Translations under genes and position numbers: made by a program | Notes under the pieces: generated by a model | What the model saw: the letters and a program-made list of their open reading frames with translations, nothing else | What the model was told of the DNA's origin: nothing | Database searches by the model: none | Shown here: in pieces, positions 1-64,000 of the stretch | Layout: each line of letters opens with the position of its first letter | Position numbering within the stretch: position 1 is the stretch's first letter | NCBI GenBank assembly: GCA_951828385.1 | Contig: OX639973.1 | Span: 124,001-188,000, forward strand | Source of the DNA: an uncultured Poribacteria bacterium | GTDB taxonomy: Bacteria; Poribacteria; WGA-4E; WGA-3G | DNA length: 64,000 bases | Direction: 5' to 3'

Positions 1-2
1 AA

Positions 3-257
3 TTAATCACACTCGCGAAACAGGGCGACCTGCCCGCACGGCGACAAGCCGCAAAAATGCTCTACGGGACAAACTTGCACTATAAACTCGCAAGAGGCGA
101 GAACCCTACAGCTCTTGACAAGCACGCTGTCCTACGCAAACTCTTCGATGACATCGCACCCCGCTACCAAGACCGGAACGGTGGATACACGCGTATCATC
201 AGAGGCGAACTCCGAAAAGGCGATGGCACACAGATGGGCTACATCCAACTTGTTTGA
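3..257 (+). CDS. rplQ: 50S ribosomal protein L17, C-terminal part (5' end outside window)
   Basis: This frame is open from the first bases of the window and gives about 84 residues ending in the L17 signature: LFDDIAPRYQDRNGGYTRI followed by a short basic stretch and a hydrophobic end (YIQLV). L17 is a protein of the large ribosomal subunit that binds 23S rRNA. The start codon lies upstream of the window. In most bacteria rplQ closes the alpha operon behind rpoA, and a strong hairpin terminator directly downstream fits that position here. Identity is secure; only the missing N-terminus limits the call. Confidence 0.95.
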   Translation, partial: LITLAKQGDLPARRQAAKMLYGTNLHYKLARGENPTALDKHAVLRKLFDDIAPRYQDRNGGYTRIIRGELRKGDGTQMGYIQLV

Positions 258-283
258 CCATGTTCATTAGCACATCCAATAAA

Positions 284-326
284 ATACACGGGCAGAGTGA
301 ATAACTCCGCCCGTGTATATTTTTTC
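284..326 (+). terminator. Rho-independent terminator after rplQ
   Basis: A 14-bp stem with one mismatch (arms 284-297 and 305-318, 7-nt loop) is followed by a T-rich run (TATTTTTTC). It sits 27 bp after the rplQ stop and would end the ribosomal operon. Confidence 0.85.
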
Positions 327-350
327 TCTCCTAACTGCTACGCGACCTAC

Positions 351-372
351 CGACAGCTGACAACTGACAGCC
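351..372. repeat. Heptamer repeat array (three units)
   Basis: Three degenerate heptads in tandem (CGACAGC, TGACAAC, TGACAGC). The same heptad recurs in many intergenic gaps of this window (about 22.15, 27.74, 40.9, 44.2, 53.26, 57.35 and 63.04 kb). Confidence 0.6.
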
Positions 373-374
373 AC

Positions 375-1655
375 CTAAAACCGATATGCAGCAGAAACAA
401 ACACGCGATGTGTAAGCCGTTCCGTTGTCAATTCATACCCACTCCGCTGCCAGGTACCGAGCATATATCCAACATCAAGCTTCAGCGAATCCTCAAAGAT
501 TTTACCTACACCCATCGTCAAAAAATCGCGGGCGTTTTCAATTTCAGTACCCGTGAACGGAATCGTATCCCGGAAATAACCGACACGGACGTGGGTATCA
601 ATTACAGGTATCCTATACTCCATACCGAGCCGTGCCTGAAGCGTTACCGCATAGTATTTCTCAAAATTATCTTTCGATATATCGTCTGCAGGTGCTGGAT
701 CGTAACGCGTCTGTGTCCAATCTGTGAGTTGAACATCACCTGCCAAAATCAGCCGCTTGTTTAACAATTTCACAGCGACCCCGGCACCAACTTCAAACGG
801 ACGTTCAATGTGGTATGTTTGTTCACCATCTACGGAATCCGACAATTTTTCCCCATCATCAAATTCATCTACCGTAGATTGATACCAGACCTCGTCAACG
901 CCTAACTCGACAGGCGCGACCAGTGTCACACCGAGATTGATAGTGTCTGTCAGATGCGCAAGAAGTCCTATCCTACCCCCCGTACCTGAATACACTCGGT
1001 CAATCTCGTCGTTGTCTCTGAAACGCGACCACTCATTATCCACGTTTAGGATGTCCGTGGCTTCCGTATCCAACTCATGCAGGCTATTACCGTTCCAGAA
1101 ATCCAACGAACCACCGACCAGCACCCGTTTTGTGACATACACACTCGCGCCAAAACTCCAAATCCCAATGCCACCTCTGTTTATATTCGTTTCATCAACA
1201 GCGAAGCCACTGAAATAGGTATCAGAACTCGGGTCAATGCCCTGAATCGCAGTCTGATAATCGAAATTTTGTGGACGATTGTAACCAAAGCCGACCGCCA
1301 TGCCACCCTGTTTTGTCTCCAATGGATAGACAAACCCGATAGAATTCGGACGCATCTGTGATCGGCTCGTTCCTGTTGTCGCATCACCGGTAAAATAGGT
1401 ATTCGTCCTTGCCCTGTTATGTGAGAAACTACTAAAAAACTCGAACTTCTGAATCTGTGCCATACCCGCGGGATTCCAGTAGAGCGCGGTGAAATCATCA
1501 GCGAGTCCGAGTGACGCGCCACCCATCCCCATCGTCCGCGCACCAACGCCGAATGTATTCCCGATCGCCATCTCTTCTACCTGCGCCATACTCACACTTG
1601 TAAAGAACACTATGGCGAATAAACAGATAAGACTTGCATACACTGCTCGTTTCAT
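375..1655 (-). CDS. PorV/UPF0164-type outer-membrane beta-barrel protein
   Basis: 426 residues. A cleavable signal peptide (MKRAVYASLICLFAIVFFTS, cleavage near SMAQ) is followed by the hallmark of the PorV/OmpP1-FadL-like family: a Gly-rich block with ARTMGMGGASLGLADD and then ALYWNPAGMAQ. Alternating hydrophobic strands continue to a C-terminal Phe (SAAYRF), the usual end of outer-membrane barrels. A Shine-Dalgarno GGAGGA precedes the ATG. It follows the Tyr-rich lipoprotein gene on the same strand with 19 bp between them, so both are probably one transcript. The protein is expected in the outer membrane; its cargo or partner is unknown. A second member of the family lies at 23322-24419. Confidence 0.85.
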   Translation of the reverse strand: MKRAVYASLICLFAIVFFTSVSMAQVEEMAIGNTFGVGARTMGMGGASLGLADDFTALYWNPAGMAQIQKFEFFSSFSHNRARTNTYFTGDATTGTSRSQMRPNSIGFVYPLETKQGGMAVGFGYNRPQNFDYQTAIQGIDPSSDTYFSGFAVDETNINRGGIGIWSFGASVYVTKRVLVGGSLDFWNGNSLHELDTEATDILNVDNEWSRFRDNDEIDRVYSGTGGRIGLLAHLTDTINLGVTLVAPVELGVDEVWYQSTVDEFDDGEKLSDSVDGEQTYHIERPFEVGAGVAVKLLNKRLILAGDVQLTDWTQTRYDPAPADDISKDNFEKYYAVTLQARLGMEYRIPVIDTHVRVGYFRDTIPFTGTEIENARDFLTMGVGKIFEDSLKLDVGYMLGTWQRSGYELTTERLTHRVFVSAAYRF

Positions 1656-1674
1656 CGTTCCGATTCCTCCATTA

Positions 1675-2280
1675 TTATTTTTTATTCCGATCTCTCGTCC
1701 GCAGTCGTTCGGATCTCGACCTCGGTGAAGTCACACTGCGTGAACTTTGCGACCGCCGATTTCCAAGCCGTAAATCGCCTTTTTTGTAAGTCCGCCGTGA
1801 AAGCGGTGTATATCGACTTCCTCCACCGTGATACCGACGATAGACGTTTCTATACGGGTAATAGCCTCTATAGTAACGGGAATACGGCGCATGGTAACCA
1901 TAATAATAGCCGTATCCATAAAAAGGACGATACGGATAATACCCAACCGGTGGATATGCGTAATACGGATACGCGACATAAGGCGACCAATAGGTATCGT
2001 ACCTATAAGACTGGGTGTACGTGGTACGATAACTGCTGCGTTTCCGTCGCCCGTAATACCCTTCCGAATCTTCGTCATCCGCATCCGTTAATTCAGATGC
2101 TTCCGACTCGGTTTCATCAGCATGCTCCGTCTCCGTTTCTTTCTCTGTTAGACCTTCATGGTGTTTAGGGTGTACCCGACCAAAATCTGAAGACGCATGG
2201 TGACCGAGTTGTGTATAACACCCGGCAAATACCACCATCGCTAAAAGCAACAGTAACGCAAAAGATATTTGCAACTTCAT
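1675..2280 (-). CDS. Tyr-rich putative lipoprotein
   Basis: 201 residues. An N-terminal signal with lipobox (LAMVVFAGC, acylated Cys about residue 21) is followed by an acidic Glu/Thr/Asp stretch (about residues 45-75) and then an extremely Tyr/Pro/Gly-rich region (about residues 85-150), with a basic Ser/Arg-rich tail. AAAGGAG lies just before the ATG. I recognise no domain; the Tyr-rich part is low-complexity and resembles surface or adhesive material. It probably shares a transcript with the PorV-like gene downstream, which would put it in the cell envelope. Function unknown. Confidence 0.75.
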   Translation of the reverse strand: MKLQISFALLLLLAMVVFAGCYTQLGHHASSDFGRVHPKHHEGLTEKETETEHADETESEASELTDADDEDSEGYYGRRKRSSYRTTYTQSYRYDTYWSPYVAYPYYAYPPVGYYPYRPFYGYGYYYGYHAPYSRYYRGYYPYRNVYRRYHGGGSRYTPLSRRTYKKGDLRLGNRRSQSSRSVTSPRSRSERLRTRDRNKK

Positions 2281-2312
2281 CTCTCTTTCTCCTTTATCTC
2301 AACTTTTAACAA

Positions 2313-2434
2313 TAGGACTTACGCAATTTTGACTGCAGCCCGTTCTGTTAGATGAGAATTTTCGGAAAACACAGCGTTCTGGTGACACAAACTGGGAAGT
2401 TTGTGCTACAAAAGAGCAGCATGCGTAAGTCCTA
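2313..2434. mobile_element. Small MITE-like element with 13-bp inverted ends
   Basis: Perfect terminal inverted repeats TAGGACTTACGCA (2313-2325) and its complement (2422-2434) bound a 122-bp non-coding unit. Inside lies a hairpin (CACAAACT, GGGA loop, AGTTTGTG at 2386-2405) followed by CTACAAA, a motif repeated at 12267. No transposase is encoded, so any movement would need an enzyme supplied elsewhere. No target-site duplication was obvious. The rest of the 317-bp gap holds nothing I can name. Confidence 0.65.
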
Positions 2435-2597
2435 AACAAAATATTGACACACGCCTTTATAACCTATTATACGAGAGAACACCGAAAAAAGTTTACATCG
2501 GCTTTGCGTTCTGCGAATTTAACCCATAAGTGCTGAGTGCGAGACTTCTGTTGTTGCTTTAAATACCGAATCAACAGCACTAAAAAGCATCGGTAGG

Positions 2598-2846
2598 TTA
2601 TCCACGCCAAAACTCGTTCGGTTCTGGTCGTTTATAGATTTCCTTTAAAACTGGAAAGATAATCGTCTCGCATCTCGCCGCTTCGGACGCAAAAACATCA
2701 ATGTGCTCTCTACAAAACTCAAAATCTTGCAGAAATTGCTCTGACGGATGTGAGGGTTCCTCAACGTTAAAGAAATCGTTTTCCGCGTATACGATCCTGA
2801 ATTTCTCCAAAACTTCAGAAATTGTCTTGAAATCACTAAATGCCAT
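2598..2846 (-). CDS. Short protein, probably a truncated member of a larger family
   Basis: 82 residues, preceded by a very strong GGAGAGGAGG. The N-terminus (MAFSDFKTISEVLEKFRI) and the block around SEAARCETIIFPVLKEIYK match, from memory, the start of a roughly 200-residue family frequent in cyanobacteria, whose missing C-terminal part carries a PD-(D/E)XK-like nuclease signature. Here the frame stops soon after KEIYK, and no continuation was found in other frames. It therefore looks like a decayed remnant, perhaps of a mobile or defence-type nuclease. It stands alone on the minus strand beside a MITE. The family assignment is from memory and not checked. Confidence 0.5.
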   Translation of the reverse strand: MAFSDFKTISEVLEKFRIVYAENDFFNVEEPSHPSEQFLQDFEFCREHIDVFASEAARCETIIFPVLKEIYKRPEPNEFWRG

Positions 2847-3030
2847 GATCCTTTCCCTCCTCTCCTAATTATACTCTATATCTGTGGAATGTGTCAAAAC
2901 TTTCCAAATCCAAAACTATCTATTTTCAAAAAAATAACCAATATGTCGGAATCCACCCGAACTTGGTGTCATGTATATATGAAGGCACTCAAGTCTATTG
3001 TCCTACATAGGAGGTTTATAGCAGATAAAG

Positions 3031-3828
3031 GTGGATGATAACGGTCGTATAAATCGGCAATTCTTAGAAACTAATGACGAAGAAGAGGCGTGTGAGCTAC
3101 TTTTCAACACGTATCACAAGGATGTCTTTGCCCAAATTAGCAAAATGATGCGGAATCATCCCGATCCCGCTGTAGATGCCGAGGATATCGCGCAGGAAAC
3201 CTTTATCAAAGCCTTCAAAGAGAGAAAGACCCTCCGAGAACCGGAAAAGTCGCGAGGGTGGTTGCTCACTATCGCAACAAACTTAACGCTTAATGAGATT
3301 AGAGACGCAAAGCGGCGAAAGCAAGCAGGAAACTCGTTTCTTGAATCACTTGACAACCCTTCAATCGGCGAAAGTGAAGCCCCGTTCGCAACATCTCTCG
3401 CGGAAACCGATGCCGAACAAGCTGAAATAGAGCGGGATATGAAAGCAAAACTTCTCCGTCTCCTTCAAGGTACGGACCGAGAGGTTGTAGCACTTATGCA
3501 TGAGGGGTTCACCATCCAAGAGATAGCGGCAGCGATAGACGCAACACCCGATGCAGTTCAGAAAAGATTGGAACGCATCCGCAAGTGGTTGATACCCATC
3601 GCACGCAATTTAGACGTGTTGGTGGACTGCCTTCCCGAAGATAAAGACAGATGGGTTATGGAACGACACTTGGATGGACAACCTCTCTCGGAGATTGCGA
3701 AAGCAATTGTTGGCATCTCTCGCTCTAAAGTTGAGGAAACCGTGAAACGTGTGATAAAGCAGTGGAAGAAAGCCGCTGAGGACAATCCCACGGATCCCGT
3801 CTCCGCAATGGTTAAGACGGAGAGATAA
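3031..3828 (+). CDS. ECF-type RNA polymerase sigma factor with an extra C-terminal helix-turn-helix
   Basis: 265 residues starting at GTG; AGGAGG lies about 16 nt upstream, rather far, and no other in-frame start is better. Sigma region 2 occupies about residues 20-92 (LLFNTYHKDVF, then AEDIAQETFIKAF, then SRGWLLTIATNLTLNEIRD). Region 4 is about 130-187 (EVVALMHEGFTIQEIAAAI, AVQKRLERIRKWL). Unlike a normal ECF factor of about 190 residues, it continues with a second region-4-like unit (about 195-250: HLDGQPLSEIAKAI, KVEETVKRVIKQWKK). No anti-sigma factor gene is adjacent; the next genes encode exported proteins of unknown function, which may be its targets. Confidence 0.85.
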   Translation: MDDNGRINRQFLETNDEEEACELLFNTYHKDVFAQISKMMRNHPDPAVDAEDIAQETFIKAFKERKTLREPEKSRGWLLTIATNLTLNEIRDAKRRKQAGNSFLESLDNPSIGESEAPFATSLAETDAEQAEIERDMKAKLLRLLQGTDREVVALMHEGFTIQEIAAAIDATPDAVQKRLERIRKWLIPIARNLDVLVDCLPEDKDRWVMERHLDGQPLSEIAKAIVGISRSKVEETVKRVIKQWKKAAEDNPTDPVSAMVKTER

Positions 3829-3971
3829 TTTTCACTCAAACGACGACACAGACTGGTTAATATTCAGTAGGTGTCAGCAATTGATTACGGAACTCCGCAA
3901 TTGGTGTGAGTTCAATTAAGTTTTATTTTTTGAAGAAATTAGTCACTTTTGCTAACAAAAGGAGAATACAG

Positions 3972-4376
3972 ATGAAAACGAGAATAACAGTCGGAATTAT
4001 TATCCTTGCCGCGGTTTTTGGAATGGACACCTTCGTAAAGAAAACCCAAGGACACTGTGCCTGGGATGTTTTTGTTGTTCCATGGACCAGTGAAAAGAGT
4101 TCCAAAACTATTGCTGCCTTGGATGTGAGATACAATGTATGTGCCTTACCGGGATATTACACCGGGGATGGTATGGTAAGGGTTACTGTTAATGGGAATT
4201 TGTGCAGAGAGGATGGAACTATATGGGCAGATATCACCCGTGAACCGGGTGAGCGTGAATCTCATGGGACAACTGGTGAACTCAAAATACGCCTCTGGCA
4301 TTCCCCATGGGCCGAAACATCAGCTAGCACTAGTCCAACTGAAAAAACATTACTCAGTGGTGCCCCACGTCCATGA
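3972..4376 (+). CDS. Small secreted protein of unknown function
   Basis: 134 residues from the ATG at 3972, chosen because AAAAGGAG lies 6-7 nt ahead and because the hydrophobic signal (ITVGIIILAAVFGM) is then N-terminal; the frame is open 66 bp further upstream but without such support. After the signal come two central Cys residues (YNVCALPGYY, NGNLCRED) that could form a disulphide in an exported, probably beta-rich domain. It lies between the sigma factor and a second exported protein. I do not recognise the family. Confidence 0.65.
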   Translation: MKTRITVGIIILAAVFGMDTFVKKTQGHCAWDVFVVPWTSEKSSKTIAALDVRYNVCALPGYYTGDGMVRVTVNGNLCREDGTIWADITREPGERESHGTTGELKIRLWHSPWAETSASTSPTEKTLLSGAPRP

Positions 4377-4436
4377 CCGATAGGGCCAAGCACCTTTTAT
4401 TTCTCCAACGTTACGGATAGATATATAACCCTTTGA

Positions 4437-4466
4437 AATATGCCTTGACGAGTGTCAGGGCATATT
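4437..4466 (+). terminator. Stable hairpin between secreted-protein genes
   Basis: A 13-bp stem with one G-U pair (arms 4437-4449 and 4454-4466, loop GAGT) lies 60 bp after one gene and 40 bp before the next. It has no T-run, so it may be an mRNA-processing or attenuating hairpin rather than a true terminator. Confidence 0.45.
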
Positions 4467-4506
4467 CACTATCCTAACATATTCTCATTTCAAAAGGAAA
4501 TAATAA

Positions 4507-5775
4507 ATGACACACAAAATTGCCATCTGGATATTCATATCTCTGGTAATAATTGGACTTTCTATCCACTCGGTTCTCACAACACATCAACAACAAGAAA
4601 GTGCTTTTAGTGTAAAATCTTCAGAACCTTTATCTTCTTCTTTTGATCGCGTTCCTCCAAAGAGACATGCAGGTCCCCAAAACGTTGAGGCACTTCTTGA
4701 ATCGTTTGGGAAAATAGCACCTAACCCGGCAGTGGATGAGAAGTATCCACAAGCCGAATGGCTTGAAATGCTCCTTGCGAAAGGCATTGTCATAGAAAAT
4801 TATAAAGATTACTCTGGGTATATGGTAGCACGCAGCGGATTAGTTGCGCTTGAAAATCAACCCGAAATGTGGACCTCTGATATTTTTGGAATCCCACCTA
4901 CCACCAATTGGAAAACATTTAAAGAGGCGTATATTGACAGAAAAATCTGGGAATACCAACAAGTTCGTGCTGCGGAACAGGCAGACCCTGATGTAAATGG
5001 TGGACTCTTTACCGGTCCTGACAGACAAATCTTTCTTCCATCCAAGCCTGGGCGGGTCTATGTCAAAAGGGTGGGGATTAATGCTACATTTTTTGGCGAG
5101 CCTATTGATGAAACCCAAGAGTTTAATCTTTTACACAAGGGTATTGAACCTGATGGATATGAAGTGATCTATATTGATGAAACTGGAAAGCATCTTGCTG
5201 AAGCACCAGCCCCCATTTCACGCGAAGACATCATTAACGAGTTAACGTTCCCCCCAGATGGATGGGTTCCTCCAGATGGATGGGTTCCTCCACCATGGAT
5301 GGAGCAAGCTCTTCGCGCAAAAGGTTGGACAGGAACCTTCTTCCCACAAGATAACACCGCGCAAAAAGCATCGTCCAACGTTAATTGGGATCTTGCACCG
5401 GTAGGCGAGGCAGAAACCGCTTCAAACGAAATAGAGTGGATGACACATATTGACATCGGGGAGCCTGAAAAAAGAGAATCATTAGAAGATAAACACAACA
5501 TGCAAGGTCCAGCAAAACTTGAAAGGTCCTTATCTGACATAACAACTTGGACAGACCTCGAAAAGCAATTTATGTCTGATATACTTGTGCCTCCAACCAC
5601 AGAACATATAGAACCAACGCTTACCGGACAATTTAATCCTGAACATTTGAAACGCTTGTCCCGCGCTATGGAAACTTTACATCAATATGGGCCCGAGGAA
5701 GGTCTCCGCAAAATCAAAGAATCAGATCCAGAAATTGCCAAACAGGTTGAAAGCATGCTCGGCACAAACAAGTAG
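4507..5775 (+). CDS. Membrane-anchored or secreted protein of unknown function
   Basis: 422 residues with AAAAGGAAATAATA before the ATG. One N-terminal hydrophobic segment (IWIFISLVIIGLSIH) acts as anchor or signal; the rest is hydrophilic with Pro- and Trp-rich stretches. The repeat PPDGWVPPDGWVPP sits near residue 250. No known domain is recognised. The lipoprotein gene downstream starts 24 bp after its stop, so the two are likely co-transcribed and may work together in the envelope. The region appears more AT-rich than its surroundings by eye. Confidence 0.65.
   Translation: MTHKIAIWIFISLVIIGLSIHSVLTTHQQQESAFSVKSSEPLSSSFDRVPPKRHAGPQNVEALLESFGKIAPNPAVDEKYPQAEWLEMLLAKGIVIENYKDYSGYMVARSGLVALENQPEMWTSDIFGIPPTTNWKTFKEAYIDRKIWEYQQVRAAEQADPDVNGGLFTGPDRQIFLPSKPGRVYVKRVGINATFFGEPIDETQEFNLLHKGIEPDGYEVIYIDETGKHLAEAPAPISREDIINELTFPPDGWVPPDGWVPPPWMEQALRAKGWTGTFFPQDNTAQKASSNVNWDLAPVGEAETASNEIEWMTHIDIGEPEKRESLEDKHNMQGPAKLERSLSDITTWTDLEKQFMSDILVPPTTEHIEPTLTGQFNPEHLKRLSRAMETLHQYGPEEGLRKIKESDPEIAKQVESMLGTNK
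5254..5289 (+). repeat. Perfect in-frame 18-bp tandem duplication
   Basis: CCAGATGGATGGGTTCCT occurs twice without a mismatch and adds one PDGWVP hexapeptide to the protein. The identity suggests a recent slippage event. Confidence 0.85.
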
Positions 5776-5799
5776 AAAATACTACCAAGATAAATCATT

Positions 5800-6597
5800 A
5801 TGATTCAAACAAGTTCCGTTTTCAAACTCATCGCTATTCTGTTTTTTCTTAGTGTATTTCTATTTTCCGGATGTACGGATAAATCCAAGGATACTTTAAT
5901 AATTTCGTCTGAGGAAACAGAACCCGTTTCTACCTTGGACGCTGTGCCTGTCGCTAACCTTGAAGAAAGAACGTTTTCTAAACTCCGAACAACATTCCAG
6001 GGACCGCTTTTAGATGAGAACCTTAAAACACTTCAAACCCTTGCCAACTCAGATATCTACTTAGAATTTCTCTCTCGCGTTTCCAAGCGGGTAAAACCCT
6101 TCCAAACCTTTGATGAATTCCTTGACACAACGCCACCAGATGCCGAAAAGAAAATCCGTCCTATTTTCAAGCAACGCTTGCCACATCTTATAATCAATGA
6201 TCAAGATATAGCAAGCTTTTATGAAATGGCTACCATAGAACAAAGCAGGGTTATTCTTATTAATCTCCGTGTACATCCGGCACCACCGCACCTAATAGAG
6301 GCAGAAACTCGCGCCCGTAAAAACGCGCCACTTTTTAGATGGTTCCCACCAAAAGAAATCGAACCGCACATACGCCAAGCTTTCTGGAAAGTTTTTGTAA
6401 AGTTTGTCGTAGATGCGAATGAGATAGCAAGAAAAAAAATACAAGACACCTTACATGAACACGGGCAAGACGACGGACTGATTTGGCTCGCGATTCAAGA
6501 ACCCAGAATTCTCGGCGTTATCCTTAACACTTTTATAGATCCTTTAACCCCTGCTTACTTCCTGCGCTGGATAGATCCTGAAGGACAAGAAAATTAG
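5800..6597 (+). CDS. Putative lipoprotein of unknown function
   Basis: 265 residues. Hydrophobic signal and lipobox (FFLSVFLFSGC, Cys about residue 25) predict a lipid-anchored envelope protein. The mature part is mainly alpha-helical in character, with charged amphipathic segments (for example ANSDIYLEFLSRVSKRVKPF), and has no motif I recognise. It follows the exported 422-residue protein by 24 bp and probably belongs to the same transcript. No strong Shine-Dalgarno precedes the ATG, which would fit translational coupling. Confidence 0.6.
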   Translation: MIQTSSVFKLIAILFFLSVFLFSGCTDKSKDTLIISSEETEPVSTLDAVPVANLEERTFSKLRTTFQGPLLDENLKTLQTLANSDIYLEFLSRVSKRVKPFQTFDEFLDTTPPDAEKKIRPIFKQRLPHLIINDQDIASFYEMATIEQSRVILINLRVHPAPPHLIEAETRARKNAPLFRWFPPKEIEPHIRQAFWKVFVKFVVDANEIARKKIQDTLHEHGQDDGLIWLAIQEPRILGVILNTFIDPLTPAYFLRWIDPEGQEN

Positions 6598-6708
6598 CCG
6601 AAAGTAGACGTTCCCGCCAATCCAATAGCTATTGCGAGAAAACCTCCATTACGTTTCACCGATGACTTTTTGCTTGCCTTCACCGCGCCCCTATGCTAAA
6701 CTGATAGT

Positions 6709-7614
6709 ATGAAAGTCTTTATCCAAATCGGACATGGGATCGTCGGTGCCGCTGTTATTTCAGGTCTATGTATTTGGCAAGCAGGCAGTTTCGGTGAGGC
6801 GAGACATACCATTAGCATCATCGGTGCTATTGCTATCGTCATTGCCAGTCTCTACCTGCTGCGAAGCCGCTGGATCCGATGGGGCAATCGTCAGACATGG
6901 CTCAAATACCATCAACGCCTCGCCTCTATGGGGTTATGCTTGGTGCTATACCATTCAGCGTTCCAACCGCTCGCGTGGCACTCATGGCTGACGTTTCTGC
7001 TCGCTTTGTCGAATTTAGGGACGGGGGTCGCTGTGAGTCTAACCGCTCGTAAAACGAGACAAATTCTGCTCCGATGCCACCTCATCCTTGCACCAATCCT
7101 ACTTGTGAGCATCGTTTTCCACGGACAACAAAAACTGGAACACGACGAATTCTTCCCGCTCACTGATGTCCACGACGTGCCTTGTGCGAGATGCCATACA
7201 CCTGAACGCTTACTATTCCATGTCAGTACAACCCTTCCGCAAGATTTGGACACGTCAGACACTATTCCTGAAGACTTGCATTGGTGGTTCCTACAAAATG
7301 AACGCAGAGTACCCACAACTGCGCCTATCGCAATCAAGGAAAAGGGAAACGCTTGGACAGTCACCGATGCTGAAGATGGACACACCTACCACGTCCGGAA
7401 GGTCGCAGACCAAATCGCCATCTACGCCGATAATGATTACCGGAGTTACACCTGTCTCAAATGCCACGTGCATAACACAGAAGAGATTCAGTTAGTGCAT
7501 GAGCTGCACGGTGTTACCGAGGCACATAGATGCCTCATCTGCCACCAGACCGAAATTGACGGCGTAACTTACGGAAGACAGCGTTTCGATTGGGAATATG
7601 CACCGCACCGGTAA
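6709..7614 (+). CDS. Membrane cytochrome: di-haem b-type four-helix domain fused to tri-haem c domain
   Basis: 301 residues. The N-terminal half has four to five membrane helices with His pairs spaced 14 residues apart in two of them (H68/H82 and H124/H138), the usual bis-His ligands of two b haems in cytochrome b561/ferric-reductase-like bundles. The C-terminal half has three CXXCH c-haem sites (C159-H163, C249-H253, C275-H279) plus extra His residues for the distal ligands. It probably carries electrons between the quinone pool and periplasmic acceptors. A promoter-like TTGCCT-17-TAAACT ends only 6 bp before the ATG, so the mRNA could be almost leaderless. No other redox gene is adjacent. 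The exact family is not identified. Confidence 0.75.
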   Translation: MKVFIQIGHGIVGAAVISGLCIWQAGSFGEARHTISIIGAIAIVIASLYLLRSRWIRWGNRQTWLKYHQRLASMGLCLVLYHSAFQPLAWHSWLTFLLALSNLGTGVAVSLTARKTRQILLRCHLILAPILLVSIVFHGQQKLEHDEFFPLTDVHDVPCARCHTPERLLFHVSTTLPQDLDTSDTIPEDLHWWFLQNERRVPTTAPIAIKEKGNAWTVTDAEDGHTYHVRKVADQIAIYADNDYRSYTCLKCHVHNTEEIQLVHELHGVTEAHRCLICHQTEIDGVTYGRQRFDWEYAPHR

Positions 7615-7626
7615 ATTAGCATAAAA

Positions 7627-7665
7627 AACGGCTCGAACACAGGAAAACGTTGTGTTCGAGCCGTT
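7627..7665 (-). terminator. Convergent (bidirectional) terminator
   Basis: A perfect 15-bp stem (arms 7627-7641 and 7651-7665, 9-nt loop) lies between the cytochrome gene and the LamG gene. On the minus strand it is followed by a run of six T, so it mainly serves the LamG gene; it may also stop the plus-strand transcript. Confidence 0.85.
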
Positions 7666-7715
7666 CAGTTTGTCATCCAACGTGCGATACATTGCACGAT
7701 TACTCATGGACGATC

Positions 7716-8513
7716 TTATCGTCGCGTTTTAAGGCTACCCCAGGTTGTGGCGAGTTTACCTTCAGGTTCAACCGCCAAAAATTCGCCATCCATCACCTCT
7801 TTAATCTCATCTTCGGATAACGCACGGCCGAAAATATAGAACTCATCCATCAGTCCATCGAACCAGCGACCTTGCTTATGGTGTCCGATCGCTGCTGAGA
7901 CGCCCCAGTTATCTGAAAGTTCGCCATTCCCTTTCGCCTCGTGCGTCTCCTTTCCATCAACGTAGGTTTTCACATCTTTGCTACCACTGTCGTAGGTGCC
8001 GGTGAAATGAACCCACTTTCCACCGTCAATAACAGGACCGGGGTTGATATTGAAGACTTCTGCCTGGGCACCATCTCGATGGAACCATCTGAAGCCAGCC
8101 GGACGGATTTCGACGTGGAAGAGACCACTCGCGTGGTCGGTACCAATCGCGTCGAAGATGCTCTGTGGTTCAGGTGAATCGTTATGATTGACCCAAACGG
8201 CGATTGTGATACCTTCAACCGGTGCGTTTTCAAATTCCGGTCCGTTTAAGTCCACCCATGTTTGTGGCTCTAAAACGACGGCTTTACCGAAAACACCTTT
8301 TTCTCGTTGCGACTTCCCTTCAATTGTTCCGTCGTTACCGTGGATAGAACCGTCTTTGACAGTATCGCCATCCTCATCAAAATTATAGTAGACAGATAAC
8401 GTCGGGTCGCTGAGATCGGCATGCGTTGAAACAGCAAAAGCGATTACCATTGCCACAACAACGAAGATGACTTGTAACTTTCCGATACGTAGACGTGTTA
8501 ACTCATAGAACAT
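7716..8513 (-). CDS. Secreted LamG/concanavalin-A-like domain protein with GKLATTWG C-terminal tail
   Basis: 265 residues from the ATG at 8513, chosen because AAGGAAGGG lies 6 nt before it; nine further codons are open upstream. A signal segment (VIFVVVAMVIAFAVSTHA) is followed by a LamG jelly-roll: YYNFDEDGDTVKDGSIHGN, GVFGKAVVL, ITIAVWVNHND, then WVHFTGTYDSGSKDVKTYVDG and a final FDGLMDEFYIFGRALSEDEI. Such domains bind carbohydrate or form secreted scaffolds. The last 16 residues (VEPEGKLATTWGSLK) nearly repeat the end of the unrelated protein at 9208-10065. Expected outside the cytoplasm. Confidence 0.88.
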   Translation of the reverse strand: MFYELTRLRIGKLQVIFVVVAMVIAFAVSTHADLSDPTLSVYYNFDEDGDTVKDGSIHGNDGTIEGKSQREKGVFGKAVVLEPQTWVDLNGPEFENAPVEGITIAVWVNHNDSPEPQSIFDAIGTDHASGLFHVEIRPAGFRWFHRDGAQAEVFNINPGPVIDGGKWVHFTGTYDSGSKDVKTYVDGKETHEAKGNGELSDNWGVSAAIGHHKQGRWFDGLMDEFYIFGRALSEDEIKEVMDGEFLAVEPEGKLATTWGSLKTRR

Positions 8514-8539
8514 GTTATGCCCTTCCTTATGTGATAGCA

Positions 8540-9003
8540 CCCACTACCTAAAGGTAGGGGCTTCGGCTTCGTAGCAACTGCGGTTTTCTCAAAGAGTCCA
8601 CCGTCTAACTGTCGCTCCACCAGCAGGCGATTCCCTAAAAGGTGAAATATGTCCTTTCAGGCATATCAAGGCGAAACTCTTGGCTATCCCCGCCTGCCTC
8701 TATCTAAATGGATAGTAAAGTTGAAAGAGAGGCAGCAATACAGCGCGCAGACTTTCACCTCTGCTCCGAAACTTTAAGCGTTAGCTGCCCATATACTTTT
8801 AGAGTGGTATTGACACTTAACACCTCTTGACTTCCTTTGACCGAAGCGGACACCTCCTACACAAAGGTATGTGTAGGGTCAAAGCGGTGTCCAAAGTGTT
8901 ATGTTAATTATACCACTTTTTTGACTAAATGTCAAATCTTTTTTGACTTTCAAACGCAACGCCCGCCTACATCCCGCAAGCTAAAGCATGGGGCTTTGGC
9001 GGG
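8540..9003. mobile_element. Non-autonomous IS200/IS605-like element (no transposase)
   Basis: About 464 bp without a gene. One end is an imperfect hairpin with a TAAA loop and one extrahelical base (CTACC-TAAA-GGTAG inside CCC/GGG, 8540-8560). The other is a hairpin at 8973-9003 bounded by CCCGC/GCGGG. Between them lie a structured GC-rich stretch (about 8560-8760) and a TTTTTTGACTTT motif, also seen in the elements at 14330 and 50454. Bulged subterminal hairpins are what HUH transposases of IS200/IS605 recognise. The structured part could be a relict omega-RNA-like transcript; this is inference. The rest of the gap to 9207 is AT-rich leader. Confidence 0.55.
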
Positions 9004-9207
9004 AAGATAGGTAATTTCATGAATTATAACGCAGTTCGCATAGATACGAACCCCATATTTTTCCAATATCATACCATAAAAACGCTAAAAATCAAAGCAG
9101 AATTTAGACAAATTGAATCCCATTAGACATACGTCCGCAATGCATGTTAATATATAGACAATCATCTATTTACCAAACACAAATTTCCAAACCAAAGGAG
9201 ACAAACG

Positions 9208-10065
9208 ATGAAACATTCGCTAACAGTACGATGCCTGTGTCTAACGCTTCTCGTTGCGGCGTGCGCGATTGTGCCAGTGTATTCAGCAGATGTAACCGTT
9301 GGGCTACTCGCTGGCAGCAACAAACTCGGCGAAGTAGAAGAAGCCGCTTACGAATGGGCGGAGGATAACTTCAAAACCACAACACTTCTCGTAGATAAAA
9401 GCGGTAACTTTAAGAACCCCAATGGCACCGCGCTGCAACCGGAGCAATTCGCTGTGTTATGGATGTTCTATACAGAAACGAACACATTACCAGATCCGTT
9501 CCTCGCTGATGCGACGCAGAAAGCCATCCTTGACTATGCAGAGGCGGGCGGCGGTGTGTTTCTCTCAGCGTTAGCACTCCGCTATGTCTTTGAACTCGGT
9601 GTTGACGATGGCGGAGACCCTCGAATTTTTCAACCCCTTGGCAAGGAGCCCCCGGAGATCGGTGTCGTTCCAACTGCTGACGCAAAAAACCATCCAGTTT
9701 TTGAAGGGTTTGATACCAGTAAACCGGTTTTTCTCACGAGCATGCAGCAAGACGGGTTCACCTCAGATTTCTTTAACTTTGGAGATGATCCATCTGGCAC
9801 GATTCTTGGAACAAAGACCCGCGGCGGCGGTGCTGGCGGTGGAGAGCGTCCTTTTGTCGAATATGAAGTCGGCGACGGAATCATTATCACCCTTGGACAC
9901 CACAACGGTGTCTATACCGATGCAAAATCGAAAGAGGGGACGAACCTGAGAAATCTCACGGCAAATGTGCTGAATTATCTCGGTGAGAATTCCGCGTTCT
10001 TTGCCGTTGAACCGAGCGGTAAATTAGCAACGACATGGGGAGACCTAAAGTCAGCGTTAAAATAA
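9208..10065 (+). CDS. Secreted GATase1/ThuA-like-fold protein with GKLATTWG C-terminal tail
   Basis: 285 residues with AAAGGAG before the ATG. A signal peptide ends near VPVYSA. The body (VTVGLLAG, then ILDYAEAGGGVFLSALAL, NHPVFEGFD, GDGIIITLGHHNG) has the order of strands seen in class I glutamine amidotransferase-like/ThuA folds: a bound-checking 'yeaGGGvf' turn and a final 'G.v..lg.h' strand. No catalytic Cys-His pair is evident, so it is probably a non-enzymatic or divergent member. The C-terminus (VEPSGKLATTWGDLK) matches the tail of the LamG protein at 7716-8513, although the two proteins are otherwise unrelated. Confidence 0.7.
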   Translation: MKHSLTVRCLCLTLLVAACAIVPVYSADVTVGLLAGSNKLGEVEEAAYEWAEDNFKTTTLLVDKSGNFKNPNGTALQPEQFAVLWMFYTETNTLPDPFLADATQKAILDYAEAGGGVFLSALALRYVFELGVDDGGDPRIFQPLGKEPPEIGVVPTADAKNHPVFEGFDTSKPVFLTSMQQDGFTSDFFNFGDDPSGTILGTKTRGGGAGGGERPFVEYEVGDGIIITLGHHNGVYTDAKSKEGTNLRNLTANVLNYLGENSAFFAVEPSGKLATTWGDLKSALK

Positions 10066-10092
10066 ACGACCATACCATTTTAGATACATCGA

Positions 10093-10160
10093 AAAGCCCA
10101 TGCTTGCAATATTGGCTTACAAGTTACACCAATATGCAATCTTCATGGGCTTTCTTTTTC
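10093..10160 (+). terminator. Rho-independent terminator
   Basis: The outer stem AAAGCCCATG/CATGGGCTTT (10093-10102 and 10144-10153) and an inner stem with one bulge (TTGCAATATTGG/CCAATATGCAA) are followed by CTTTTTC. It lies 28 bp after the GATase-like gene. Confidence 0.85.
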
Positions 10161-10174
10161 CGCGGCGTTGACAT

Positions 10175-10203
10175 TTGACATTTTCCCACGTTCTCTATAT
10201 AAT
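10175..10203 (+). promoter_or_regulatory. Consensus sigma-70-type promoter
   Basis: TTGACA (10175-10180) and TATAAT (10198-10203) with a 17-bp spacer, an exact consensus. It drives the 652-residue membrane protein gene, whose ATG lies 20 bp downstream of the -10 box. Confidence 0.85.
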
Positions 10204-10223
10204 GAAGATGGGAAACTCAAAAG

Positions 10224-12182
10224 ATGCCAAACAACTTTAGTAGAGCAAGTTTTGGCTCGCAAGCTGCGCCAAAAGTCAGCCTCCGCGCCGTACTGCTCGC
10301 ACTTCTCATCACTATCCCGAACTCCTACTGGCTCATGATTAACTGGGGCCCCAGCGGTTATGGCACAGGTCAGAGTTTCCCGACCGTCTCAACCGTCTAT
10401 TTCAACGTCATCTTCGTCGTACTGGTTTTAATGGCGGTAAACCCGTTGCTCCGTGCAATCCGAAGAAGCGCAAGTCTCACTGATGCGGAATTGATGGTGG
10501 TTTACCTACTCGTATCCATCGCATCCTCCATCGCCGGACACGATACACTCCAGATATTGTGGCCCCTACTCACCTACCCCATCTGGTTCGCAAGTCCAGA
10601 GAATGAATGGGGTGAACTATTCCACCGACACATGCCAGATTGGCTCACGATCAAAGAGCGAAGCGCGCTGGCGACTTTCTATCAAGGCGATGCCTCACTT
10701 CACACCGCCCAACACCTACAACTCTGGATGACACCCGTACTCTGGTGGTCCGCTCTTATCATTGTGCTAACGTGTATGATGTTCTGCATCACGATTCTCA
10801 TCCGGCACCAATGGGTCAACCACGAAAAACTCAGCTACCCCGTCATTCAGATTCCGCTACACCTCACAGAAAACGGTGGACGGACGCTCTTAAGCAACCG
10901 GCTATTTCTACTCGCAGCTATACTTGCAGGTGGAATGAACCTTCTCAACGGGCTCCACTTTCTGTTCCCCGTCGTACCGGGTTTAGGCGGGAGTCTCTAT
11001 AATTTAGGGCAGCACTTCCAGACGAAACCGCTGAACGCTATCGGTAGACTGCCTATTGCTGTCTATCCTTTTGCGATCGGGATGAGTTTCTTTATACCAC
11101 TCGAGCTTTCGTTTTCTATCTGGTTCTTCTACCTTTTCCATAAAATCAGTCGCGTATGGGGTACGATGGCAGGCATTGGACATCTGCCGGGATTCCCATT
11201 TCTCGACGCACAATCCTTCGGTGCCTGGTTCTGTTTAGGCGTATCAGCGATATGGCTCACCCGGAAATTCATTGCGCGACAGGTGAAAAACGCCTTTCGA
11301 GGAAATAACGCCGAACTTCCTACAGACGGCACGCCCTCAACACATATCCGATACGCCATTATCGGCTTGATCGGCGGTAGCATCTTCATCCTTGTCTTCT
11401 TCAAAAGCACAGGCACACCGATTTTCAGTGTCCTCGGCTACTTCACGCTCTTCTTTGCATTAGCGATCGCCATCACGCGCATCCGGGCAGAAGTCGGACC
11501 CCCAGCACACGACGTACCGTGGCGACCGGATAAAGTACTCGTCTCTTTCTTGGGGACACGGCGTATCGGTGCAGAGGGATTAACGACGTTCAGCATGTTT
11601 CACGGCTTCAACCGTTCCTACCGTTCCCATCCGATGCCGATTATGTTGGAAGGCTTCAAGGTGGCACAGGTGCGCGGGTTATCACATAACCGCTTTATCG
11701 TTGCCGTCATTTTAGTGACCATCGTTGGAACGATTTCATCTGCATGGGCATACTACTCGCAAGGTTATTACTACGGCGGCGCAGTCTACGGCGAGCAAGC
11801 GCAGTGCCGTTGGACTTACGAGCAGTTGAAGCAGTGGCTCATAAACCCGCAATCTATGGACGTTGGTGCTGTCTCTGCATCTACTGGTGCCATCGCCTTA
11901 ACGACGCTTTTGATGGTGCTGCGCCGTCGATTTATCTGGTGGCCCTTCCATCCGGCAGGTTACGCACTCTCGCTGAGTTTCTGGAATACAAGTTGGTATT
12001 GGTTCTCAATTTTCTTGTCGTGGGGGATGAAAGCAATTCTCTTTCAGGCAGGCGGTTTACGAACCTATCGCCGAGCAATGCCGTTCTTTATCGGTTTGGT
12101 CATCGGAGAGTTTTTCGTCGGGGCAATCTGGACACTCATCGGCATCGCCTTAGAACGTCCAATGTATCGGTTTATGTTTTGA
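10224..12182 (+). CDS. Large integral membrane protein, DUF6785/DUF6784-like
   Basis: 652 residues with about 14 hydrophobic segments spread over the length, starting with VLLALLITIPNSYWLMINW. Conserved-looking stretches include AIAITRIRAEVGPPAHDVPW, then TTFSMFHGFNRSYRSHPMP with MLEGFKVA, and a C-terminal RRRFIWWPFHPAGYALSLS. These fit, from memory, the DUF6785 (N-terminal) and DUF6784 (C-terminal) families, which are transporter-like proteins of unknown substrate, common in Poribacteria and Planctomycetes and reminiscent of oligopeptide transporters. It has its own consensus promoter and stands before a sugar-isomerase-like gene. Confidence 0.75.
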   Translation: MPNNFSRASFGSQAAPKVSLRAVLLALLITIPNSYWLMINWGPSGYGTGQSFPTVSTVYFNVIFVVLVLMAVNPLLRAIRRSASLTDAELMVVYLLVSIASSIAGHDTLQILWPLLTYPIWFASPENEWGELFHRHMPDWLTIKERSALATFYQGDASLHTAQHLQLWMTPVLWWSALIIVLTCMMFCITILIRHQWVNHEKLSYPVIQIPLHLTENGGRTLLSNRLFLLAAILAGGMNLLNGLHFLFPVVPGLGGSLYNLGQHFQTKPLNAIGRLPIAVYPFAIGMSFFIPLELSFSIWFFYLFHKISRVWGTMAGIGHLPGFPFLDAQSFGAWFCLGVSAIWLTRKFIARQVKNAFRGNNAELPTDGTPSTHIRYAIIGLIGGSIFILVFFKSTGTPIFSVLGYFTLFFALAIAITRIRAEVGPPAHDVPWRPDKVLVSFLGTRRIGAEGLTTFSMFHGFNRSYRSHPMPIMLEGFKVAQVRGLSHNRFIVAVILVTIVGTISSAWAYYSQGYYYGGAVYGEQAQCRWTYEQLKQWLINPQSMDVGAVSASTGAIALTTLLMVLRRRFIWWPFHPAGYALSLSFWNTSWYWFSIFLSWGMKAILFQAGGLRTYRRAMPFFIGLVIGEFFVGAIWTLIGIALERPMYRFMF

Positions 12183-12233
12183 AAGTTGTCAGTTATTATA
12201 GTAAAACCTATAATTAATTGGGCACTCTCAAAC

Positions 12234-12285
12234 AGTCTGAATGCCTATGACAGGCATTCAGACTGGCACAAACTGGAAGTTTGTG
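12234..12285. repeat. Two consecutive intergenic hairpins
   Basis: A perfect 13-bp palindrome (AGTCTGAATGCCT, loop ATGAC, complement at 12252-12264) is followed at once by CACAAACT-GGA-AGTTTGTG (12267-12285), then GTACAAAG. The second hairpin copies the one inside the MITE at 2386-2405. There is no T-run; possible mRNA 3' stabiliser or REP-like element. Confidence 0.65.
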
Positions 12286-12336
12286 GTACAAAGATGTCTA
12301 CTTATTTTTAGGATTCACTATATAAGGAAAACAACA

Positions 12337-13167
12337 ATGAAACTTAGTTGTCTCCCTGTCTCTCTTTACAATGACATCTTCACAGGAAAAAGCAGTGTCG
12401 CCGATTGGATTCAATACGGTGCAGAATTAGGATTGGATGCCGTTGATTTCAGCATCAAATTCTTTCCAAAGCGGGACACGGAAACCATAAAACAGACGCG
12501 TACCGCCCTCGAAAAGTACAATATAACCCCGTGCATGATCGCCTGTTACTCTGACTTCACGCATCCCGATCCAGCACAACGCGCACAGGAATTAACAGAT
12601 CTGAAGGCTGACATCGCACTCGCGAAAGCGTTGGGTGTCGAATTTCTGCGTGTGACAGCAGGACAAAACCATCCCGGCACTGAACGCGCAGCTGGCGTGC
12701 AATGGGTGGCAGATGGGTTTCGACGCGCGCTTGATGCAGCACAAAAACACGGTATCACCCTCGCCTACGAAAACCACACTAAAGGGGCACCGTGGGATTA
12801 TTGGGACTTCTCACAACCGACAGAAATTTTCTTAGAGATTTTAGACGCGCTTTCCGACACACCCCTCGGTGTCTGCTTCGACACGGCAAACCCCCTCGTT
12901 CTGAGTGAGGATGTCCTCGCACTTTTAGAGCAGGTTGTCCACCGCATCGTTGTCGTACATATCTTCGATCTGCGTGAAGTCGGTGTATTTGAACCTGTCC
13001 GTGTCGGCACGGGGGCTTCACCGATCCCGCAAGTCTTCTCGCGCATGCGACAAGCCGGTTATGACGGGTGGCTCAGTATTGAGGAAGCCAGCCGTTCAGG
13101 ACAGAAAGGCTTTACACAATCAATCGCGTTCGTTCGGGAAACATGGCAACAGACATTAGCCACGTGA
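12337..13167 (+). CDS. Sugar phosphate isomerase/epimerase-like TIM-barrel protein
   Basis: 276 residues from the ATG at 12337, preceded by AAGGAAAACAACA; the upstream open codons run through a palindromic repeat and are unlikely to be translated. The protein is a xylose-isomerase-like (AP endonuclease 2 superfamily) barrel with the four usual metal ligands: Glu in LAYENHTKG, Asp in GVCFDTANP, His in VVVHIFDLR and Glu in LSIEEASRSG. Members interconvert or epimerise sugars and inositols; the substrate cannot be told. It is convergent with, and overlaps by 12 bp, the PhyH-type gene on the other strand. Confidence 0.85.
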   Translation: MKLSCLPVSLYNDIFTGKSSVADWIQYGAELGLDAVDFSIKFFPKRDTETIKQTRTALEKYNITPCMIACYSDFTHPDPAQRAQELTDLKADIALAKALGVEFLRVTAGQNHPGTERAAGVQWVADGFRRALDAAQKHGITLAYENHTKGAPWDYWDFSQPTEIFLEILDALSDTPLGVCFDTANPLVLSEDVLALLEQVVHRIVVVHIFDLREVGVFEPVRVGTGASPIPQVFSRMRQAGYDGWLSIEEASRSGQKGFTQSIAFVRETWQQTLAT

Positions 13168-14007
13168 CGGCTCACTCATCCGTTCTTGTGCTTGGCGTGC
13201 AAGTTCTGCCAAATGCCCGTCATTTGCCCTAACCTGTTCAAGATGTATCCACCGCTCTGGTGTCGCTGTCCGTATCATCTTCTCGCCATATTTCCTGTCA
13301 ATCCAGAAGCGTGCAGAACCTGCGATATACGCCTGTAGTGCATCTAATTTATCATCAGGATAGCGTTGACAGAGATTCATCGTAAACATCCGTCGACGTG
13401 TGCCTCCGCCGAAAGCAGCGTGCTTTGTGTTATGGTTAAACAACACCAAATCGCCGGGGGTCGTCTCAAAGATTGTTGCGGGAACATCCTTTCCGTGTAT
13501 TTCCCACAACTCTTGACTCTTACCCACCCGCTGAGACAGTGCATCGGCATAGTTATCACCGAAGAGATGACTCCCTGGGATGACACGTAGCGCGCCGGTG
13601 TCGCGAGTCAGCGGATCCAAGTAGAACGCAATCTTAATATGCCTTGGGTCTTCTAACTTATGTCCACCATCCGAGTGCCATCCGGTACTGCCGACGTAGA
13701 AATTGCCGTCGCTTCCCATGTAATTGAAATCGTCACCGAGGAGTGTCTTCGCAATCCCCAAAATTCGCGGGTCATCCAGCAGTGATGACAACTCTTCGCT
13801 CTGATCAATAAACGGAACGATACAAGAGCGCGCCGTGCCTTCGTGCGGTTTACCGTTATGGCCGCCGCCTCTCTCTTCCCATACGGCTTCAAAAGCGTCT
13901 TGGATCGCCGTAATCCGGTCCGCCATCAGTTGCGGAAAACTCAGATAACCGAACGTCTCAAAAAAACTAATCTCTGAATCGGTGACGCTAAAATCGTGCT
14001 GATTCAT
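13156..14007 (-). CDS. Phytanoyl-CoA dioxygenase (PhyH) family protein
   Basis: 283 residues from the ATG at 14007, preferred because GGAGGG lies 7 nt before it; an ATG 12 codons upstream lacks a ribosome-binding site. This is a non-haem Fe(II)/2-oxoglutarate dioxygenase: the HxD iron ligands are in TGWHSDGGH, the distal His in NHNTKHAAFGG, and the 2-oxoglutarate-binding Arg follows in GGTRRRMF. Such enzymes hydroxylate small molecules; the substrate is unknown. The 3' end overlaps the sugar-isomerase gene tail to tail. A second PhyH protein lies at 22385-23248. Confidence 0.88.
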   Translation of the reverse strand: MNQHDFSVTDSEISFFETFGYLSFPQLMADRITAIQDAFEAVWEERGGGHNGKPHEGTARSCIVPFIDQSEELSSLLDDPRILGIAKTLLGDDFNYMGSDGNFYVGSTGWHSDGGHKLEDPRHIKIAFYLDPLTRDTGALRVIPGSHLFGDNYADALSQRVGKSQELWEIHGKDVPATIFETTPGDLVLFNHNTKHAAFGGGTRRRMFTMNLCQRYPDDKLDALQAYIAGSARFWIDRKYGEKMIRTATPERWIHLEQVRANDGHLAELARQAQERMSEPSRG

Positions 14008-14066
14008 GTCCACGCCCTCCAAGTCATAGAATGGAACCGACATTCATTCGATTCCGTTAACACCAG

Positions 14067-14264
14067 AACGGAATTAGTCGTTTTGGACTTAAAGAAAGTT
14101 GCTAAAATCGATCTAAACCCTTATATCGTAGGGGTTTTTCCTTGATCTAACCGTCATAAAAACGGTGTAATAATGAAAATAAAATAAGGTGGTAGAAACC
14201 CCTATTGGACCTCAAAAAGCAAAGAAAAATAAAAATTTGCAAGTCCAAAACGACTAATTCCGTT
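14067..14264. mobile_element. 198-bp MITE with 24-bp perfect inverted ends
   Basis: The ends (AACGGAATTAGTCGTTTTGG plus ACTT, 14067-14090, and the exact complement at 14241-14264) bound an AT-rich, non-coding core. The core contains a small hairpin (AACCC...GGGGTTT near 14117). No transposase is encoded. Perfect 24-bp ends suggest recent movement or strong selection on the ends. It separates the PhyH gene from an IS200/IS605-like element. Confidence 0.8.
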
Positions 14265-14329
14265 TAATTTTGCAACCTGATCTATAAACACGGAAATTGG
14301 AAGATTTGACAAAGCAGTAATAGCAGAGT

Positions 14330-14795
14330 GTGATAGACCCCTTGCTAAAGCATAGGGGCTTCCGCAAAGTTTTTCTAAGCGAAAGCATTTGTGGCTTCAA
14401 ACGACATTGCTTTTGTTTTGAGAATGTCAAAAACGAAAGTCTTACGATGCCTAAGCACAAGGGACGCTATCCCGACCCCGCACCGAAGTGCCTTATGAAC
14501 AGTTTGATGTGTCTGAAAGGCTATTAACCTCTTACATTCTCGTGGGATACAACATGACTTGGATTTCCCGAACACATGTCAAGCATATTTTAGATATTTC
14601 TGAGGTGTATAGGCTTTTACGTAGTTGTCTCAATATCAAGCAATATACCACTGCATCAACTCACAACCAATGCCGAATACAAAGAAAAGTGTATCACATT
14701 TTTAGTCAAAAGTCAAAGTTTTTTTGACACAATACAGGAGCGGTTCTGTATCCCCCGTCTAAAGACTGGGGGTTTTAGAACCGAAGATTTTGATA
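14330..14795 (+). mobile_element. Non-autonomous IS200/IS605-like element, copy 1
   Basis: About 466 bp, largely matching in inverted orientation the element at 50454-50928. Both ends carry hairpins with a TAAA loop and an extrahelical T (CCCCT-TGC-TAAA-GCA-T-AGGGG at 14337-14357; CCCCC-GTC-TAAA-GAC-T-GGGGG at 14752-14772), the structure bound by HUH transposases of this family. No tnpA or tnpB is present. The interior has further hairpins (near AAGGCACTTCGGTGC on the complementary strand). A 66-codon reading frame is shared by the two copies but crosses this structured region, so I regard the element as non-coding. Confidence 0.7.
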
Positions 14796-14825
14796 AAAAG
14801 GCGAGGTCCGAGGACCTCGCCTTTT
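14796..14825 (-). terminator. Terminator of the ELM1-like gene
   Basis: A near-perfect 14-bp stem (AAAAGGCGAGGTCC and complement) with a minimal loop lies 85 bp after the ELM1-like stop. On the minus strand the stem ends in CTTTTTA, a T-run. The IS200/IS605-like element abuts it directly. Confidence 0.75.
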
Positions 14826-14909
14826 CTCACGAATTCAACAGCACCTAACGGTCGCGTAGCAACGGATTGTCACACCGAGTGGCAAAAAAAGTTCCACAAC
14901 TCCCTCGAA

Positions 14910-15974
14910 CTAACTGTTGTCTATTAGGCTACGGATCGCACGCACTGCTGTCTCCGTATCTTGGAGCGGCGTGTTCGACACACACGCGGTGAGTCCATCA
15001 ACAATATACTGCCTTAACTTATCAAGTCTGCATTGCTTGACAATGGCATGTTGTTCCATATACTCGTAGACCTTATATCGCTTCGGTTTTCTCGTAGTTT
15101 CTCTTGATAGTGTTAGCACGATGACCGGACGACCACTACTCGCTGCCTCACATACCATTGAGAAACTATCTGCGGTGACAATAAGTAAGTCGCTTAAGGT
15201 GAGGATAGCTTGATACGGGTCAACAAGTTCGGAGGGTGTGTCTGGTTCAATGAAGAGTGGACACCACGTGCTGTGCTTAAGTGTTGATGTCAAATGTGCT
15301 GTTACTTCTGTCGGCGTGCGGCGCGAAGTTGTCACCAATATCTGTGCCTTCATTTCCGTTGCGACTGTCTCGCAAATCGCGCCCAGTTGTTCGGCATCTG
15401 CAGCTGTAATAGTTTCGTGCCGGTCTGTTCCACCGATGAGGAGTCCGATACGTGGACAGTCTGGTAGGTTGAGTGCCTGTATCAGTTGTTTCTGTTTAAC
15501 GTTCAGCGTATCTGGTGAGATAGGGTTCGGTACACCTACTGTTTGGCAAACATTGTCTTTAGCTCCCTTACCGTGCCATGAAAACATCGGGAGAATTGCG
15601 AGATCGAAATAGCGGACCCCCAACGGCGAAGGTCTACGACACGTGACCGTCTTGGCACCGAGAATCCTACCGAGAAGCAAATTGACTGCTGCGACAGATG
15701 AACCCGTCGAAAGGATAATATCAGCGGTACGAAGGGCTGTCAACGCGTTGTAAGCCTCAGCAGTGAGACACCAGCGAAGAAGCATCTGGATAAACCATTT
15801 GGAGACCGACGTACCACCGAAGACACACACAAAAACACGCAGCAGATTATCACGCCACTTACGCCGGAATTCCACCGTAACCCACTCCGTATCACAGTGA
15901 GGCAACCTTTCTACAATCCCCAAGGATTGCTTGTAATGTCCCGGTTTATTATCGCTTAAAATAACAATTTTCAT
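14910..15974 (-). CDS. ELM1-like (DUF1022) putative glycosyltransferase-fold protein
   Basis: 354 residues. The N-terminus MKIVILSDNKPGHYKQSLGI, the central IGLLIGGTDRHETIT and the C-terminal LLIVTADSFSMVCEAASSG-RPVIVL are typical of the bacterial members of the mitochondrial-fission ELM1 family, which have a GT-B-like fold. The conserved Gly-rich loops fit a nucleotide-sugar-binding site. In other Gram-negative bacteria relatives sit near lipopolysaccharide genes, so a role in cell-surface glycan synthesis is plausible but not shown here. It has its own terminator and no obvious partner gene. Confidence 0.82.
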   Translation of the reverse strand: MKIVILSDNKPGHYKQSLGIVERLPHCDTEWVTVEFRRKWRDNLLRVFVCVFGGTSVSKWFIQMLLRWCLTAEAYNALTALRTADIILSTGSSVAAVNLLLGRILGAKTVTCRRPSPLGVRYFDLAILPMFSWHGKGAKDNVCQTVGVPNPISPDTLNVKQKQLIQALNLPDCPRIGLLIGGTDRHETITAADAEQLGAICETVATEMKAQILVTTSRRTPTEVTAHLTSTLKHSTWCPLFIEPDTPSELVDPYQAILTLSDLLIVTADSFSMVCEAASSGRPVIVLTLSRETTRKPKRYKVYEYMEQHAIVKQCRLDKLRQYIVDGLTACVSNTPLQDTETAVRAIRSLIDNS

Positions 15975-16009
15975 TTAAAAGTAGTAGGCATACGGCGTAT
16001 GCCGTAACA

Positions 16010-16789
16010 CTAATTTTCGATTGTTTCTGGAAAGGTATACGCAATTAACTCTGTAACGCCGCTTTCATCTTCGATCTTAACAATTCCTACGTGTGGTGCA
16101 AACCATACCGTCTGACGCTGCTGTGTTATTTCCGCTTCCGAGAAAAGCGTCTGTGTGATTTCTGTCTTATATTCGATCTGATACGTTTCCTCAAAACTTC
16201 CTGCAGGTATCTCAAGTGAGCCTACCGCAACAATTTCTCCCTTAACACTCACCTCTACCTCGAAGGGGAACTGCAGCAGAACGAGGTTCTGCAAAACAAT
16301 GCTGCCGTTGGCATTCGTCCTGAAGGCATCCCATTGGAAATTGACAGTTAATGGCAACTGGCAGAAAACAAATTCGGGGTGTGTGATCGGCTCTATTGTA
16401 ATGTCCAGCTCCAAGCCAGCCAACTCATCCGCTACCGAAGCAGGAAGTACATTTTGAACGTAACGATCTATCTTTTCACCGATGCCGAACAAAACGTGGC
16501 TATCCGTAACGCGAAAAACATCGGGTTTCAGAGAGTCAAGTTCAGTTTCGGAAGATACTGGTGTATAGACAAAACCGTGAAAGCCTTCTCCGTGGATGCT
16601 ATTTTCATCTGTAACCTCCCGCGACCACTCGGAGCCATCCGGATTCCGATAGACCCATCGGCTGCCGACAGTATCAGGAAAGTAGTTCGGCATCTGCGGC
16701 TCTACCGGCGCGGACGTTTCATCGGAACCGCAGCCGAATAAAATAAAAATACCGCACAGCATCAAAGAAATCAGTCGCATTTTATTCAT
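16010..16789 (-). CDS. Putative lipoprotein of unknown function
   Basis: 259 residues from the ATG at 16789; an in-frame TTG 15 codons upstream would overlap the preceding gene and displace the signal peptide. A lipobox (MLCGIFILFGC) predicts lipid anchoring. The mature part begins with a Pro-rich linker and then YFPDTVGSRWVYRNPDGSEW, typical of a family of beta-rich secreted proteins, and ends with TVWFAPHVGIVKIEDESGV. It lies 19 bp behind the TlpA-like gene and is probably co-transcribed. No catalytic motif is seen. Confidence 0.7.
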   Translation of the reverse strand: MNKMRLISLMLCGIFILFGCGSDETSAPVEPQMPNYFPDTVGSRWVYRNPDGSEWSREVTDENSIHGEGFHGFVYTPVSSETELDSLKPDVFRVTDSHVLFGIGEKIDRYVQNVLPASVADELAGLELDITIEPITHPEFVFCQLPLTVNFQWDAFRTNANGSIVLQNLVLLQFPFEVEVSVKGEIVAVGSLEIPAGSFEETYQIEYKTEITQTLFSEAEITQQRQTVWFAPHVGIVKIEDESGVTELIAYTFPETIEN

Positions 16790-16808
16790 TTTCGGGTATT
16801 TTTCTTTA

Positions 16809-18185
16809 TCATTTCGATTTTCTATTATTTCCAAGTATTGACAGTATGAGTTTGACGAGATTAACCTTCACTCCCACTGCCTCTGATACAAGATGTTCTA
16901 ACAGTACCCCGCTGGCTTGCTGCGAGATTAAGGTGCCATCTCTATCGATGAGCCACCCTGAAGGGACGTTGCGAATGCCGTATTGCTGTGCGATAGGACT
17001 ATCCCATCTTTTCCCACTATAAACCTGCCGCCAAGGAATCTCATTCGCTTTGAGGTAATCTCGCAGCCTTTTTTCATCATTATCAAGGCTGATACCGATG
17101 ATGTCGAATCCTTTGTCCTTATAGGCATCGTAAATCTTTTTCACATTCGGTGTGTCCTCAAGGCATGGCCCCGACCATGTCGCCCGAAAATCGAGTAAGA
17201 CGACTTTCCCACGATATTGCTCAAGCGAAATTGGTTTGCCGTCCAAGTCTGCCGCTGAGAAGTCAGGCACAGGCTTTCCGAGTAACGCCTGTACGGGTTC
17301 AGCCTTTAGCCGGTGTTCCTTTGCCAACTCAGTATCGCCTAATCTCTGATAAATCTCAGCAAGTTTTCGATGCGCGGTACGGTTATTGGGGTTCTGTTCT
17401 GCGAGCTCCTTAAAAGCTTGAAGGAGTTCTGTGTCCCGATTCGTCATCTCAAGCAACATTGCAAGCGTAAGATAGTATCGTGGGTAACTTGTACTTATGC
17501 TTGATTTGAAAAGATCAACAACACCATCTACCTTGTCTTCGCGTCCAGTTTCAATATAGAGCCGTGCAAGTGCCGGATATACATAATAGCACAAACGCTC
17601 ATTGTCCGGTTGTTGCTGAAGACCTATTTCCATAGCAGCGATCGCTTCTTCAGGACTGTCATACAACTGTTCTGGAACAGCCTCCCAGATACTCCAAGAC
17701 CGAGAGATCTTATAAGAGTAACTCAAGTTTAAGCAGTGAAAATCTGGACTCGCGTGATGCCGACATCGGACAAGTGGTACGCCATCGCCATACAAGGTTC
17801 GGTTTTCTTGGATACGTTCCCGATACTGTGAGCGGAACTGATAACCGTAACTCACTGGCATTTTCGGGTCTATATTCCGAGCAAAACCTGCCCTACCCCC
17901 CATTCTATCTGCGGGACAGATCAGCACATCTGGATCCGGTAAATATCTCGGATGGTAAAGGTCTGAGAGCCATTCTGGATAATCCCCATTTACTTCCAAG
18001 TAGGCTTCAATGGATTTGCCAAGTTTAATCAAATTTTGGGTGCAAATCTCAATATTTTTTTCTTGCTCTTCAGGCGTAAGAACAAAAGCCGCTTCCAATC
18101 TTTGTGCGGGTATCACTTGTTCCTGTGCTGTGGCAACCGTTATCAGCAGACTCAACACGATGCCTATAGTCAAAATTACTTTCAC
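16809..18185 (-). CDS. TlpA-like thioredoxin-fold protein with TPR region and an SGPC active-site variant
   Basis: 458 residues with a signal peptide (ILTIGIVLSLLITVATA). About residues 45-120 contain a segment like type-II pseudopilin-related proteins (NGDYPEWLSDLY, CPADRMGG). TPR-like helices follow (about 185-295), and an AhpC/TSA-TlpA domain starts near 305 (PDFSAADLDGKPISLEQYRGK). The usual CGPC motif reads ATWSGPC: S338 replaces the nucleophilic Cys and only C341 remains (the codon is TCG, two changes from a Cys codon). A dithiol redox cycle is therefore unlikely; single-Cys or binding function is more probable. The lipoprotein gene follows 19 bp downstream. Confidence 0.82.
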   Translation of the reverse strand: MKVILTIGIVLSLLITVATAQEQVIPAQRLEAAFVLTPEEQEKNIEICTQNLIKLGKSIEAYLEVNGDYPEWLSDLYHPRYLPDPDVLICPADRMGGRAGFARNIDPKMPVSYGYQFRSQYRERIQENRTLYGDGVPLVRCRHHASPDFHCLNLSYSYKISRSWSIWEAVPEQLYDSPEEAIAAMEIGLQQQPDNERLCYYVYPALARLYIETGREDKVDGVVDLFKSSISTSYPRYYLTLAMLLEMTNRDTELLQAFKELAEQNPNNRTAHRKLAEIYQRLGDTELAKEHRLKAEPVQALLGKPVPDFSAADLDGKPISLEQYRGKVVLLDFRATWSGPCLEDTPNVKKIYDAYKDKGFDIIGISLDNDEKRLRDYLKANEIPWRQVYSGKRWDSPIAQQYGIRNVPSGWLIDRDGTLISQQASGVLLEHLVSEAVGVKVNLVKLILSILGNNRKSK

Positions 18186-18284
18186 TTGTTTGTCCTCTGC
18201 TACTTTTTTAAGATGTTAGTCACATAATATTGAGAAACATTCTGCCTTCTTGTTTGTCTGTGTATCGTTCAGATTTGAAAATAG

Positions 18285-18419
18285 TATAACACATTTCACT
18301 GGAAATTCCAAGTGCTACACGGCATTCCAGATGAACTCAAAGAACATGCAGAAAGCGTCTACCTCACCGATGCTACGGACATGCTTAACGTAATGCAGGA
18401 GATGTATCAACTCCGGTAA
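18285..18419 (+). pseudogene. Possible C-terminal gene remnant
   Basis: An open stretch of 44 codons without a proper start, ending at TAA, encodes an acidic helical tail (GIPDELKEHAESVYLTDATD, then MLNVMQEMYQLR). It reads like the end of a real protein but has no upstream coding sequence and sits just before a palindromic element. It may be the 3' scar of a deleted gene. The family is unknown and the call is tentative. Confidence 0.3.
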
Positions 18420-18433
18420 GCGTCAAAATATAT

Positions 18434-18680
18434 CGTAGGTTGGGCTGAACGGATTCTATCAGATCCGTGAAAAGTCACAGAAAAATGATATTCCCTCTAT
18501 ACACGCCACATCGAACAGATACCGAGTGAAACCCAACGCTTTTGTTTTCAAGTTTCTCGGACTATGACGGTATGAAGTTGGGTTTCACTATGTTTTGAGT
18601 GTATACAACGCTATGTTGGATTTGATAGATATTTGGAACCCATACATCCAACTTCTCAGCTCCGTTCAACCCAACCTACG
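18434..18680. mobile_element. 247-bp MITE-like nested palindrome
   Basis: The 20-bp ends (CGTAGGTTGGGCTGAACGGA and its complement at 18661-18680, one mismatch) enclose a second inverted pair of 13 bp (AGTGAAACCCAAC at 18525-18537 and its complement at 18577-18589). The unit is non-coding. The GTAGGTTGGG...GAAACCCAAC wording is familiar from repeats in cyanobacteria and other bacteria, so this is probably a member of a widespread MITE type. Confidence 0.7.
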
Positions 18681-18716
18681 GCATGCTCAATATCCCTGAG
18701 CGTCAAACGGAATCTC

Positions 18717-18744
18717 TTGACAAATAGGTTGAATGTGTTATGCT
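18717..18744 (+). promoter_or_regulatory. Promoter of the Mrr_N-like/AAA-nuclease pair
   Basis: TTGACA (18717-18722), 16-bp spacer, TATGCT (18739-18744). The first gene starts at GTG 18777 with AAGGAG about 8 bp ahead. Confidence 0.65.
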
Positions 18745-18776
18745 TTTAACACATTTTTGAATCTAAGGAGTTTTTT

Positions 18777-19082
18777 GTGGAAACTGTGACGAGAACAGCT
18801 TGGGACCCAATTACAAAACAAAAATATAAAATAGAAATGCCGGCACCGGAAGAAGTCAGACAAGCCATTCTTAAACTTGATTATCCGTCTGATGGAATTA
18901 GGATTAAGGATACAGCAGTTGCGTTGGCTGAGAAGTTTCAATTGTCTAATGATCAAAGAAATGCTGAGAATAGTCGTGGTGATGAGGTCTTTTACCACGA
19001 TGTTGGTGTTTCCATAGAGAAAACCTACGAAATCAAACGTGTAGATTCCGATTATTTTGCTGAAAACGCCGAAAATTCCTAA
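18777..19082 (+). CDS. Small protein resembling the Mrr N-terminal winged-helix domain
   Basis: 101 residues from GTG. The core (EEVRQAILKL, then VALAEKFQLSNDQRN and EVFYHDVGVS) resembles the Mrr_N winged helix found at the start of Mrr-type restriction endonucleases, where 'AEKF.LS...R' precedes 'VF...VGWA'. The nuclease domain expected after it is absent and the C-terminal 30 residues are unlike it. The next gene, 20 bp downstream, encodes an ATPase with a PD-(D/E)XK nuclease domain, so the two could act together. The assignment is by eye and moderate. Confidence 0.5.
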   Translation: METVTRTAWDPITKQKYKIEMPAPEEVRQAILKLDYPSDGIRIKDTAVALAEKFQLSNDQRNAENSRGDEVFYHDVGVSIEKTYEIKRVDSDYFAENAENS

Positions 19083-19102
19083 GGAAGCAACAAGAGGAAA
19101 AA

Positions 19103-20704
19103 ATGAAAACGTTTGGAACCCAAGGCCCTGTAAATCCTAAAGATAACTACGTTGTCTCGCGCACCGAGGAGATTGCGGATTTTGTTGATCGCGTTAAAAA
19201 AGGCAAATACATCGTTCTCTTCGCTCCGCGCCAGACCGGTAAGACGACCCTCTTCCGCGCCGCTATAGATACGCTCATAGCTGATGCGTACTTTCCAATT
19301 CAATTGAATTTTGAGGCGTATATCGACTTAACCCCTGCTGCTTTTTACGGTTACTTCATCAAAGATATTCATCGGGCAATTGAACACGTTTTCGAGAAAA
19401 GAGATACCACGCCTTCTGAGACATTGAACCAATTTTTGGATGATACAGAGGTAACAGATCATCTTTCAATGCGAAATTTTTTCCAGCAACTGCCTCGTTT
19501 TCTGACACACCCTGATAACGGACAAAAAATTGTTCTCATCATTGACGAGTTTGATGCCATTCCACCAGATGCTGTTCGTGGTTTCCTTCATTCGCTCCGT
19601 TATATTTACCTCGATAACTCAAGACTCCGCTGTCCTTATAGCGTCGGTATTGTTGGCGTCAAGAACATCACACAACTCAACTATGACCGATCAATCTCTC
19701 CGTTCAATATCCAAGATGAATTTCACTTACCCAATTTCACGCTGGCACAGGTTCGTGAACTCCTTGAGCAGTACACCGAAGAGGTAGGTCAAGCCTTCGC
19801 TCCTGAAGTTATCACTGCTATTCACAAACAGACTGCCGGGCAACCGTTCTTCGTCAATCGATGCGCGCAAATTCTCACCGAAGAAATGGACATTCCGAAA
19901 AATGAAACCATTACATTAGTCCACTTTTCTAAAGCACATAGACAGCTTCTTCGTGAACGGAACACTAACATTGATCATTTGATAGCTAATATTCGTAAAA
20001 AACCCCGCTTTGAAAGAATTTTAATGAGAATCACCGCTTACGATGATGGACTCGATTTTAATCTACGTGATGAATCCATTGATGAACTCGCTACTTATGG
20101 AGTCATTTCTGAAGCGGATGATGGAATGTGTGAAATTGCCAACCCAATTTATCTGTATTCCATCTTACAAGCCTTTAAACCGGCAGTGAATGGGTTGGAA
20201 CAAGAATATTTTCCCGAAGATACTGCGGATGGCTTTCGTGATTACCTCACCTCTGCAGGGGAAATTGAAATGGAGGCACTACTTAATAATTTCCGAGATT
20301 TTATTGCGCGCGCAGGGTTCAAGATTCTGCAAGTTCCAGATACGCCACAAGAATCTGTGGGGCGACACCTACTCCTCGCTTACATTGAGCAATTTGTAAA
20401 ATTGGTCGGGGGTATGATGTATATTGAAGTACAAACCGGGCGTGGCAGAATAGATCTCCTTATTACCCACAATCAGCGAAAACACATCGTTGAGACAAAG
20501 GTTTGGAGGGGTGAAGTCAGCTATCAAACAGGCAAAAAGCAGCTTGCGGCATATCTCAAATTAGAAGGCGCGCAGGAAGGGTATTATGTCGTATTCGATC
20601 ATCGTAAGAATCCTACACCGCGCGCCGAGACAGAGACGGTAGACGGTTTGACAATTCGGAGCTACATTATTCCTGTAATACAAGAACAGCCTTCATCAGT
20701 TTAG
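19103..20704 (+). CDS. AAA-like ATPase fused to a C-terminal PD-(D/E)XK nuclease domain
   Basis: 533 residues; CAAGAGGAAAAA precedes the ATG. It contains Walker A APRQTGKTT (41-49), Walker B IVLIIDEFD (143-151), and an archaeal-ATPase-like helical region (about 200-330). The C-terminal domain (about 390-530) carries D451 in GRIDLLIT and E464-x-K466 in VETKVW, a D-x12-E-x-K nuclease core. It therefore belongs to the AAA-like/PDDEXK_9-type proteins, often found near mobile elements and of unclear role (defence or transposition regulation). It shares a transcript with the Mrr_N-like protein. An unrelated gene follows on the other strand. Confidence 0.82.
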   Translation: MKTFGTQGPVNPKDNYVVSRTEEIADFVDRVKKGKYIVLFAPRQTGKTTLFRAAIDTLIADAYFPIQLNFEAYIDLTPAAFYGYFIKDIHRAIEHVFEKRDTTPSETLNQFLDDTEVTDHLSMRNFFQQLPRFLTHPDNGQKIVLIIDEFDAIPPDAVRGFLHSLRYIYLDNSRLRCPYSVGIVGVKNITQLNYDRSISPFNIQDEFHLPNFTLAQVRELLEQYTEEVGQAFAPEVITAIHKQTAGQPFFVNRCAQILTEEMDIPKNETITLVHFSKAHRQLLRERNTNIDHLIANIRKKPRFERILMRITAYDDGLDFNLRDESIDELATYGVISEADDGMCEIANPIYLYSILQAFKPAVNGLEQEYFPEDTADGFRDYLTSAGEIEMEALLNNFRDFIARAGFKILQVPDTPQESVGRHLLLAYIEQFVKLVGGMMYIEVQTGRGRIDLLITHNQRKHIVETKVWRGEVSYQTGKKQLAAYLKLEGAQEGYYVVFDHRKNPTPRAETETVDGLTIRSYIIPVIQEQPSSV

Positions 20705-20732
20705 ATGCGTTTGCTATCTCTCCAATAAACTC

Positions 20733-21914
20733 TCAAACCACTTCCATCCAAACCCCCGGCACGAACCCTGGATACTCTCCTTCACTAAACGCTGGGTAAT
20801 AGACACCCTCGCCAGAAAAATCGTGAACCGTCTCCCCACCGCTTTCATTCGGAATATGAATTCTACAAGTGTAATCACTTTGACCAAATAGCTGCTGCGG
20901 TGTCGGTGTAGCGGGATCCACACGATATTCTGCCAACGCTGCCTCATCTACCGTAATCCCCAATCCTGGTGACTCTGAAACCTGAATCGTCCCTTCGACA
21001 ACAGGCAGCCGCGTTTCGAGCAGATCCGATTCCCACAACTCATGACACGTAATCGCCGGCAATTCCGCTTGCGATAGCACCGCACCGAGATGTACCGAGT
21101 ATGCCGTTGTAATCCCTGTACCGACCATCTGGAGCCAGAACGGTTGATCAAAAGAAGCACAGAGTGCGTTCGTCCGCCGCAGTGAGTTCACGCTACCGCC
21201 GACAACAAACCCACCACAACACCGCGCATGCAGACAGGATTCGTTGAAATGCTCCACAATCCGCTTCTCGACAGCCGCTTGCAACCGCGCTGCACCTTCT
21301 ACGTCTGTACCAAGATAATACGGACTCTCATAGATAGCAACGTTCGGGTGTTGGTCTAACTGTTGTAAAACAGGGATAGCGTTATCCGCAGTCCGTAGGA
21401 ACCCGTTGAAGTCGATGTCGAGCCTGTAATCCGCTGGCACTGCATCGCCAACGGCATCCACCTGCGCGAAAATGTCCCGCCATGGGCGCGCTTTCAGTTT
21501 CGCAGACGTATACCCCCGTTTCACCGATTCTTGGACTTCCGCCACCCAATCCTCCGGTGGCATATCGATATCCCACCACGAAATAGGACATTTTTCGCGA
21601 ACCTTAGGACCGATGAGTTGGTAGACAGGCACATCCACCGATTTACCAACAGCATCGAAAAGCGACATCTGGATGCCGAACCCGACACCGTCATCGTTCA
21701 TACAAGCAAACGGATTTTGCCCGATGACCCGCTCAATGTTCGCCGATTCATCTGATAAGTTTTCGCCATATCCCACAATGCCGTTGCTAAGTTCGACACG
21801 GTAAACATGGACCCGTTCGCCGTGTGTCAATGCCCGGTGCATGTGTCGGCTGACCCGTTCGTGATAGAACGGCACGTTCAACGCGATTGTCTCAAGATGT
21901 TTGATGCTAAGCAT
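20733..21914 (-). CDS. Mandelate racemase/muconate lactonizing enzyme family protein (enolase superfamily)
   Basis: 393 residues. The N-terminal capping domain (VYRVELSNGIVGYGENLSD) is followed by the barrel: KLKARPWRD carries the Lys of the KxK motif, YRLDIDFNG a metal-binding Asp, VAIYESPYY the second ligand Glu, and HLGAVLSQAELPAITCHE the C-terminal catalytic strand region. Family enzymes abstract an alpha-proton from carboxylates such as sugar acids; the substrate is not identifiable. The gene is monocistronic and converges with the AAA-nuclease gene, 28 bp apart. Confidence 0.85.
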   Translation of the reverse strand: MLSIKHLETIALNVPFYHERVSRHMHRALTHGERVHVYRVELSNGIVGYGENLSDESANIERVIGQNPFACMNDDGVGFGIQMSLFDAVGKSVDVPVYQLIGPKVREKCPISWWDIDMPPEDWVAEVQESVKRGYTSAKLKARPWRDIFAQVDAVGDAVPADYRLDIDFNGFLRTADNAIPVLQQLDQHPNVAIYESPYYLGTDVEGAARLQAAVEKRIVEHFNESCLHARCCGGFVVGGSVNSLRRTNALCASFDQPFWLQMVGTGITTAYSVHLGAVLSQAELPAITCHELWESDLLETRLPVVEGTIQVSESPGLGITVDEAALAEYRVDPATPTPQQLFGQSDYTCRIHIPNESGGETVHDFSGEGVYYPAFSEGEYPGFVPGVWMEVV

Positions 21915-22112
21915 GAGTTCCCTCCTAAAATTGAGGATCTGCTTTCACTATAAGGCTGGACATTTTCATATTCACGATACACTGTCCGAATTGTATCACA
22001 TTTTCAAAATTACGGGCAAGAATATTGCTACAACTTAACTGGACAGAAATTCTGATTTCTTGAAGAAGATTAAAACGATTTACAACTAATCGGTAATTCT
22101 ATAGCGGACAAG

Positions 22113-22245
22113 TGGCGAGCAAGAGGTGTCGCCAATCCTGAAAATCCTGATTCTGATAACTGAGTACTGACAACTGGCAACTATAGTGATACCTAAAGAT
22201 AATAGGGCACGTTTTGAAAGACGGACGAGGCAACCTCGCCCCTAC
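22113..22245. repeat. Intergenic repeat cluster upstream of the second PhyH gene
   Basis: In order: a hairpin TGGCGA...TCGCCA (22113-22134), a heptad array of four units (TGATAAC, TGAGTAC, TGACAAC, TGGCAAC; 22152-22183), and a hairpin CGAGG-CAA-CCTCG (22226-22238) followed by CCCCTACGAA. All are non-coding. The rest of the 470-bp gap (21915-22384) is AT-rich and holds only the promoter. Confidence 0.6.
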
Positions 22246-22311
22246 GAATCATCTTCCGTTAAAGGAGAAGGGTCTACTTAATTGTTGACTTTACTATATT
22301 TTCAATCCGCG

Positions 22312-22341
22312 TTGACACGCCACCCGTTTTGTTGCTATAAT
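22312..22341 (+). promoter_or_regulatory. Consensus promoter of the second PhyH gene
   Basis: TTGACA (22312-22317), 18-bp spacer, TATAAT (22336-22341). The ATG follows 43 bp later behind AAGGAG. Confidence 0.85.
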
Positions 22342-22384
22342 ATCCTTAACATCTACAACTGTTTTTGTCAGCAAGGAGCGTTTT

Positions 22385-23248
22385 ATGACAAGGATTGAAC
22401 CTTTTAATGTTTCAAATGAACTCTTAGATGAACCCGATAAACTGCAAGAGCAGGCGCGGCAAGACGGTTACCTCTTTTTCCGGGGCTTGATTGATGCCGA
22501 TGCTATCTATAACTTGCGTCAAGATTTCTTGGAAATCTGTCATCGGCACGGATGGGCAGAAGGCGGGGATACACTCATGGACGGCATCCGGGTTGGTGGG
22601 CCATTCATGGAAGGCGATGACGGCTATTGGCCCGTCTTAGACGAATTCCAAAGTTTGGAATCCTTCCACGCCTTCGCGCATCATCCTGCGATCTTGGACA
22701 TGTTGGACAAGCTCTTCGGCGAGAAAACTCTCGTGCATCCGCGGAATATTGGAAGAATTATGTTCCCCGAAAACACTAAATACACAACGCCTGCACACCA
22801 GGATTTCATCCATATCCGCGGGACAGAAGAAACTTATACCGCATGGATACCGCTGGGTGACTGCCCAAAAGACATCGGGGGATTGATCATACTCGCTGGC
22901 TCGCATCGCGGCGGCATATATCCCGTAAAACCGGCATTCGGCGCAGGTGGACTCGGTATAGATACGGCACCCTTGGAGACTGAAGGACTTTGCTGGGTAG
23001 GCGCGGATTACGAGGTTGGCGACGCGCTTTTCTTTCATAGTCATGCCGTTCACAAGGCACTGCCAAACCAGAGTTCAGATCGGATTCGCCTTTCTGTCGA
23101 TTACCGCTATCAAGGCTGCTCGAAACCGGTCACAGAAGGGTCGCTTTTACCGCATTTCAATCGGATGGGTTGGGACGAAATCTATACCGATTGGAAGTCA
23201 ACGCAGTATCAATACTATTGGAACACCTTCGATTTGAATAGAGTTTAA
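22385..23248 (+). CDS. Phytanoyl-CoA dioxygenase (PhyH) family protein
   Basis: 287 residues with AAGGAG before the ATG and a consensus promoter. It is a non-haem Fe(II)/2-oxoglutarate dioxygenase. The HxD ligands are in PAHQDFIHI, the distal His in HSHAVHKALPN and the co-substrate Arg in SDRIRLSVDYRY. Before the iron site lies GRIMFPENTKYTTP. It differs clearly from the PhyH protein at 13156-14007, so the two are paralogues of different subfamilies with different substrates. The PorV-like gene begins 73 bp after it. Confidence 0.88.
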   Translation: MTRIEPFNVSNELLDEPDKLQEQARQDGYLFFRGLIDADAIYNLRQDFLEICHRHGWAEGGDTLMDGIRVGGPFMEGDDGYWPVLDEFQSLESFHAFAHHPAILDMLDKLFGEKTLVHPRNIGRIMFPENTKYTTPAHQDFIHIRGTEETYTAWIPLGDCPKDIGGLIILAGSHRGGIYPVKPAFGAGGLGIDTAPLETEGLCWVGADYEVGDALFFHSHAVHKALPNQSSDRIRLSVDYRYQGCSKPVTEGSLLPHFNRMGWDEIYTDWKSTQYQYYWNTFDLNRV

Positions 23249-23321
23249 TGATGAAAAACGTCTTATCGGTTCTCCGTTCACAAAGCGCTGCCCTAATCGT
23301 TCCAGCGAAAAGAGAAACCAA

Positions 23322-24419
23322 TTGATTAAATACGAAAAACAAAAACCTAACACAGTAGACTTCATCCGTTTTGTAGTGATACTCATCGGATGTGTGTGTA
23401 TCGCTGTTTTACCCACTGCTGCCGAAAACTACACGGGCGATTTTTTGACAAACGGTGTCGGCGGTCGCGCACTCGGATTAGGCGGCGCGTATGTCAGCAT
23501 TGCTGACGATGCCACTGCTGCCTATTGGAATCCTGCAGGGATTGCGGGAGTCTCCGATAAATATCAATTCTGCTTCATGCACGCCGCGCGGCGTTCCGGG
23601 TTAGGCGCGTTTAACTATATCAGTGGTACAACGCAAATCCTACCCAAACTCAATCTCGGATTGTCGTGGATTCGGGCAGGCGTAGACGATATTCCCATCT
23701 ATCCACTGATTCCAGCCTTTGATCCCAATATTAGTGCCGACGAACGACAAAATCTCGTCAAAAACCGACCGAGGGAGTCAGACTTTACGCCAGCGGGGTA
23801 CCTAAACGATAGTGAAAACGCCTATGTTTTAACACTCGCCACGCGCTGGGTGGTGAGTCAATCGTGGTGGGACAATTTTGGTAGGGATTCGGTGCCACCG
23901 GAGTTTATGGTCGGTGCCAACGCAAAATGGATCTCACAAAGCTTAAGCGGCGGTGATATTGACCTCTACAATTACGGCAGCTGGGGATACGGTTTCGATG
24001 TAGGCGCGCTCATCCGTTTGCCAGACTTTAACGCGCTCTTCGGTCTCGAGAATTTCGGGAGCCTCTCCTTCGGTATCAACCTTCAGGATATTTCAAAAAC
24101 GACTTTGACGTGGAACACTCTATCTGCGCCGAAAGAATCTATTCCTGCGAATTGGAATATTGGCGTAGCGTACGCGAACAACCGCGTTTTCAATCGAGAA
24201 CTGATCCTCTCCTACCAGTGGCAGCAACGGTATGGCGGGCAGACGCATCTCGGTATAGAGTATCAGATTAGCGAGCCGTTGGCTTTACGCATCGGTTACC
24301 GAGACAGCCGGCTGACAAGCGGCATCGGTATCCAACTTCGCCAATTTCGCCTCGATTACGCCCTCCTCTTCGGCGACCTAATTAGCACACATTTTTTGAG
24401 CCTTTTATGGAATTTTTAA
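23322..24419 (+). CDS. PorV/UPF0164-type outer-membrane beta-barrel protein (second copy)
   Basis: 365 residues with a TTG start, the only in-frame start that retains the whole signal segment (FVVILIGCVCIAVLPTAA). It has the family signature GVGGRALGLGGAYVSIADD followed by AYWNPAGIAGV, and barrel strands to a terminal aromatic (SLLWNF). It is a member of the same family as 375-1655 but clearly divergent. It may share a transcript with the PhyH gene 73 bp upstream. Outer-membrane location is expected; function unknown. Confidence 0.82.
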   Translation: MIKYEKQKPNTVDFIRFVVILIGCVCIAVLPTAAENYTGDFLTNGVGGRALGLGGAYVSIADDATAAYWNPAGIAGVSDKYQFCFMHAARRSGLGAFNYISGTTQILPKLNLGLSWIRAGVDDIPIYPLIPAFDPNISADERQNLVKNRPRESDFTPAGYLNDSENAYVLTLATRWVVSQSWWDNFGRDSVPPEFMVGANAKWISQSLSGGDIDLYNYGSWGYGFDVGALIRLPDFNALFGLENFGSLSFGINLQDISKTTLTWNTLSAPKESIPANWNIGVAYANNRVFNRELILSYQWQQRYGGQTHLGIEYQISEPLALRIGYRDSRLTSGIGIQLRQFRLDYALLFGDLISTHFLSLLWNF

Positions 24420-24428
24420 AGAGCCACT

Positions 24429-25652
24429 TCAGACGCTCGGCTTCGACAAGTCTGGTTGATCGCGTAACAGGATCAAGAGCGGCGCAAGCACCAGCGGCAG
24501 CATCACCAAACCGTCTAACACAATCGGCAAACCGTATTCGTCTCCTAAAACACCAACAATTTTATTCAAAAATCCGCCGACACCCCACGCAGCACCCATC
24601 ATTAAACCGGAGGCGATGTTTTCATGACCGCGCAACATCATTTGCGCGAGAATAATGTTAACTGTTATCGAACTCGTGAGAATGACGTTGCCTAAAAACA
24701 GGAGCGCGAGGAAACTGAACCCATCAGTGTGTAACGACCAATAAAGAAGTGGCGGAGCACCGAGAAGCGATACCAATAACAAAACATAAGTGTTGACGCG
24801 ACTCATCAGCCATCCGCTTGACAAAATACCCATTGACCCCGCAAAAATAAAGAGCGCGATGACCAGAGAACGTCCTTGGTTTGAGTAGCCTTGATCGGCT
24901 AAGTGGACTGAAAGAAAGGTCTCTATACCCGTCAGTGTAACGGTTCGTATCGCCGCAATAACGAATAGCACAATGATCGGGAGCAGGCGCGGTGAAACAA
25001 CACGCCAAAACGGTTCTTGCGGGATTTGCACGCTGGGGGTGCCTCTCGTGCTGACAGTTAAATCAAGTGCCTTCTCAAATTTTAATACTTTTGGTAACAG
25101 CAACGCCACGAGTAAACCCGGTATCATTTCCCAAACAAGGTATTCCAAGCCGAAACGGTACGGAATGAACAGGAGCACCAGCGGACCGAGCGCACGTCCA
25201 ATGTTGCCACCTGTCAGAAATATGGAGATCCCCATCCCTCTCTGCTCTGAAACGAGCGCACCCGCATAGGTCGTCGCCTGCGGGTGGAAGGCAGCGACCC
25301 CAATACCACCGATCGCTAACAACAGATACACAATAGTAGCAGACGGCGCAAGCCACAATAGACTTAAACCGAGCGCACTAAACGCCACGCCTATCGTCAG
25401 AAAATGCACTGTACGCACACGATCTGACAGCCATCCAAACACTATCTGTCCGAATGAGCTAAATACACTGTAAATTGCAACGAAGTTCCCCGCTAAGCTG
25501 TTCCGGGTCGCAGCTGTGGCTAACTTTGTCAGCAGGAGCGGTTGCAGGTGTGAGAGAAGGGTCGCATAGGAATCGAGAACGGTATGTGATAACGTCAGAA
25601 AATAGAACTGTTTCCGAGTGGAGGCTTTTGAGGAATCTTGGTCATTTTTCAT
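24429..25652 (-). CDS. MFS transporter, fosmidomycin-resistance (Fsr)-like
   Basis: 407 residues with 12 predicted membrane helices. The motif GWLSDRVRTVHF is the MFS loop 2-3 signature, and GGIGVAAFHPQATTYAG is characteristic of the Fsr group, with a His-Pro in helix 4. The C-terminal half has ILSSGWLMSR and GAAWGVGGFLNKIVG. Probably a proton-driven efflux pump for small molecules. It converges with the PorV-like gene (9 bp between stops) and is monocistronic. Confidence 0.85.
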   Translation of the reverse strand: MKNDQDSSKASTRKQFYFLTLSHTVLDSYATLLSHLQPLLLTKLATAATRNSLAGNFVAIYSVFSSFGQIVFGWLSDRVRTVHFLTIGVAFSALGLSLLWLAPSATIVYLLLAIGGIGVAAFHPQATTYAGALVSEQRGMGISIFLTGGNIGRALGPLVLLFIPYRFGLEYLVWEMIPGLLVALLLPKVLKFEKALDLTVSTRGTPSVQIPQEPFWRVVSPRLLPIIVLFVIAAIRTVTLTGIETFLSVHLADQGYSNQGRSLVIALFIFAGSMGILSSGWLMSRVNTYVLLLVSLLGAPPLLYWSLHTDGFSFLALLFLGNVILTSSITVNIILAQMMLRGHENIASGLMMGAAWGVGGFLNKIVGVLGDEYGLPIVLDGLVMLPLVLAPLLILLRDQPDLSKPSV

Positions 25653-25801
25653 GAGGTGAAATGGATACCGCGTTTCTATAAAAATCGGGCTATTCTACGA
25701 TAGGCATTACATTATAGAATATATCACTCTAAAAAGCAAACCTTTTCCCAGAAATCAGAATCATCCACTGCTGCTGACCACTGAATACCCTCCATTTACG
25801 C

Positions 25802-25830
25802 TTGACATTTAAACTTATAACATATACCAT
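25802..25830 (+). promoter_or_regulatory. Probable promoter upstream of the LPG-synthase-like gene
   Basis: TTGACA (25802-25807) with TACCAT at a 17-bp spacing, or TATACC at 15 bp, in an AT-rich setting. It overlaps an in-frame TTG, which argues against that TTG being the start codon. Confidence 0.5.
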
Positions 25831-25876
25831 AAATTATAAAAGTATACAGATCACCCATAATTTATTCATAGCGAGC

Positions 25877-26869
25877 GTGCCTTTGAACAGAGAACAATTC
25901 CAGCGGATTGCTAAGATCGGCTTACCAACGCTACTCGCAGCCATCATAACATACTTCCTCTTAAAAGAGATTGACATTCAACAGATACCGCAAACCCTGA
26001 GTCGATTGTCAATAAAGGCACTCTTAATCGGATTTACATGCTACTGCTTGTTAGTTCTGGCGAAAGCCTCACGCTTCCGAGCACTGCTGAATCTTGATAG
26101 CAGTCTACATCAGATTTTTCCTATCTTAGCGTTGCATACCTTTTGGGGCAATATCCTCCCGATGCGGACAGGTGATGTCTCTTATGTCTACCTAATGCAA
26201 CGCCGACAGAAAGTAGACGCAACACAAGGTGTCGCTTCGCTGCTGGTCGCAAGTCTGATAGATCTGATATTGTTAATAGGTTTGGTGATTGCTACCGGGT
26301 GGTTCCTACGTGCTGAACTTCGGGATACCTTCTCTGGTACTCTTCTGTATCTCACGCCTCTTCTCATAGGAAGCGGTTTAATTTCGGTCGTCGTGTTCGT
26401 CTCCGTCGCGCCAAACGTCTGTATGAAACTCGCTGACCGATGCGCGAAGCCGCTATTACGTCTTGAAAAGCCACCTGTTTCGTGGGGTATCAATAAGGGA
26501 TTGCAGGTACTACGGGAACTCACAGCGTTCCGATCGAATCGACGGTTTTTGGAGGTGTGGATATATTCCTTAATGTGCCTTGTGATCCGATTCGGGTTTC
26601 AGTGCTACCTCGTCGTTGAAATGGGGGTTGAGGTGCCGATAACGCAGGTATTGTTCGCACTCGCATTTACGAATGTCTTCAATCTGTTACCTGTCCAAAC
26701 GATCGGCAACTTCGGGACAACAGAATTTCCGTTCGTCTGGCTGCTAAAACATTTCGGAACCTCGGTAGAGGTCGCAACTGTCACAGGCTTTAGCCTGCAC
26801 ATCCTGATTTTACTTTATTGTCTACCTTTAGGTCTGTACGGATTCTTTAGAAAGCCAAAGGAGTCATAA
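25877..26869 (+). CDS. Lysylphosphatidylglycerol-synthase-TM/UPF0104-like membrane protein
   Basis: About 330 residues. I chose GTG 25877 because the upstream in-frame TTG is part of a promoter -35 box; no strong ribosome-binding site decides it. There are seven or eight membrane helices. The family pattern is clear: LVLAKASRFRALLN, then HTFWGNILPMRTGDVSYVYL and a C-terminal FNLLPVQTIGNFGTTEFPF. Such proteins (YbhN/AglD-like) flip or modify lipid-linked molecules; without the cytoplasmic synthase domain it is more likely a flippase-like protein. The amidohydrolase gene starts 4 bp after its stop, so the two form an operon. Confidence 0.8.
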   Translation: MPLNREQFQRIAKIGLPTLLAAIITYFLLKEIDIQQIPQTLSRLSIKALLIGFTCYCLLVLAKASRFRALLNLDSSLHQIFPILALHTFWGNILPMRTGDVSYVYLMQRRQKVDATQGVASLLVASLIDLILLIGLVIATGWFLRAELRDTFSGTLLYLTPLLIGSGLISVVVFVSVAPNVCMKLADRCAKPLLRLEKPPVSWGINKGLQVLRELTAFRSNRRFLEVWIYSLMCLVIRFGFQCYLVVEMGVEVPITQVLFALAFTNVFNLLPVQTIGNFGTTEFPFVWLLKHFGTSVEVATVTGFSLHILILLYCLPLGLYGFFRKPKES

Positions 26870-26873
26870 ATAC

Positions 26874-27689
26874 ATGAGAATTATCGATCCGCATGTTCAC
26901 GTTTGGAAAAACGATCCGCAGTTTCCGTGGGCACCAGAGACAACAAACCCGCCCGCAGAGGACGCTACCGCAGAGATGCTATTGGAGCTAATGGCAGTAA
27001 ACGGCGTTGAGAAAACTGTCCTTGTTCAAGTTATCCACTACCGATGGGATAATAGTTACGCCGCGGACGTGATGAAAAGGTATCCCGATAAGTTCATGGG
27101 GGTGTGCCGAATCAACCCCGAAGACCCAGAGGCACCGGAACATCTCAGTCGCTGGACAGAGGAACACGGTTTCCATGGCGTACGGCTGAGTCCGTCTGTC
27201 GGACCCGCCGGTGATTGGTTCACAGCACCGTTAATGCCACCGATCTTCAGCCGTGCCGAAGCACTCGGCGTACCACTCCTTATGCTCACAGGAGCCGAAC
27301 GATTGGTGGATCTCGTGCCGCTTTTGGAACAACACCCCGAGCTCGATGTCGTGGTAGACCACATGGCAAGCTGTTCGCCTGATGCCCCTGAGAAACTTGA
27401 ATTACTCCTCAATCTCGCAAGATTTCCGCGCGTTTATGTCAAGATAAGCCATACATGGTCGATCTCGAAAACAGGGTATCCCTGGGCGGATACGTTTGAA
27501 CAGGTCGAGAAAGTGTATCACGCCTTCGGCGGTTCGCGGCTCATGTGGGGCACCGATTGGCCCGTCTGTCTCAGCCGTGCCAGTTATGCAGAAACCTTAG
27601 CCGTTGTCCGAGATGAAATGGACTTCTTTACACCAGAGGACCGGGAATGGGTGTTAGGAAAAACAGCACTACGCCTCTGGCAATTCTAA
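26874..27689 (+). CDS. Amidohydrolase-2 family TIM-barrel metal hydrolase
   Basis: 271 residues. The metal-binding HxH is at the very N-terminus (DPHVHVW). Then come GVCRINPEDPEAPEHLSRW, HGVRLSPSVG, VVVDHMASCSP, and LMWGTDWPVC, whose Asp is the usual last ligand. The order matches the 2-pyrone-4,6-dicarboxylate hydrolase-like/ACMSD-like group, which hydrolyses lactones or decarboxylates ring-cleavage products. AAAGGAG precedes the start within the end of the previous gene, giving tight coupling. Confidence 0.85.
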   Translation: MRIIDPHVHVWKNDPQFPWAPETTNPPAEDATAEMLLELMAVNGVEKTVLVQVIHYRWDNSYAADVMKRYPDKFMGVCRINPEDPEAPEHLSRWTEEHGFHGVRLSPSVGPAGDWFTAPLMPPIFSRAEALGVPLLMLTGAERLVDLVPLLEQHPELDVVVDHMASCSPDAPEKLELLLNLARFPRVYVKISHTWSISKTGYPWADTFEQVEKVYHAFGGSRLMWGTDWPVCLSRASYAETLAVVRDEMDFFTPEDREWVLGKTALRLWQF

Positions 27690-27738
27690 ACACCACATTA
27701 ATTCTCGCGTGTTGATGGCTAATCGCTGGTTATTGGAA

Positions 27739-27769
27739 ACTGACAACTGATAACTGATAACTGACAACT
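27739..27769. repeat. Heptamer repeat array (four perfect-frame units)
   Basis: CTGACAA, CTGATAA, CTGATAA and CTGACAA stand in tandem. This is the cleanest example of the heptad family in the window. Confidence 0.75.
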
Positions 27770-27778
27770 ATTTTACAT

Positions 27779-27810
27779 TTGACAAATTTTCTCACGTGTG
27801 TTAGTATAAT
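27779..27810 (+). promoter_or_regulatory. Promoter of the DUF2007 protein gene
   Basis: TTGACA (27779-27784) with TAGTAT at 17 bp, overlapping TATAAT at 20 bp. A long leader (about 120 nt) to the ATG contains the hairpin GGCGAG...CTCGCC (27898-27918), which might affect mRNA stability. Confidence 0.6.
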
Positions 27811-27939
27811 ATTGTAATTGTAAAGACACCAACAAAAACCCGATTAACTTAAAAGCACCGTGGTGTGGCGCAGCACAAAACCCTGTCCTCTTTTACTGGC
27901 GAGGTTTCCAATCTCGCCTGTTCACAAGGAGAAAACACC

Positions 27940-28299
27940 ATGCCGTTTTGCCCACAATGCAACACGAAATATAAAGAAGCAATCTCAACGTGTCCGGAGT
28001 GTCAAGTTGATCTCGTGCCGCAAGCCGCACAAACCGAGATCCCAGAATATGGAGACTGGTACGCGCTTGAATCTGTCCCCAACGAGTTAGCAGGAAATAT
28101 CCTCCAGAGCGTCTTAGAGGATGATGGGATTCCTGTCTATTTGCGCTGCCATGAGGTACCTAATTACGGTGGTGTAAAAGGCAACGCCTCACAGTCGGAA
28201 TGGGGCGATATCCTTGTGCCGGTTAATTTAGTCCCACGCGCCCGGCAATGCCTTAAAACCTATTTTGATTCATTGAAGGAAGACGCATCACTGCTATGA
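27940..28299 (+). CDS. Zinc-ribbon protein with DUF2007 domain
   Basis: 119 residues from the ATG at 27940, chosen for AAGGAG 8 nt ahead; the frame is open 25 codons further but through a leader hairpin. Two CxxC knuckles (CPQC, CPEC) form an N-terminal zinc ribbon. The rest (LAGNILQSVLEDDGIPVYL, then WGDILVPVNLVPRARQCL) is a DUF2007 'signal-transducing' domain of unknown activity. The last four bases overlap the ATG of the next small gene (ATGA), indicating translational coupling. Confidence 0.8.
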   Translation: MPFCPQCNTKYKEAISTCPECQVDLVPQAAQTEIPEYGDWYALESVPNELAGNILQSVLEDDGIPVYLRCHEVPNYGGVKGNASQSEWGDILVPVNLVPRARQCLKTYFDSLKEDASLL

Positions 28300-28508
28300 A
28301 AGCCAAGCAACTCTATCTCATCAAGGAAGCAAAATCTCACATTCGCATGGCGGGGAAGGTCTATGTCCGAGGACACCGCAGGCGGAACGGGAGCTACGTC
28401 AAAGAGCATTGGCGGCGGCCCCCTAATCGAAAGATTAACATCCACAAAAAGTTTGAGTCAACAGCCGATCAACTCGCTATTTTTGAAACCGAAGAAACCT
28501 CAGATTGA
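28296..28508 (+). CDS. Small basic protein, translationally coupled
   Basis: 70 residues, starting in the ATGA overlap with the DUF2007 gene. Very basic in the middle: KVYVRGHRRRNGSYVKEHWR, followed by a short acidic tail. The pattern 'V+G..R+.GSYV+.H.R' recurs in small phage and bacterial proteins of unknown function. It could bind nucleic acid; this is inference from charge only. Confidence 0.65.
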   Translation: MKAKQLYLIKEAKSHIRMAGKVYVRGHRRRNGSYVKEHWRRPPNRKINIHKKFESTADQLAIFETEETSD

Positions 28509-28589
28509 CACAAGTCAAAGGTTTATGCGCGAAGAAATTGCGCTAATCATCCTAAACGTACCGAAGTAACATCTTCTCAAAAAAACGCT

Positions 28590-29729
28590 ATGACCCATTT
28601 TTTCCGAAGCTTGCAAGCCTGCCTTATTTTACTTTTTTTCATTGCCACTCCCACACTTTTTAGCGATGTTTACCGTATCAAGAAAGGCGATACCCTTCTA
28701 ATTGCTGTCATCGGACAACCGGAATATACGCATTCCGTGCAGGTCCGGGAGGACGGTAGGATCAACTACTTCGGCGGCGAGTTTGATGCTGCTGGAGCTA
28801 CGGTGACAACCGTCAATCATCTGATTCGCGAGTTTCTCGTCCGAGATAATCACGTTAGCAACCCTGTTGTTATGGTGTCCTTGGTGTCACAAGAGAACGG
28901 TGTCTTCGTCGGCGGTGCAGTAAAAACCCCCGGACGTTATACCATTTCACCGGAGACCGATATTGGTTTATACCGTGCCATCGCGCTCGCAGGTGGTATG
29001 GCAGAAAACGCTGATCGCCAAGGTGTCCAATTAATTCGCACCGATACAACCCAAAAAGTTGAAACCTACGACCTCTCTACAAACCGTCCTTACCGCAATA
29101 TCCGCGTCAACATCAACGATTTGGTGTACATTATGCCACTGGCGGTCGTTGAGGTGCAGGGACAGGTCCAAAACCCGGGAAAATTTTTTGTGCGTGGAAA
29201 CATTGGTATCAGGCAGGCACTTGCCCGCGCTGGCGGCCCCGATCAAGAAGCCGATCTGACCGCGGTTGTGAAGGTCGAAAAAAGTGGAAAACTCTCCGAA
29301 TTCAACCTCTCCGAACAGTTTTGGAAATCGCCGCCAAGCGGTGCCGAGCTTCCATCCTTATCAGACGGTGATGTCCTGTATGTCCCTAATGTCTTTAAAG
29401 TTGAGCGTATCTATGTAACTGGTTACGTTCGCGTCCCGGGTGCCCAACGGGTTCGCGGTCCTTTGACCGTCGCCCGGGCACTCGCACTCGCGGGTGGCTT
29501 TGAGGCTTCTGCGGACCGTGAAAAAGTCTTGATCCACCGCCGGGACGGTACAACCTTAGAGACCCCTTTCACATTCAACCCTGCTGAAGGTGAAGCGCGA
29601 CAGACGCTACTCTACCCGGGCGACATTTTAGAGATCAAAAAGAAGTTCCAAGTCAATTGGGGGCTCATCAGCACTTTCGCCTACATCGTTATCAGCGGTG
29701 TCGGGATTATCATCCAGCTGACAAAGTAA
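28590..29729 (+). CDS. Wza-like polysaccharide export protein with SLBB domains
   Basis: 379 residues. The signal peptide (LILLFFIATPTLFS) is followed by the poly_export domain (YRIKKGDTLLIAVIGQPEYT, VREDGRINYFGG) and three SLBB beta-grasp units (VFVGGAVKTPGRYTI, VEVQGQVQNPGKFFV, IYVTGYVRVPGAQRV). It ends with a membrane helix (FAYIVISGVGIIIQLT). Such proteins form the outer-membrane channel of capsule or exopolysaccharide export. No Wzc kinase or glycosyltransferase is adjacent; the helicase gene starts 25 bp downstream on the same strand, probably by chance of arrangement. Confidence 0.88.
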   Translation: MTHFFRSLQACLILLFFIATPTLFSDVYRIKKGDTLLIAVIGQPEYTHSVQVREDGRINYFGGEFDAAGATVTTVNHLIREFLVRDNHVSNPVVMVSLVSQENGVFVGGAVKTPGRYTISPETDIGLYRAIALAGGMAENADRQGVQLIRTDTTQKVETYDLSTNRPYRNIRVNINDLVYIMPLAVVEVQGQVQNPGKFFVRGNIGIRQALARAGGPDQEADLTAVVKVEKSGKLSEFNLSEQFWKSPPSGAELPSLSDGDVLYVPNVFKVERIYVTGYVRVPGAQRVRGPLTVARALALAGGFEASADREKVLIHRRDGTTLETPFTFNPAEGEARQTLLYPGDILEIKKKFQVNWGLISTFAYIVISGVGIIIQLTK

Positions 29730-29754
29730 ATGGTAAGAAAAAGGAGAGACGCAT

Positions 29755-32700
29755 ATGAACCAGAACCCTTCCTCGGAATTCGCGCCCGGTCAAATCGTTT
29801 TTTTGAGATCAAATCCTGATACGCGTGGTGCTGTGATGGCGGTGTTACCGGGGACCCCTGAAAACCGTATCAACGTTTTTGTTGATGGGAACGTTCACAC
29901 ATTTTACGCCTCTCAGTTGCAGATTGAGGTTCAAAGCGATGATTCGCGCACGTATTCATGCGATGAATTTCACGCCTATCTCACCGCGCTACAAATTCGT
30001 TACCCCGCACTATCGGCATTGTATTCGCTCAACGCAGCGCGAGTTGATTTTATTCCATACCAATACCGACCCGTCCTCAAATTCATCAAAGCAGACCTGC
30101 CGAGATTGCTCATCGCCGATAGTGTCGGTGTAGGGAAAACGATTGAGGCAGGATTGATTCTACGCGAGCTACAAGCACGTAGCGACATCAGATCTGTCCT
30201 CATTATATGCCCGCGGCCTTTGGTCGCTGAGCAAAAATGGCAGCGCGAGATGAAACGGTTTGACGAAAATTTTGAACATCTCGATGGCAAGACACTCCAG
30301 TATTGCATTAATGAGATGTATCTTGATGGCGAGTGGCCCGAGCAATACCAGAAGGTGATTCTCCCGTATTCGTTGTTGAATAATACACTCCTTTTTGGGC
30401 CCGGCGGGAATAAAAAGACAAGGAAGAAGGGACTTTTATATCTCGATCCGCCCCCGAACTTTGATCTCGTCATCGTAGATGAGGCACACCATATCCGAAA
30501 TCAAGGCACAGCCAATCATGAAGCCGTCCGGTTCTTCTGTGAAAATGCGGAAGCAGCAATTTTTCTCACGGCGACCCCTATCCAACTCGGTAGTCATGAC
30601 CTGTTTGTTCTCCTTAATGTGCTGCGTCCTGATCTGATCCTCGATGAGGAGAGTTTTAATCACATGGCGGAGCCGAACCCGTTTATTAATCAGGCAGTTG
30701 ACGCTGCGCGCGCCCAAGAGAGACAATGGGCACGGACAGCAAAAGAATCTCTTGATCAGGCTGCGAATACCTCGTGGGGACAATCAATCCTTAATGCCAA
30801 TCCAGAATACAAGCGGATTAAAAGTCAACTGTCAGATGGGCGTATCACTCCTGAAGAACGCGTTCAACTCATCACTGATATGGAGGCACTCCACACATTT
30901 TCTGGGATAATCAACAGGACCCGCCGTCGCGATATCGGTGAGTTTACCATTCGACGACCGCAGACAGTGGAAGTGGCATTGACGACCGAACAATCTGATC
31001 TTCATGAAGCACTGCTTGAAACGCAAGCGGAGATATTCCGGAGTCTCCACGGGAACCAGAGCGTTAACTTCATGATGACAACGCTCCGCCGGCAATTGGC
31101 AAGCTGCTTGCATGGACTGGAACCCCTACTTGAGGATATCTTGAACCGCCGACTTGACGAACTTGAGTGGACGGAAGCCGGTGTTGTTGATGAGATACCT
31201 TCGGGAGAACTTGTAACACAAATCCGTGAACAGATTGAAGCGATTCTTGAGAAAGCCAAAAATCTGGATGCAGACGATTTGAAGTTAGAGGCTCTCCGAA
31301 AAGTTGTCCGGAGTAGGCAACGCCGCCGCAATAACAAGATCATGATCTTTAGCAGTTTTCGCCACACGCTTGCTTATCTTCACGAACATCTAATAGCCGA
31401 AGGTTTTCGCGTCGGGCTGATTCATGGCGGCGTACCGGACGAAGAACGATTGGAACTCAGAGCCCGATTTGAGAAGCCGAAAACCGAAGACGATAGCCTT
31501 GACCTGATGCTTTTCTCGGAAGTCGGCTGTGAAGGGTTGGACTACCAATTCTGTGACTGCATCGTTAACTACGATCTGCCGTGGAACCCGATGAAAGTGG
31601 AGCAACGGATAGGACGTATTGACAGGAAGGGGCAGCAAAGTGAGAGTGTTACCATCGTGAACCTAATCACACCCGGAACCGTTGATGCCGACATCTATGA
31701 ACGGTGTTTACTTCGGATCGGTGTGTTTGAGAGTGCGCTGGGTGGTAGCGAGGAAATCCTCGGAGAAATCACAACCGAGCTCCGCGGAATCGCCGAAAAT
31801 CACGAACTAACGCAAGAGGAACGAAGAATTAAGTTGCAACAGTTGGCAGATAACAAGATTTTGTTAGTCCAGGAACAGGAGCAACTTGAGGCACAGCAAT
31901 TGGACCTGTTCGGACTCCGTTTCCCTGAAGATAGAATGGAGAAAGAGGTCGAAGATGCCTCCAGTTTCTGGCTATCTCCAGCATCTATACAGCGGCTTGT
32001 CACACGTTATCTGCTACAGAAAATCGGAACAGCGCAGGAATTTATCCTTGGTGAGAAACCTCTTAAAACCCTTCGGCTTGCTGAAGGCGCGCGAAACGCC
32101 TTATTGACGGATTTACAGCCATTTGCTGGTAAAAAGTCGAGAGTCTATCGGGAGTGGGAAAACTGGTTGAAGGGTTCAGATCCGCACTTGCCTATAACCT
32201 TTGAAGCAGACTGCGCAACGCAGCGTCCTGACGCTGCATTTATTATGCCGACGCACCCTTTAGTAAAACAGGCAGCAGTCGCATTGAACACTGAGCAAGA
32301 TATCGTCACAAAACTGAAGGTCAGAACGAACAAGGTTCCCCTGGGGCGTTACGAATTTGCTATCTACCAATGGCGGTATTTAGGGATAAGGGAGCATTTG
32401 GTAATTAAACCCGTTGCATCATCCGGGGAGTTGACACCACACCTTAACGACCTGCTTGAGAAGGCAGTAGATAGCGATACACACGGAAGCGATGTACCTA
32501 TTGCGCAAGAAGCCTTAGAAAAGATGCACCAGCACCTCTGGGCTGAAGCGCGTAATAAACATCGGGAGCGGACACAAGCGTTAGCAGACTACCGCAAAGA
32601 AAGCCTATCAACCAGTCATCAGAAACGGGTCGCACTACTTCAAGAGCGGATTGCGCAGGCGACTGATCCGAACATTCAACGGATGCGTCGAAGTGAGCTT

Positions 32701-32829
32701 GCCAACGCCGAGACGGATTACCGACGGCGTATCCGAGAGTTTGACGAAGCAATGGAGAAAGCAGACATTACAGCAGAACCCGTGGCTTATGGCGTTCTGG
32801 AAATAAAAGGAGAAAGTAATGAAAATTGA
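29755..32829 (+). CDS. SNF2/RapA-like superfamily 2 helicase (putative defence helicase)
   Basis: 1024 residues with AAGGAGAG before the ATG. The N-terminus (FAPGQIVFLRSNPDTRGAV) forms an SH3-like/RapA_N-type lead. Helicase motifs: Walker A DSVGVGKT (122-129), VDEAHHIRN (241-249), LTATPIQ (271-277), and C-terminal VGCEGLDYQ, NYDLPWNP and QRIGRIDRKGQ (about 615-626). Long charged helices follow to the end. It resembles RapA/HepA and the DISARM helicase DrmD more than chromatin-type SNF2 proteins. Its last 11 bases overlap the start of the sacsin-like ATPase gene, so the two products are made together. No methylase or DISARM partner is adjacent. Confidence 0.88.
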   Translation: MNQNPSSEFAPGQIVFLRSNPDTRGAVMAVLPGTPENRINVFVDGNVHTFYASQLQIEVQSDDSRTYSCDEFHAYLTALQIRYPALSALYSLNAARVDFIPYQYRPVLKFIKADLPRLLIADSVGVGKTIEAGLILRELQARSDIRSVLIICPRPLVAEQKWQREMKRFDENFEHLDGKTLQYCINEMYLDGEWPEQYQKVILPYSLLNNTLLFGPGGNKKTRKKGLLYLDPPPNFDLVIVDEAHHIRNQGTANHEAVRFFCENAEAAIFLTATPIQLGSHDLFVLLNVLRPDLILDEESFNHMAEPNPFINQAVDAARAQERQWARTAKESLDQAANTSWGQSILNANPEYKRIKSQLSDGRITPEERVQLITDMEALHTFSGIINRTRRRDIGEFTIRRPQTVEVALTTEQSDLHEALLETQAEIFRSLHGNQSVNFMMTTLRRQLASCLHGLEPLLEDILNRRLDELEWTEAGVVDEIPSGELVTQIREQIEAILEKAKNLDADDLKLEALRKVVRSRQRRRNNKIMIFSSFRHTLAYLHEHLIAEGFRVGLIHGGVPDEERLELRARFEKPKTEDDSLDLMLFSEVGCEGLDYQFCDCIVNYDLPWNPMKVEQRIGRIDRKGQQSESVTIVNLITPGTVDADIYERCLLRIGVFESALGGSEEILGEITTELRGIAENHELTQEERRIKLQQLADNKILLVQEQEQLEAQQLDLFGLRFPEDRMEKEVEDASSFWLSPASIQRLVTRYLLQKIGTAQEFILGEKPLKTLRLAEGARNALLTDLQPFAGKKSRVYREWENWLKGSDPHLPITFEADCATQRPDAAFIMPTHPLVKQAAVALNTEQDIVTKLKVRTNKVPLGRYEFAIYQWRYLGIREHLVIKPVASSGELTPHLNDLLEKAVDSDTHGSDVPIAQEALEKMHQHLWAEARNKHRERTQALADYRKESLSTSHQKRVALLQERIAQATDPNIQRMRRSELANAETDYRRRIREFDEAMEKADITAEPVAYGVLEIKGESNEN

Positions 32830-35800
32830 TCAATTATCTGAAAAACGAAAAGACTTGCGTCAACAACTCATTGCTAACGATGCTATGGAGGGTTTCAAGG
32901 AGTTGCTTACAGTCTTATATTCGGACAAAGTCCACTTCATTTATGAATTACTTCAAAATGCCGAGGATGCCCGAGCAACTGAAGTGCAATTTGTGCTTAA
33001 GGCGGACAGACTTGAATTTGAGCACAATGGAGACCGACTTTTCAAGATAAAAGATGTAAAGTCTATTACCAATATCGGTTCCAGTACTAAGGTAGATGAT
33101 ATCAGGAGTATCGGCAAATTCGGGATTGGTTTCAAGGCAGTATTCGCTTATACCTCCACACCAGAGATTGAATCCGGGAACTTCCATTTTCGTATTCACG
33201 ACATGTTTGTGCCCGATACTGATGGTCTGGCTCCCGGGGCACTCGGTGAAAAGCGAACGCGCTTCGTTTTTCCTTTTGATAATCCTGACAAGTCTCCGGA
33301 AAAAGCAAGCGAAGAAATAGAAACCAAGCTCCGGCAACTCAACGAAAACGCTTTGCTTTTTCTAAGCAATATCCGCAAAATAGAGTACAGCTTACCTAAC
33401 TTAACAACAGGATTTCTGGAACGGAGAGAAGACGCGAATGATAGTAATCGTATTGAGATTTCCGTTATGCGTCCGGAAGGTATAGTGCCTGAACCTACCC
33501 ATTATCTTAGATTTGAGAAGGTTGTTTCTGTTAAAGATGAAGATAGTGATGAACTCAAGAAATGCCGAATTGCAATCGCATTTGGCATGAATAAACCTGG
33601 AGGCGGTGAATGGAAAATCGTCCCCTTAAACCCAGGTCAAGTCTGCATCTATTTTCCTGCCGTAAAGGAGACTTCCAAGCTACGATTCCACCTGCACGCG
33701 CCCTTTGCCTCAACCGTTGCACGTGACAGCGTTCGCGAATGTTCAGCTAACGACGAATTGCGAGATCATCTTGCTGAGTTGATTGCCGAATCAATGCATA
33801 CTATCCGTGACCAAGGCTTGCTGAATGTAGAATTTTTAGCAACTTTACCGAACAGCAGAAATGATCTGCTTCCATTTTATCTACCTATCCAAGAACGGTT
33901 AATTGAAGAATTCAATACCGAAAAACTAACACCTATGAAACGGAGCCGGAGTGAACATGCTGCTGCCTCTGGATGTTACCGAACACCTCCCCGTTATAGA
34001 GCATTATCCGATTTGGTTAACGATGAAAATTTAGCAATCCTCCTTGAGAAAGATCGTGATCGGCCTTTGTGGATTGCTAACCCTCCACAAATCAACCAAC
34101 CAGAAGATAATTTCCTGTCCATGTTGGATATTGCCCTATGGGATCCCGAGGAACTGATAAAAATTATAGACACCCAATCTGATCGGGTAATGGAATTGTT
34201 AAAGAAAAAACCAGTTGAGTGGCATCAAGATATGTATGGATTCCTAGGCGATTTCCTCATAAATGCCCCATCGTCTCCACTTTATATAGCACGTGAACGC
34301 CAAAATAAGTTGTCTAATCTTCGCATTATCCTCTGTAGCGATGGCGAATACAGAATCGGCAGTGAGTGTCACTTTCTTGATGATGTGGAATTTGAGTTTG
34401 AAAAAGAACAAGCGCAATCGGAGGAGTTCCGCTACGTTGCTAAAGGGGTCTATTCATCTGGACAAAACGAGAATAAGCAACAGAAAGCCCGTGAATTCCT
34501 TGAAAAAATTGGCGTTTGTGAAGTTGACGAAGCCGAACGAATTAAGGCAATTTTGAGACAACGATACGAAGATTCGGACACTGTAATACCGCCTAAACTT
34601 CACGAAGAAGATATGAAAAGATTTATTATCTTTGTGGAAAATAATCCCGATAAGGCAGCTTTATTTGAGGGATACAATATCTTCGATACTTCTGGAGGAA
34701 ACTGGTCCACATCTCTCATTTTCCTTGATTCACCATATCTTGAGACAGGTTTGAATGTCTATTATGAGGATGATGAGTACTGGGAATATATAGAAAAAGA
34801 AAATGTCTATCCCTATTTCTCACTGGATTATGAAGAGTCCGACATAGACCCGGAAAAACTTGGAAAATTCGCAAAGGCATTAGGAGCAAGAACACAATTG
34901 GAAACCACTAAACAAGAGATTCCACCTGATCATCCTCAATTCTACTATCTCCGCTCGGCCCCTGGTTTTAAGTGGACTCACACAGGTATTGATGAAGACT
35001 ATAGCATTCCTGAGTTCCGAATGCTGATTGCTAATCCTTCAATTGTTAAGTCAAGGTTAATTTGGCAGGCAATGTGTTCCGCTCCGGACTCTTCTCTAAA
35101 ATCCCGGTTTCGTTGGAACCAGAGTTACTCAACATGCGAGGGAGACTCTAGCCTTGTGCATGAGTTAAGGGAAGCAAGATGGGTGCCGCAGAAAAATGGA
35201 GAGTCTATCTCTTTTATGCGTCCTAAGGATACATCAATTACGCTTCTGCCCGAAGGTTTTCCCTACCAAACAGGGCCAAAATGGCTTGAAGCGATTGAAT
35301 TCGGTAAGATTGCGAATCAACAAAGGTCAGAAGACATTCTTAAAGAGGCTGAGCAAAACTTACGAAATCGCCGCGCTGCAGAGATGGGATTCAATTCTGC
35401 CGATGAAGCTAACACAATGGCAGAGATCGCAAACGCTTGGAAGGCACAGGGAAAATCGCCTGATGAATTGCGTGATAAACTTATTGCCGGAAAACGACGG
35501 AAGGAACGGATCTTTATTGAACTTGAAGATGCACCGGAAAAAGAGTATGAACAGCGTTTGAGAAGTGTTAGGAGTACAATTGGAACGATTGATCGTAGAA
35601 CTTACCTCAGAGCGCAGTATACGACAGATGACGATAAAATGGAGTGCCAAATGTGTCGACAGGATATGCCGTTTAAAAAACGCAATAGTGATGAAGATTA
35701 CTTTGAAGCAGTAGAGGCACTCAAAAAAGATCATTTCCCCAAAGAGCATGAGGCGCAGCATCTCGCGTTGTGTCCAGCCTGCGCGGCGAAGTATAAAGAA

Positions 35801-35989
35801 TTCGTAAAGCGTGACGAAAAAGCGCGGGCAGCTTTGTATAGTCTCCTGAAGAATTCGGGTATCCCTGAAGGACGCTTACAATTGAGTGATCTTGTGATAC
35901 GTATTTGGTTTAAAGAAAAACATTGGCAGGATATGAAAACGGTCTTAGACTATTATGAAAACATATACAACCCTGACGAGTCCGATTAG
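32819..35989 (+). CDS. Sacsin-like GHKL (HSP90-type) ATPase with C-terminal zinc-finger/HNH-like module
   Basis: 1056 residues; AAAGGAGAAAGTA precedes the ATG inside the helicase gene. The N-terminal Bergerat fold has ELLQNAEDA (N-box, E43/N47) and IGKFGIGFKAVF (Gly-rich lid), as in sacsin and NO VEIN proteins. The middle 600 residues are unassigned. Near the C-terminus ECQMCRQ (C943, C946) and LCPACAAKY (C985, C988) flank a segment resembling an HNH/zinc-finger nuclease without clear catalytic His. Prokaryotic MORC/MutL-like GHKL ATPases linked to SNF2 helicases have been described in restriction-like systems; this pair fits that idea. The gene appears more AT-rich than its neighbours. Confidence 0.82.
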   Translation: MKIDQLSEKRKDLRQQLIANDAMEGFKELLTVLYSDKVHFIYELLQNAEDARATEVQFVLKADRLEFEHNGDRLFKIKDVKSITNIGSSTKVDDIRSIGKFGIGFKAVFAYTSTPEIESGNFHFRIHDMFVPDTDGLAPGALGEKRTRFVFPFDNPDKSPEKASEEIETKLRQLNENALLFLSNIRKIEYSLPNLTTGFLERREDANDSNRIEISVMRPEGIVPEPTHYLRFEKVVSVKDEDSDELKKCRIAIAFGMNKPGGGEWKIVPLNPGQVCIYFPAVKETSKLRFHLHAPFASTVARDSVRECSANDELRDHLAELIAESMHTIRDQGLLNVEFLATLPNSRNDLLPFYLPIQERLIEEFNTEKLTPMKRSRSEHAAASGCYRTPPRYRALSDLVNDENLAILLEKDRDRPLWIANPPQINQPEDNFLSMLDIALWDPEELIKIIDTQSDRVMELLKKKPVEWHQDMYGFLGDFLINAPSSPLYIARERQNKLSNLRIILCSDGEYRIGSECHFLDDVEFEFEKEQAQSEEFRYVAKGVYSSGQNENKQQKAREFLEKIGVCEVDEAERIKAILRQRYEDSDTVIPPKLHEEDMKRFIIFVENNPDKAALFEGYNIFDTSGGNWSTSLIFLDSPYLETGLNVYYEDDEYWEYIEKENVYPYFSLDYEESDIDPEKLGKFAKALGARTQLETTKQEIPPDHPQFYYLRSAPGFKWTHTGIDEDYSIPEFRMLIANPSIVKSRLIWQAMCSAPDSSLKSRFRWNQSYSTCEGDSSLVHELREARWVPQKNGESISFMRPKDTSITLLPEGFPYQTGPKWLEAIEFGKIANQQRSEDILKEAEQNLRNRRAAEMGFNSADEANTMAEIANAWKAQGKSPDELRDKLIAGKRRKERIFIELEDAPEKEYEQRLRSVRSTIGTIDRRTYLRAQYTTDDDKMECQMCRQDMPFKKRNSDEDYFEAVEALKKDHFPKEHEAQHLALCPACAAKYKEFVKRDEKARAALYSLLKNSGIPEGRLQLSDLVIRIWFKEKHWQDMKTVLDYYENIYNPDESD

Positions 35990-36147
35990 TCGGTTCTACT
36001 AAGTATTCCTATGAGAGCGATCTCTTTATGCAATAATTCGAACAATTCGTATGACGTTTCGGTTGAATTCTCAAAGATAAAGACTTTTTCTACGAGTTTC
36101 ACACACCATGCAACTGATGCGAAAATAACGGTGGTTCTCAGAGCTCG

Positions 36148-36232
36148 GCACAGGAAACCAACAGCATACCCTACAGGCACAGGCTAACAGCCTATGCTAC
36201 AATGCACAGGAAACTAACAGCATACCTTACAG
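36148..36232. repeat. Three tandem ~28-bp hairpin-type units
   Basis: Units begin at 36148, 36177 and 36204. Each starts GCACAGG, contains CTAACAGC or CCAACAGC, and ends near CTACA/TTACA. The middle unit forms a small hairpin AGGCT-AAC-AGCCT followed by ATGCTAC. Non-coding. No spacers, so not CRISPR. Confidence 0.6.
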
Positions 36233-36361
36233 AAAATTGTCCAAACTATAGTAACTCAAGTTGCTACTAACGGATTTTGAGCGTTTCAACACAGTTTTCA
36301 AACACTTTCCCCACCCCAGATGAGGTTTAACAAATAAATTGGGTAATTATGGCTAAGCGAC

Positions 36362-36377
36362 GTGCGATGAATCGCAC
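36362..36377. repeat. Short palindrome of REP type
   Basis: GTGCGAT-GA-ATCGCAC followed by TACTATGAA. The wording is familiar as a dispersed repeat in cyanobacteria. The remaining gap from 35990 to the IS contains nothing else I can name. Confidence 0.5.
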
Positions 36378-36567
36378 TACTATGAACCGATCTGCTTGTT
36401 ATCCCACGTCTCAGAATTACCCGATTAAATTCTTAATCTTCATGAGGGGTGATATTGCTTCGCAGTGAGAATAGGAAAAGGTATATCAACGTCTTGCATT
36501 TTCTTCGGCTTGCTATATAAGTAAATAGGTGGCAACTTGGGTCCTGATGTATTGATGCCGCTAACTG

Positions 36568-38006
36568 ATGGGTGTGTAAAGTTTTTGGCAGCACATTTAG
36601 GCAGCCTGCTTTTCTTGTGTGTCCCAATAAGTATCCCAAGTATCATTCTTTAGCAAACATCTCCAAAAGAGTATCGCATTGATGCCGGGTTTGCTCCATC
36701 GCATGCCTGCTTGTTTACAGCGTTCAGCGACAACATGCTTACAAGCCGACTCAATGACCCCACTGCCGATCTGATACCCCTTTTCGTTGAACGTCTCATA
36801 TTGCATGCGATCAGAATGTTTTTGAAAATAGCCGACTTCTCTTTCGAGGACATCTCCTATCGTTGGGTTTTGTGTTTCCAAATCTCGTATACGTGCGATG
36901 ACTTGGGCAGTCTCTCCATTGTAAAGAGGTGTCTCGGTCGCATTGACCCAAGTTTCGACGGTATCCCGGGCATCTTCTCCGAGGGCTTGCTTAGCAACAT
37001 CATATAAATGCCTCTTGGCATGCATATAGTCAACGATTTCGGTGGCACCCGGAAAGTGTTCATCCGCCAAGTTCCATATCCACGCCGCCCCATCCCCTAT
37101 GACGACGACTTCTTCGGTGTCCATCGTTTTTTCGTCTTGATAAATGCCGGTCTGTGTCGCTAAATCAGACAGGTGTTTACCAAAATCTGCCGCAGGGGTC
37201 ACAGAGGCGACATATCTCGGGCTCCCGGGGCGGACTTTTAGCACAGATGTAGCATGCGTATACGGATAATCTTTAGAAACGCTCCCGACTTTGACTTCTT
37301 TCCAACCCGCCGGCGAGTTGGTGTGGCAACCATCACAAGAAACATACCACCGAGAGCCTGTATCAAGCGGTTCTTCATCTGCATAGGTAGAGACTTCTTC
37401 ACCTTCTGACCACGCCAGCACTTTCTGATGCAGCGTCGTGTGGCTGACCTGAATCCCGTGATGTTTCAACTCTGAAGCTGCCGCACGATAGTTCAGTTGT
37501 GCAGCTAAACGCATCATCGTTGCCGATACGCGCCGTGTATACTGACCCCTCAGGTCTTGACGGGCCTCCCATGGCACATGAATATGACCGCACCGGCATT
37601 TATACGCCCATCTCGACACACGCACAACACCACAAGCCGTCGTAAAGTTGCGCGCTCTGAACCGATACCGATGGCTATGCCCTTGACAAGATGGACACGG
37701 AACACTCAGAGGCGATGCTGCCTCAGAACTCGCTGCTTCTGATAGAACTGCCTCGGATAACCTTTGCGCCCAAGAACCAGCAGCCGCAGACACACGCGCT
37801 TCTACTGTTGAGACCCCAACGGCCTCGATATCACTGAGTTCTTGAAAAATAACTTCCATTTCTTCCTTGATTTCTGCTACAATGTTAGACATGGTATCTT
37901 CTCCTTAGGATAGACTTTTGGAACTAGCTTTTGGAGAAGATACCATTTTTCTTTACAAACTTCAACTCATTTCTAAAAAACGCTACCAAAAACTTTACAC
38001 ACCCAT
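36568..38006 (-). mobile_element. Complete ISKra4-family insertion sequence (~1.44 kb)
   Basis: 25-bp terminal inverted repeats with one mismatch (ATGGGTGTGTAAAGTTTTTG... at 36568-36592 and the complement at 37982-38006) enclose a single intact transposase gene. No clear target-site duplication was found. It lies between the helicase/ATPase pair and groEL; its right end is only 30 bp from the groEL promoter. Confidence 0.85.
36597..37892 (-). CDS. ISKra4 family transposase
   Basis: 431 residues, intact. Two zinc-knuckle pairs in the N-terminal part (CPSC at 66-69, CRCG about 99-102) are followed by the DDE catalytic core: D187 in YVSCDGCHT, D267 in VVIGDGAAWIW and E381 in IGSGVIESACK, with the family motif KQAGMRWSKPG just after. 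Residues 46-60 contain a tandem SEAAS-like repeat. AAGGAGAAGATACC precedes the ATG. It catalyses movement of the surrounding element; intactness suggests it may still be active. Confidence 0.93.
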   Translation of the reverse strand: MSNIVAEIKEEMEVIFQELSDIEAVGVSTVEARVSAAAGSWAQRLSEAVLSEAASSEAASPLSVPCPSCQGHSHRYRFRARNFTTACGVVRVSRWAYKCRCGHIHVPWEARQDLRGQYTRRVSATMMRLAAQLNYRAAASELKHHGIQVSHTTLHQKVLAWSEGEEVSTYADEEPLDTGSRWYVSCDGCHTNSPAGWKEVKVGSVSKDYPYTHATSVLKVRPGSPRYVASVTPAADFGKHLSDLATQTGIYQDEKTMDTEEVVVIGDGAAWIWNLADEHFPGATEIVDYMHAKRHLYDVAKQALGEDARDTVETWVNATETPLYNGETAQVIARIRDLETQNPTIGDVLEREVGYFQKHSDRMQYETFNEKGYQIGSGVIESACKHVVAERCKQAGMRWSKPGINAILFWRCLLKNDTWDTYWDTQEKQAA

Positions 38007-38035
38007 GCTGAACAGCATTCAGGAATCATAAAAAA

Positions 38036-38064
38036 TTGACTTTACCGAGTGTGTATGCTATAAT
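38036..38064 (+). promoter_or_regulatory. groEL promoter
   Basis: TTGACT (38036-38041), 17-bp spacer, TATAAT (38059-38064). No CIRCE operator (TTAGCACTC-N9-GAGTGCTAA) is present in the leader; a small GCGAT...GTCGC dyad lies just downstream. Confidence 0.8.
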
Positions 38065-38125
38065 TATGAAAGCGATTTAGAGTCGCAACGCTTTTTAGGT
38101 CTCAATATAATAACACTCAAATTAA

Positions 38126-39778
<1,653 letters not shown>

Positions 39779-39790
39779 ACCTATCTCTAA

Positions 39791-39839
39791 GTGGCGCGCT
39801 TATAAGCACACGATATCGCTATCCTTGTAAGCGCGCCAC
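39791..39839 (+). terminator. Hairpin after groEL
   Basis: A perfect 12-bp GC-rich stem (GTGGCGCGCTTA/TAAGCGCGCCAC) with a 25-nt loop starts 13 bp after the stop. It has no T-run; it lies between convergent genes. Confidence 0.65.
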
Positions 39840-39866
39840 CCAACATTTCTGAATTCAATTCCGCTA

Positions 39867-40349
39867 CTATTCTCTGACACTCTGTATCTGATACCGCGGC
39901 TCCATCCCGCTATCCCAATCACAATCAAGGCAAAACATCACATTGGCTGCCAAATACTGGATGTTTTCACCCTGGCATTCTGGACACACTTTCACGGGCT
40001 TCTCCAATTCGCCGCCGACGGTGTTTTGGAAAATGTCCAGGTAGTACACCTTCAGTTCACCCGGATAACGATGCCCCATAGAACAACGAATCTGCTGGGA
40101 CCCGTCGCTTTCAAAGCGATCCATGGTTTCCCGAAGGAACGTCAGCCGACGGTGACAGATCGGGCACGGGTTAGGACTCAACTCTTTCAGGACAACAAGG
40201 TCTGTATTTTCTTGTTGGATAGAAACTGTCAAGGCGAGATGATGCGCCAGCTGCAAATGCGAGATGCCTTCGTAACCAAGTGTTTCAGCCAATTCCGAGA
40301 CCACTTGCGCATAACTCTGTGGACTCAACACGACCTCTGTAGGGATCAT
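39867..40349 (-). CDS. Zinc-ribbon protein of unknown function
   Basis: 160 residues. Two pairs of CxxC-type knuckles: CPIC with a later CSMGHRY, and CPEC with CLDC near the C-terminus (KVCPECQGENIQYLAANVMF). This suggests two zinc ribbons, one rubredoxin-like. The N-terminal half is helical. It converges with groEL and is followed upstream by another small minus-strand gene 95 bp away. No family recognised. Confidence 0.65.
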   Translation of the reverse strand: MIPTEVVLSPQSYAQVVSELAETLGYEGISHLQLAHHLALTVSIQQENTDLVVLKELSPNPCPICHRRLTFLRETMDRFESDGSQQIRCSMGHRYPGELKVYYLDIFQNTVGGELEKPVKVCPECQGENIQYLAANVMFCLDCDWDSGMEPRYQIQSVRE

Positions 40350-40444
40350 GGTTCCACCCTTTAAACTTGAGAGAAGTCGATAGATACGTTCCAGAATGGG
40401 CAGCCACCCCCTATCTTTTCCTCATGAACAGTAAATCAGACCGG

Positions 40445-40816
40445 CTAATCCTCAGACGCTTCAGACCCCGATGGCCGTTCAAGCGACCGCGCAAGCGGCG
40501 ATGAAGAGACACCTCTTTGAGACCGATACGCGTCCGCAGGTTGATTCCGTATTAGAATTAGGTCATCTCCGTCACGTTCAATACAATCACCTTGCATGAG
40601 TATGACTTCAAGTTTCCGCATACTCGTTGTAAAGTTAACAGTGATGCGAGCAGATGCTTCCAATGTAATACACCAACCGGTCGCCGTTTTCGTGCGTGTG
40701 AACCGATCGCTAATATCAAGCGACTGCAGCTGTGCAGCACTAATGACAACACCGCTTGATGCCGTGGTCTGCTCTTGCGTTTCAACTACATTTTCGTTAC
40801 CATTTTGTTCCGCCAT
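40445..40816 (-). CDS. Small protein of unknown function
   Basis: 123 residues from the ATG at 40816, which has GTGGAG 6 nt ahead; a GTG four codons earlier is the alternative. The N-terminus is Gln/Glu/Asn-rich, the middle predicts beta strands (GWCITLEASARITVNF, LEVILMQGDCIERDGDDLI), and the C-terminus is Ser/Arg-rich and disordered. Nothing identifies its role. It probably shares a transcript with the zinc-ribbon gene downstream. Confidence 0.55.
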   Translation of the reverse strand: MAEQNGNENVVETQEQTTASSGVVISAAQLQSLDISDRFTRTKTATGWCITLEASARITVNFTTSMRKLEVILMQGDCIERDGDDLILIRNQPADAYRSQRGVSSSPLARSLERPSGSEASED

Positions 40817-40900
40817 GCGTTGCTCCACTTCTGTGGCAATTTATTTTAAACATATTTTAACATAGCAAATCACGAATTGTCAAACTTATTTCAGTGGTAT

Positions 40901-40978
40901 TCAGTTGTCGGTTATCAGTTATCAGTAAAAAGGGTTATGATAGTTCTAACATCTCTTACTGAAAACTGACAACTGAAA
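40901..40978. repeat. Inverted pair of heptamer arrays
   Basis: The left arm (40901-40927; TCAGTTGTCGGTTATCAG...) and right arm (40957-40978; TTACTGAAAACTGACAACTG) are complementary apart from one missing heptad, forming a stem with a 30-nt loop. Confidence 0.65.
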
Positions 40979-41036
40979 GGATTTTTTGAAAAAAAATCCG
41001 TACTGAAAACTATTTCCTCTGATAACTAAATTCCAT

Positions 41037-41066
41037 TTGACATCGATCCCCTAATTAGACTATAAT
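41037..41066 (+). promoter_or_regulatory. Consensus promoter of the VWA/DUF4159/DUF4175 operon
   Basis: TTGACA (41037-41042), 18-bp spacer, TATAAT (41061-41066). AGAAGGG precedes the ATG at 41087. Confidence 0.85.
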
Positions 41067-41086
41067 ATGTTGCAGAAGGGATTACA

Positions 41087-43447
41087 ATGGATATGCGATT
41101 CACCTATTTTTTGCCCGGATGGGCAGTTGTACTCGGTATTGGCATCGTCATCGGCGTAACCGTATTTGTTTATCTGCGGATGACACAACCAATCCATCCG
41201 AGGTACCGATTTTTACTCATCGCAATGCGGGTCTGTGCAGCGTCGATCCTGCTCTGCTGTCTCTTAGCACCCGTCATCATTGAAAAAAAGGACATCACAC
41301 CGCCAACGCATCTTTCCATTTTAGTGGATACATCGAAAAGTATGAACCTCGTTGATGCATCTATGAGTGAAACCTCTGTATCTCGGCTGAGTCAGGTGAA
41401 CCAGTTGCTGTTCAATGGGCAAAAGCAATTCCTACAGGCTTTACGCGACCGATTTGAGGTACATCTCTACCCATTTGATACAGGACTTCATCAAAACGTA
41501 CTGTTACCGAAAGACCTTGATGCCGGAGCACTCCCAGTGTTTGAACCGAACGGAGCACTGACTGATATTGGAACGGCTATACGAGAAGCCGCAGCCGCAT
41601 GGAAAGGACAAAATACTGCCGGGATTCTGCTGATTACCGATGGCGGACATAACTCCGGACGGTTTCCTTTAGATGATGTTGCCACATTGAATGTGCCAGT
41701 CTATGCAATAGGGGTCGGCTCTGTGAAACCACCAAAGGACATTCAGATTCAACACATTGATTACACGCCAATTGCCTATACAAACCATGAGAGCATCATC
41801 CGTGTAACGGTTGTACAAACAGGCTATGCTGGTAAAACGACACGCCTCTCTTTGCGGGAGATGACGCGTAAAACGCTTATAGACACAGCGACGTTAACCT
41901 TTAACCAGCCCCAGAACGCAACACCCGCGGGTGCTACCACAAAACAGGTCATTGAATTGAAATTGACACCGCAGGTTGAAGGAAACTTCCAATATACCGT
42001 CGAACTTCCGGTGCTTGATGGCGAACTGACAGAAGCGAACAATCAAAAAACGTTTGCCGTGAAAGTTGTGAAAGCGAAACTTAACGTTTTCTATCTCGAA
42101 GGCAGACCGAGATGGGAGTACACATATCTGAAACGTACCCTCCAACGAGACCCTGATATTGAGGCGACGTGTGCGATCTTGCTAAAGAACAAATCGAAGC
42201 GGTTTCCACCCGCGGGTAGTGTACTCAGCCGCTTAGATGGGTATTATCCACAAGCAACGCAGACATCGGAAACCCCGCGCTTCCCTGAAACACAGACGCA
42301 GCTTGCCAAATACGATGTGTTGATTTTAGGAGACTTAGGGGAGGAACATCTTACCACTACACAGCAACGCGCAATCGTCGATTTCGTTGAAGTCCAAGGA
42401 AAACCGGTTATCTTTCTCCCGTCTCGCAGAATGCTCGGTATGAATGGCCTCCGAAATACGGAATTGGCACAACTTTTACCGATTGACATTCCCAGAAACG
42501 GTTGTCGTAGACACGATACGGAGTTCATTGTACAACCGACACCCTCCGGTATGTTTCACCCCATGTTGCAACTTATGGACACACAACAGAATCAAGCTTC
42601 GACCTTAGCAAGCAATAACGCAGCGGCATGGCGAAACATGCCAGCACTGTCTCGATCCTTTAGTGGGTTTCGCCTCAGAGGCGGCGCAACGCCTCTTATG
42701 GAAACGGGAAACGGGGATCCTATCCTGATTTTGCAGAGAGCCGGCTTAGGCAAAAGCCTATTGATCGCAGCAGAAGGACTCTGGAATTGGGATTTCGGGG
42801 TCAATACTTTTAAAGATACGCGTTATCAAGACCTCTATTCACGTTTCTGGGCACAAGTACTTCGATGGATGGCAACGAACACCGATGACGAGAAATTGCA
42901 CCTTACCACAGATGCCGACAGTTACGCCATAGGCGACACAGCAAAGGTTACGGCATATCTATATTCTGAAGCCTACCGCGCGACACAGACAGACGCAACC
43001 GTTCAATTTGAAGTTGTACCGCCTCAAGGCGCGCCCTTCCAACTTCAGATCCGCGGTATAACTGAGACCGCTACTGACACCGGGAACCTCTATAGTGCCC
43101 AATTTTCATTATTACAGAATGGAACTTACCGGATCCGGGCAACAGCGAGAACCGCGAATCAGACGTTAGGCGAAGATCGAATTGATATCCATGTGCATCC
43201 GCAACTCGCTGAATTGGAGGCACCGCAACTCAACGAAGCCCTTTTGAAGGAACTCGCATCCGAAACCAGTGGCACCTATTTCGCAATAGCGGATGCAGAA
43301 GCATTACCAGAAAACGTCGCCAAAGTCCAAAATTCAGTGTTTGTTGATGCAGAGCGGGAACTCTGGAGCCATCCGTTGATTCTTATTACAGTCGTCGGAT
43401 TATTAGGCACAGAATGGTTTTTACGTAAACGGATTGGGCTGACTTAG
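41087..43447 (+). CDS. Membrane protein with von Willebrand A domain and GATase-like region
   Basis: 786 residues. Two N-terminal membrane helices (AVVLGIGIVIGVTVFVYL, then MRVCAASILLCCLLAPV), a VWA domain with MIDAS residues D81-x-S83-x-S85 (VDTSKSMNL) and ITDGGHNSG, a middle glutamine-amidotransferase-like region (YDVLILGDLGEEHL, LGKSLLIAAEGLWNWDFG), and a C-terminal helix (LILITVVGLLGTEWFL). It matches the membrane VWA proteins that accompany DUF4159 and DUF4175 proteins and usually a MoxR ATPase and DUF58 protein; the last two are not in this window. Probably part of an envelope assembly or stress complex. Confidence 0.82.
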   Translation: MDMRFTYFLPGWAVVLGIGIVIGVTVFVYLRMTQPIHPRYRFLLIAMRVCAASILLCCLLAPVIIEKKDITPPTHLSILVDTSKSMNLVDASMSETSVSRLSQVNQLLFNGQKQFLQALRDRFEVHLYPFDTGLHQNVLLPKDLDAGALPVFEPNGALTDIGTAIREAAAAWKGQNTAGILLITDGGHNSGRFPLDDVATLNVPVYAIGVGSVKPPKDIQIQHIDYTPIAYTNHESIIRVTVVQTGYAGKTTRLSLREMTRKTLIDTATLTFNQPQNATPAGATTKQVIELKLTPQVEGNFQYTVELPVLDGELTEANNQKTFAVKVVKAKLNVFYLEGRPRWEYTYLKRTLQRDPDIEATCAILLKNKSKRFPPAGSVLSRLDGYYPQATQTSETPRFPETQTQLAKYDVLILGDLGEEHLTTTQQRAIVDFVEVQGKPVIFLPSRRMLGMNGLRNTELAQLLPIDIPRNGCRRHDTEFIVQPTPSGMFHPMLQLMDTQQNQASTLASNNAAAWRNMPALSRSFSGFRLRGGATPLMETGNGDPILILQRAGLGKSLLIAAEGLWNWDFGVNTFKDTRYQDLYSRFWAQVLRWMATNTDDEKLHLTTDADSYAIGDTAKVTAYLYSEAYRATQTDATVQFEVVPPQGAPFQLQIRGITETATDTGNLYSAQFSLLQNGTYRIRATARTANQTLGEDRIDIHVHPQLAELEAPQLNEALLKELASETSGTYFAIADAEALPENVAKVQNSVFVDAERELWSHPLILITVVGLLGTEWFLRKRIGLT

Positions 43448-43460
43448 CGGAAAACATACC

Positions 43461-44162
43461 ATGACACGATTCATACGATTCATAAGACGGAACCCCTTTT
43501 TAATCTGCTGCCTCCTGTTTTGCACAACAGTTGGTCTGCATATTGGACAAAGGGTACTCGCTGCTGGAATTCCAATGACGATCGCTCAGATTCATTATAG
43601 CGGTGGTGGCGATTGGTATGGAGACGCAACTGTTATTAAAAATTGGCTCAGACTCCTCCGAACGCGAACGGATATTGAGACCGCTGAGGACCGCGTAATT
43701 CTGAAGCTAACGGATCATACGCTTTACCAGTATCCGATGCTATACCTTGTCGGACACGGAAATATTCAACTGACCGAAGCGGAGGTTGAGGCATTACGGG
43801 ACTATCTAATGAACGGCGGATTTCTCTTTGCCAACGATGATTACGGACTTGACGAGAGTTTTAGACGTGAAATGCAAAGAGTGTTTCCCGAACAAAAATT
43901 GCAACCGATACCGAATACACATCTCATTTACCGTTGTTTCTATGAACTGAAAGGGTTACCGAAAATTCATGAACACGATGGCGAGCCAGCACAAGGATTT
44001 GGGCTCTTTCACGATGGACGCATGGTTGTTTACTACGTTTACAGTTCCGATATCGGCGACGGACTCGAAGATGCCGATGTACATCCAGCGGATACACCAC
44101 AAGTACGGGAACTCGCCGCAAAAATGGCGGTTAATATCGCGGTGTACGCGCTAACACATTAA
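43461..44162 (+). CDS. DUF4159 domain protein
   Basis: 233 residues, 13 bp after the VWA gene. A signal/anchor (PFLICCLLFCTTVGLHIGQ) precedes the DUF4159 core: IAQIHYSGGGDWYGDA, YLVGHGNI, LRDYLMNGGFLFANDDYG and a C-terminal VYYVYSSDIGDGL. The fold is like a class I glutamine amidotransferase without the catalytic Cys. It is expected in the periplasm, bound to the same complex as its VWA and DUF4175 neighbours. Confidence 0.85.
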   Translation: MTRFIRFIRRNPFLICCLLFCTTVGLHIGQRVLAAGIPMTIAQIHYSGGGDWYGDATVIKNWLRLLRTRTDIETAEDRVILKLTDHTLYQYPMLYLVGHGNIQLTEAEVEALRDYLMNGGFLFANDDYGLDESFRREMQRVFPEQKLQPIPNTHLIYRCFYELKGLPKIHEHDGEPAQGFGLFHDGRMVVYYVYSSDIGDGLEDADVHPADTPQVRELAAKMAVNIAVYALTH

Positions 44163-44169
44163 AAGAGGA

Positions 44170-44300
44170 GTTATCAGTTATCAGTTAAATTTGAATGAAC
44201 AACATCTTCTTTCAAACCTCTATCATTTTTGAAAGGTAATAGTTTGCAAAAGGGTGTTCGGCAATCAAAAGTCAAACTAAAGACTGACAACTGAAGACTG
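44170..44300. repeat. Intergenic unit flanked by inverted heptad arrays
   Basis: GTTATCAGTTATCAGTTA (44170-44187) at one side and GACTGACAACTGAAGACTG (44282-44300) at the other, in opposite orientation, fill the gap between the DUF4159 and DUF4175 genes. Confidence 0.5.
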
Positions 44301-44309
44301 TATTATACC

Positions 44310-47300
44310 ATGAACAGACAAAACGTAAACCAAAGTTACGAAAACCTAATTGCTCGGTTGCATACCGTCCGGCGGCAATGGTGGTGGCTCACTTTCTCTG
44401 AAGGTTTGCTGAAGTGCATCGGTATACTGACGCTCGTCATGGTGGGTGTACTTGTCATTCTTAACGTCAGTTTCCAAGTCCGACAGGTTCCCTTCTTGCT
44501 CTGGGTACGTATCGGGATTCTCCTACTCTCAATTGCCGTTGCAGTCTACATAGTCATCCGCTCGCTTATCGGACCACTCAGCAAAAGATTCACGGACGCT
44601 GCAGTTGCCTCGCGCCTTGAATTGACACAAGGACAGAGTGAACTCGCCTCTGAAAACCGGATTCTCAGTGCCGTACAACTTTGGAAGAACTTAACAGAGA
44701 ATCGACTCGGATATGCCCCAGAATTTATTGAACATCTCATCATCCAGACCGATCAAGACATGGCACACATTCAACGGGGACAGGTGTTTCAAACCGAATT
44801 TCGGAAAATCAAACGGAACGCCGGTATCGCTGTCGCTGGTGTAGGACTCTTGCTTATCACTCATTTTCTCTTACCCAATGCATTCAACGGTTTTGCTGCG
44901 ACCTTCCAGACTTTGCCACAGACACTCCCAGACAGTCAAGGAAATCTAAAAAAAGCCATTCAGATTACAGAAATCCAACCCGGTAACACGCAAGTTGAAC
45001 GCGGCACCGATGTGAACGTCGCCGCCAAAGTGAGCGGACACATCGGCGCGCCTGTCACACTTTACTACCGCATTGGAGACGGTGGTGCGCAAACGTCAAC
45101 CGTAGAATGGCAATCAATGCCGATGCGACGCGCAAGCGATCAACAGGTACCAGGCATTGCTCCGTCTTATCATCTGACGCTCGAAAATGTTACCCGTCCG
45201 TTACAATACTATATTTCTGTCAAAGAGGTCGCGTCCGCGCAGTATCAAGTGACGATTAGCGATGAACCCATTGTTACGCAATTTCAGTATCGGCTGCGCT
45301 ACCCTGCCTACACGCGCCTGCAATCCCAAACGTTTCCAGCAAACACGGGTGATATACAGACACTCTTCGGAACCGAACTCGTATTTACAGGCGAAAGTAA
45401 CAAACCGCTTAAGGCGGCATCCCTCGCGTTTGAAGAATCCGATAATGTCGAATTGGAGATCACGGCGCGCCACCTAACTGAACCACAACGAAAGCAGCTT
45501 GAAACGAAGTGGAAAGCGGATATACGGAGTGAAACACAAATACCACCAACACACCCAACCGAACCGCAAGGAACATTAAAAAAACCTCGGACCATGCGAG
45601 GCAGCTTTATTGCACAGCAGAGTGGAAACTATCGTATCCAAATTACCGATGTTGAGGGTTTTACAAATCGCGAGCCTATTAACTATACGCTTACCGTCTT
45701 CAAAGATACCGCCCCTGATGTCAATATCGTCTCACCCGCGCGGGACACCGTTTTGGATAATGCTATGTTAGTCGATCTAAAGGTGGAAGCAACAGATGAT
45801 TACGGTATACAAGCACTCCAATTGGTGTATCGTGTTGAGGCAGAGGGTGCCGAGGAAGTAACTGTCCCCTTAAAACGATGGGGCGTGGAGAACGCACCTG
45901 TACGCAGATCGGTCTCTGTCGCATACAGATGGGATGTCGATCGGATTGGCATCTTTCCGGGTGAAGTGCTTGCCTATTATGTCCAGGCTTTGGATAACGA
46001 TGATGTCTCGGGTCCGAATATCGGTAAATCGCCTACCTATACACTCCGCTTCCCGTCGCTCTCCGAATTATACGATTCCGTCGCGACCGAACAGGAAACA
46101 GAACAACAAGGGCTTGAAGACCTCGTTGATGAGCAAGCAGACGCAACCGGTTTGATTGACACCCTCCTCGGTAAGATCAGGAAAAGCCAAGAACTCACTT
46201 TCAACGATGAAAATCTGATGCAACAGGTGCTTGACAACCAGAAACAGATTGAACAGGCGGCGAAGCAGTTAGTTGAAGATATGCAGCAGACAGCGGAGGA
46301 TATGGAGCAGAAGCAACTCTTTGACACTGAGACGATACAGAAGTATCAGGAACTCCAAGAACTGATGGAGCAGGCACTCTCCGAGGAACATAAAGAGATT
46401 TTGCGGAAGTTATCTGAGGCATTAGCGAAGCAGCAGGTCAGTGAGCAGGAGCGATCAATGATGGAGGCGAATCTCAGCCAAGAACAGTTTTTACAGCAGT
46501 TGGAACGCGCCAAATCGCTCTATGAACAGATTCTTCTTCAACAGGAACTCGAAGCAGCTGCGAAACAGGCACAAGCACTCGCTGAACAACAGAAGGAACT
46601 CATGGATACCTTGGAAACATCACCCGAATCCGCACCCGCAAACGAACTCGCACAAAAGGAGGATCGCGTCGGTGAGGAATTCGGTAAGCTCAGCGAACAA
46701 TTAAACGAACTCGGCGCGGAGATGGGTGAACTCGCGGAGAACAAGGAGAACGCTCCACCACAGATTGAACGACTCGCAGATGAAGTCAAACGCCTCAACC
46801 AGTTTGCTAAGGATCAGAACCTCCCTGAAGACCTTCAAACGACCAGTGAGAACCTCAGAAGTGGACAGAACAGAGAGGCTCTTGAATCTGGTAGAGCAGC
46901 GGAACAGACGTTGACAGAACTCGCGCAAGGTTTGGATAACGCTTTAGAATTTATGGAGGGCGCGAACGCCAACGAAACCTTGACTGCTATGCGAGAAGCC
47001 GTTAAAAGCGGACTTCACCTCTCGCACCTTCATGAGGAAGTACTTTCCAAAACAAATGATCTCATCATTGCTGGGCAGACAGACGCTTATATTACGAATG
47101 AGATTCTACAATTGCAAAATCTGGCAGGGGATGAACTCAGTGCTGCAGAAGGGATCACGCAACTTGCCAATAAACTTTGGGAACTCGGCAACCGACAAAT
47201 GGAAGTCCCCCCCAAGGTTGTCTGGCATCTGAATGCCTCGAAAGACGCGCTTTCCCGTGCTGCACGCGCCTTGGAGGACAGACAACCGAGCCTCGCTATG

Positions 47301-47951
47301 CCAATTCAGAGAACCGCACTTGCCGATCTGAATCAGGCGATCTTTGAACTCCTTGATGCAATGGCGCAGATGAACCAACAGATGGGTGCCAGCGGCATGG
47401 AAAACATGTTGGAGCAGCTCCAGCAACTTGCCGAGAGTCAGGAGCAGTTGAACCAAATGGCACAAAATCTGAGCCAACAGATGCGAGAGCAGGGACAAAC
47501 CCCAGGATTTGAACAGATGATGCGTCAACTCGCTGCGCAACAGCAGTTGATTCGGGAAGCGACCGAACGCCTCGCCGAGCGCGCAGAACAGATGGCACAA
47601 ATGTTGGGAAGTCTCGAAGACGTCGCGGGGGAGATGACAGAAGTTGAGCAGTCACTCCGGCAAGGCGAACTCGATGAACAGGTGCTCAATAGACAGGAAC
47701 AAATTTTGACGCGAATGCTTGATAGTTTAAAGTCGTTGCAAAAACGGGATGTCGGTAAACAACGCAAAGCAGAGGTGGCGGAAAGACCTGAAACGCCTGC
47801 ACAAGAGGTGCCGCCTTTACATCCTGAGCTCCTTGAAATTGTTCAGAAATTAGAAGCCACACCGCATGCAAAAGAACTTGAGGATATTCCGTTCCAGTAT
47901 CGGGAACAACTGCGACGCTATTTTAAGGCACTTTCGCAGAAGACACAGTAA
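44310..47951 (+). CDS. DUF4175-like giant membrane/coiled-coil protein
   Basis: 1213 residues. Membrane helices near 27-50 and 62-85 and a third near 172-190 are followed by a periplasmic beta-rich part (ITEIQPGNTQVERGTDVNV; repeated Ig-like strands to about 570). A very long Gln/Glu/Leu-rich coiled coil runs from about 600 to 1160 (for example MEQLQQLAESQEQL-type stretches). The layout matches DUF4175 proteins. It belongs to the operon with the VWA and DUF4159 genes, although a 147-bp repeat-filled gap separates it. Likely a structural or scaffold protein of the envelope. Confidence 0.8.
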   Translation: MNRQNVNQSYENLIARLHTVRRQWWWLTFSEGLLKCIGILTLVMVGVLVILNVSFQVRQVPFLLWVRIGILLLSIAVAVYIVIRSLIGPLSKRFTDAAVASRLELTQGQSELASENRILSAVQLWKNLTENRLGYAPEFIEHLIIQTDQDMAHIQRGQVFQTEFRKIKRNAGIAVAGVGLLLITHFLLPNAFNGFAATFQTLPQTLPDSQGNLKKAIQITEIQPGNTQVERGTDVNVAAKVSGHIGAPVTLYYRIGDGGAQTSTVEWQSMPMRRASDQQVPGIAPSYHLTLENVTRPLQYYISVKEVASAQYQVTISDEPIVTQFQYRLRYPAYTRLQSQTFPANTGDIQTLFGTELVFTGESNKPLKAASLAFEESDNVELEITARHLTEPQRKQLETKWKADIRSETQIPPTHPTEPQGTLKKPRTMRGSFIAQQSGNYRIQITDVEGFTNREPINYTLTVFKDTAPDVNIVSPARDTVLDNAMLVDLKVEATDDYGIQALQLVYRVEAEGAEEVTVPLKRWGVENAPVRRSVSVAYRWDVDRIGIFPGEVLAYYVQALDNDDVSGPNIGKSPTYTLRFPSLSELYDSVATEQETEQQGLEDLVDEQADATGLIDTLLGKIRKSQELTFNDENLMQQVLDNQKQIEQAAKQLVEDMQQTAEDMEQKQLFDTETIQKYQELQELMEQALSEEHKEILRKLSEALAKQQVSEQERSMMEANLSQEQFLQQLERAKSLYEQILLQQELEAAAKQAQALAEQQKELMDTLETSPESAPANELAQKEDRVGEEFGKLSEQLNELGAEMGELAENKENAPPQIERLADEVKRLNQFAKDQNLPEDLQTTSENLRSGQNREALESGRAAEQTLTELAQGLDNALEFMEGANANETLTAMREAVKSGLHLSHLHEEVLSKTNDLIIAGQTDAYITNEILQLQNLAGDELSAAEGITQLANKLWELGNRQMEVPPKVVWHLNASKDALSRAARALEDRQPSLAMPIQRTALADLNQAIFELLDAMAQMNQQMGASGMENMLEQLQQLAESQEQLNQMAQNLSQQMREQGQTPGFEQMMRQLAAQQQLIREATERLAERAEQMAQMLGSLEDVAGEMTEVEQSLRQGELDEQVLNRQEQILTRMLDSLKSLQKRDVGKQRKAEVAERPETPAQEVPPLHPELLEIVQKLEATPHAKELEDIPFQYREQLRRYFKALSQKTQ

Positions 47952-47986
47952 TTGGGTTCTGTCGAAACAGCGTGGTGAAAAAAATC

Positions 47987-49144
47987 ATGAATCGTAGAAA
48001 TTTCTTGATTAACGGAAGCACAGCATTGGCAGGAATGTTTCTTGTTAACTGTCCTTCACGACTGCATGCAGACCACCGTGAAATCCATACTGATAAGCGT
48101 ATAAACGAAAAGGAAAAAGAGATGAAAACAGCAGTTAGTATCGTTGACGATGCATTTTACATTAACGGAGAAATTACCTACCCAGGGCGTTTCTACCAAG
48201 ATCATAAAATCGAAGGGTTGCTCATCAACACCCGTATGGTGCAAGGCATCTTTGATGACCGGAACCCGGAGACTATACATCTCTGGGAATACCCGGACAC
48301 CGGAGCATGGGACCCCGAACGCAATACCCGCGAATTTTTAGCCGCGATGCCGACCTGGCGCGCACACGGCGTTTTGGCATTCACTATCAACCTCCAAGGC
48401 GGGAGTCCCGAAGGTTATTCCAAAGCGCAGCCGTGGCACAACTCCGGGATCGAAGCCGATGGGAGTCTCAACCCGGATTATCTCTCGCGCCTTGAACGTA
48501 TCATTGATTTTGCTGACGATCTCGGCATGGTTGTCATTCTCGGTTATTTCTATTTCGGGCAAGACCAGCGAGTTAAGGACGAGAATGCCGTCAAAAATGC
48601 CGTTGACAACGCAACCGGATGGCTCTTCGACAAAGGGTATACCAACGTTATCGTTGAGGTGAACAACGAATGCAATGTCAGAGCGTATACCCATGAAATT
48701 CTGAAACCGCAACGCGTACACGAATTGATTGAACGTGTAAAAGCGACAACACATAATGGCAACAGATTCCTCGTTGGAACGAGTTATGGCGGCGGTAAGG
48801 TGCCATTGGAAAATGTTGTCCGTGCTTCGGATTTCTTGCTTGTCCACGGGAACGGTGTCAAGGACCCGAACCGCATTATTGAAATGGTCCAACAAACCCG
48901 TGAGGTACCGGGTTACCGTCCGATGCCGATCCTTTTCAACGAAGACGATCATTTCGATTTCGATAAACCCTTGAACAACTTCGTCGCTGCTGTCAGCCAA
49001 TACGCATCATGGGGATACTTTGACCCCGGTGAGAACGACTATGATAACGGTTACCAATCCGTACCCGTGCAATGGCAGATCAACACACCCCGCAAACGTG
49101 CCTTTTTCGAGAAGGCGCGCGACATTACAGGCTACTCCACTTGA
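47987..49144 (+). CDS. Tat-type exported glycoside-hydrolase-like TIM-barrel protein
   Basis: 385 residues from the ATG at 47987 (MNRRNFLINGSTALAGM is a Tat-like signal). A second ATG at 48122 has a better ribosome-binding site (AAAAGGAA) and would give a cytoplasmic form without the signal. The barrel has YLSRLERIIDFADDLGMVVI, VIVEVNNECN (a likely acid/base Glu after NN, as in GH clan A 'NE' motifs), VGTSYGGG and MPILFNEDDHFD (possible nucleophile). Function: probably a glycosidase or related binding protein; the substrate is unknown. It starts 35 bp after the DUF4175 gene. Confidence 0.7.
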   Translation: MNRRNFLINGSTALAGMFLVNCPSRLHADHREIHTDKRINEKEKEMKTAVSIVDDAFYINGEITYPGRFYQDHKIEGLLINTRMVQGIFDDRNPETIHLWEYPDTGAWDPERNTREFLAAMPTWRAHGVLAFTINLQGGSPEGYSKAQPWHNSGIEADGSLNPDYLSRLERIIDFADDLGMVVILGYFYFGQDQRVKDENAVKNAVDNATGWLFDKGYTNVIVEVNNECNVRAYTHEILKPQRVHELIERVKATTHNGNRFLVGTSYGGGKVPLENVVRASDFLLVHGNGVKDPNRIIEMVQQTREVPGYRPMPILFNEDDHFDFDKPLNNFVAAVSQYASWGYFDPGENDYDNGYQSVPVQWQINTPRKRAFFEKARDITGYST

Positions 49145-49268
49145 TAGCATCAGAAACCGAGCCTGAAACGAAGTGGAAGGGTTTTTGCTTGGGCGTTTCT
49201 TCAATTCTACGTAGAGGATTCGTCAATATTCAAACTCATCTGAACGAACCGCAAGGAAAATTAAAAAT

Positions 49269-50030
49269 ATGCCACAAATTGATCCGACCTATTTTGCCAT
49301 TGTTATCGCTGTCGTTATCCTATTAGCGACAAGCGTTAGGATTCTCAAAGAATACGAGCGCGCCGTTATCTTTCGGCTCGGACGCTTGACGGGGACTCGC
49401 GGTCCCGGTCTCGTGTTCATGATACCCTTCTGGATTGAGCGGATGCAACGCGTCAGCCTACGTCTTGTTGTCAACGATGTCACCCCGCAAGACGTGATTA
49501 CAAAAGATAATGTTTCCGTGAGCGTCAACGCCGTGCTTAACTTCAGAATAACCGAAGCCGATAAGGCTGTTATTGAAGTTGAGGACTTCGGTTTTGCGAT
49601 TTCTCAAATCGCGCAGACAACCCTCCGAAGTGTGCTCGGACGTGCTGAACTCGACGATCTGCTCTCTGAACGCGAAAAACTGAATCAGGACTTGGAAGAT
49701 ATCGTCAAAAAACATTGTGAACCGTGGGGGATTGAGGTACTGGCGATGGAGATCAAGGACGTAGATCTCCCAGTTGAGATGCAACGCGCGATGGCGCAGC
49801 AAGCCGAAGCGGAACGCGAACGCCGCGCCAAAGTCATACACGCCGAAGGTGAATTTGAATCCGCACAAGTGTTAACTGATGCCGCTGACATCCTCAGCAA
49901 AACCCCGACAGCCGTGCAACTCCGATTCCTGCAGGCGTTGGTGGAAGTCAGCGCTGAGAAAAACTCAACCATCGTCTTTCCGATCCCGATTGATCTGCTC
50001 AGTCCGTTCCTCGAAAAGCTGAAAGATTAG
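49269..50030 (+). CDS. Slipin / SPFH (band 7) membrane protein
   Basis: 253 residues with AAGGAAAA before the ATG. One N-terminal membrane helix ([18 protein letters not shown]) is followed by the SPFH core: [60 protein letters not shown] and [20 protein letters not shown]. This is the stomatin/slipin pattern. Such proteins form membrane scaffolds. A NfeD partner, common for slipins, is not next to it; instead a broken membrane-protein gene follows after 8 bp. Confidence 0.92.
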
Positions 50031-50038
50031 GAGAGAAT

Positions 50039-50452
50039 ATGGGCACGCATCAAGCGACACGATACACCCAGTTCATCACACCCCTCGGCGGAATTATTGC
50101 CGTTACCTGTTTCTTCTTGCCGTGGGTGGAAAGCGGTGCACCGTTCGCGCCGACAATAGATGAAGATGGTAGGCGCACTTTCATTATGTCAGGCGTTGAT
50201 GTTTTCTTGCCTGATTTTCTTGCGCTACACGCCTTCCACATTGCAGTCGCTTTTATCGCAAGTGCCGTAATTATTAGTTTGAGCTTATACATGGTAATCC
50301 GTCGGACACCTTGGAAATCCAGAGTGCCAATTCTTATAAGTGCTGGTATCGGACTCCCGCATTGGTATCAGTTTCTACGCATTGGCGCGGGAACCCCACT
50401 GGAGATTAAGAGCACCCGTTTTCGTTAGGGTGGGCATCGGACTTGGAATTCT
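50039..50452 (+). pseudogene. Membrane-protein gene, 5' part, interrupted by an IS200/IS605-like element
   Basis: The start (AGGAGAGAAT before the ATG) and about 125 codons encode three membrane segments (TPLGGIIAVTCFFLPWV, LHAFHIAVAFIASAVIISL, and a third near ILISAGIGL). The frame stops at 50426-50428, but the sequence continues in another frame (RVGIGLGILL) up to the element edge. The rest of the gene resumes after the element. So the gene has both a frameshift and an insertion, and is not functional. Family not identified; it may have been a partner of the slipin. Confidence 0.7.
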
Positions 50453-50453
50453 T

Positions 50454-50928
50454 TTATCTAAATCTTCGGTTCTAAAACCCTTAGTCTTTAGACGGGGGAT
50501 ACAGAACGGCTTCTGTATTGTGTGAAAAAAAACCTTTGACTTTTGACTAAAAATGTGATACACTTTTCTTCGTCTGTATTCGGCATGGGTTGCAGTTGAT
50601 GCACTGGTATATTGCTTGGTATTTGAGACGACTGTGTAAAAGCCTCATACGCCTCAAGAAATATCTAAAATATGCTTGACATGTGTTCGGGAAATCCAAG
50701 TCATGTTGTATCCCACGAGAATGTAAAGAGGTTAAGCCTCTCGTAGCACATCAAACTGTTCATAAGGCACTTCGGTGCGGGGTCGGGATAGCGTCCCTTG
50801 TGCTTAGGCATAGTAAGACTTTCGTTTTTGACATTCTCAAAATGAAAGCAATGTCGTTTGAAGCCACAAATGCTTTCGCTTAGAAAAACTTTGCGGAAGT
50901 CCCTATGCTTTAGCAAGGGGTCTATCAC
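50454..50928 (-). mobile_element. Non-autonomous IS200/IS605-like element, copy 2
   Basis: About 475 bp that match, in inverted orientation, the element at 14330-14795. The two end hairpins are CCCTTAGTCTTTAGACGGGGG-type (near 50478-50498, partly decayed) and CCCTATGCTTTAGCAAGGGG (near 50901-50920). Inner hairpins (AAGGCACTTCGGTGC, GGGATAGCGTCCC) suggest a structured transcript. It has no transposase. It interrupts a membrane-protein gene, and no target duplication is seen, as expected for this family. Confidence 0.7.
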
Positions 50929-51125
50929 CCTACTGTGTTAATTCCTATGTTCAAGAGATTCAAATGCAAAATATCTTGTCCCGTAGCGAAACGATTAAAT
51001 ATTACGCTATCAAATTTGGTTTTTGGGGAACAGTCCTTGTATATGTCATCGCTGCAGTTGGGATGTCCTTAATCAGCACGAAAAACCGAAAAAAACAGGT
51101 GGAGATCCCTGCCGAGTCTGGGTGA
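50929..51125 (+). pseudogene. Membrane-protein gene, 3' part after the inserted element
   Basis: An open stretch of 64 codons without a start encodes VNSYVQEIQMQNILSRSETI followed by a membrane helix (FGFWGTVLVYVIAAVGMSLI) and a basic tail, ending at TGA. It is the continuation of the gene beginning at 50039, in the same frame as the RVGIGLGILL stretch before the element. Confidence 0.65.
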
Positions 51126-51230
51126 CAGGAGGGACGCTAACTGCACCTTAATCCGATCTGGAGGTGTGGCACGCTGAATTGGTGTCTTGAATCCACTGCT
51201 ATCGGTGAATTACGGTTCGCAAATGCGGAT

Positions 51231-51323
51231 TTAGTCTTTGTTAGCATGACGTATAGCCTGTCCGGCGACTATACAAAGTCCACCGATAACCACTACAAGT
51301 GTAAAAAAAGCGACCCACTCCAT
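51231..51323 (-). CDS. 30-residue single-helix membrane peptide, start overlapping the KamA stop
   Basis: The KamA stop and this ATG share a base (TAATG), the classic arrangement for translational coupling. The peptide begins MEWVAFFTLVVVIGGLCIVA, a single membrane helix, and ends in a short basic tail (AIRHANKD). It is too short for most gene finders. Proof would need conservation in relatives; its position and composition make it plausible. Confidence 0.5.
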   Translation of the reverse strand: MEWVAFFTLVVVIGGLCIVAGQAIRHANKD

Positions 51324-52378
51324 TACCAATCCTCATCAAAGAACGGCGTACTCGGATAACTGTAGACGTTACCTTCGTAATTCCGAAGCTGAATCTCCTC
51401 GTCATCAAAAGCCACAACGGGATCTGGAATCAACGCAATTTTTCCACCACCCCCCGGCGCATCAACGACATAATGCGGCACACCGAGTCCTGATATATGA
51501 CCCCGCAACGCCGCAACAATATCTAAACCCGTCTTCACCGCCGTCCGGAAATGATCCGTCCCGACAATAAGATCCGCTTGATAGATATAGTACGGCTTGA
51601 CCCGGATACGTAACAGTCCCTTCATCAGTTCCACCATCACGTCAGGATCGTCGTTCACGCCTTTCAGGAGCACCGTCTGGTTCCCCATCGGTATGCCAGC
51701 ATCTGCCAGCATGCCGCATGCTTTCTCCGTCTCAGGTGTGATTTCGCGCGGGTGGTTGAAATGCGTATTGATGTAAAACGGGTGATACTGCTTCAAAATC
51801 GCACACAGCTCAGGTGTAATCCGTTGCGGAAGTGTCACGGGCACACGCGAACCGATCCGAATGATTTCCAAGTGTTCTATCGCTCGTAGCCCACCGACGA
51901 TCATATCAATTTTCTTATCCGTCAGCATGAGTGGATCGCCACCGGAGATGATAACATCACGAATTTCGGGGTGTGCTTGGATATAAGCGAGACCCTTTTC
52001 GACGTTATCCTCAGAAATCGAGTGCGGATCACCGACTTTCCGTTTGCGGGTACAGAAACGGCAGTAGATGGGGCACATATAGTTAACATAAAAGAGTGCT
52101 CGGTCTGGGTAGCGGTGCGTGACGTTCGGCACCTCGCTATCGTCTTCCTCGTGGAGCGGATCCTCTACGCCTGTGCTAATCAATTCTCTGGGGTCAGGAA
52201 CAACCTGTTTCCAAATCGGGTCCCCCGGTTCTTCTATGAGACTGAGATAATAAGGATTGATGCGGATCGGGAATTCTTTGTGAATGCGCCGCATCTCCTC
52301 TAAGTCAACATCAAATGCGGCGGCGAGTTTTTCGGGTGTGTTGACAGTATCCCTAACAAGAGTTTTCCATTCTTCCAT
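51323..52378 (-). CDS. KamA-family radical SAM enzyme (lysine 2,3-aminomutase-like)
   Basis: 351 residues. The 4Fe-4S-binding motif CxxxCxxC is C102/C106/C109 (MCPIYCRFCTRK), followed by ISGGDPL, the SAM-binding GGDP region. The PLP-binding lysine lies in DAPGGGGKIALIPD. The order matches lysine 2,3-aminomutase and EpmB-like proteins; the length (351) is near the shorter EpmB/YodO-type members. It converts L-lysine to beta-lysine, for osmolyte or EF-P modification. No EpmA-type gene is adjacent. AAGGAAG precedes the ATG. Confidence 0.9.
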   Translation of the reverse strand: MEEWKTLVRDTVNTPEKLAAAFDVDLEEMRRIHKEFPIRINPYYLSLIEEPGDPIWKQVVPDPRELISTGVEDPLHEEDDSEVPNVTHRYPDRALFYVNYMCPIYCRFCTRKRKVGDPHSISEDNVEKGLAYIQAHPEIRDVIISGGDPLMLTDKKIDMIVGGLRAIEHLEIIRIGSRVPVTLPQRITPELCAILKQYHPFYINTHFNHPREITPETEKACGMLADAGIPMGNQTVLLKGVNDDPDVMVELMKGLLRIRVKPYYIYQADLIVGTDHFRTAVKTGLDIVAALRGHISGLGVPHYVVDAPGGGGKIALIPDPVVAFDDEEIQLRNYEGNVYSYPSTPFFDEDW

Positions 52379-52406
52379 ATAGTGTACTTCCTTTCCTTTT
52401 GCAGAA

Positions 52407-53015
52407 TTACGGTGCAGGCGTGTAGTTTTCGATCGTCACTTTTGTCATGACATCACGTTCGCGAAGTGTTTCTACAACATCCATCCCTTCTATAACTCTC
52501 CCGAACGTTGTATAGTTTCCATCTAAATGTCCGACGCTTCTCGAATCAGAGGTGAGGCATATATAAAACTGACTGCCAGCGGAGTCGGGGTCCTGTGTAC
52601 GTGCCATCGCTATGACACCTTTATCATGTGGCGGCATCTTGTCGCGAAGGTCAGGGTCTTGAAACTCACCTGGGATTGTCCATCCAGGGCCACCACTACC
52701 GCTACCGTGCGGGTCGCCGCCTTGGATGACAAAACCCGGGACATACCGGTGGAAAGTCACGCCATCATAAAATCCACCCTCAATCAGCTGCGCAAAATTC
52801 GCGACTGTGGCGGGGGCAGCTTCAGGATAAAGTTCTATTATAATGTTGCCTTTTTCGGTTTCTATCGTTACATTAGGCAATTGTTCGTTGTTGCATGAAA
52901 TAACTGTCGCCAAAAATGCACCTGCTAAGCTTAATTGCATGATTACGTTGTGAAAACTCGGAATTTTCACGAATTCCTTTTTGGGTCTTTTTCTATACCA
53001 AGGTTTACGCGGCAT
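52407..53015 (-). CDS. Cyclophilin-type peptidyl-prolyl isomerase, exported
   Basis: 202 residues from the ATG at 53015; an internal ATG at 52940 would give a shorter form starting directly with the signal (MQLSLAGAFLATVISC, a lipobox), and a TTG at 53162 a longer one. None has a strong ribosome-binding site. The isomerase domain is clear: VTIETEKGNIIIELYPEAAP, FYDGVTFHRYVPGFVIQGGD, GSQFYICL and LDGNYTTFGRVIEGMDVV. It speeds proline isomerisation during protein folding; the lipobox places it in the periplasm. Co-directional with KamA, 28 bp upstream of it. Confidence 0.88.
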   Translation of the reverse strand: MPRKPWYRKRPKKEFVKIPSFHNVIMQLSLAGAFLATVISCNNEQLPNVTIETEKGNIIIELYPEAAPATVANFAQLIEGGFYDGVTFHRYVPGFVIQGGDPHGSGSGGPGWTIPGEFQDPDLRDKMPPHDKGVIAMARTQDPDSAGSQFYICLTSDSRSVGHLDGNYTTFGRVIEGMDVVETLRERDVMTKVTIENYTPAP

Positions 53016-53295
53016 CGGTTCTGTCCAAGAAAGTGTAGGCGTAAATCTGATTGGGGTTGTATCGTAAATCTTCGGCGAGAGTCCTTCTCTGGACGTAGGG
53101 CATTCTCGGCGAAATAATAATTGATATACATTATACACCGATTTGCACGTGAAGTCAAACAAAATTTGAAGACAGGCACTTTCAGTTATAGCAAAACCGA
53201 AAAATATGTTGACATTTCAATAAACAACTGTCGCAAATACACTTCCTCGCAACTGACGGTCTCCGACAGCTGGCGGCTGACAACTCAATTCAACC

Positions 53296-53324
53296 TTGAC
53301 ATCGTAGTTTAAACATGGTATCCT
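53296..53324 (+). promoter_or_regulatory. disA promoter
   Basis: TTGACA (53296-53301), 17-bp spacer, TATCCT (53319-53324), 20 bp before the GTG start of disA. Confidence 0.7.
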
Positions 53325-53344
53325 AATAATTGGAGGTGATTGCA

Positions 53345-54442
53345 GTGCGGAGCATCTCTACAGAGAATCAGAAGACACGCGAACTTTTAGCAACTTTGAG
53401 GTTGCTATCACCAGGAACCCATCTGAGAGAAGGTGTCGATTATATCATACAAGGCAAAACGGGCGGACTTATTGTCGTTGGCGATACACCCGAAATCTTA
53501 GATTTAATAGAAGGTGGCTTTCGGATCAATTGCCAATATACACCTACGCGTTTGTATGAATTATCGAAGATGGATGGGGCAATTATCCTTTCCGAGGATA
53601 TGAAACGAATCGTTCGCGCCAATGTGACGCTACGGGTGGATCCATCTATCCCGTCCCGCGAAACCGGACTCCGCCACCGATCCGCAGATAAATTCGCTAA
53701 ACAGACAGAACACATTGTACTTGCTGTGTCACAGCGTCGAAATACGCTCACCTTATATTTCAAAAACCAACACTACATCTTCCGCGAGCGTCCCGTTCTA
53801 CTCTCTGGCGCAAATCAGACAATGCTCGCACTGACCCAGTACGTCAAGGCGATGCAAAATGCCGTCACTCTGCTGAATTGGGCAGAGTTGAGTGGGAATG
53901 TTACATTAGCAAATGTCGTCACGGCTATCCAACTGTGTGAAAGGGTTCGCCGTGCTGAGCTGGACTTGAACCTATATAGAATCGAATTAGGCACACAGGC
54001 AGAATCCATACAGCACATCCCTGAACTTACGACTGAAATTGATAGCGGACTTCTGATGACTAAAGATTACTATAATAGGAGTTTGCGCAATGAATCTGAA
54101 GCAGTTGAGAAAATTATAGGGCTTGATGCAAACTGCCTCGCAAACCAGAGTAATATTAGTGAGGCTTTGGGATATCCCCGAGATATTCGGAATACCTTTG
54201 AAGTCCTTGAACCACGCGGATACCGAATGCTCAGCCAGGTACCTCGGATCCCTTTCAATATTGTTGAGAACATCGTTCACGAATTCAAAACGTTGGATAG
54301 AATTTACACAGCCGCTATTGGTGAACTCCAAGCAATTGATGGGGTCGGCAAAACAAGGGCATCTATTATCAAGGATACGCTCTCGCAGATGAAAACCACT
54401 ACGACGCAACCCCATACACTTGCTTTATCAGCATTTGAATAG
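53345..54442 (+). CDS. disA: DNA integrity scanning diadenylate cyclase DisA
   Basis: 365 residues from the GTG at 53345, chosen because GGAGGT lies 7 nt before it. The DAC domain carries the two signature motifs DGA (77-79, KMDGAIILSED) and RHR (110-112, TGLRHRSADK). A helical linker and a C-terminal HhH DNA-binding region (LQAIDGVGKTRASIIKDTL) complete the DisA architecture. It makes c-di-AMP from two ATP and pauses at branched DNA. DisA is usual in Gram-positive bacteria and found in several other phyla. No radA/sms gene is adjacent; two envelope lipoprotein genes follow. Confidence 0.93.
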   Translation: MRSISTENQKTRELLATLRLLSPGTHLREGVDYIIQGKTGGLIVVGDTPEILDLIEGGFRINCQYTPTRLYELSKMDGAIILSEDMKRIVRANVTLRVDPSIPSRETGLRHRSADKFAKQTEHIVLAVSQRRNTLTLYFKNQHYIFRERPVLLSGANQTMLALTQYVKAMQNAVTLLNWAELSGNVTLANVVTAIQLCERVRRAELDLNLYRIELGTQAESIQHIPELTTEIDSGLLMTKDYYNRSLRNESEAVEKIIGLDANCLANQSNISEALGYPRDIRNTFEVLEPRGYRMLSQVPRIPFNIVENIVHEFKTLDRIYTAAIGELQAIDGVGKTRASIIKDTLSQMKTTTTQPHTLALSAFE

Positions 54443-54493
54443 AAGAGAAGACCACGATAAACTGAAAATTAACCGACTTCCCTGACCCGATAA

Positions 54494-54512
54494 GCGCGAT
54501 TTCTAACCGCGC
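54494..54512. repeat. Intergenic hairpin GCGCG...CGCGC
   Basis: A 5-bp GC stem around ATTTCTAAC in the gap between disA and the lipoprotein gene; similar in layout to the GGCGAG...CTCGCC hairpin at 27898. Confidence 0.4.
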
Positions 54513-54582
54513 CGGACATTGTAGACAAAGAACCGAAAATTAAACTGAACGCAAAAATAAAAAAATTAGAAGGAGCTACACA

Positions 54583-55911
54583 ATGAAACGATTCATTGTT
54601 TTACAGCGAAAATATAATTTCGCATTGCGTAGGATTTTGATTGTCACGATGCTTCTCGTCTCTTTAGCTTTAGCAGGTTGTGGTGGAAAACTCGGAAACA
54701 TTGAGCCATCTGTAGTTGACACGGCGATCGCGGACGCAGAAGCAGCCATCACAGCAGCCCAGGACGTTGATGCCGCATCGCTGGCACCTGATGCATTTCA
54801 AGCCGCTACATCCAACCTTGAAGCTGCAAAAACCGCACTCACCGAGAAAAAAGGCAACGACGCGCTCCGTCTCGCATACCAAGCGAATGCTGATGCCAGG
54901 CTCGCACATAGGCACGCCATCAACGTTAACAAAAACTCAAAATTAAATGCTACGATCCTGCAAAAAGAAGCAGGGGTGGCGGAACTCCGCCAGAAACTCA
55001 GTACTCTGGAAGCGGAACTCACACGCGTCAAGTCTGAGATGCAGACGGTTCGCGGCGCGGAAGATCAATTGAACCAGAAGATTCGTGACCTTCAGAAAAA
55101 CAACCGTGAGTTGAGCGTTACACGAGAAAAATACGGAAAACAGGTTGCTGAACTCTTTGAAACTTTGGAGGATATGCAGACACGCGGCAAGCGGGCGGAA
55201 ACTGAAATCCGTAACTACGGCAAGGAAATTTCGGCACTCCGCCGCAAAATCGATATCGCCGACAAAATGGTGAAAGAGGAGGGATATCAAAAACGATCCG
55301 CTATTGCTGAGGCGGAATCCCTCAGAAAGCAGATACGCGAACAAGCTGAAATCTATACCCAAAAACTCGCAGACGCGGGGCAGCAGGGTGTCGCTGCGAA
55401 ACACGCAGAATTTCTTAAACAGCAAGCGCAAGCATCGCGGGCTTATGTAGACAGCAAACCGCCACTTTCGCCCGCGAAGACCGGGCGCACCTCGCTCTCT
55501 ACAGCACAGATAGACGCTGGCAAAGTCGCACTCAGCAATTGGGAAGCCGCATGGCAGCGCAAAGATCTTAACGTCCATCTCGCTCATTATGAACCCAACA
55601 TTGTCGTTGATAAAGTCGTGATTCATGAGAGTAAAGAGGATCGAAGTAAAATTGACAGACAGCAGCTGGAATCGGATCTTCGGCAGATGAGCGAACACGC
55701 ATGGCGGACCGTCAAAACCGACACCGAAGTCGAAAGTGAAAGCATTATCAGTGTTCAACAAATGAGTCGGTTAGTTGTCCCTGCTGCTGACGAGAATGCA
55801 ACCGCACTCTATAATATTTGGATTCGCGAAGTTTGGATGCATCAGGTCGGAAACGATTGGAAAATCCACCATGAGATCTGGAAGATTTTTGAGAATGTGC
55901 CAGACTTTTAA
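54583..55911 (+). CDS. Lipoprotein with DUF4398-like helices, coiled coil and C-terminal NTF2-like domain
   Basis: 442 residues with AGAAGGAG before the ATG. A lipobox (LLVSLALAGC, Cys about 33) is followed by a DUF4398-like region (SVVDTAIADAEAAITAAQ, then AFQAATSNLEAAKTAL), a long coiled coil (about 125-270), and an NTF2/SnoaL-like domain (about 305-440; NWEAAWQRKDLNVHLAHY, WKIHHEIWKIF). An envelope protein attached to the outer membrane is likely. The next gene also carries NTF2-like domains and begins 20 bp later, so the pair probably forms a complex. Confidence 0.8.
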   Translation: MKRFIVLQRKYNFALRRILIVTMLLVSLALAGCGGKLGNIEPSVVDTAIADAEAAITAAQDVDAASLAPDAFQAATSNLEAAKTALTEKKGNDALRLAYQANADARLAHRHAINVNKNSKLNATILQKEAGVAELRQKLSTLEAELTRVKSEMQTVRGAEDQLNQKIRDLQKNNRELSVTREKYGKQVAELFETLEDMQTRGKRAETEIRNYGKEISALRRKIDIADKMVKEEGYQKRSAIAEAESLRKQIREQAEIYTQKLADAGQQGVAAKHAEFLKQQAQASRAYVDSKPPLSPAKTGRTSLSTAQIDAGKVALSNWEAAWQRKDLNVHLAHYEPNIVVDKVVIHESKEDRSKIDRQQLESDLRQMSEHAWRTVKTDTEVESESIISVQQMSRLVVPAADENATALYNIWIREVWMHQVGNDWKIHHEIWKIFENVPDF

Positions 55912-55931
55912 ACTACGCGGGAGGTTAAATT

Positions 55932-57338
55932 GTGAACGACGTACAGAACCGGCAAAACAGTCCTAAGAAAATTATTATGTCTCAGAACCTTATATGGGGG
56001 GGCGCTATTGCGGCAATCGTTATCGCTTTTGTTCTATTCCTCGTGATATTCATGAGTTCGAGTGAAACGCCTACCGCCTTTCTGGCGAAATGGAAAACGG
56101 CTCTCGAATCCGGCGATGCCAAAAAGTATGAATCGCTCTGGGTCAAAAGTGAACGCCAGCACCCCGATAGAGGCTATCAAAATACAGCAAGACTCCTAAC
56201 AGATAATGTCAACTTTGAAGTTAACCTTGAAGGGAGCGGCCAACCCCACCGAGTCCCACGCTTCCCGAATCGCTATCGCATTGAAGGGATTCCTGTGACG
56301 GCTCACCTTCCAGAGGGGCCGAGACAGCAGTTGCGAAACCTCGTTATTGAAAAGAAAGGCATTATCCAACAGCGATGGAAAATTATACAAGATGAAATCG
56401 TCGGTGAAGGCATGGTCGCAACGGTGACACCGGAGTCTACACCGCAACCGAATCTTGTCAATAACGCCAATAGCCCTGTAGGTCCCTTAGTGATCGCTTG
56501 GAAAAGCGCATTGGAAACGCAGCATGTGCAAACGTATACCGATTTGTGGGATAAGTCCGCCCGAAAGAAACGTGCCTCAAGTTTCCGGCGCGCGACAGAG
56601 TTGATGTCGCAAACCCACATCGTTGAAATCCAATACGCTACCTACAACCCCGTGCCAACCCAGAAAAACCGTTACGTCGTTGACGGCATTCGCGTAACCT
56701 TGCAGGATGGCGATGAGATCATTGAAACTCACAATCGCACACTGACTATCGAGAAAAAAGGGTTCTTCAGGCGAAAATGGAAACTCATTAACGATCAGAT
56801 CGGTGAAATATCGGGTGCCATCGCTCTCAGACGGGTTGAACAGGTGAGTACGAACACGGTTTCGGGTGAAGAGTCGGGTGGAACTTTTGATGGAAATGCA
56901 CCGATTGATACACATCTCAAAGTCAGACAAATCCTTGGAAAATGGCAGGAAGCTTGGGAAGAGAAGGACCTGGACACTTACATGTCTATCTATTCAGACA
57001 GAGCCTTGATCACGCGCGTCACTGTACGCGGTGGTAAAGAAACCGAGGTCTACCTTAAAAAAGGAGATCTCCGCGCCAAGATGAAGAGATTGAATACCAT
57101 GTACAGTGATATTGAGGTCGAGATCTCTAACCCCGTGATTAATGGGGACCGGGCGGTCGCAGATGTCACATTCTTGCAGAAATTTACGGGTACCCCCGCA
57201 AGTGGCACGCGCCCTGCTTACTCCGATATCGGCACCAAAAAACTGAACTTGATGGTTGACCCAACCGACGGGCACTGGCGCATCTATGCTGAAACGTGGA
57301 AGCTTTACAAAAATGTACCGGACTATCCCAAAATGTAG
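55932..57338 (+). CDS. Membrane-anchored protein with three NTF2-like domains
   Basis: 468 residues from GTG, with GGGAGG 7 nt before it. One N-terminal membrane helix (GAIAAIVIAFVLFLVIFM) is followed by three repeats of an NTF2-like fold: about 50-160 (FLAKWKTALESGDAKKYESL), about 175-300 (IAWKSALETQHVQTYTDLW) and about 335-465 (ILGKWQEAWEEKDLDTYMSI, ending WRIYAETWKLYKNVPDYP). The last domain closely matches the end of the preceding lipoprotein, so they arose by duplication. Probably periplasmic; ligand unknown. Confidence 0.8.
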   Translation: MNDVQNRQNSPKKIIMSQNLIWGGAIAAIVIAFVLFLVIFMSSSETPTAFLAKWKTALESGDAKKYESLWVKSERQHPDRGYQNTARLLTDNVNFEVNLEGSGQPHRVPRFPNRYRIEGIPVTAHLPEGPRQQLRNLVIEKKGIIQQRWKIIQDEIVGEGMVATVTPESTPQPNLVNNANSPVGPLVIAWKSALETQHVQTYTDLWDKSARKKRASSFRRATELMSQTHIVEIQYATYNPVPTQKNRYVVDGIRVTLQDGDEIIETHNRTLTIEKKGFFRRKWKLINDQIGEISGAIALRRVEQVSTNTVSGEESGGTFDGNAPIDTHLKVRQILGKWQEAWEEKDLDTYMSIYSDRALITRVTVRGGKETEVYLKKGDLRAKMKRLNTMYSDIEVEISNPVINGDRAVADVTFLQKFTGTPASGTRPAYSDIGTKKLNLMVDPTDGHWRIYAETWKLYKNVPDYPKM

Positions 57339-57345
57339 CGGAATG

Positions 57346-57419
57346 GTTGTTAGTTTTCAGTTATCAGTCATCAGTTAAAGAGGGCTGATGCGATTAAGGG
57401 ACCTCTTAACTGATAACTG
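57346..57419. repeat. Inverted pair of heptamer arrays
   Basis: GTTAGTTTTCAGTTATCAG (57350-57368) and CTTAACTGATAACTG (57405-57419) stand in opposite orientation around GAGGG...CCTC, forming a stem-loop in the gap before the thioesterase gene. Confidence 0.6.
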
Positions 57420-57460
57420 TTCTCACTGCGAAGCCTGATAATTGAGGACTCTTAGGAAAC

Positions 57461-57868
57461 ATGCGCACCGAGTACCAAACCAAACGTAAGATTGAGTTCG
57501 CTGATACCGATATGGCAGGGATCGTCCATTTCACACGGTTTTTTGTCTTTATGGAATCCGCTGAACACGAATTTCTTCGGAGTTTAGGTACGAGTGTAGC
57601 AACCGAGTGGGACGGAAATAAGATCGGATGGCCCCGACTTGCTGCTTCGTGTGAATATCTAAGTCCACTTCGGTTTGAAGATGAGGTGGATATCCGTCTC
57701 TGGGTCTCCAAAAAGGGAACAAAGTCGCTCACATATCAATTTCACTTTACGCGTCAGGGAGAAGATGTCGCGCGTGGTCAACTCACGACGGTCTGTTGCA
57801 TAACCAACCCGGGTGAGAAACTTCGTGCGATTCCGATCCCTGATTTTATTGCAGATCAGATTTTTTAA
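57461..57868 (+). CDS. Acyl-CoA thioesterase of the 4HBT/YbgC type
   Basis: 135 residues. The hot-dog fold signature IEFADTDMAGIVHFTRFFVF contains the catalytic Asp (D in TDMAG) and the start of the long helix; SAEHEFLRSLG follows. The end is TVCCITNPGEKLRAIPIP. Such enzymes hydrolyse acyl-CoA or hydroxybenzoyl-CoA thioesters. TAGGAAAC precedes the ATG. It is followed after a small hairpin by an ABC transporter. Confidence 0.9.
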   Translation: MRTEYQTKRKIEFADTDMAGIVHFTRFFVFMESAEHEFLRSLGTSVATEWDGNKIGWPRLAASCEYLSPLRFEDEVDIRLWVSKKGTKSLTYQFHFTRQGEDVARGQLTTVCCITNPGEKLRAIPIPDFIADQIF

Positions 57869-57884
57869 ATATTAGGTTTTCGCT

Positions 57885-57909
57885 CCGATTTTGACAACGG
57901 AAAAATCGG
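57885..57909 (+). terminator. Weak hairpin after the thioesterase gene
   Basis: CCGATTTT/AAAATCGG stem (57885-57892 and 57902-57909) with a 9-nt loop, followed by GTTTCTG. Could be a weak terminator before the ABC transporter genes. Confidence 0.4.
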
Positions 57910-57949
57910 GTTTCTGATGTGTATTAGCTATATTAGGATAATTGTGGTT

Positions 57950-58639
57950 ATGGAACAATCTTACACCGCTACTACCTCGCTTAAAATATCTCACTTATTC
58001 AAAGACTTCGGGGCAGTTAAGGTGCTGCGGAATGTTTCGTTCAGCCTCACAGCAGGTACATCCGTCGTTATCACGGGGCCCTCCGGTTCTGGTAAGAGTA
58101 CACTCTTACACATCATTGGTACCTTGGAAGAACCGTCGAATGGAATTGTGGAGATTAACAATACAAATCCGTTCACCCTCTCTGAACCTGAACTCGCGGC
58201 GTACCGCAATTCCGTGATCGGATTTGTGTTTCAGGAACATCACTTACTTCCACAATATTCCGTGCTTGAGAATGTGCTAATTCCGACACTTGCCTTCAAA
58301 CACGGAACTGACGCGACCGAGCGTGCCGTTCAGCTTCTAAAACGGGTCGGACTCACGGATCGTCAATCGCACCGACCCGCTGAACTTTCAGGTGGCGAAC
58401 GGCAACGCGTCGCGATTGCGCGCGCCCTTATTAATCAACCGGACATTCTCCTGTGTGATGAACCGACGGGTAATCTGGATACTGCTACGGCTGATACCGT
58501 TGCCAACCTGCTCTTTGAGCTGCATCGTGCTGAGAAGACGCTATTGATTGTGGTGACACATAACCTATCGCTCACCACCCGCTTTGACCGGCATCTGCAA
58601 TTGGTGGACGGTACTTGCACCATCGAAAGAGATGACTAA
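57950..58639 (+). CDS. ABC transporter ATP-binding protein, LolD/MacB type
   Basis: 229 residues from the ATG at 57950; 11 further codons are open upstream. Walker A GPSGSGKST, Q-loop FVFQEHHLLPQYS, signature LSGGERQRVAIARAL, Walker B ILLCDEPTGNLD and the switch His in VVTHNLS are all present. The length and the 'EEPSNG' type insert fit the LolD/FtsE/MacB group, which works with FtsX-type permeases in lipoprotein release or macrolide/peptide export. The permease gene starts 27 bp downstream. Confidence 0.92.
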   Translation: MEQSYTATTSLKISHLFKDFGAVKVLRNVSFSLTAGTSVVITGPSGSGKSTLLHIIGTLEEPSNGIVEINNTNPFTLSEPELAAYRNSVIGFVFQEHHLLPQYSVLENVLIPTLAFKHGTDATERAVQLLKRVGLTDRQSHRPAELSGGERQRVAIARALINQPDILLCDEPTGNLDTATADTVANLLFELHRAEKTLLIVVTHNLSLTTRFDRHLQLVDGTCTIERDD

Positions 58640-58666
58640 TACACGCAACGGACGCGAAGAAAGATT

Positions 58667-61600
58667 ATGCCGAGATTCTCTTGGAATTCCCTTAAACACT
58701 TTTGGCAGATACAACTTACCGTCGCACTTTGCACTGCCGTAGCGACGGGGGTTCTCGCCGGTGCACTGATTGTTGGTGATTCCGTACGCGGGAGCCTGCG
58801 AAGTCTCACGACAGAGCGACTCGGTGCCATCCAACACGCCCTCCTTGCAGACCATTTTTTTCAACCGGATCTATTGCAGCGAGAAAATAAGGTGCCAGCA
58901 ATTCTGCTAAATGGAACAATCGTCGCCCCACAGACACAGACACGGGCATCGAAGGTTAACATCACCGGTGTAACAGACAGTTTCTTTACGTTTTGGCAAG
59001 AGGATACCGCACCGAATCTCAACAAAGCCCCTGAACAGCCCTTCAACGCTATTGCCATTAATGAAGCACTCCGAAACGAACTGAACGTCCAAGTCGGTGA
59101 TACACTGCTGGTAAACATGTCTCAAGCCGCAGACATCCATCCAGAATTTCTTCTCGGTGAGCGGGACGCAGCCAACGCCATCCAGAGTCTCCGTTTGGTT
59201 ATTAGCAACATCATTCCTACCAAGAACGCTGGACGGTTCAGCCTACAAGCACATCAAAGTCTCCCGTTCAACGCTTACATAGCACTCCCTGTTCTCCAAA
59301 AAGCACTCGGACAAGCAGACAAGGTGAATGCCGTATTTACTGCGGATACAGCCGCAATTTCGGCTGAAGAGCTGCCTTTAACCCTTGATGCCCTCGGATT
59401 GCGTATTAAGACGCATGAGAATCACTTTGATCTCCAGAGCCAGCAGTATCTCCTCAAGCCATTGCTCTCCGAAACAGCACTAACGGTTGCCACTGAAAAC
59501 CGGATTCCAACCCTACCGACGCTCACCTATCTCGCAAATACAATAACTGATAACGGTAAAGTCATACCGTACTCTACAATTGTAGCACTGCCGACGCATG
59601 AAGGAGAGTTTGCGAAACTGCTCAATAGGCACACGACTGAAGCACAACAACTCGCTTACGAACAGTCTCAAGAGCAGATATTACTGATAGATGACGACAT
59701 AACAGAATTACGTAGGTTAGAAACAGAATACAGTAGGCTGGCAAAAGGGAGACCCGAATCAGGAACTACACCAAGGCACAAGAAACAACTCGCGGGATTG
59801 AAAGAAGTTGGTGCTGCTTTACGTGCAATGGTTACACGCTCGCGGCAAGGCGGCGACATTGTCCTCAATACATGGGCAACAGATGACCTCGGTGCTAAAG
59901 TGGGAGATAGGATTGCAATCACCTATTACAGCGTCACAGCAGAAGAAGAATATATTACTGAAACAGTCGTTTTCCGCCTCAAAGGAATTCTTCCGATCGA
60001 AGGTCTTGCTGCAGATAGAGATCTCATCCCCGAATTTCCGGGGATTCACGACACTGCCGATATGTCTGAATGGGAATCACCTTTTCCAATTGATTACGCC
60101 CTCGTTCGCGACAAAGACGAGGTGTATTGGGATGAGTACAAGGCGACACCGAAAGCATTTGTTCCGTTGGAAATTGGTAAGCGGCTGTGGCAGAACCGGT
60201 TCGGGGACCTCACTACGATTCGGATGAGGGCTGCACCGGATACAGACATTCAAGGAACACAGACGCTTTTTGAGACCGAATTCCTGAAAAGGATTCAGCC
60301 AGAACAGGTCGGTTTTCAGTTTTTATCACCACAAGCAGAGGGGCTTCAAGCCTCCAAGGGTGCTACAGATTTCGGTATGCTTTTCAGCAGTCTCAGTATT
60401 TTTATTATTCTCGGTGTAGCGTGGCTTGTTGAAATGTTTTTCCGTATCGGTGTTGAACAACGTTCGCGTGAGATTGGTCTTTTGCAGGCTGTCGGTTACC
60501 CGCTCACCAAAATTCGCCGCCGTTTCCTATATGAGGGCGCGACGATCGCCGGTATCGGAAGTTTATTGGGGTGCTTACTTGCTGTCGGGTACGCACAGTT
60601 GATGATATACGGATTACAAACGTGGTGGCTGCCTGCCATCGGCACGCCATTTATAGAATTTCATGTCAGTTTCTGGAGTTTGCTTATCGGCGTATTGGTA
60701 ACGTTGTTAGTTATCATGAATACGATCCGCGGGACCGTCGCGAGGATAGGACGTGCCGCAACCGCCTCGCTCCTCGCCGGTGTCACAGATTTTGATGAAG
60801 CCAAGGTCAAACCGAAATCTCAAAAGGCAAATGTCCCAAGTCGTTGGGCAGCAAGAATACCTGCCTTAATCCTTGGAATTTGGTTCGGTATCTTTGCGGG
60901 GCGCACCTTCTTTACTGAAGGTTGGAGCGGAATCGTTATACTTGTTGTGATAGCCGTCATTGTAATAGTTTCTGTCCGAATAGGTTTCCGTATTGGACCC
61001 CACCCGAACCTCACACCTCAGTACATGAAATCGTTCACGCTTTTCGGCAGTATCGGGATCGGTGTAGGTTTGGTGATTTCCCCTTTTACCTTTATCCCAT
61101 GGATTCATGATATAGTTACGACAGTTACAGGAGGGTTTGAGCATCCTATTTTTCACTTCTTAATGTTAACCCTCTCAATTCTTGGTATAGGTTGGTTCGT
61201 CTTTGATAGATGGCTCAGTTCACAGAATGTGCCAAACAAATTGACCCGAACGCGATTTGCCCTTAAAAACGCGGCACGCCAACCAGGGCGGAGTAAAACC
61301 TGTGTTACAACGATCAGCTTGGCGTGTTGTATCATTGTTGCTGTCGGCGCGAATCGGCACGACGCACCCCCGGAGACAGAATACGCCTTTGTCGCCGAAT
61401 CCGCACTCCCTTTACACCATAGCCTGAATACACCAGAGGGTAGGTTTGAACTCGGTTTTTCTGAAAAAGCCTCTGAACTCCTCAGCGCATCGGAAATAAC
61501 CCCATTTCGTGTGCTCCCAGGTGAAGATGTGAGTTGTCTTAATCTTTATCAACCGCAGAAACCACAAATTTTGGGTATGTCGGATAATGCTTTGGATGTA

Positions 61601-62353
61601 TACCCATGGAACACCCTGAAAGTGGAAGGTTCCCATGCTAACATGATTGTCGCCCTCGGTGATGCGAAGTCGCTCCGTTGGATTTTACACCACGATCCGA
61701 AAGAGAATTTTCTCATACAGGATGAATTTGGAAAGCCGCTATATCTTCACCTCCATACACTTGAGAACAGCCTTTTTCAAAGCCAACTGATTCTCTCGGA
61801 GTCTAATTTCACCAAATACTTCCCAAGCCAAAGCGGATATCAATTTTTTCTCATCAAAACACCGCCCGCCTTGCGTCAGGAAACCGCGCAGGTCTTAGAG
61901 AAGACCTTAGGCGATTACGGTTTTGACCTTACATCGGCATCCGCACGACTGGCAAGTTACCGCGCCGTTGAAAATACCTATATCTCCACCTTTCAAAGCC
62001 TCGGTGGTTTAGGTGTGCTACTCGGTACATTTGGATTGGCACTGATACTTTTTAGAAATATCATTGAACGGCGCGGCGAATTGGCAACTTTACGCGCCTT
62101 CGGTTTCCGACGGCAGCTGCTCTCGCGGATGCTGTTCCTCGAAAGTTGTTTCCTACTCGCTGTCGGGATGCTTATCGGTATTATTGCCGGACTGGTGGCA
62201 ATTCTCGGTTCTCAAGGGCATCTTCCCTCTTTTCCGTGGGTATCTCTCACAATTACCTTGCTTTTCATCTTCAGTTTCGGTATAATTGCAAATGCAATTG
62301 CAGTTGCAGTGGCACTCCGAAGTCCACTTTTAAGTACACTCAAATCTGAATAA
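58667..62353 (+). CDS. Giant FtsX/MacB-type ABC permease (1228 residues)
   Basis: Membrane helix near the N-terminus (LTVALCTAVATGVLAGALIV), then a large periplasmic domain (about 45-565), a first FtsX core (three helices about 570-700, with EVGLLQAVGYPLTKIRRR-type EIGLLQAVGYPLTKI), additional helices near 725-850, a second periplasmic part and a final FtsX core (about 1100-1225; RGELATLRAFGFRRQLLSRM). Two FtsX units in one chain place it among the long permeases (YbbP-like) that pair with a LolD-like ATPase. Probably exports lipoproteins or lipid-linked compounds. Confidence 0.88.
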   Translation: MPRFSWNSLKHFWQIQLTVALCTAVATGVLAGALIVGDSVRGSLRSLTTERLGAIQHALLADHFFQPDLLQRENKVPAILLNGTIVAPQTQTRASKVNITGVTDSFFTFWQEDTAPNLNKAPEQPFNAIAINEALRNELNVQVGDTLLVNMSQAADIHPEFLLGERDAANAIQSLRLVISNIIPTKNAGRFSLQAHQSLPFNAYIALPVLQKALGQADKVNAVFTADTAAISAEELPLTLDALGLRIKTHENHFDLQSQQYLLKPLLSETALTVATENRIPTLPTLTYLANTITDNGKVIPYSTIVALPTHEGEFAKLLNRHTTEAQQLAYEQSQEQILLIDDDITELRRLETEYSRLAKGRPESGTTPRHKKQLAGLKEVGAALRAMVTRSRQGGDIVLNTWATDDLGAKVGDRIAITYYSVTAEEEYITETVVFRLKGILPIEGLAADRDLIPEFPGIHDTADMSEWESPFPIDYALVRDKDEVYWDEYKATPKAFVPLEIGKRLWQNRFGDLTTIRMRAAPDTDIQGTQTLFETEFLKRIQPEQVGFQFLSPQAEGLQASKGATDFGMLFSSLSIFIILGVAWLVEMFFRIGVEQRSREIGLLQAVGYPLTKIRRRFLYEGATIAGIGSLLGCLLAVGYAQLMIYGLQTWWLPAIGTPFIEFHVSFWSLLIGVLVTLLVIMNTIRGTVARIGRAATASLLAGVTDFDEAKVKPKSQKANVPSRWAARIPALILGIWFGIFAGRTFFTEGWSGIVILVVIAVIVIVSVRIGFRIGPHPNLTPQYMKSFTLFGSIGIGVGLVISPFTFIPWIHDIVTTVTGGFEHPIFHFLMLTLSILGIGWFVFDRWLSSQNVPNKLTRTRFALKNAARQPGRSKTCVTTISLACCIIVAVGANRHDAPPETEYAFVAESALPLHHSLNTPEGRFELGFSEKASELLSASEITPFRVLPGEDVSCLNLYQPQKPQILGMSDNALDVYPWNTLKVEGSHANMIVALGDAKSLRWILHHDPKENFLIQDEFGKPLYLHLHTLENSLFQSQLILSESNFTKYFPSQSGYQFFLIKTPPALRQETAQVLEKTLGDYGFDLTSASARLASYRAVENTYISTFQSLGGLGVLLGTFGLALILFRNIIERRGELATLRAFGFRRQLLSRMLFLESCFLLAVGMLIGIIAGLVAILGSQGHLPSFPWVSLTITLLFIFSFGIIANAIAVAVALRSPLLSTLKSE

Positions 62354-62409
62354 ACAATTGAAATTTGCGTTTGCGGGTGAAAAGCTTGCTCTATCTGGGA
62401 AAACACGCT

Positions 62410-63042
62410 ATGCATCCTGTTAGGTTCAAAACTACGTCGCATATTATATGTGCAGCCTTATTTGCTTTTTACTGTCTGATGCTAAGCAGCTGTTCCAGTG
62501 ATTCCGACCCGAATACGCCAAGCGCGATCAATTATACAGCGCAGGGGTGGCGTTTCTACGAATCAGGTGACTACCCGCAGGCTTTGCTCAGTTTTGAGCG
62601 TGCAATCAACTTCGATGAAGCACTTGCCGATGCACATAACGGTGTCGGGTGGAGCCATCTCAGTTTATCGTTGAATCCGCCTTTAGCGCAGGAAGCCTTC
62701 CAAAACGCCGTTCAACTTGATGCTTCAAATGCGGATGCTTGGGTTGGGCTTGCAAACCTGCTCTACTTGCGGAACAATGAAGCTGGCAACCAGCCAGCGA
62801 GAATTAAAGATACCACCGATTTCAGGTCTGCTATCCGGGCACTTGATAACGCACTCCAAGGCGATGCCCAATACCTCTTTCGGCACGATTATCGCTCCAA
62901 AGCCGACCTTTATGCATTAAAGGCATCGTGTTACTACTATCTCGGCGAAGATCAATCCACAGAGGTAGAGATTAATAAGGCACTTCAAATTGATACGACA
63001 CATAGGACTGCTATTGCACTACAAAACCTATTGAAAAAATAA
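62410..63042 (+). CDS. TPR-repeat lipoprotein
   Basis: 210 residues from the ATG at 62410; upstream in-frame TTG and GTG codons would lengthen the signal region without support. Lipobox in FYCLMLSSC. Three TPR-like units follow (YTAQGWRFYESGDYPQALLS, ADAHNGVGWSHLSLSLNPPL, ADAWVGLANLLYLRNN) and a further pair near the C-terminus (LKASCYYYLGEDQSTEVEI). TPR lipoproteins act as protein-binding adaptors in the outer membrane or periplasm. It lies 56 bp after the ABC permease gene. Confidence 0.8.
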   Translation: MHPVRFKTTSHIICAALFAFYCLMLSSCSSDSDPNTPSAINYTAQGWRFYESGDYPQALLSFERAINFDEALADAHNGVGWSHLSLSLNPPLAQEAFQNAVQLDASNADAWVGLANLLYLRNNEAGNQPARIKDTTDFRSAIRALDNALQGDAQYLFRHDYRSKADLYALKASCYYYLGEDQSTEVEINKALQIDTTHRTAIALQNLLKK

Positions 63043-63083
63043 AACTGACAGCCGACTCCTGACGGCTATTAAAGGAGAAAAAT

Positions 63084-63977
63084 ATGTCTCAGAACGTTAT
63101 AACATCTACAAAATTAACCAATTTAACCCCTGCCCACAGCGGGAAGGTACGCGACATTTATGACCTCGGAGATGAACTCCTGATTATATCCACTGATCGG
63201 ATATCCGCCTTTGATGTCGTTTTGCCGAACGGTATCCCTGATAAAGGGAAGGTCTTAACCGGTCTCTCCACATTCTGGTTTGACTACACCGGATCCGTTG
63301 CCGACAACCATCTCATTACGACAAAAGTTGAAGATTATCCCGATGCCTTGCAGCCTGATGCGGAACTCTTAGAGGGACGTTCCATGCTCGTCCGGAAAGC
63401 GGATCGCGTTGATGTTGAATGCGTCGTCCGCGGCTATCTCGCCGGTTCCGGTTGGGCCTCCTATCAGAAAACAAGCGAAATCTGTGGACAAAAACTGCCA
63501 TCTGGACTGCGCGAATCCGATCAGCTTCCAGAACTTCTATTCACACCGACAACCAAGGCGGAGCAAGGTGAACATGACGAACCCATCACCATTGAGGAGA
63601 TGCGTAACCAAGTCGGTAGCGAACTGACAGATCAACTCATTGGTGTGAGTTTCGATCTCTTCAAAGCTGCCAGTCAACATGCCGAAAACGCTGGGATTAT
63701 CCTCTGTGATACCAAATTTGAATTCGGGCAACGCGATGGAAAACTGATTGTGATTGATGAAGTCTTCACACCGGACTCCTCCCGTTTCTGGCCCGCGGAT
63801 CTCTACGAACCCGGTAAACCGCAGCAGAGTTTCGATAAGCAGTTCGTCAGGGACTATCTCTCCGAAATCGGTTGGAACAAACAACCACCTGCTCCTGAAT
63901 TACCAGAGGATGTTATCTCCAAGACAAGCGAGAAATACCGAGAGGCGTATCGTCTCATTGTTGGTGAAGAACTGTAA
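63084..63977 (+). CDS. purC: Phosphoribosylaminoimidazole-succinocarboxamide synthase
   Basis: 297 residues with AAAGGAGAAAAAT before the ATG. Signatures of SAICAR synthetase: SGKVRDIYDLGDELLIISTD with RISAFD, then CVVRGYLAGSGWASYQKT, EPITIEEM, DTKFEFG and IDEVFTPDSSRFWP. The enzyme joins aspartate to CAIR in purine synthesis in the cytoplasm. The length matches the long bacterial/yeast-type PurC rather than the short E. coli form. No other pur gene is adjacent within the window, which ends 23 bp after the stop. Confidence 0.96.
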   Translation: MSQNVITSTKLTNLTPAHSGKVRDIYDLGDELLIISTDRISAFDVVLPNGIPDKGKVLTGLSTFWFDYTGSVADNHLITTKVEDYPDALQPDAELLEGRSMLVRKADRVDVECVVRGYLAGSGWASYQKTSEICGQKLPSGLRESDQLPELLFTPTTKAEQGEHDEPITIEEMRNQVGSELTDQLIGVSFDLFKAASQHAENAGIILCDTKFEFGQRDGKLIVIDEVFTPDSSRFWPADLYEPGKPQQSFDKQFVRDYLSEIGWNKQPPAPELPEDVISKTSEKYREAYRLIVGEEL

Positions 63978-64000
63978 GGGTCAATTAAGAAAATAATTAT

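Follow-up and report, generated by a model that had tools for sequence, protein, structure and literature searches.

The core genes of DISARM are drmA, drmB and drmC, Tiamat is a single-gene system and RapA is a housekeeping protein that recycles RNA polymerase. A RapA-like architecture has also been described for BrxHII (PMC12839542), and paraMORC GHKL ATPases with HEPN tails are found in restriction neighbourhoods (PMC3710099).

Here, we analysed a locus in a 64,000-nucleotide stretch of DNA from an uncultured Poribacteria bacterium (the window), in which genes for an SNF2 helicase (P1) and a GHKL ATPase (P2) adjoin each other. P1 is homologous to the DISARM helicase DrmD over nearly its full length, but the identity to the DrmD-type helicases examined is 28-34% and these have no GHKL partner. 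With RapA and BrxHII-type helicases, P1 shares the Tudor-like N-terminus, the SNF2 core and the RapA-like C-terminal region, but it is tied to a GHKL gene and not to RNA polymerase or BREX genes. Similarly, P2 has the sacsin-type GHKL N-terminus and the middle part in common with the Tiamat protein TmtA, but it carries a zinc module, comes with a dedicated helicase gene and lacks a match to the TmtA C-terminus. P2 also shares the GHKL and transducer domains of MORC, MutL and HSP90 ATPases; unlike the paraMORC-type proteins, it belongs to the sacsin family (NF047352, PF25794) and its partner is a RapA/DrmD-type motor. Neither an exact match to a known system nor a name for the pair was found in the literature and databases searched, and no pairing of a DrmD/SNF2 helicase with a sacsin/GHKL protein is named in the open-access papers covered. 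The original prediction of an undescribed system therefore stands as far as an exact match is concerned, but it needs to be qualified, as both parts are homologous to known defence genes (TmtA and DrmD). We propose, with a probability of roughly 0.6, that the pair is a self-contained, horizontally moving operon directed against mobile elements, in which P2 would be the variable recognition and switch subunit and P1 the constant translocase.

The two genes and their products

Both genes are intact, lie on the same strand and have the lengths and the overlap that the original prediction gave them (Table 1). The overlap is consistent with coupled translation, and a Shine-Dalgarno-like AGGAGA precedes the ATG of each gene. 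The three SF2 motifs announced for P1 (DSVGVGKT, VDEAHH and QRIGRIDRKGQ) and the two motifs of the HSP90-type ATP site announced for P2 (ELLQNAEDA and GKFGIGFKAVF) were all found. The core residues of P1 are invariant or nearly so among 55-66 aligned homologues, and residues E43, N47, G99, G102 and G104 of P2 are invariant among 58-61; rows from the plasmid collection were left out of the structure-model alignments of both proteins. P1 and P2 are under purifying selection, with dN/dS values of 0.07-0.10 and 0.12-0.16, respectively. The insertion sequence expected after the pair is present as well, with a transposase ORF that matches UPF0236 weakly, under the cut-off, and with terminal inverted repeats; its flanks showed no exact target duplication. 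The genes adjoining the pair in the window are the SLBB export gene, the insertion sequence and groEL.

Table 1. Features of the locus in window coordinates
Feature	Position	Strand	Remarks
SLBB/polysaccharide-export gene	28590..29729	+	left border of the slot, conserved among relatives; ends 25 bp before P1
P1, RapA/DrmD-type SNF2 helicase, 1024 aa	29755..32829	+	ORF, profile and fold evidence
Parts of P1			Tudor-like N-terminus, residues ~1-62; SNF2 ATPase core, ~90-660; then RapA-like C-terminal region
P1/P2 stop-start overlap, 11 bp	32819..32829	+	
P2, sacsin-type GHKL ATPase, 1056 aa	32819..35989	+	ORF, profile and fold evidence
Parts of P2			GHKL and transducer fold, residues 15-441; variable middle; terminal zinc module
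Degenerate HNH-like zinc module, P2 residues 889-1056	35483..35986	+	typical of helicase-paired GHKL proteins
Insertion sequence, right border	36568..38006	-	transposase ORF and inverted repeats; synteny with relatives lost here
Transposase ORF	36597..37892		
Terminal inverted repeats, 25 bp	36568..36592/37982..38006		96% complementary

P1 has the Walker A, DEAH and VI motifs and the overall architecture of RapA/DrmD-type helicases, and its best whole-length fold match is RapA (~1078 alignment columns, ~19-20% identity). The predicted relation to the DISARM helicase is real, as P1 matches the PADLOC DrmD profile PDLC02623 at positions 3-944 of 1040 (E 6e-114, 380 bits). However, a DrmD-type helicase elsewhere reaches 901 bits with this profile, and the score of P1 against the NCBIfam DrmD model NF038317, 318.8 bits, lies under the equivalog cut-off of 610. 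The helicases paired with a GHKL gene form one clade of their own (77 rows, SH-aLRT 100), within which rows of different phyla are interleaved.

P2 scores above the cut-offs of the sacsin family NF047352 (90.8 bits, cut-off 50) and of PF25794 (70.5, cut-off 32.8), and both the N-box and the G2 box of its sacsin N-terminal ATP-binding domain are intact. At the level of fold, its N-terminal part resembles GyrB, HSP90 and the SR1 domain of sacsin, and the GHKL and transducer part, which is complete in the structure model, gives VIA Z values of ~14-16 with GyrB, HSP90, MORC2 and MORC3 chains, the Foldseek and VIA matches covering mainly residues 15-441. P2 further matches the PADLOC TmtA models, best PDLC03972 (E 1.8e-59, profile positions 3-794); past position ~807 of this profile no match was obtained for P2 or for the paired relatives examined.

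The C-terminal CxxC/CxxC module, which had been likened to an HNH finger, is indeed present (C943, C946, C985 and C988/H, with an invariant H1035), but it is a degenerate HNH: in all 58 paired GHKL proteins the zinc ligands are kept and the catalytic His is replaced. Compared between GHKL types, the module is 41-51% identical, versus ~21% for the remainder of the protein. P2-like GHKL proteins without a helicase mostly end in a nuclease, with HNH, NucS_C, PD-(D/E)xK-like or NOV_C tails, whereas the helicase-paired ones end in the zinc module. Due to the loss of the catalytic His, we rejected a nuclease in P2, and the degenerate module is more likely to serve in docking. A nuclease in P1 was likewise rejected, since no D...ExK set is invariant among the homologues after residue 669, which does not prove that a nuclease is absent. 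No recognisable nuclease site was seen in P1 or P2.

A pair of genes found in many phyla

A search of other genomes revealed a self-contained pair far beyond the source genome. A P1-type helicase, nearly always encoded directly upstream, is present at 73 of the 80 best P2 loci, which were chosen by similarity to P2, and the commonest other neighbour family is found at five. When the search was started from the helicase, a GHKL gene followed it in 13 of 13 matches with at least 38% identity (Pseudomonadaceae 2/2, Alphaproteobacteria 3/3, Planctomycetota 5/5 and plasmids 3/3), some of which come from the same genomes as the P2-selected set. Helicase matches at 28-34% identity are mostly of the DrmD type and stand without a GHKL gene, and those examined adjoin DrmMI or DUF499/MTase genes. 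At related pair loci, the two genes mostly overlap by 4 bp (ATGA). Distances between helicases and between GHKL proteins are correlated (r = 0.78 for 54 non-Poribacterial pairs, 0 of 2000 permutations), to which shared ancestry contributes in part. The pair is a real and widespread unit.

Its distribution over some 15 phyla is patchy, and fewer than 2% of genomes carry it (2/298, 3/385 and 5/392 in three taxa, with a helicase of at least 38% identity). Among its carriers are a conjugative Ensifer plasmid and a plasmid region of an archaeon, where restriction, toxin-antitoxin and csa3 genes accompany it. Defence functions are modestly enriched beside the pair (50 versus 7 PADLOC families, 115 proteins each, counting families and not genes). 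In one chromosomal slot, the helicases are 78-87% identical and the GHKL proteins ~25%, showing that the GHKL gene was exchanged, and in one relative P2 is lost and P1 frameshifted. A placement among housekeeping genes would have spoken against the original prediction; neighbourhood and distribution instead mark the pair as accessory, and it is a transferable, horizontally spread unit. This also bears on the possibility that the locus is a non-defence stress or transcription module, composed of a RapA-like RNA-polymerase recycler and a sacsin/HSP90-like chaperone partner. Such a module would agree with the best fold matches of both proteins, but patchy presence, plasmid carriage, phylum-mixing helicase clades, GHKL exchange at one locus and nuclease-tailed solitary relatives are unlike housekeeping genes, and we consider it unlikely.

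Neighbouring genes and known defence systems

The pair had been described as lacking a methylase. This is correct for the window, and none is obligatory, but in related Poribacteria genomes the same slot is usually followed closely by a type-ISP-like methylase-specificity (TRD) gene. One might therefore suspect a divergent DISARM or restriction-modification system, in which P1 is DrmD and the methylase, since lost from the window locus, marks self DNA, and a DNA methylase and a ResIII gene are indeed nearby at five and four of the 80 loci, respectively. However, slots without the pair (L053, L056-L060) still keep the methylase, and in other phyla it is absent beside the pair, so we rejected it as a third component. 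An Hfq-like protein was also rejected, as it is near some Poribacterial pairs only and is missing at the window locus. The genes drmA, drmB and drmC are absent from the locus, and as any further gene family accompanies the pair at 5 of the 80 loci at most, they are not constant partners. Considering also the DrmD score of P1 and the separate clade of the paired helicases, a divergent DISARM or restriction-modification module appears quite improbable. Least probable of all is that the locus represents Tiamat with the helicase as a mere neighbour: P2 does match TmtA, but the C-terminal part of the profile (1113-1300), which is matched by the NOV_C-tailed GHKL protein of locus L157 that has no P1-type neighbour, is unmatched by P2, and the locus comprises two genes whose association holds in both search directions.

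Proposed working of the pair and its meaning

For the anti-mobile-element operon that we favour, a clamp-plus-translocase working of P2 and P1 is plausible. We infer that P2 would take up ATP, form a dimer and clamp shut around foreign nucleic acid or some other sign of infection, which it may recognise via its fast-evolving middle region. In the next step, the zinc module, which takes the place of the nuclease of solitary relatives, would provide the docking site for P1, the constant partner, whose motor might strip polymerases from the invading DNA, or block or compact it, giving a presumably non-nucleolytic outcome. More tentatively, we speculate that the pair could provide a nuclease-free immunity similar to eukaryotic MORC/SNF2 silencing, a possible but rather doubtful extension: an exchangeable GHKL clamp would recognise foreign DNA, and a domesticated, dead HNH module would recruit the constant RapA-type motor to strip polymerases from the invader or compact it. 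The GHKL sensor family would then work in two modes, with a nuclease in cis in solitary proteins or with a motor in trans in paired ones.

Taken together, if our proposal is true, a two-gene immune system would be common to some 15 bacterial phyla and also be present on an archaeal plasmid, and it would have been overlooked because its parts are filed apart as 'DrmD-like', 'Tiamat-like' and 'sacsin N-terminal domain'. It would provide a compact and directly testable example of an SNF2 motor coupled with a GHKL ATPase, a combination that is more familiar in eukaryotic chromatin silencing, and would illustrate how one sensor family may exchange a fused nuclease for a helicase in trans as its effector, via a dead nuclease module.

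Two overlapping genes for an SNF2 helicase and a GHKL ATPase

The reading frames of the two genes, referred to here as P1 and P2, share 11 bp, and a Shine-Dalgarno-like AGGAGA precedes each of them; all sequence details with which the original prediction had described two long, coupled genes proved to be right (see table). Within the genus, dN/dS is 0.07-0.10 for P1 and 0.12-0.16 for P2, and both genes are under strong purifying selection.

P1 belongs to the RapA/DrmD type of SNF2 helicases. It matches the Pfam families SNF2-rel_dom and Helicase_C, and the suggested kinship to the DISARM helicase DrmD is borne out by the PADLOC DrmD profile, which aligns over almost the entire protein (E 6e-114); the NCBIfam DrmD model scored 318.8 bits, under its equivalog cut-off of 610 bits. 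The top whole-length fold match of a P1 structure model (pLDDT 82.8) is RapA (E 7e-34, 1078 alignment columns, 19% identity). RapA and BrxHII are laid out as Tudor, SNF2, inactive REase and second alpha/beta domains (2026 BREX paper, PMC12839542), an architecture that is plausibly common to P1 too.

P2 is a sacsin-type GHKL ATPase, with matches above cut-off to Pfam SACS (70.5 bits) and NCBIfam NF047352 (90.8 bits) and a PADLOC match to TmtA of Tiamat (E 1.8e-59, profile positions 3-794 of 1302). Fold searches with a P2 model built on a 58-row alignment (mean pLDDT 86.5) bear almost wholly on residues 15-441, which resemble HSP90, GyrB, MutL, MORC and sacsin SR1 (VIA Z about 14-16, rmsd 3-7) and are predicted to be a complete GHKL and transducer unit. 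Both components are homologous to known defence genes; a search of open-access papers found none that describes a sacsin/GHKL ATPase together with a DrmD/SNF2 helicase.

Features in the window and at loci (L numbers) from other genomes
Feature	Coordinates	Remarks
P1	29755-32829	1024 aa; same strand as P2; ORF intact
P2	32819-35989	1056 aa; same strand as P1; ORF intact
Insertion sequence	window 36568-38006	25-bp inverted repeats; at point where synteny with relatives breaks
AAA-ATPase (PF14516)	window 19103-20704	533 aa; weak PD-(D/E)xK/NERD-like C-terminus
Type-ISP-like methylase-specificity gene (examples)	L057:9886-12963, L056:9902-12988	genus relatives
Hfq-fold (PF17209) proteins	L043:5740-6585, L046:13206-13751, L053:8014-8847, L056:8829-9668, L057:8803-9642, L058:8017-8907	same slot
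N6_N4 methylase + ResIII helicase, type III-like	L091:2043-6370, L093:5522-9966, L119:1216-6919, L154:5438-9942	directly upstream of pair or GHKL

Pairing across genomes

An alignment of P2-type GHKL proteins was searched against 84,980 genomes. Among the best 80 loci, 73 contain a P1-family helicase ORF, and the second most frequent neighbour family is found at 5. By tblastn, a near-complete helicase (at least 38% identity) is present at 63 of these loci and a partial one at 5, with none passing the cut at 12, several of which are truncated by contig ends. A 4-bp overlap between helicase stop and GHKL start is common. The pair is conserved far beyond the window's genome, with hosts including Pseudomonadota, Actinomycetota, Bacillota, Planctomycetota, Chloroflexota, Nitrospirota, Gemmatimonadota, Thermodesulfobacteriota, Myxococcota, Cloacimonadota, Hydrogenedentota, Latescibacterota, Sumerlaeota, Margulisiibacteriota and Poribacteria, and is rare and patchy.

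The co-occurrence was also seen in helicase-first searches, which are free of selection on P2. Matches were found in 2/298 genomes of Pseudomonadaceae (at least 45% identity), 3/385 of Alphaproteobacteria and 5/392 of Planctomycetota (at least 38%), and all were paired (2/2, 3/3 and 5/5), although some of these genomes, among them those on which the three taxon searches were centred, also belong to the P2-selected set, so that the tests are not wholly independent. The only three full-length helicase matches on plasmids (46-47%) sit in the same records as the three full-length P2 matches. Nine of the ten helicases in the window's genus have a GHKL partner; the remaining one (L049) is frameshifted at its end and lacks a GHKL. 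In contrast, helicases at 28-34% identity to P1 are mostly of the DISARM DrmD type and lie beside DrmMI or DUF499/MTase genes rather than a GHKL. Deep exceptions are the pairs of a Methanomethylovorans plasmid (helicase 30% identity) and of Myxococcales (L156; 28%, gene order reversed).

In a tree of 88 helicases, a single clade (SH-aLRT 100) comprises 77 paired helicases; nine unpaired ones, of DrmD type or other, fall outside it, and L170 and L156 are deep, long branches of unsure position. Since rows from different phyla interleave inside the paired clade, the pair moves horizontally. Helicase and GHKL distances are correlated, partly from shared ancestry (r = 0.78, 54 loci outside Poribacteria, 0/2000 permutations).

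Constant helicase, exchanged GHKL

In the window's genus, the pair occupies a single chromosomal slot that follows an SLBB gene. Across six genomes, the helicases in this slot are 78-87% identical, whereas GHKLs of unlike types share only about 25%. Residues 889-1048 of P2, the C-terminal module, are 41-51% identical between GHKL types and residues 1-888 about 21%, as expected if the GHKL has an exchangeable specificity and its C-terminus contacts the constant partner.

Most sacsin-type GHKLs without a P1-type helicase end in a nuclease: HNH (L050-L052), NucS_C (L060, L205, L206 and L211 from Pfam matches, L207-L209 because their sequences share this tail), PD-(D/E)xK-like by eye (L054/L055), NOV_C (L157) or, below cut-off, HNH_2-like (L148). 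In the L055 protein (7159-10215), residues 487-554 additionally match sigma-70 region 2 (E 8e-10). Paired GHKLs instead end in a zinc module, which a strict pattern finds in 60/72; the 12 that it misses are chiefly broken or split ORFs, modules with a variant spelling or, in L041, a module with an Hfq extension behind it. The proposed likeness to an HNH finger holds for the zinc ligands of 58 aligned paired proteins (C943 58/58, C946 56/58, C985 58/58, C/H988 57/58), but the position aligned by motif with the HNH histidine of L148 is never histidine (0/58). The association of the zinc module with helicase pairing is strong but not absolute, because in L093 the module occurs together with a helicase that is more distant, and a ResIII gene lies nearby.

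Genomic context and proposed mechanism

Downstream of the pair, relatives usually have a type-ISP-like methylase-specificity gene (1025 aa), a gene of 250 aa and a PIN gene. In the window, the IS and then groEL stand in their place; the 250-aa gene lies at position 529176 of the same contig, on which the window spans 124001-188000. This suggests that an IS-linked rearrangement moved the right flank, which would fit the absence of an exact target duplication at the IS. The module had been described as lacking a methylase, which is true beside the window pair but not of most relatives; as slots without the pair keep the methylase, we rejected it as a component and treat it as a slot resident. 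The domains of this protein are PF18135, coupler and N6_Mtase, the customary nuclease-helicase part being absent, and each genome has many copies of it, 13 among the matches listed for the window's genome and up to 17 for relatives. In five of the six genomes with Hfq-fold proteins at the slot, these proteins share with P1 a 62-residue Tudor-like N-terminus; an Hfq-like domain is also fused to the C-terminus of the GHKL ORF in L041 and forms part of an N-terminal extension of that ORF in L043 and L046. In L055, L057 and L058, proteins close to the slot have a start similar to that of the window's AAA-ATPase (FGTQG).

One pair is carried by a conjugative Ensifer plasmid, adjoining a RecB-like nuclease gene, and one by a plasmid region of an archaeon that also contains csa3 and genes for a restriction endonuclease, a site-specific methylase and a RelE/ParE toxin; helicase and GHKL are also adjacent on a human stool scaffold of 16.8 kb that bears an unverified phage label. 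Type III Mod-Res-like genes lie directly upstream at four loci; at two of these, L093 and L154, it is the ResIII gene that stands next to the GHKL, and a distant P1-like helicase is found further upstream. A PADLOC scan of 115 neighbours matched 50 families and one of 115 control proteins, taken from six of these genomes, matched 7, giving modest support to a defence function, as families rather than genes are counted and several matches stem from one methylase.

On top of the pairing, selection, exchange, motif integrity and horizontal spread observed here, we infer a mechanism in which P2 would be a sensor or clamp gated by ATP, with a divergent middle region that might recognise an infection signal or foreign DNA. 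The constant translocase P1 would be recruited via the zinc module and could displace polymerases from the invading DNA, or block or compact that DNA. Because no nuclease site was seen in P1 or P2, the outcome of the pair's action would probably be non-nucleolytic.
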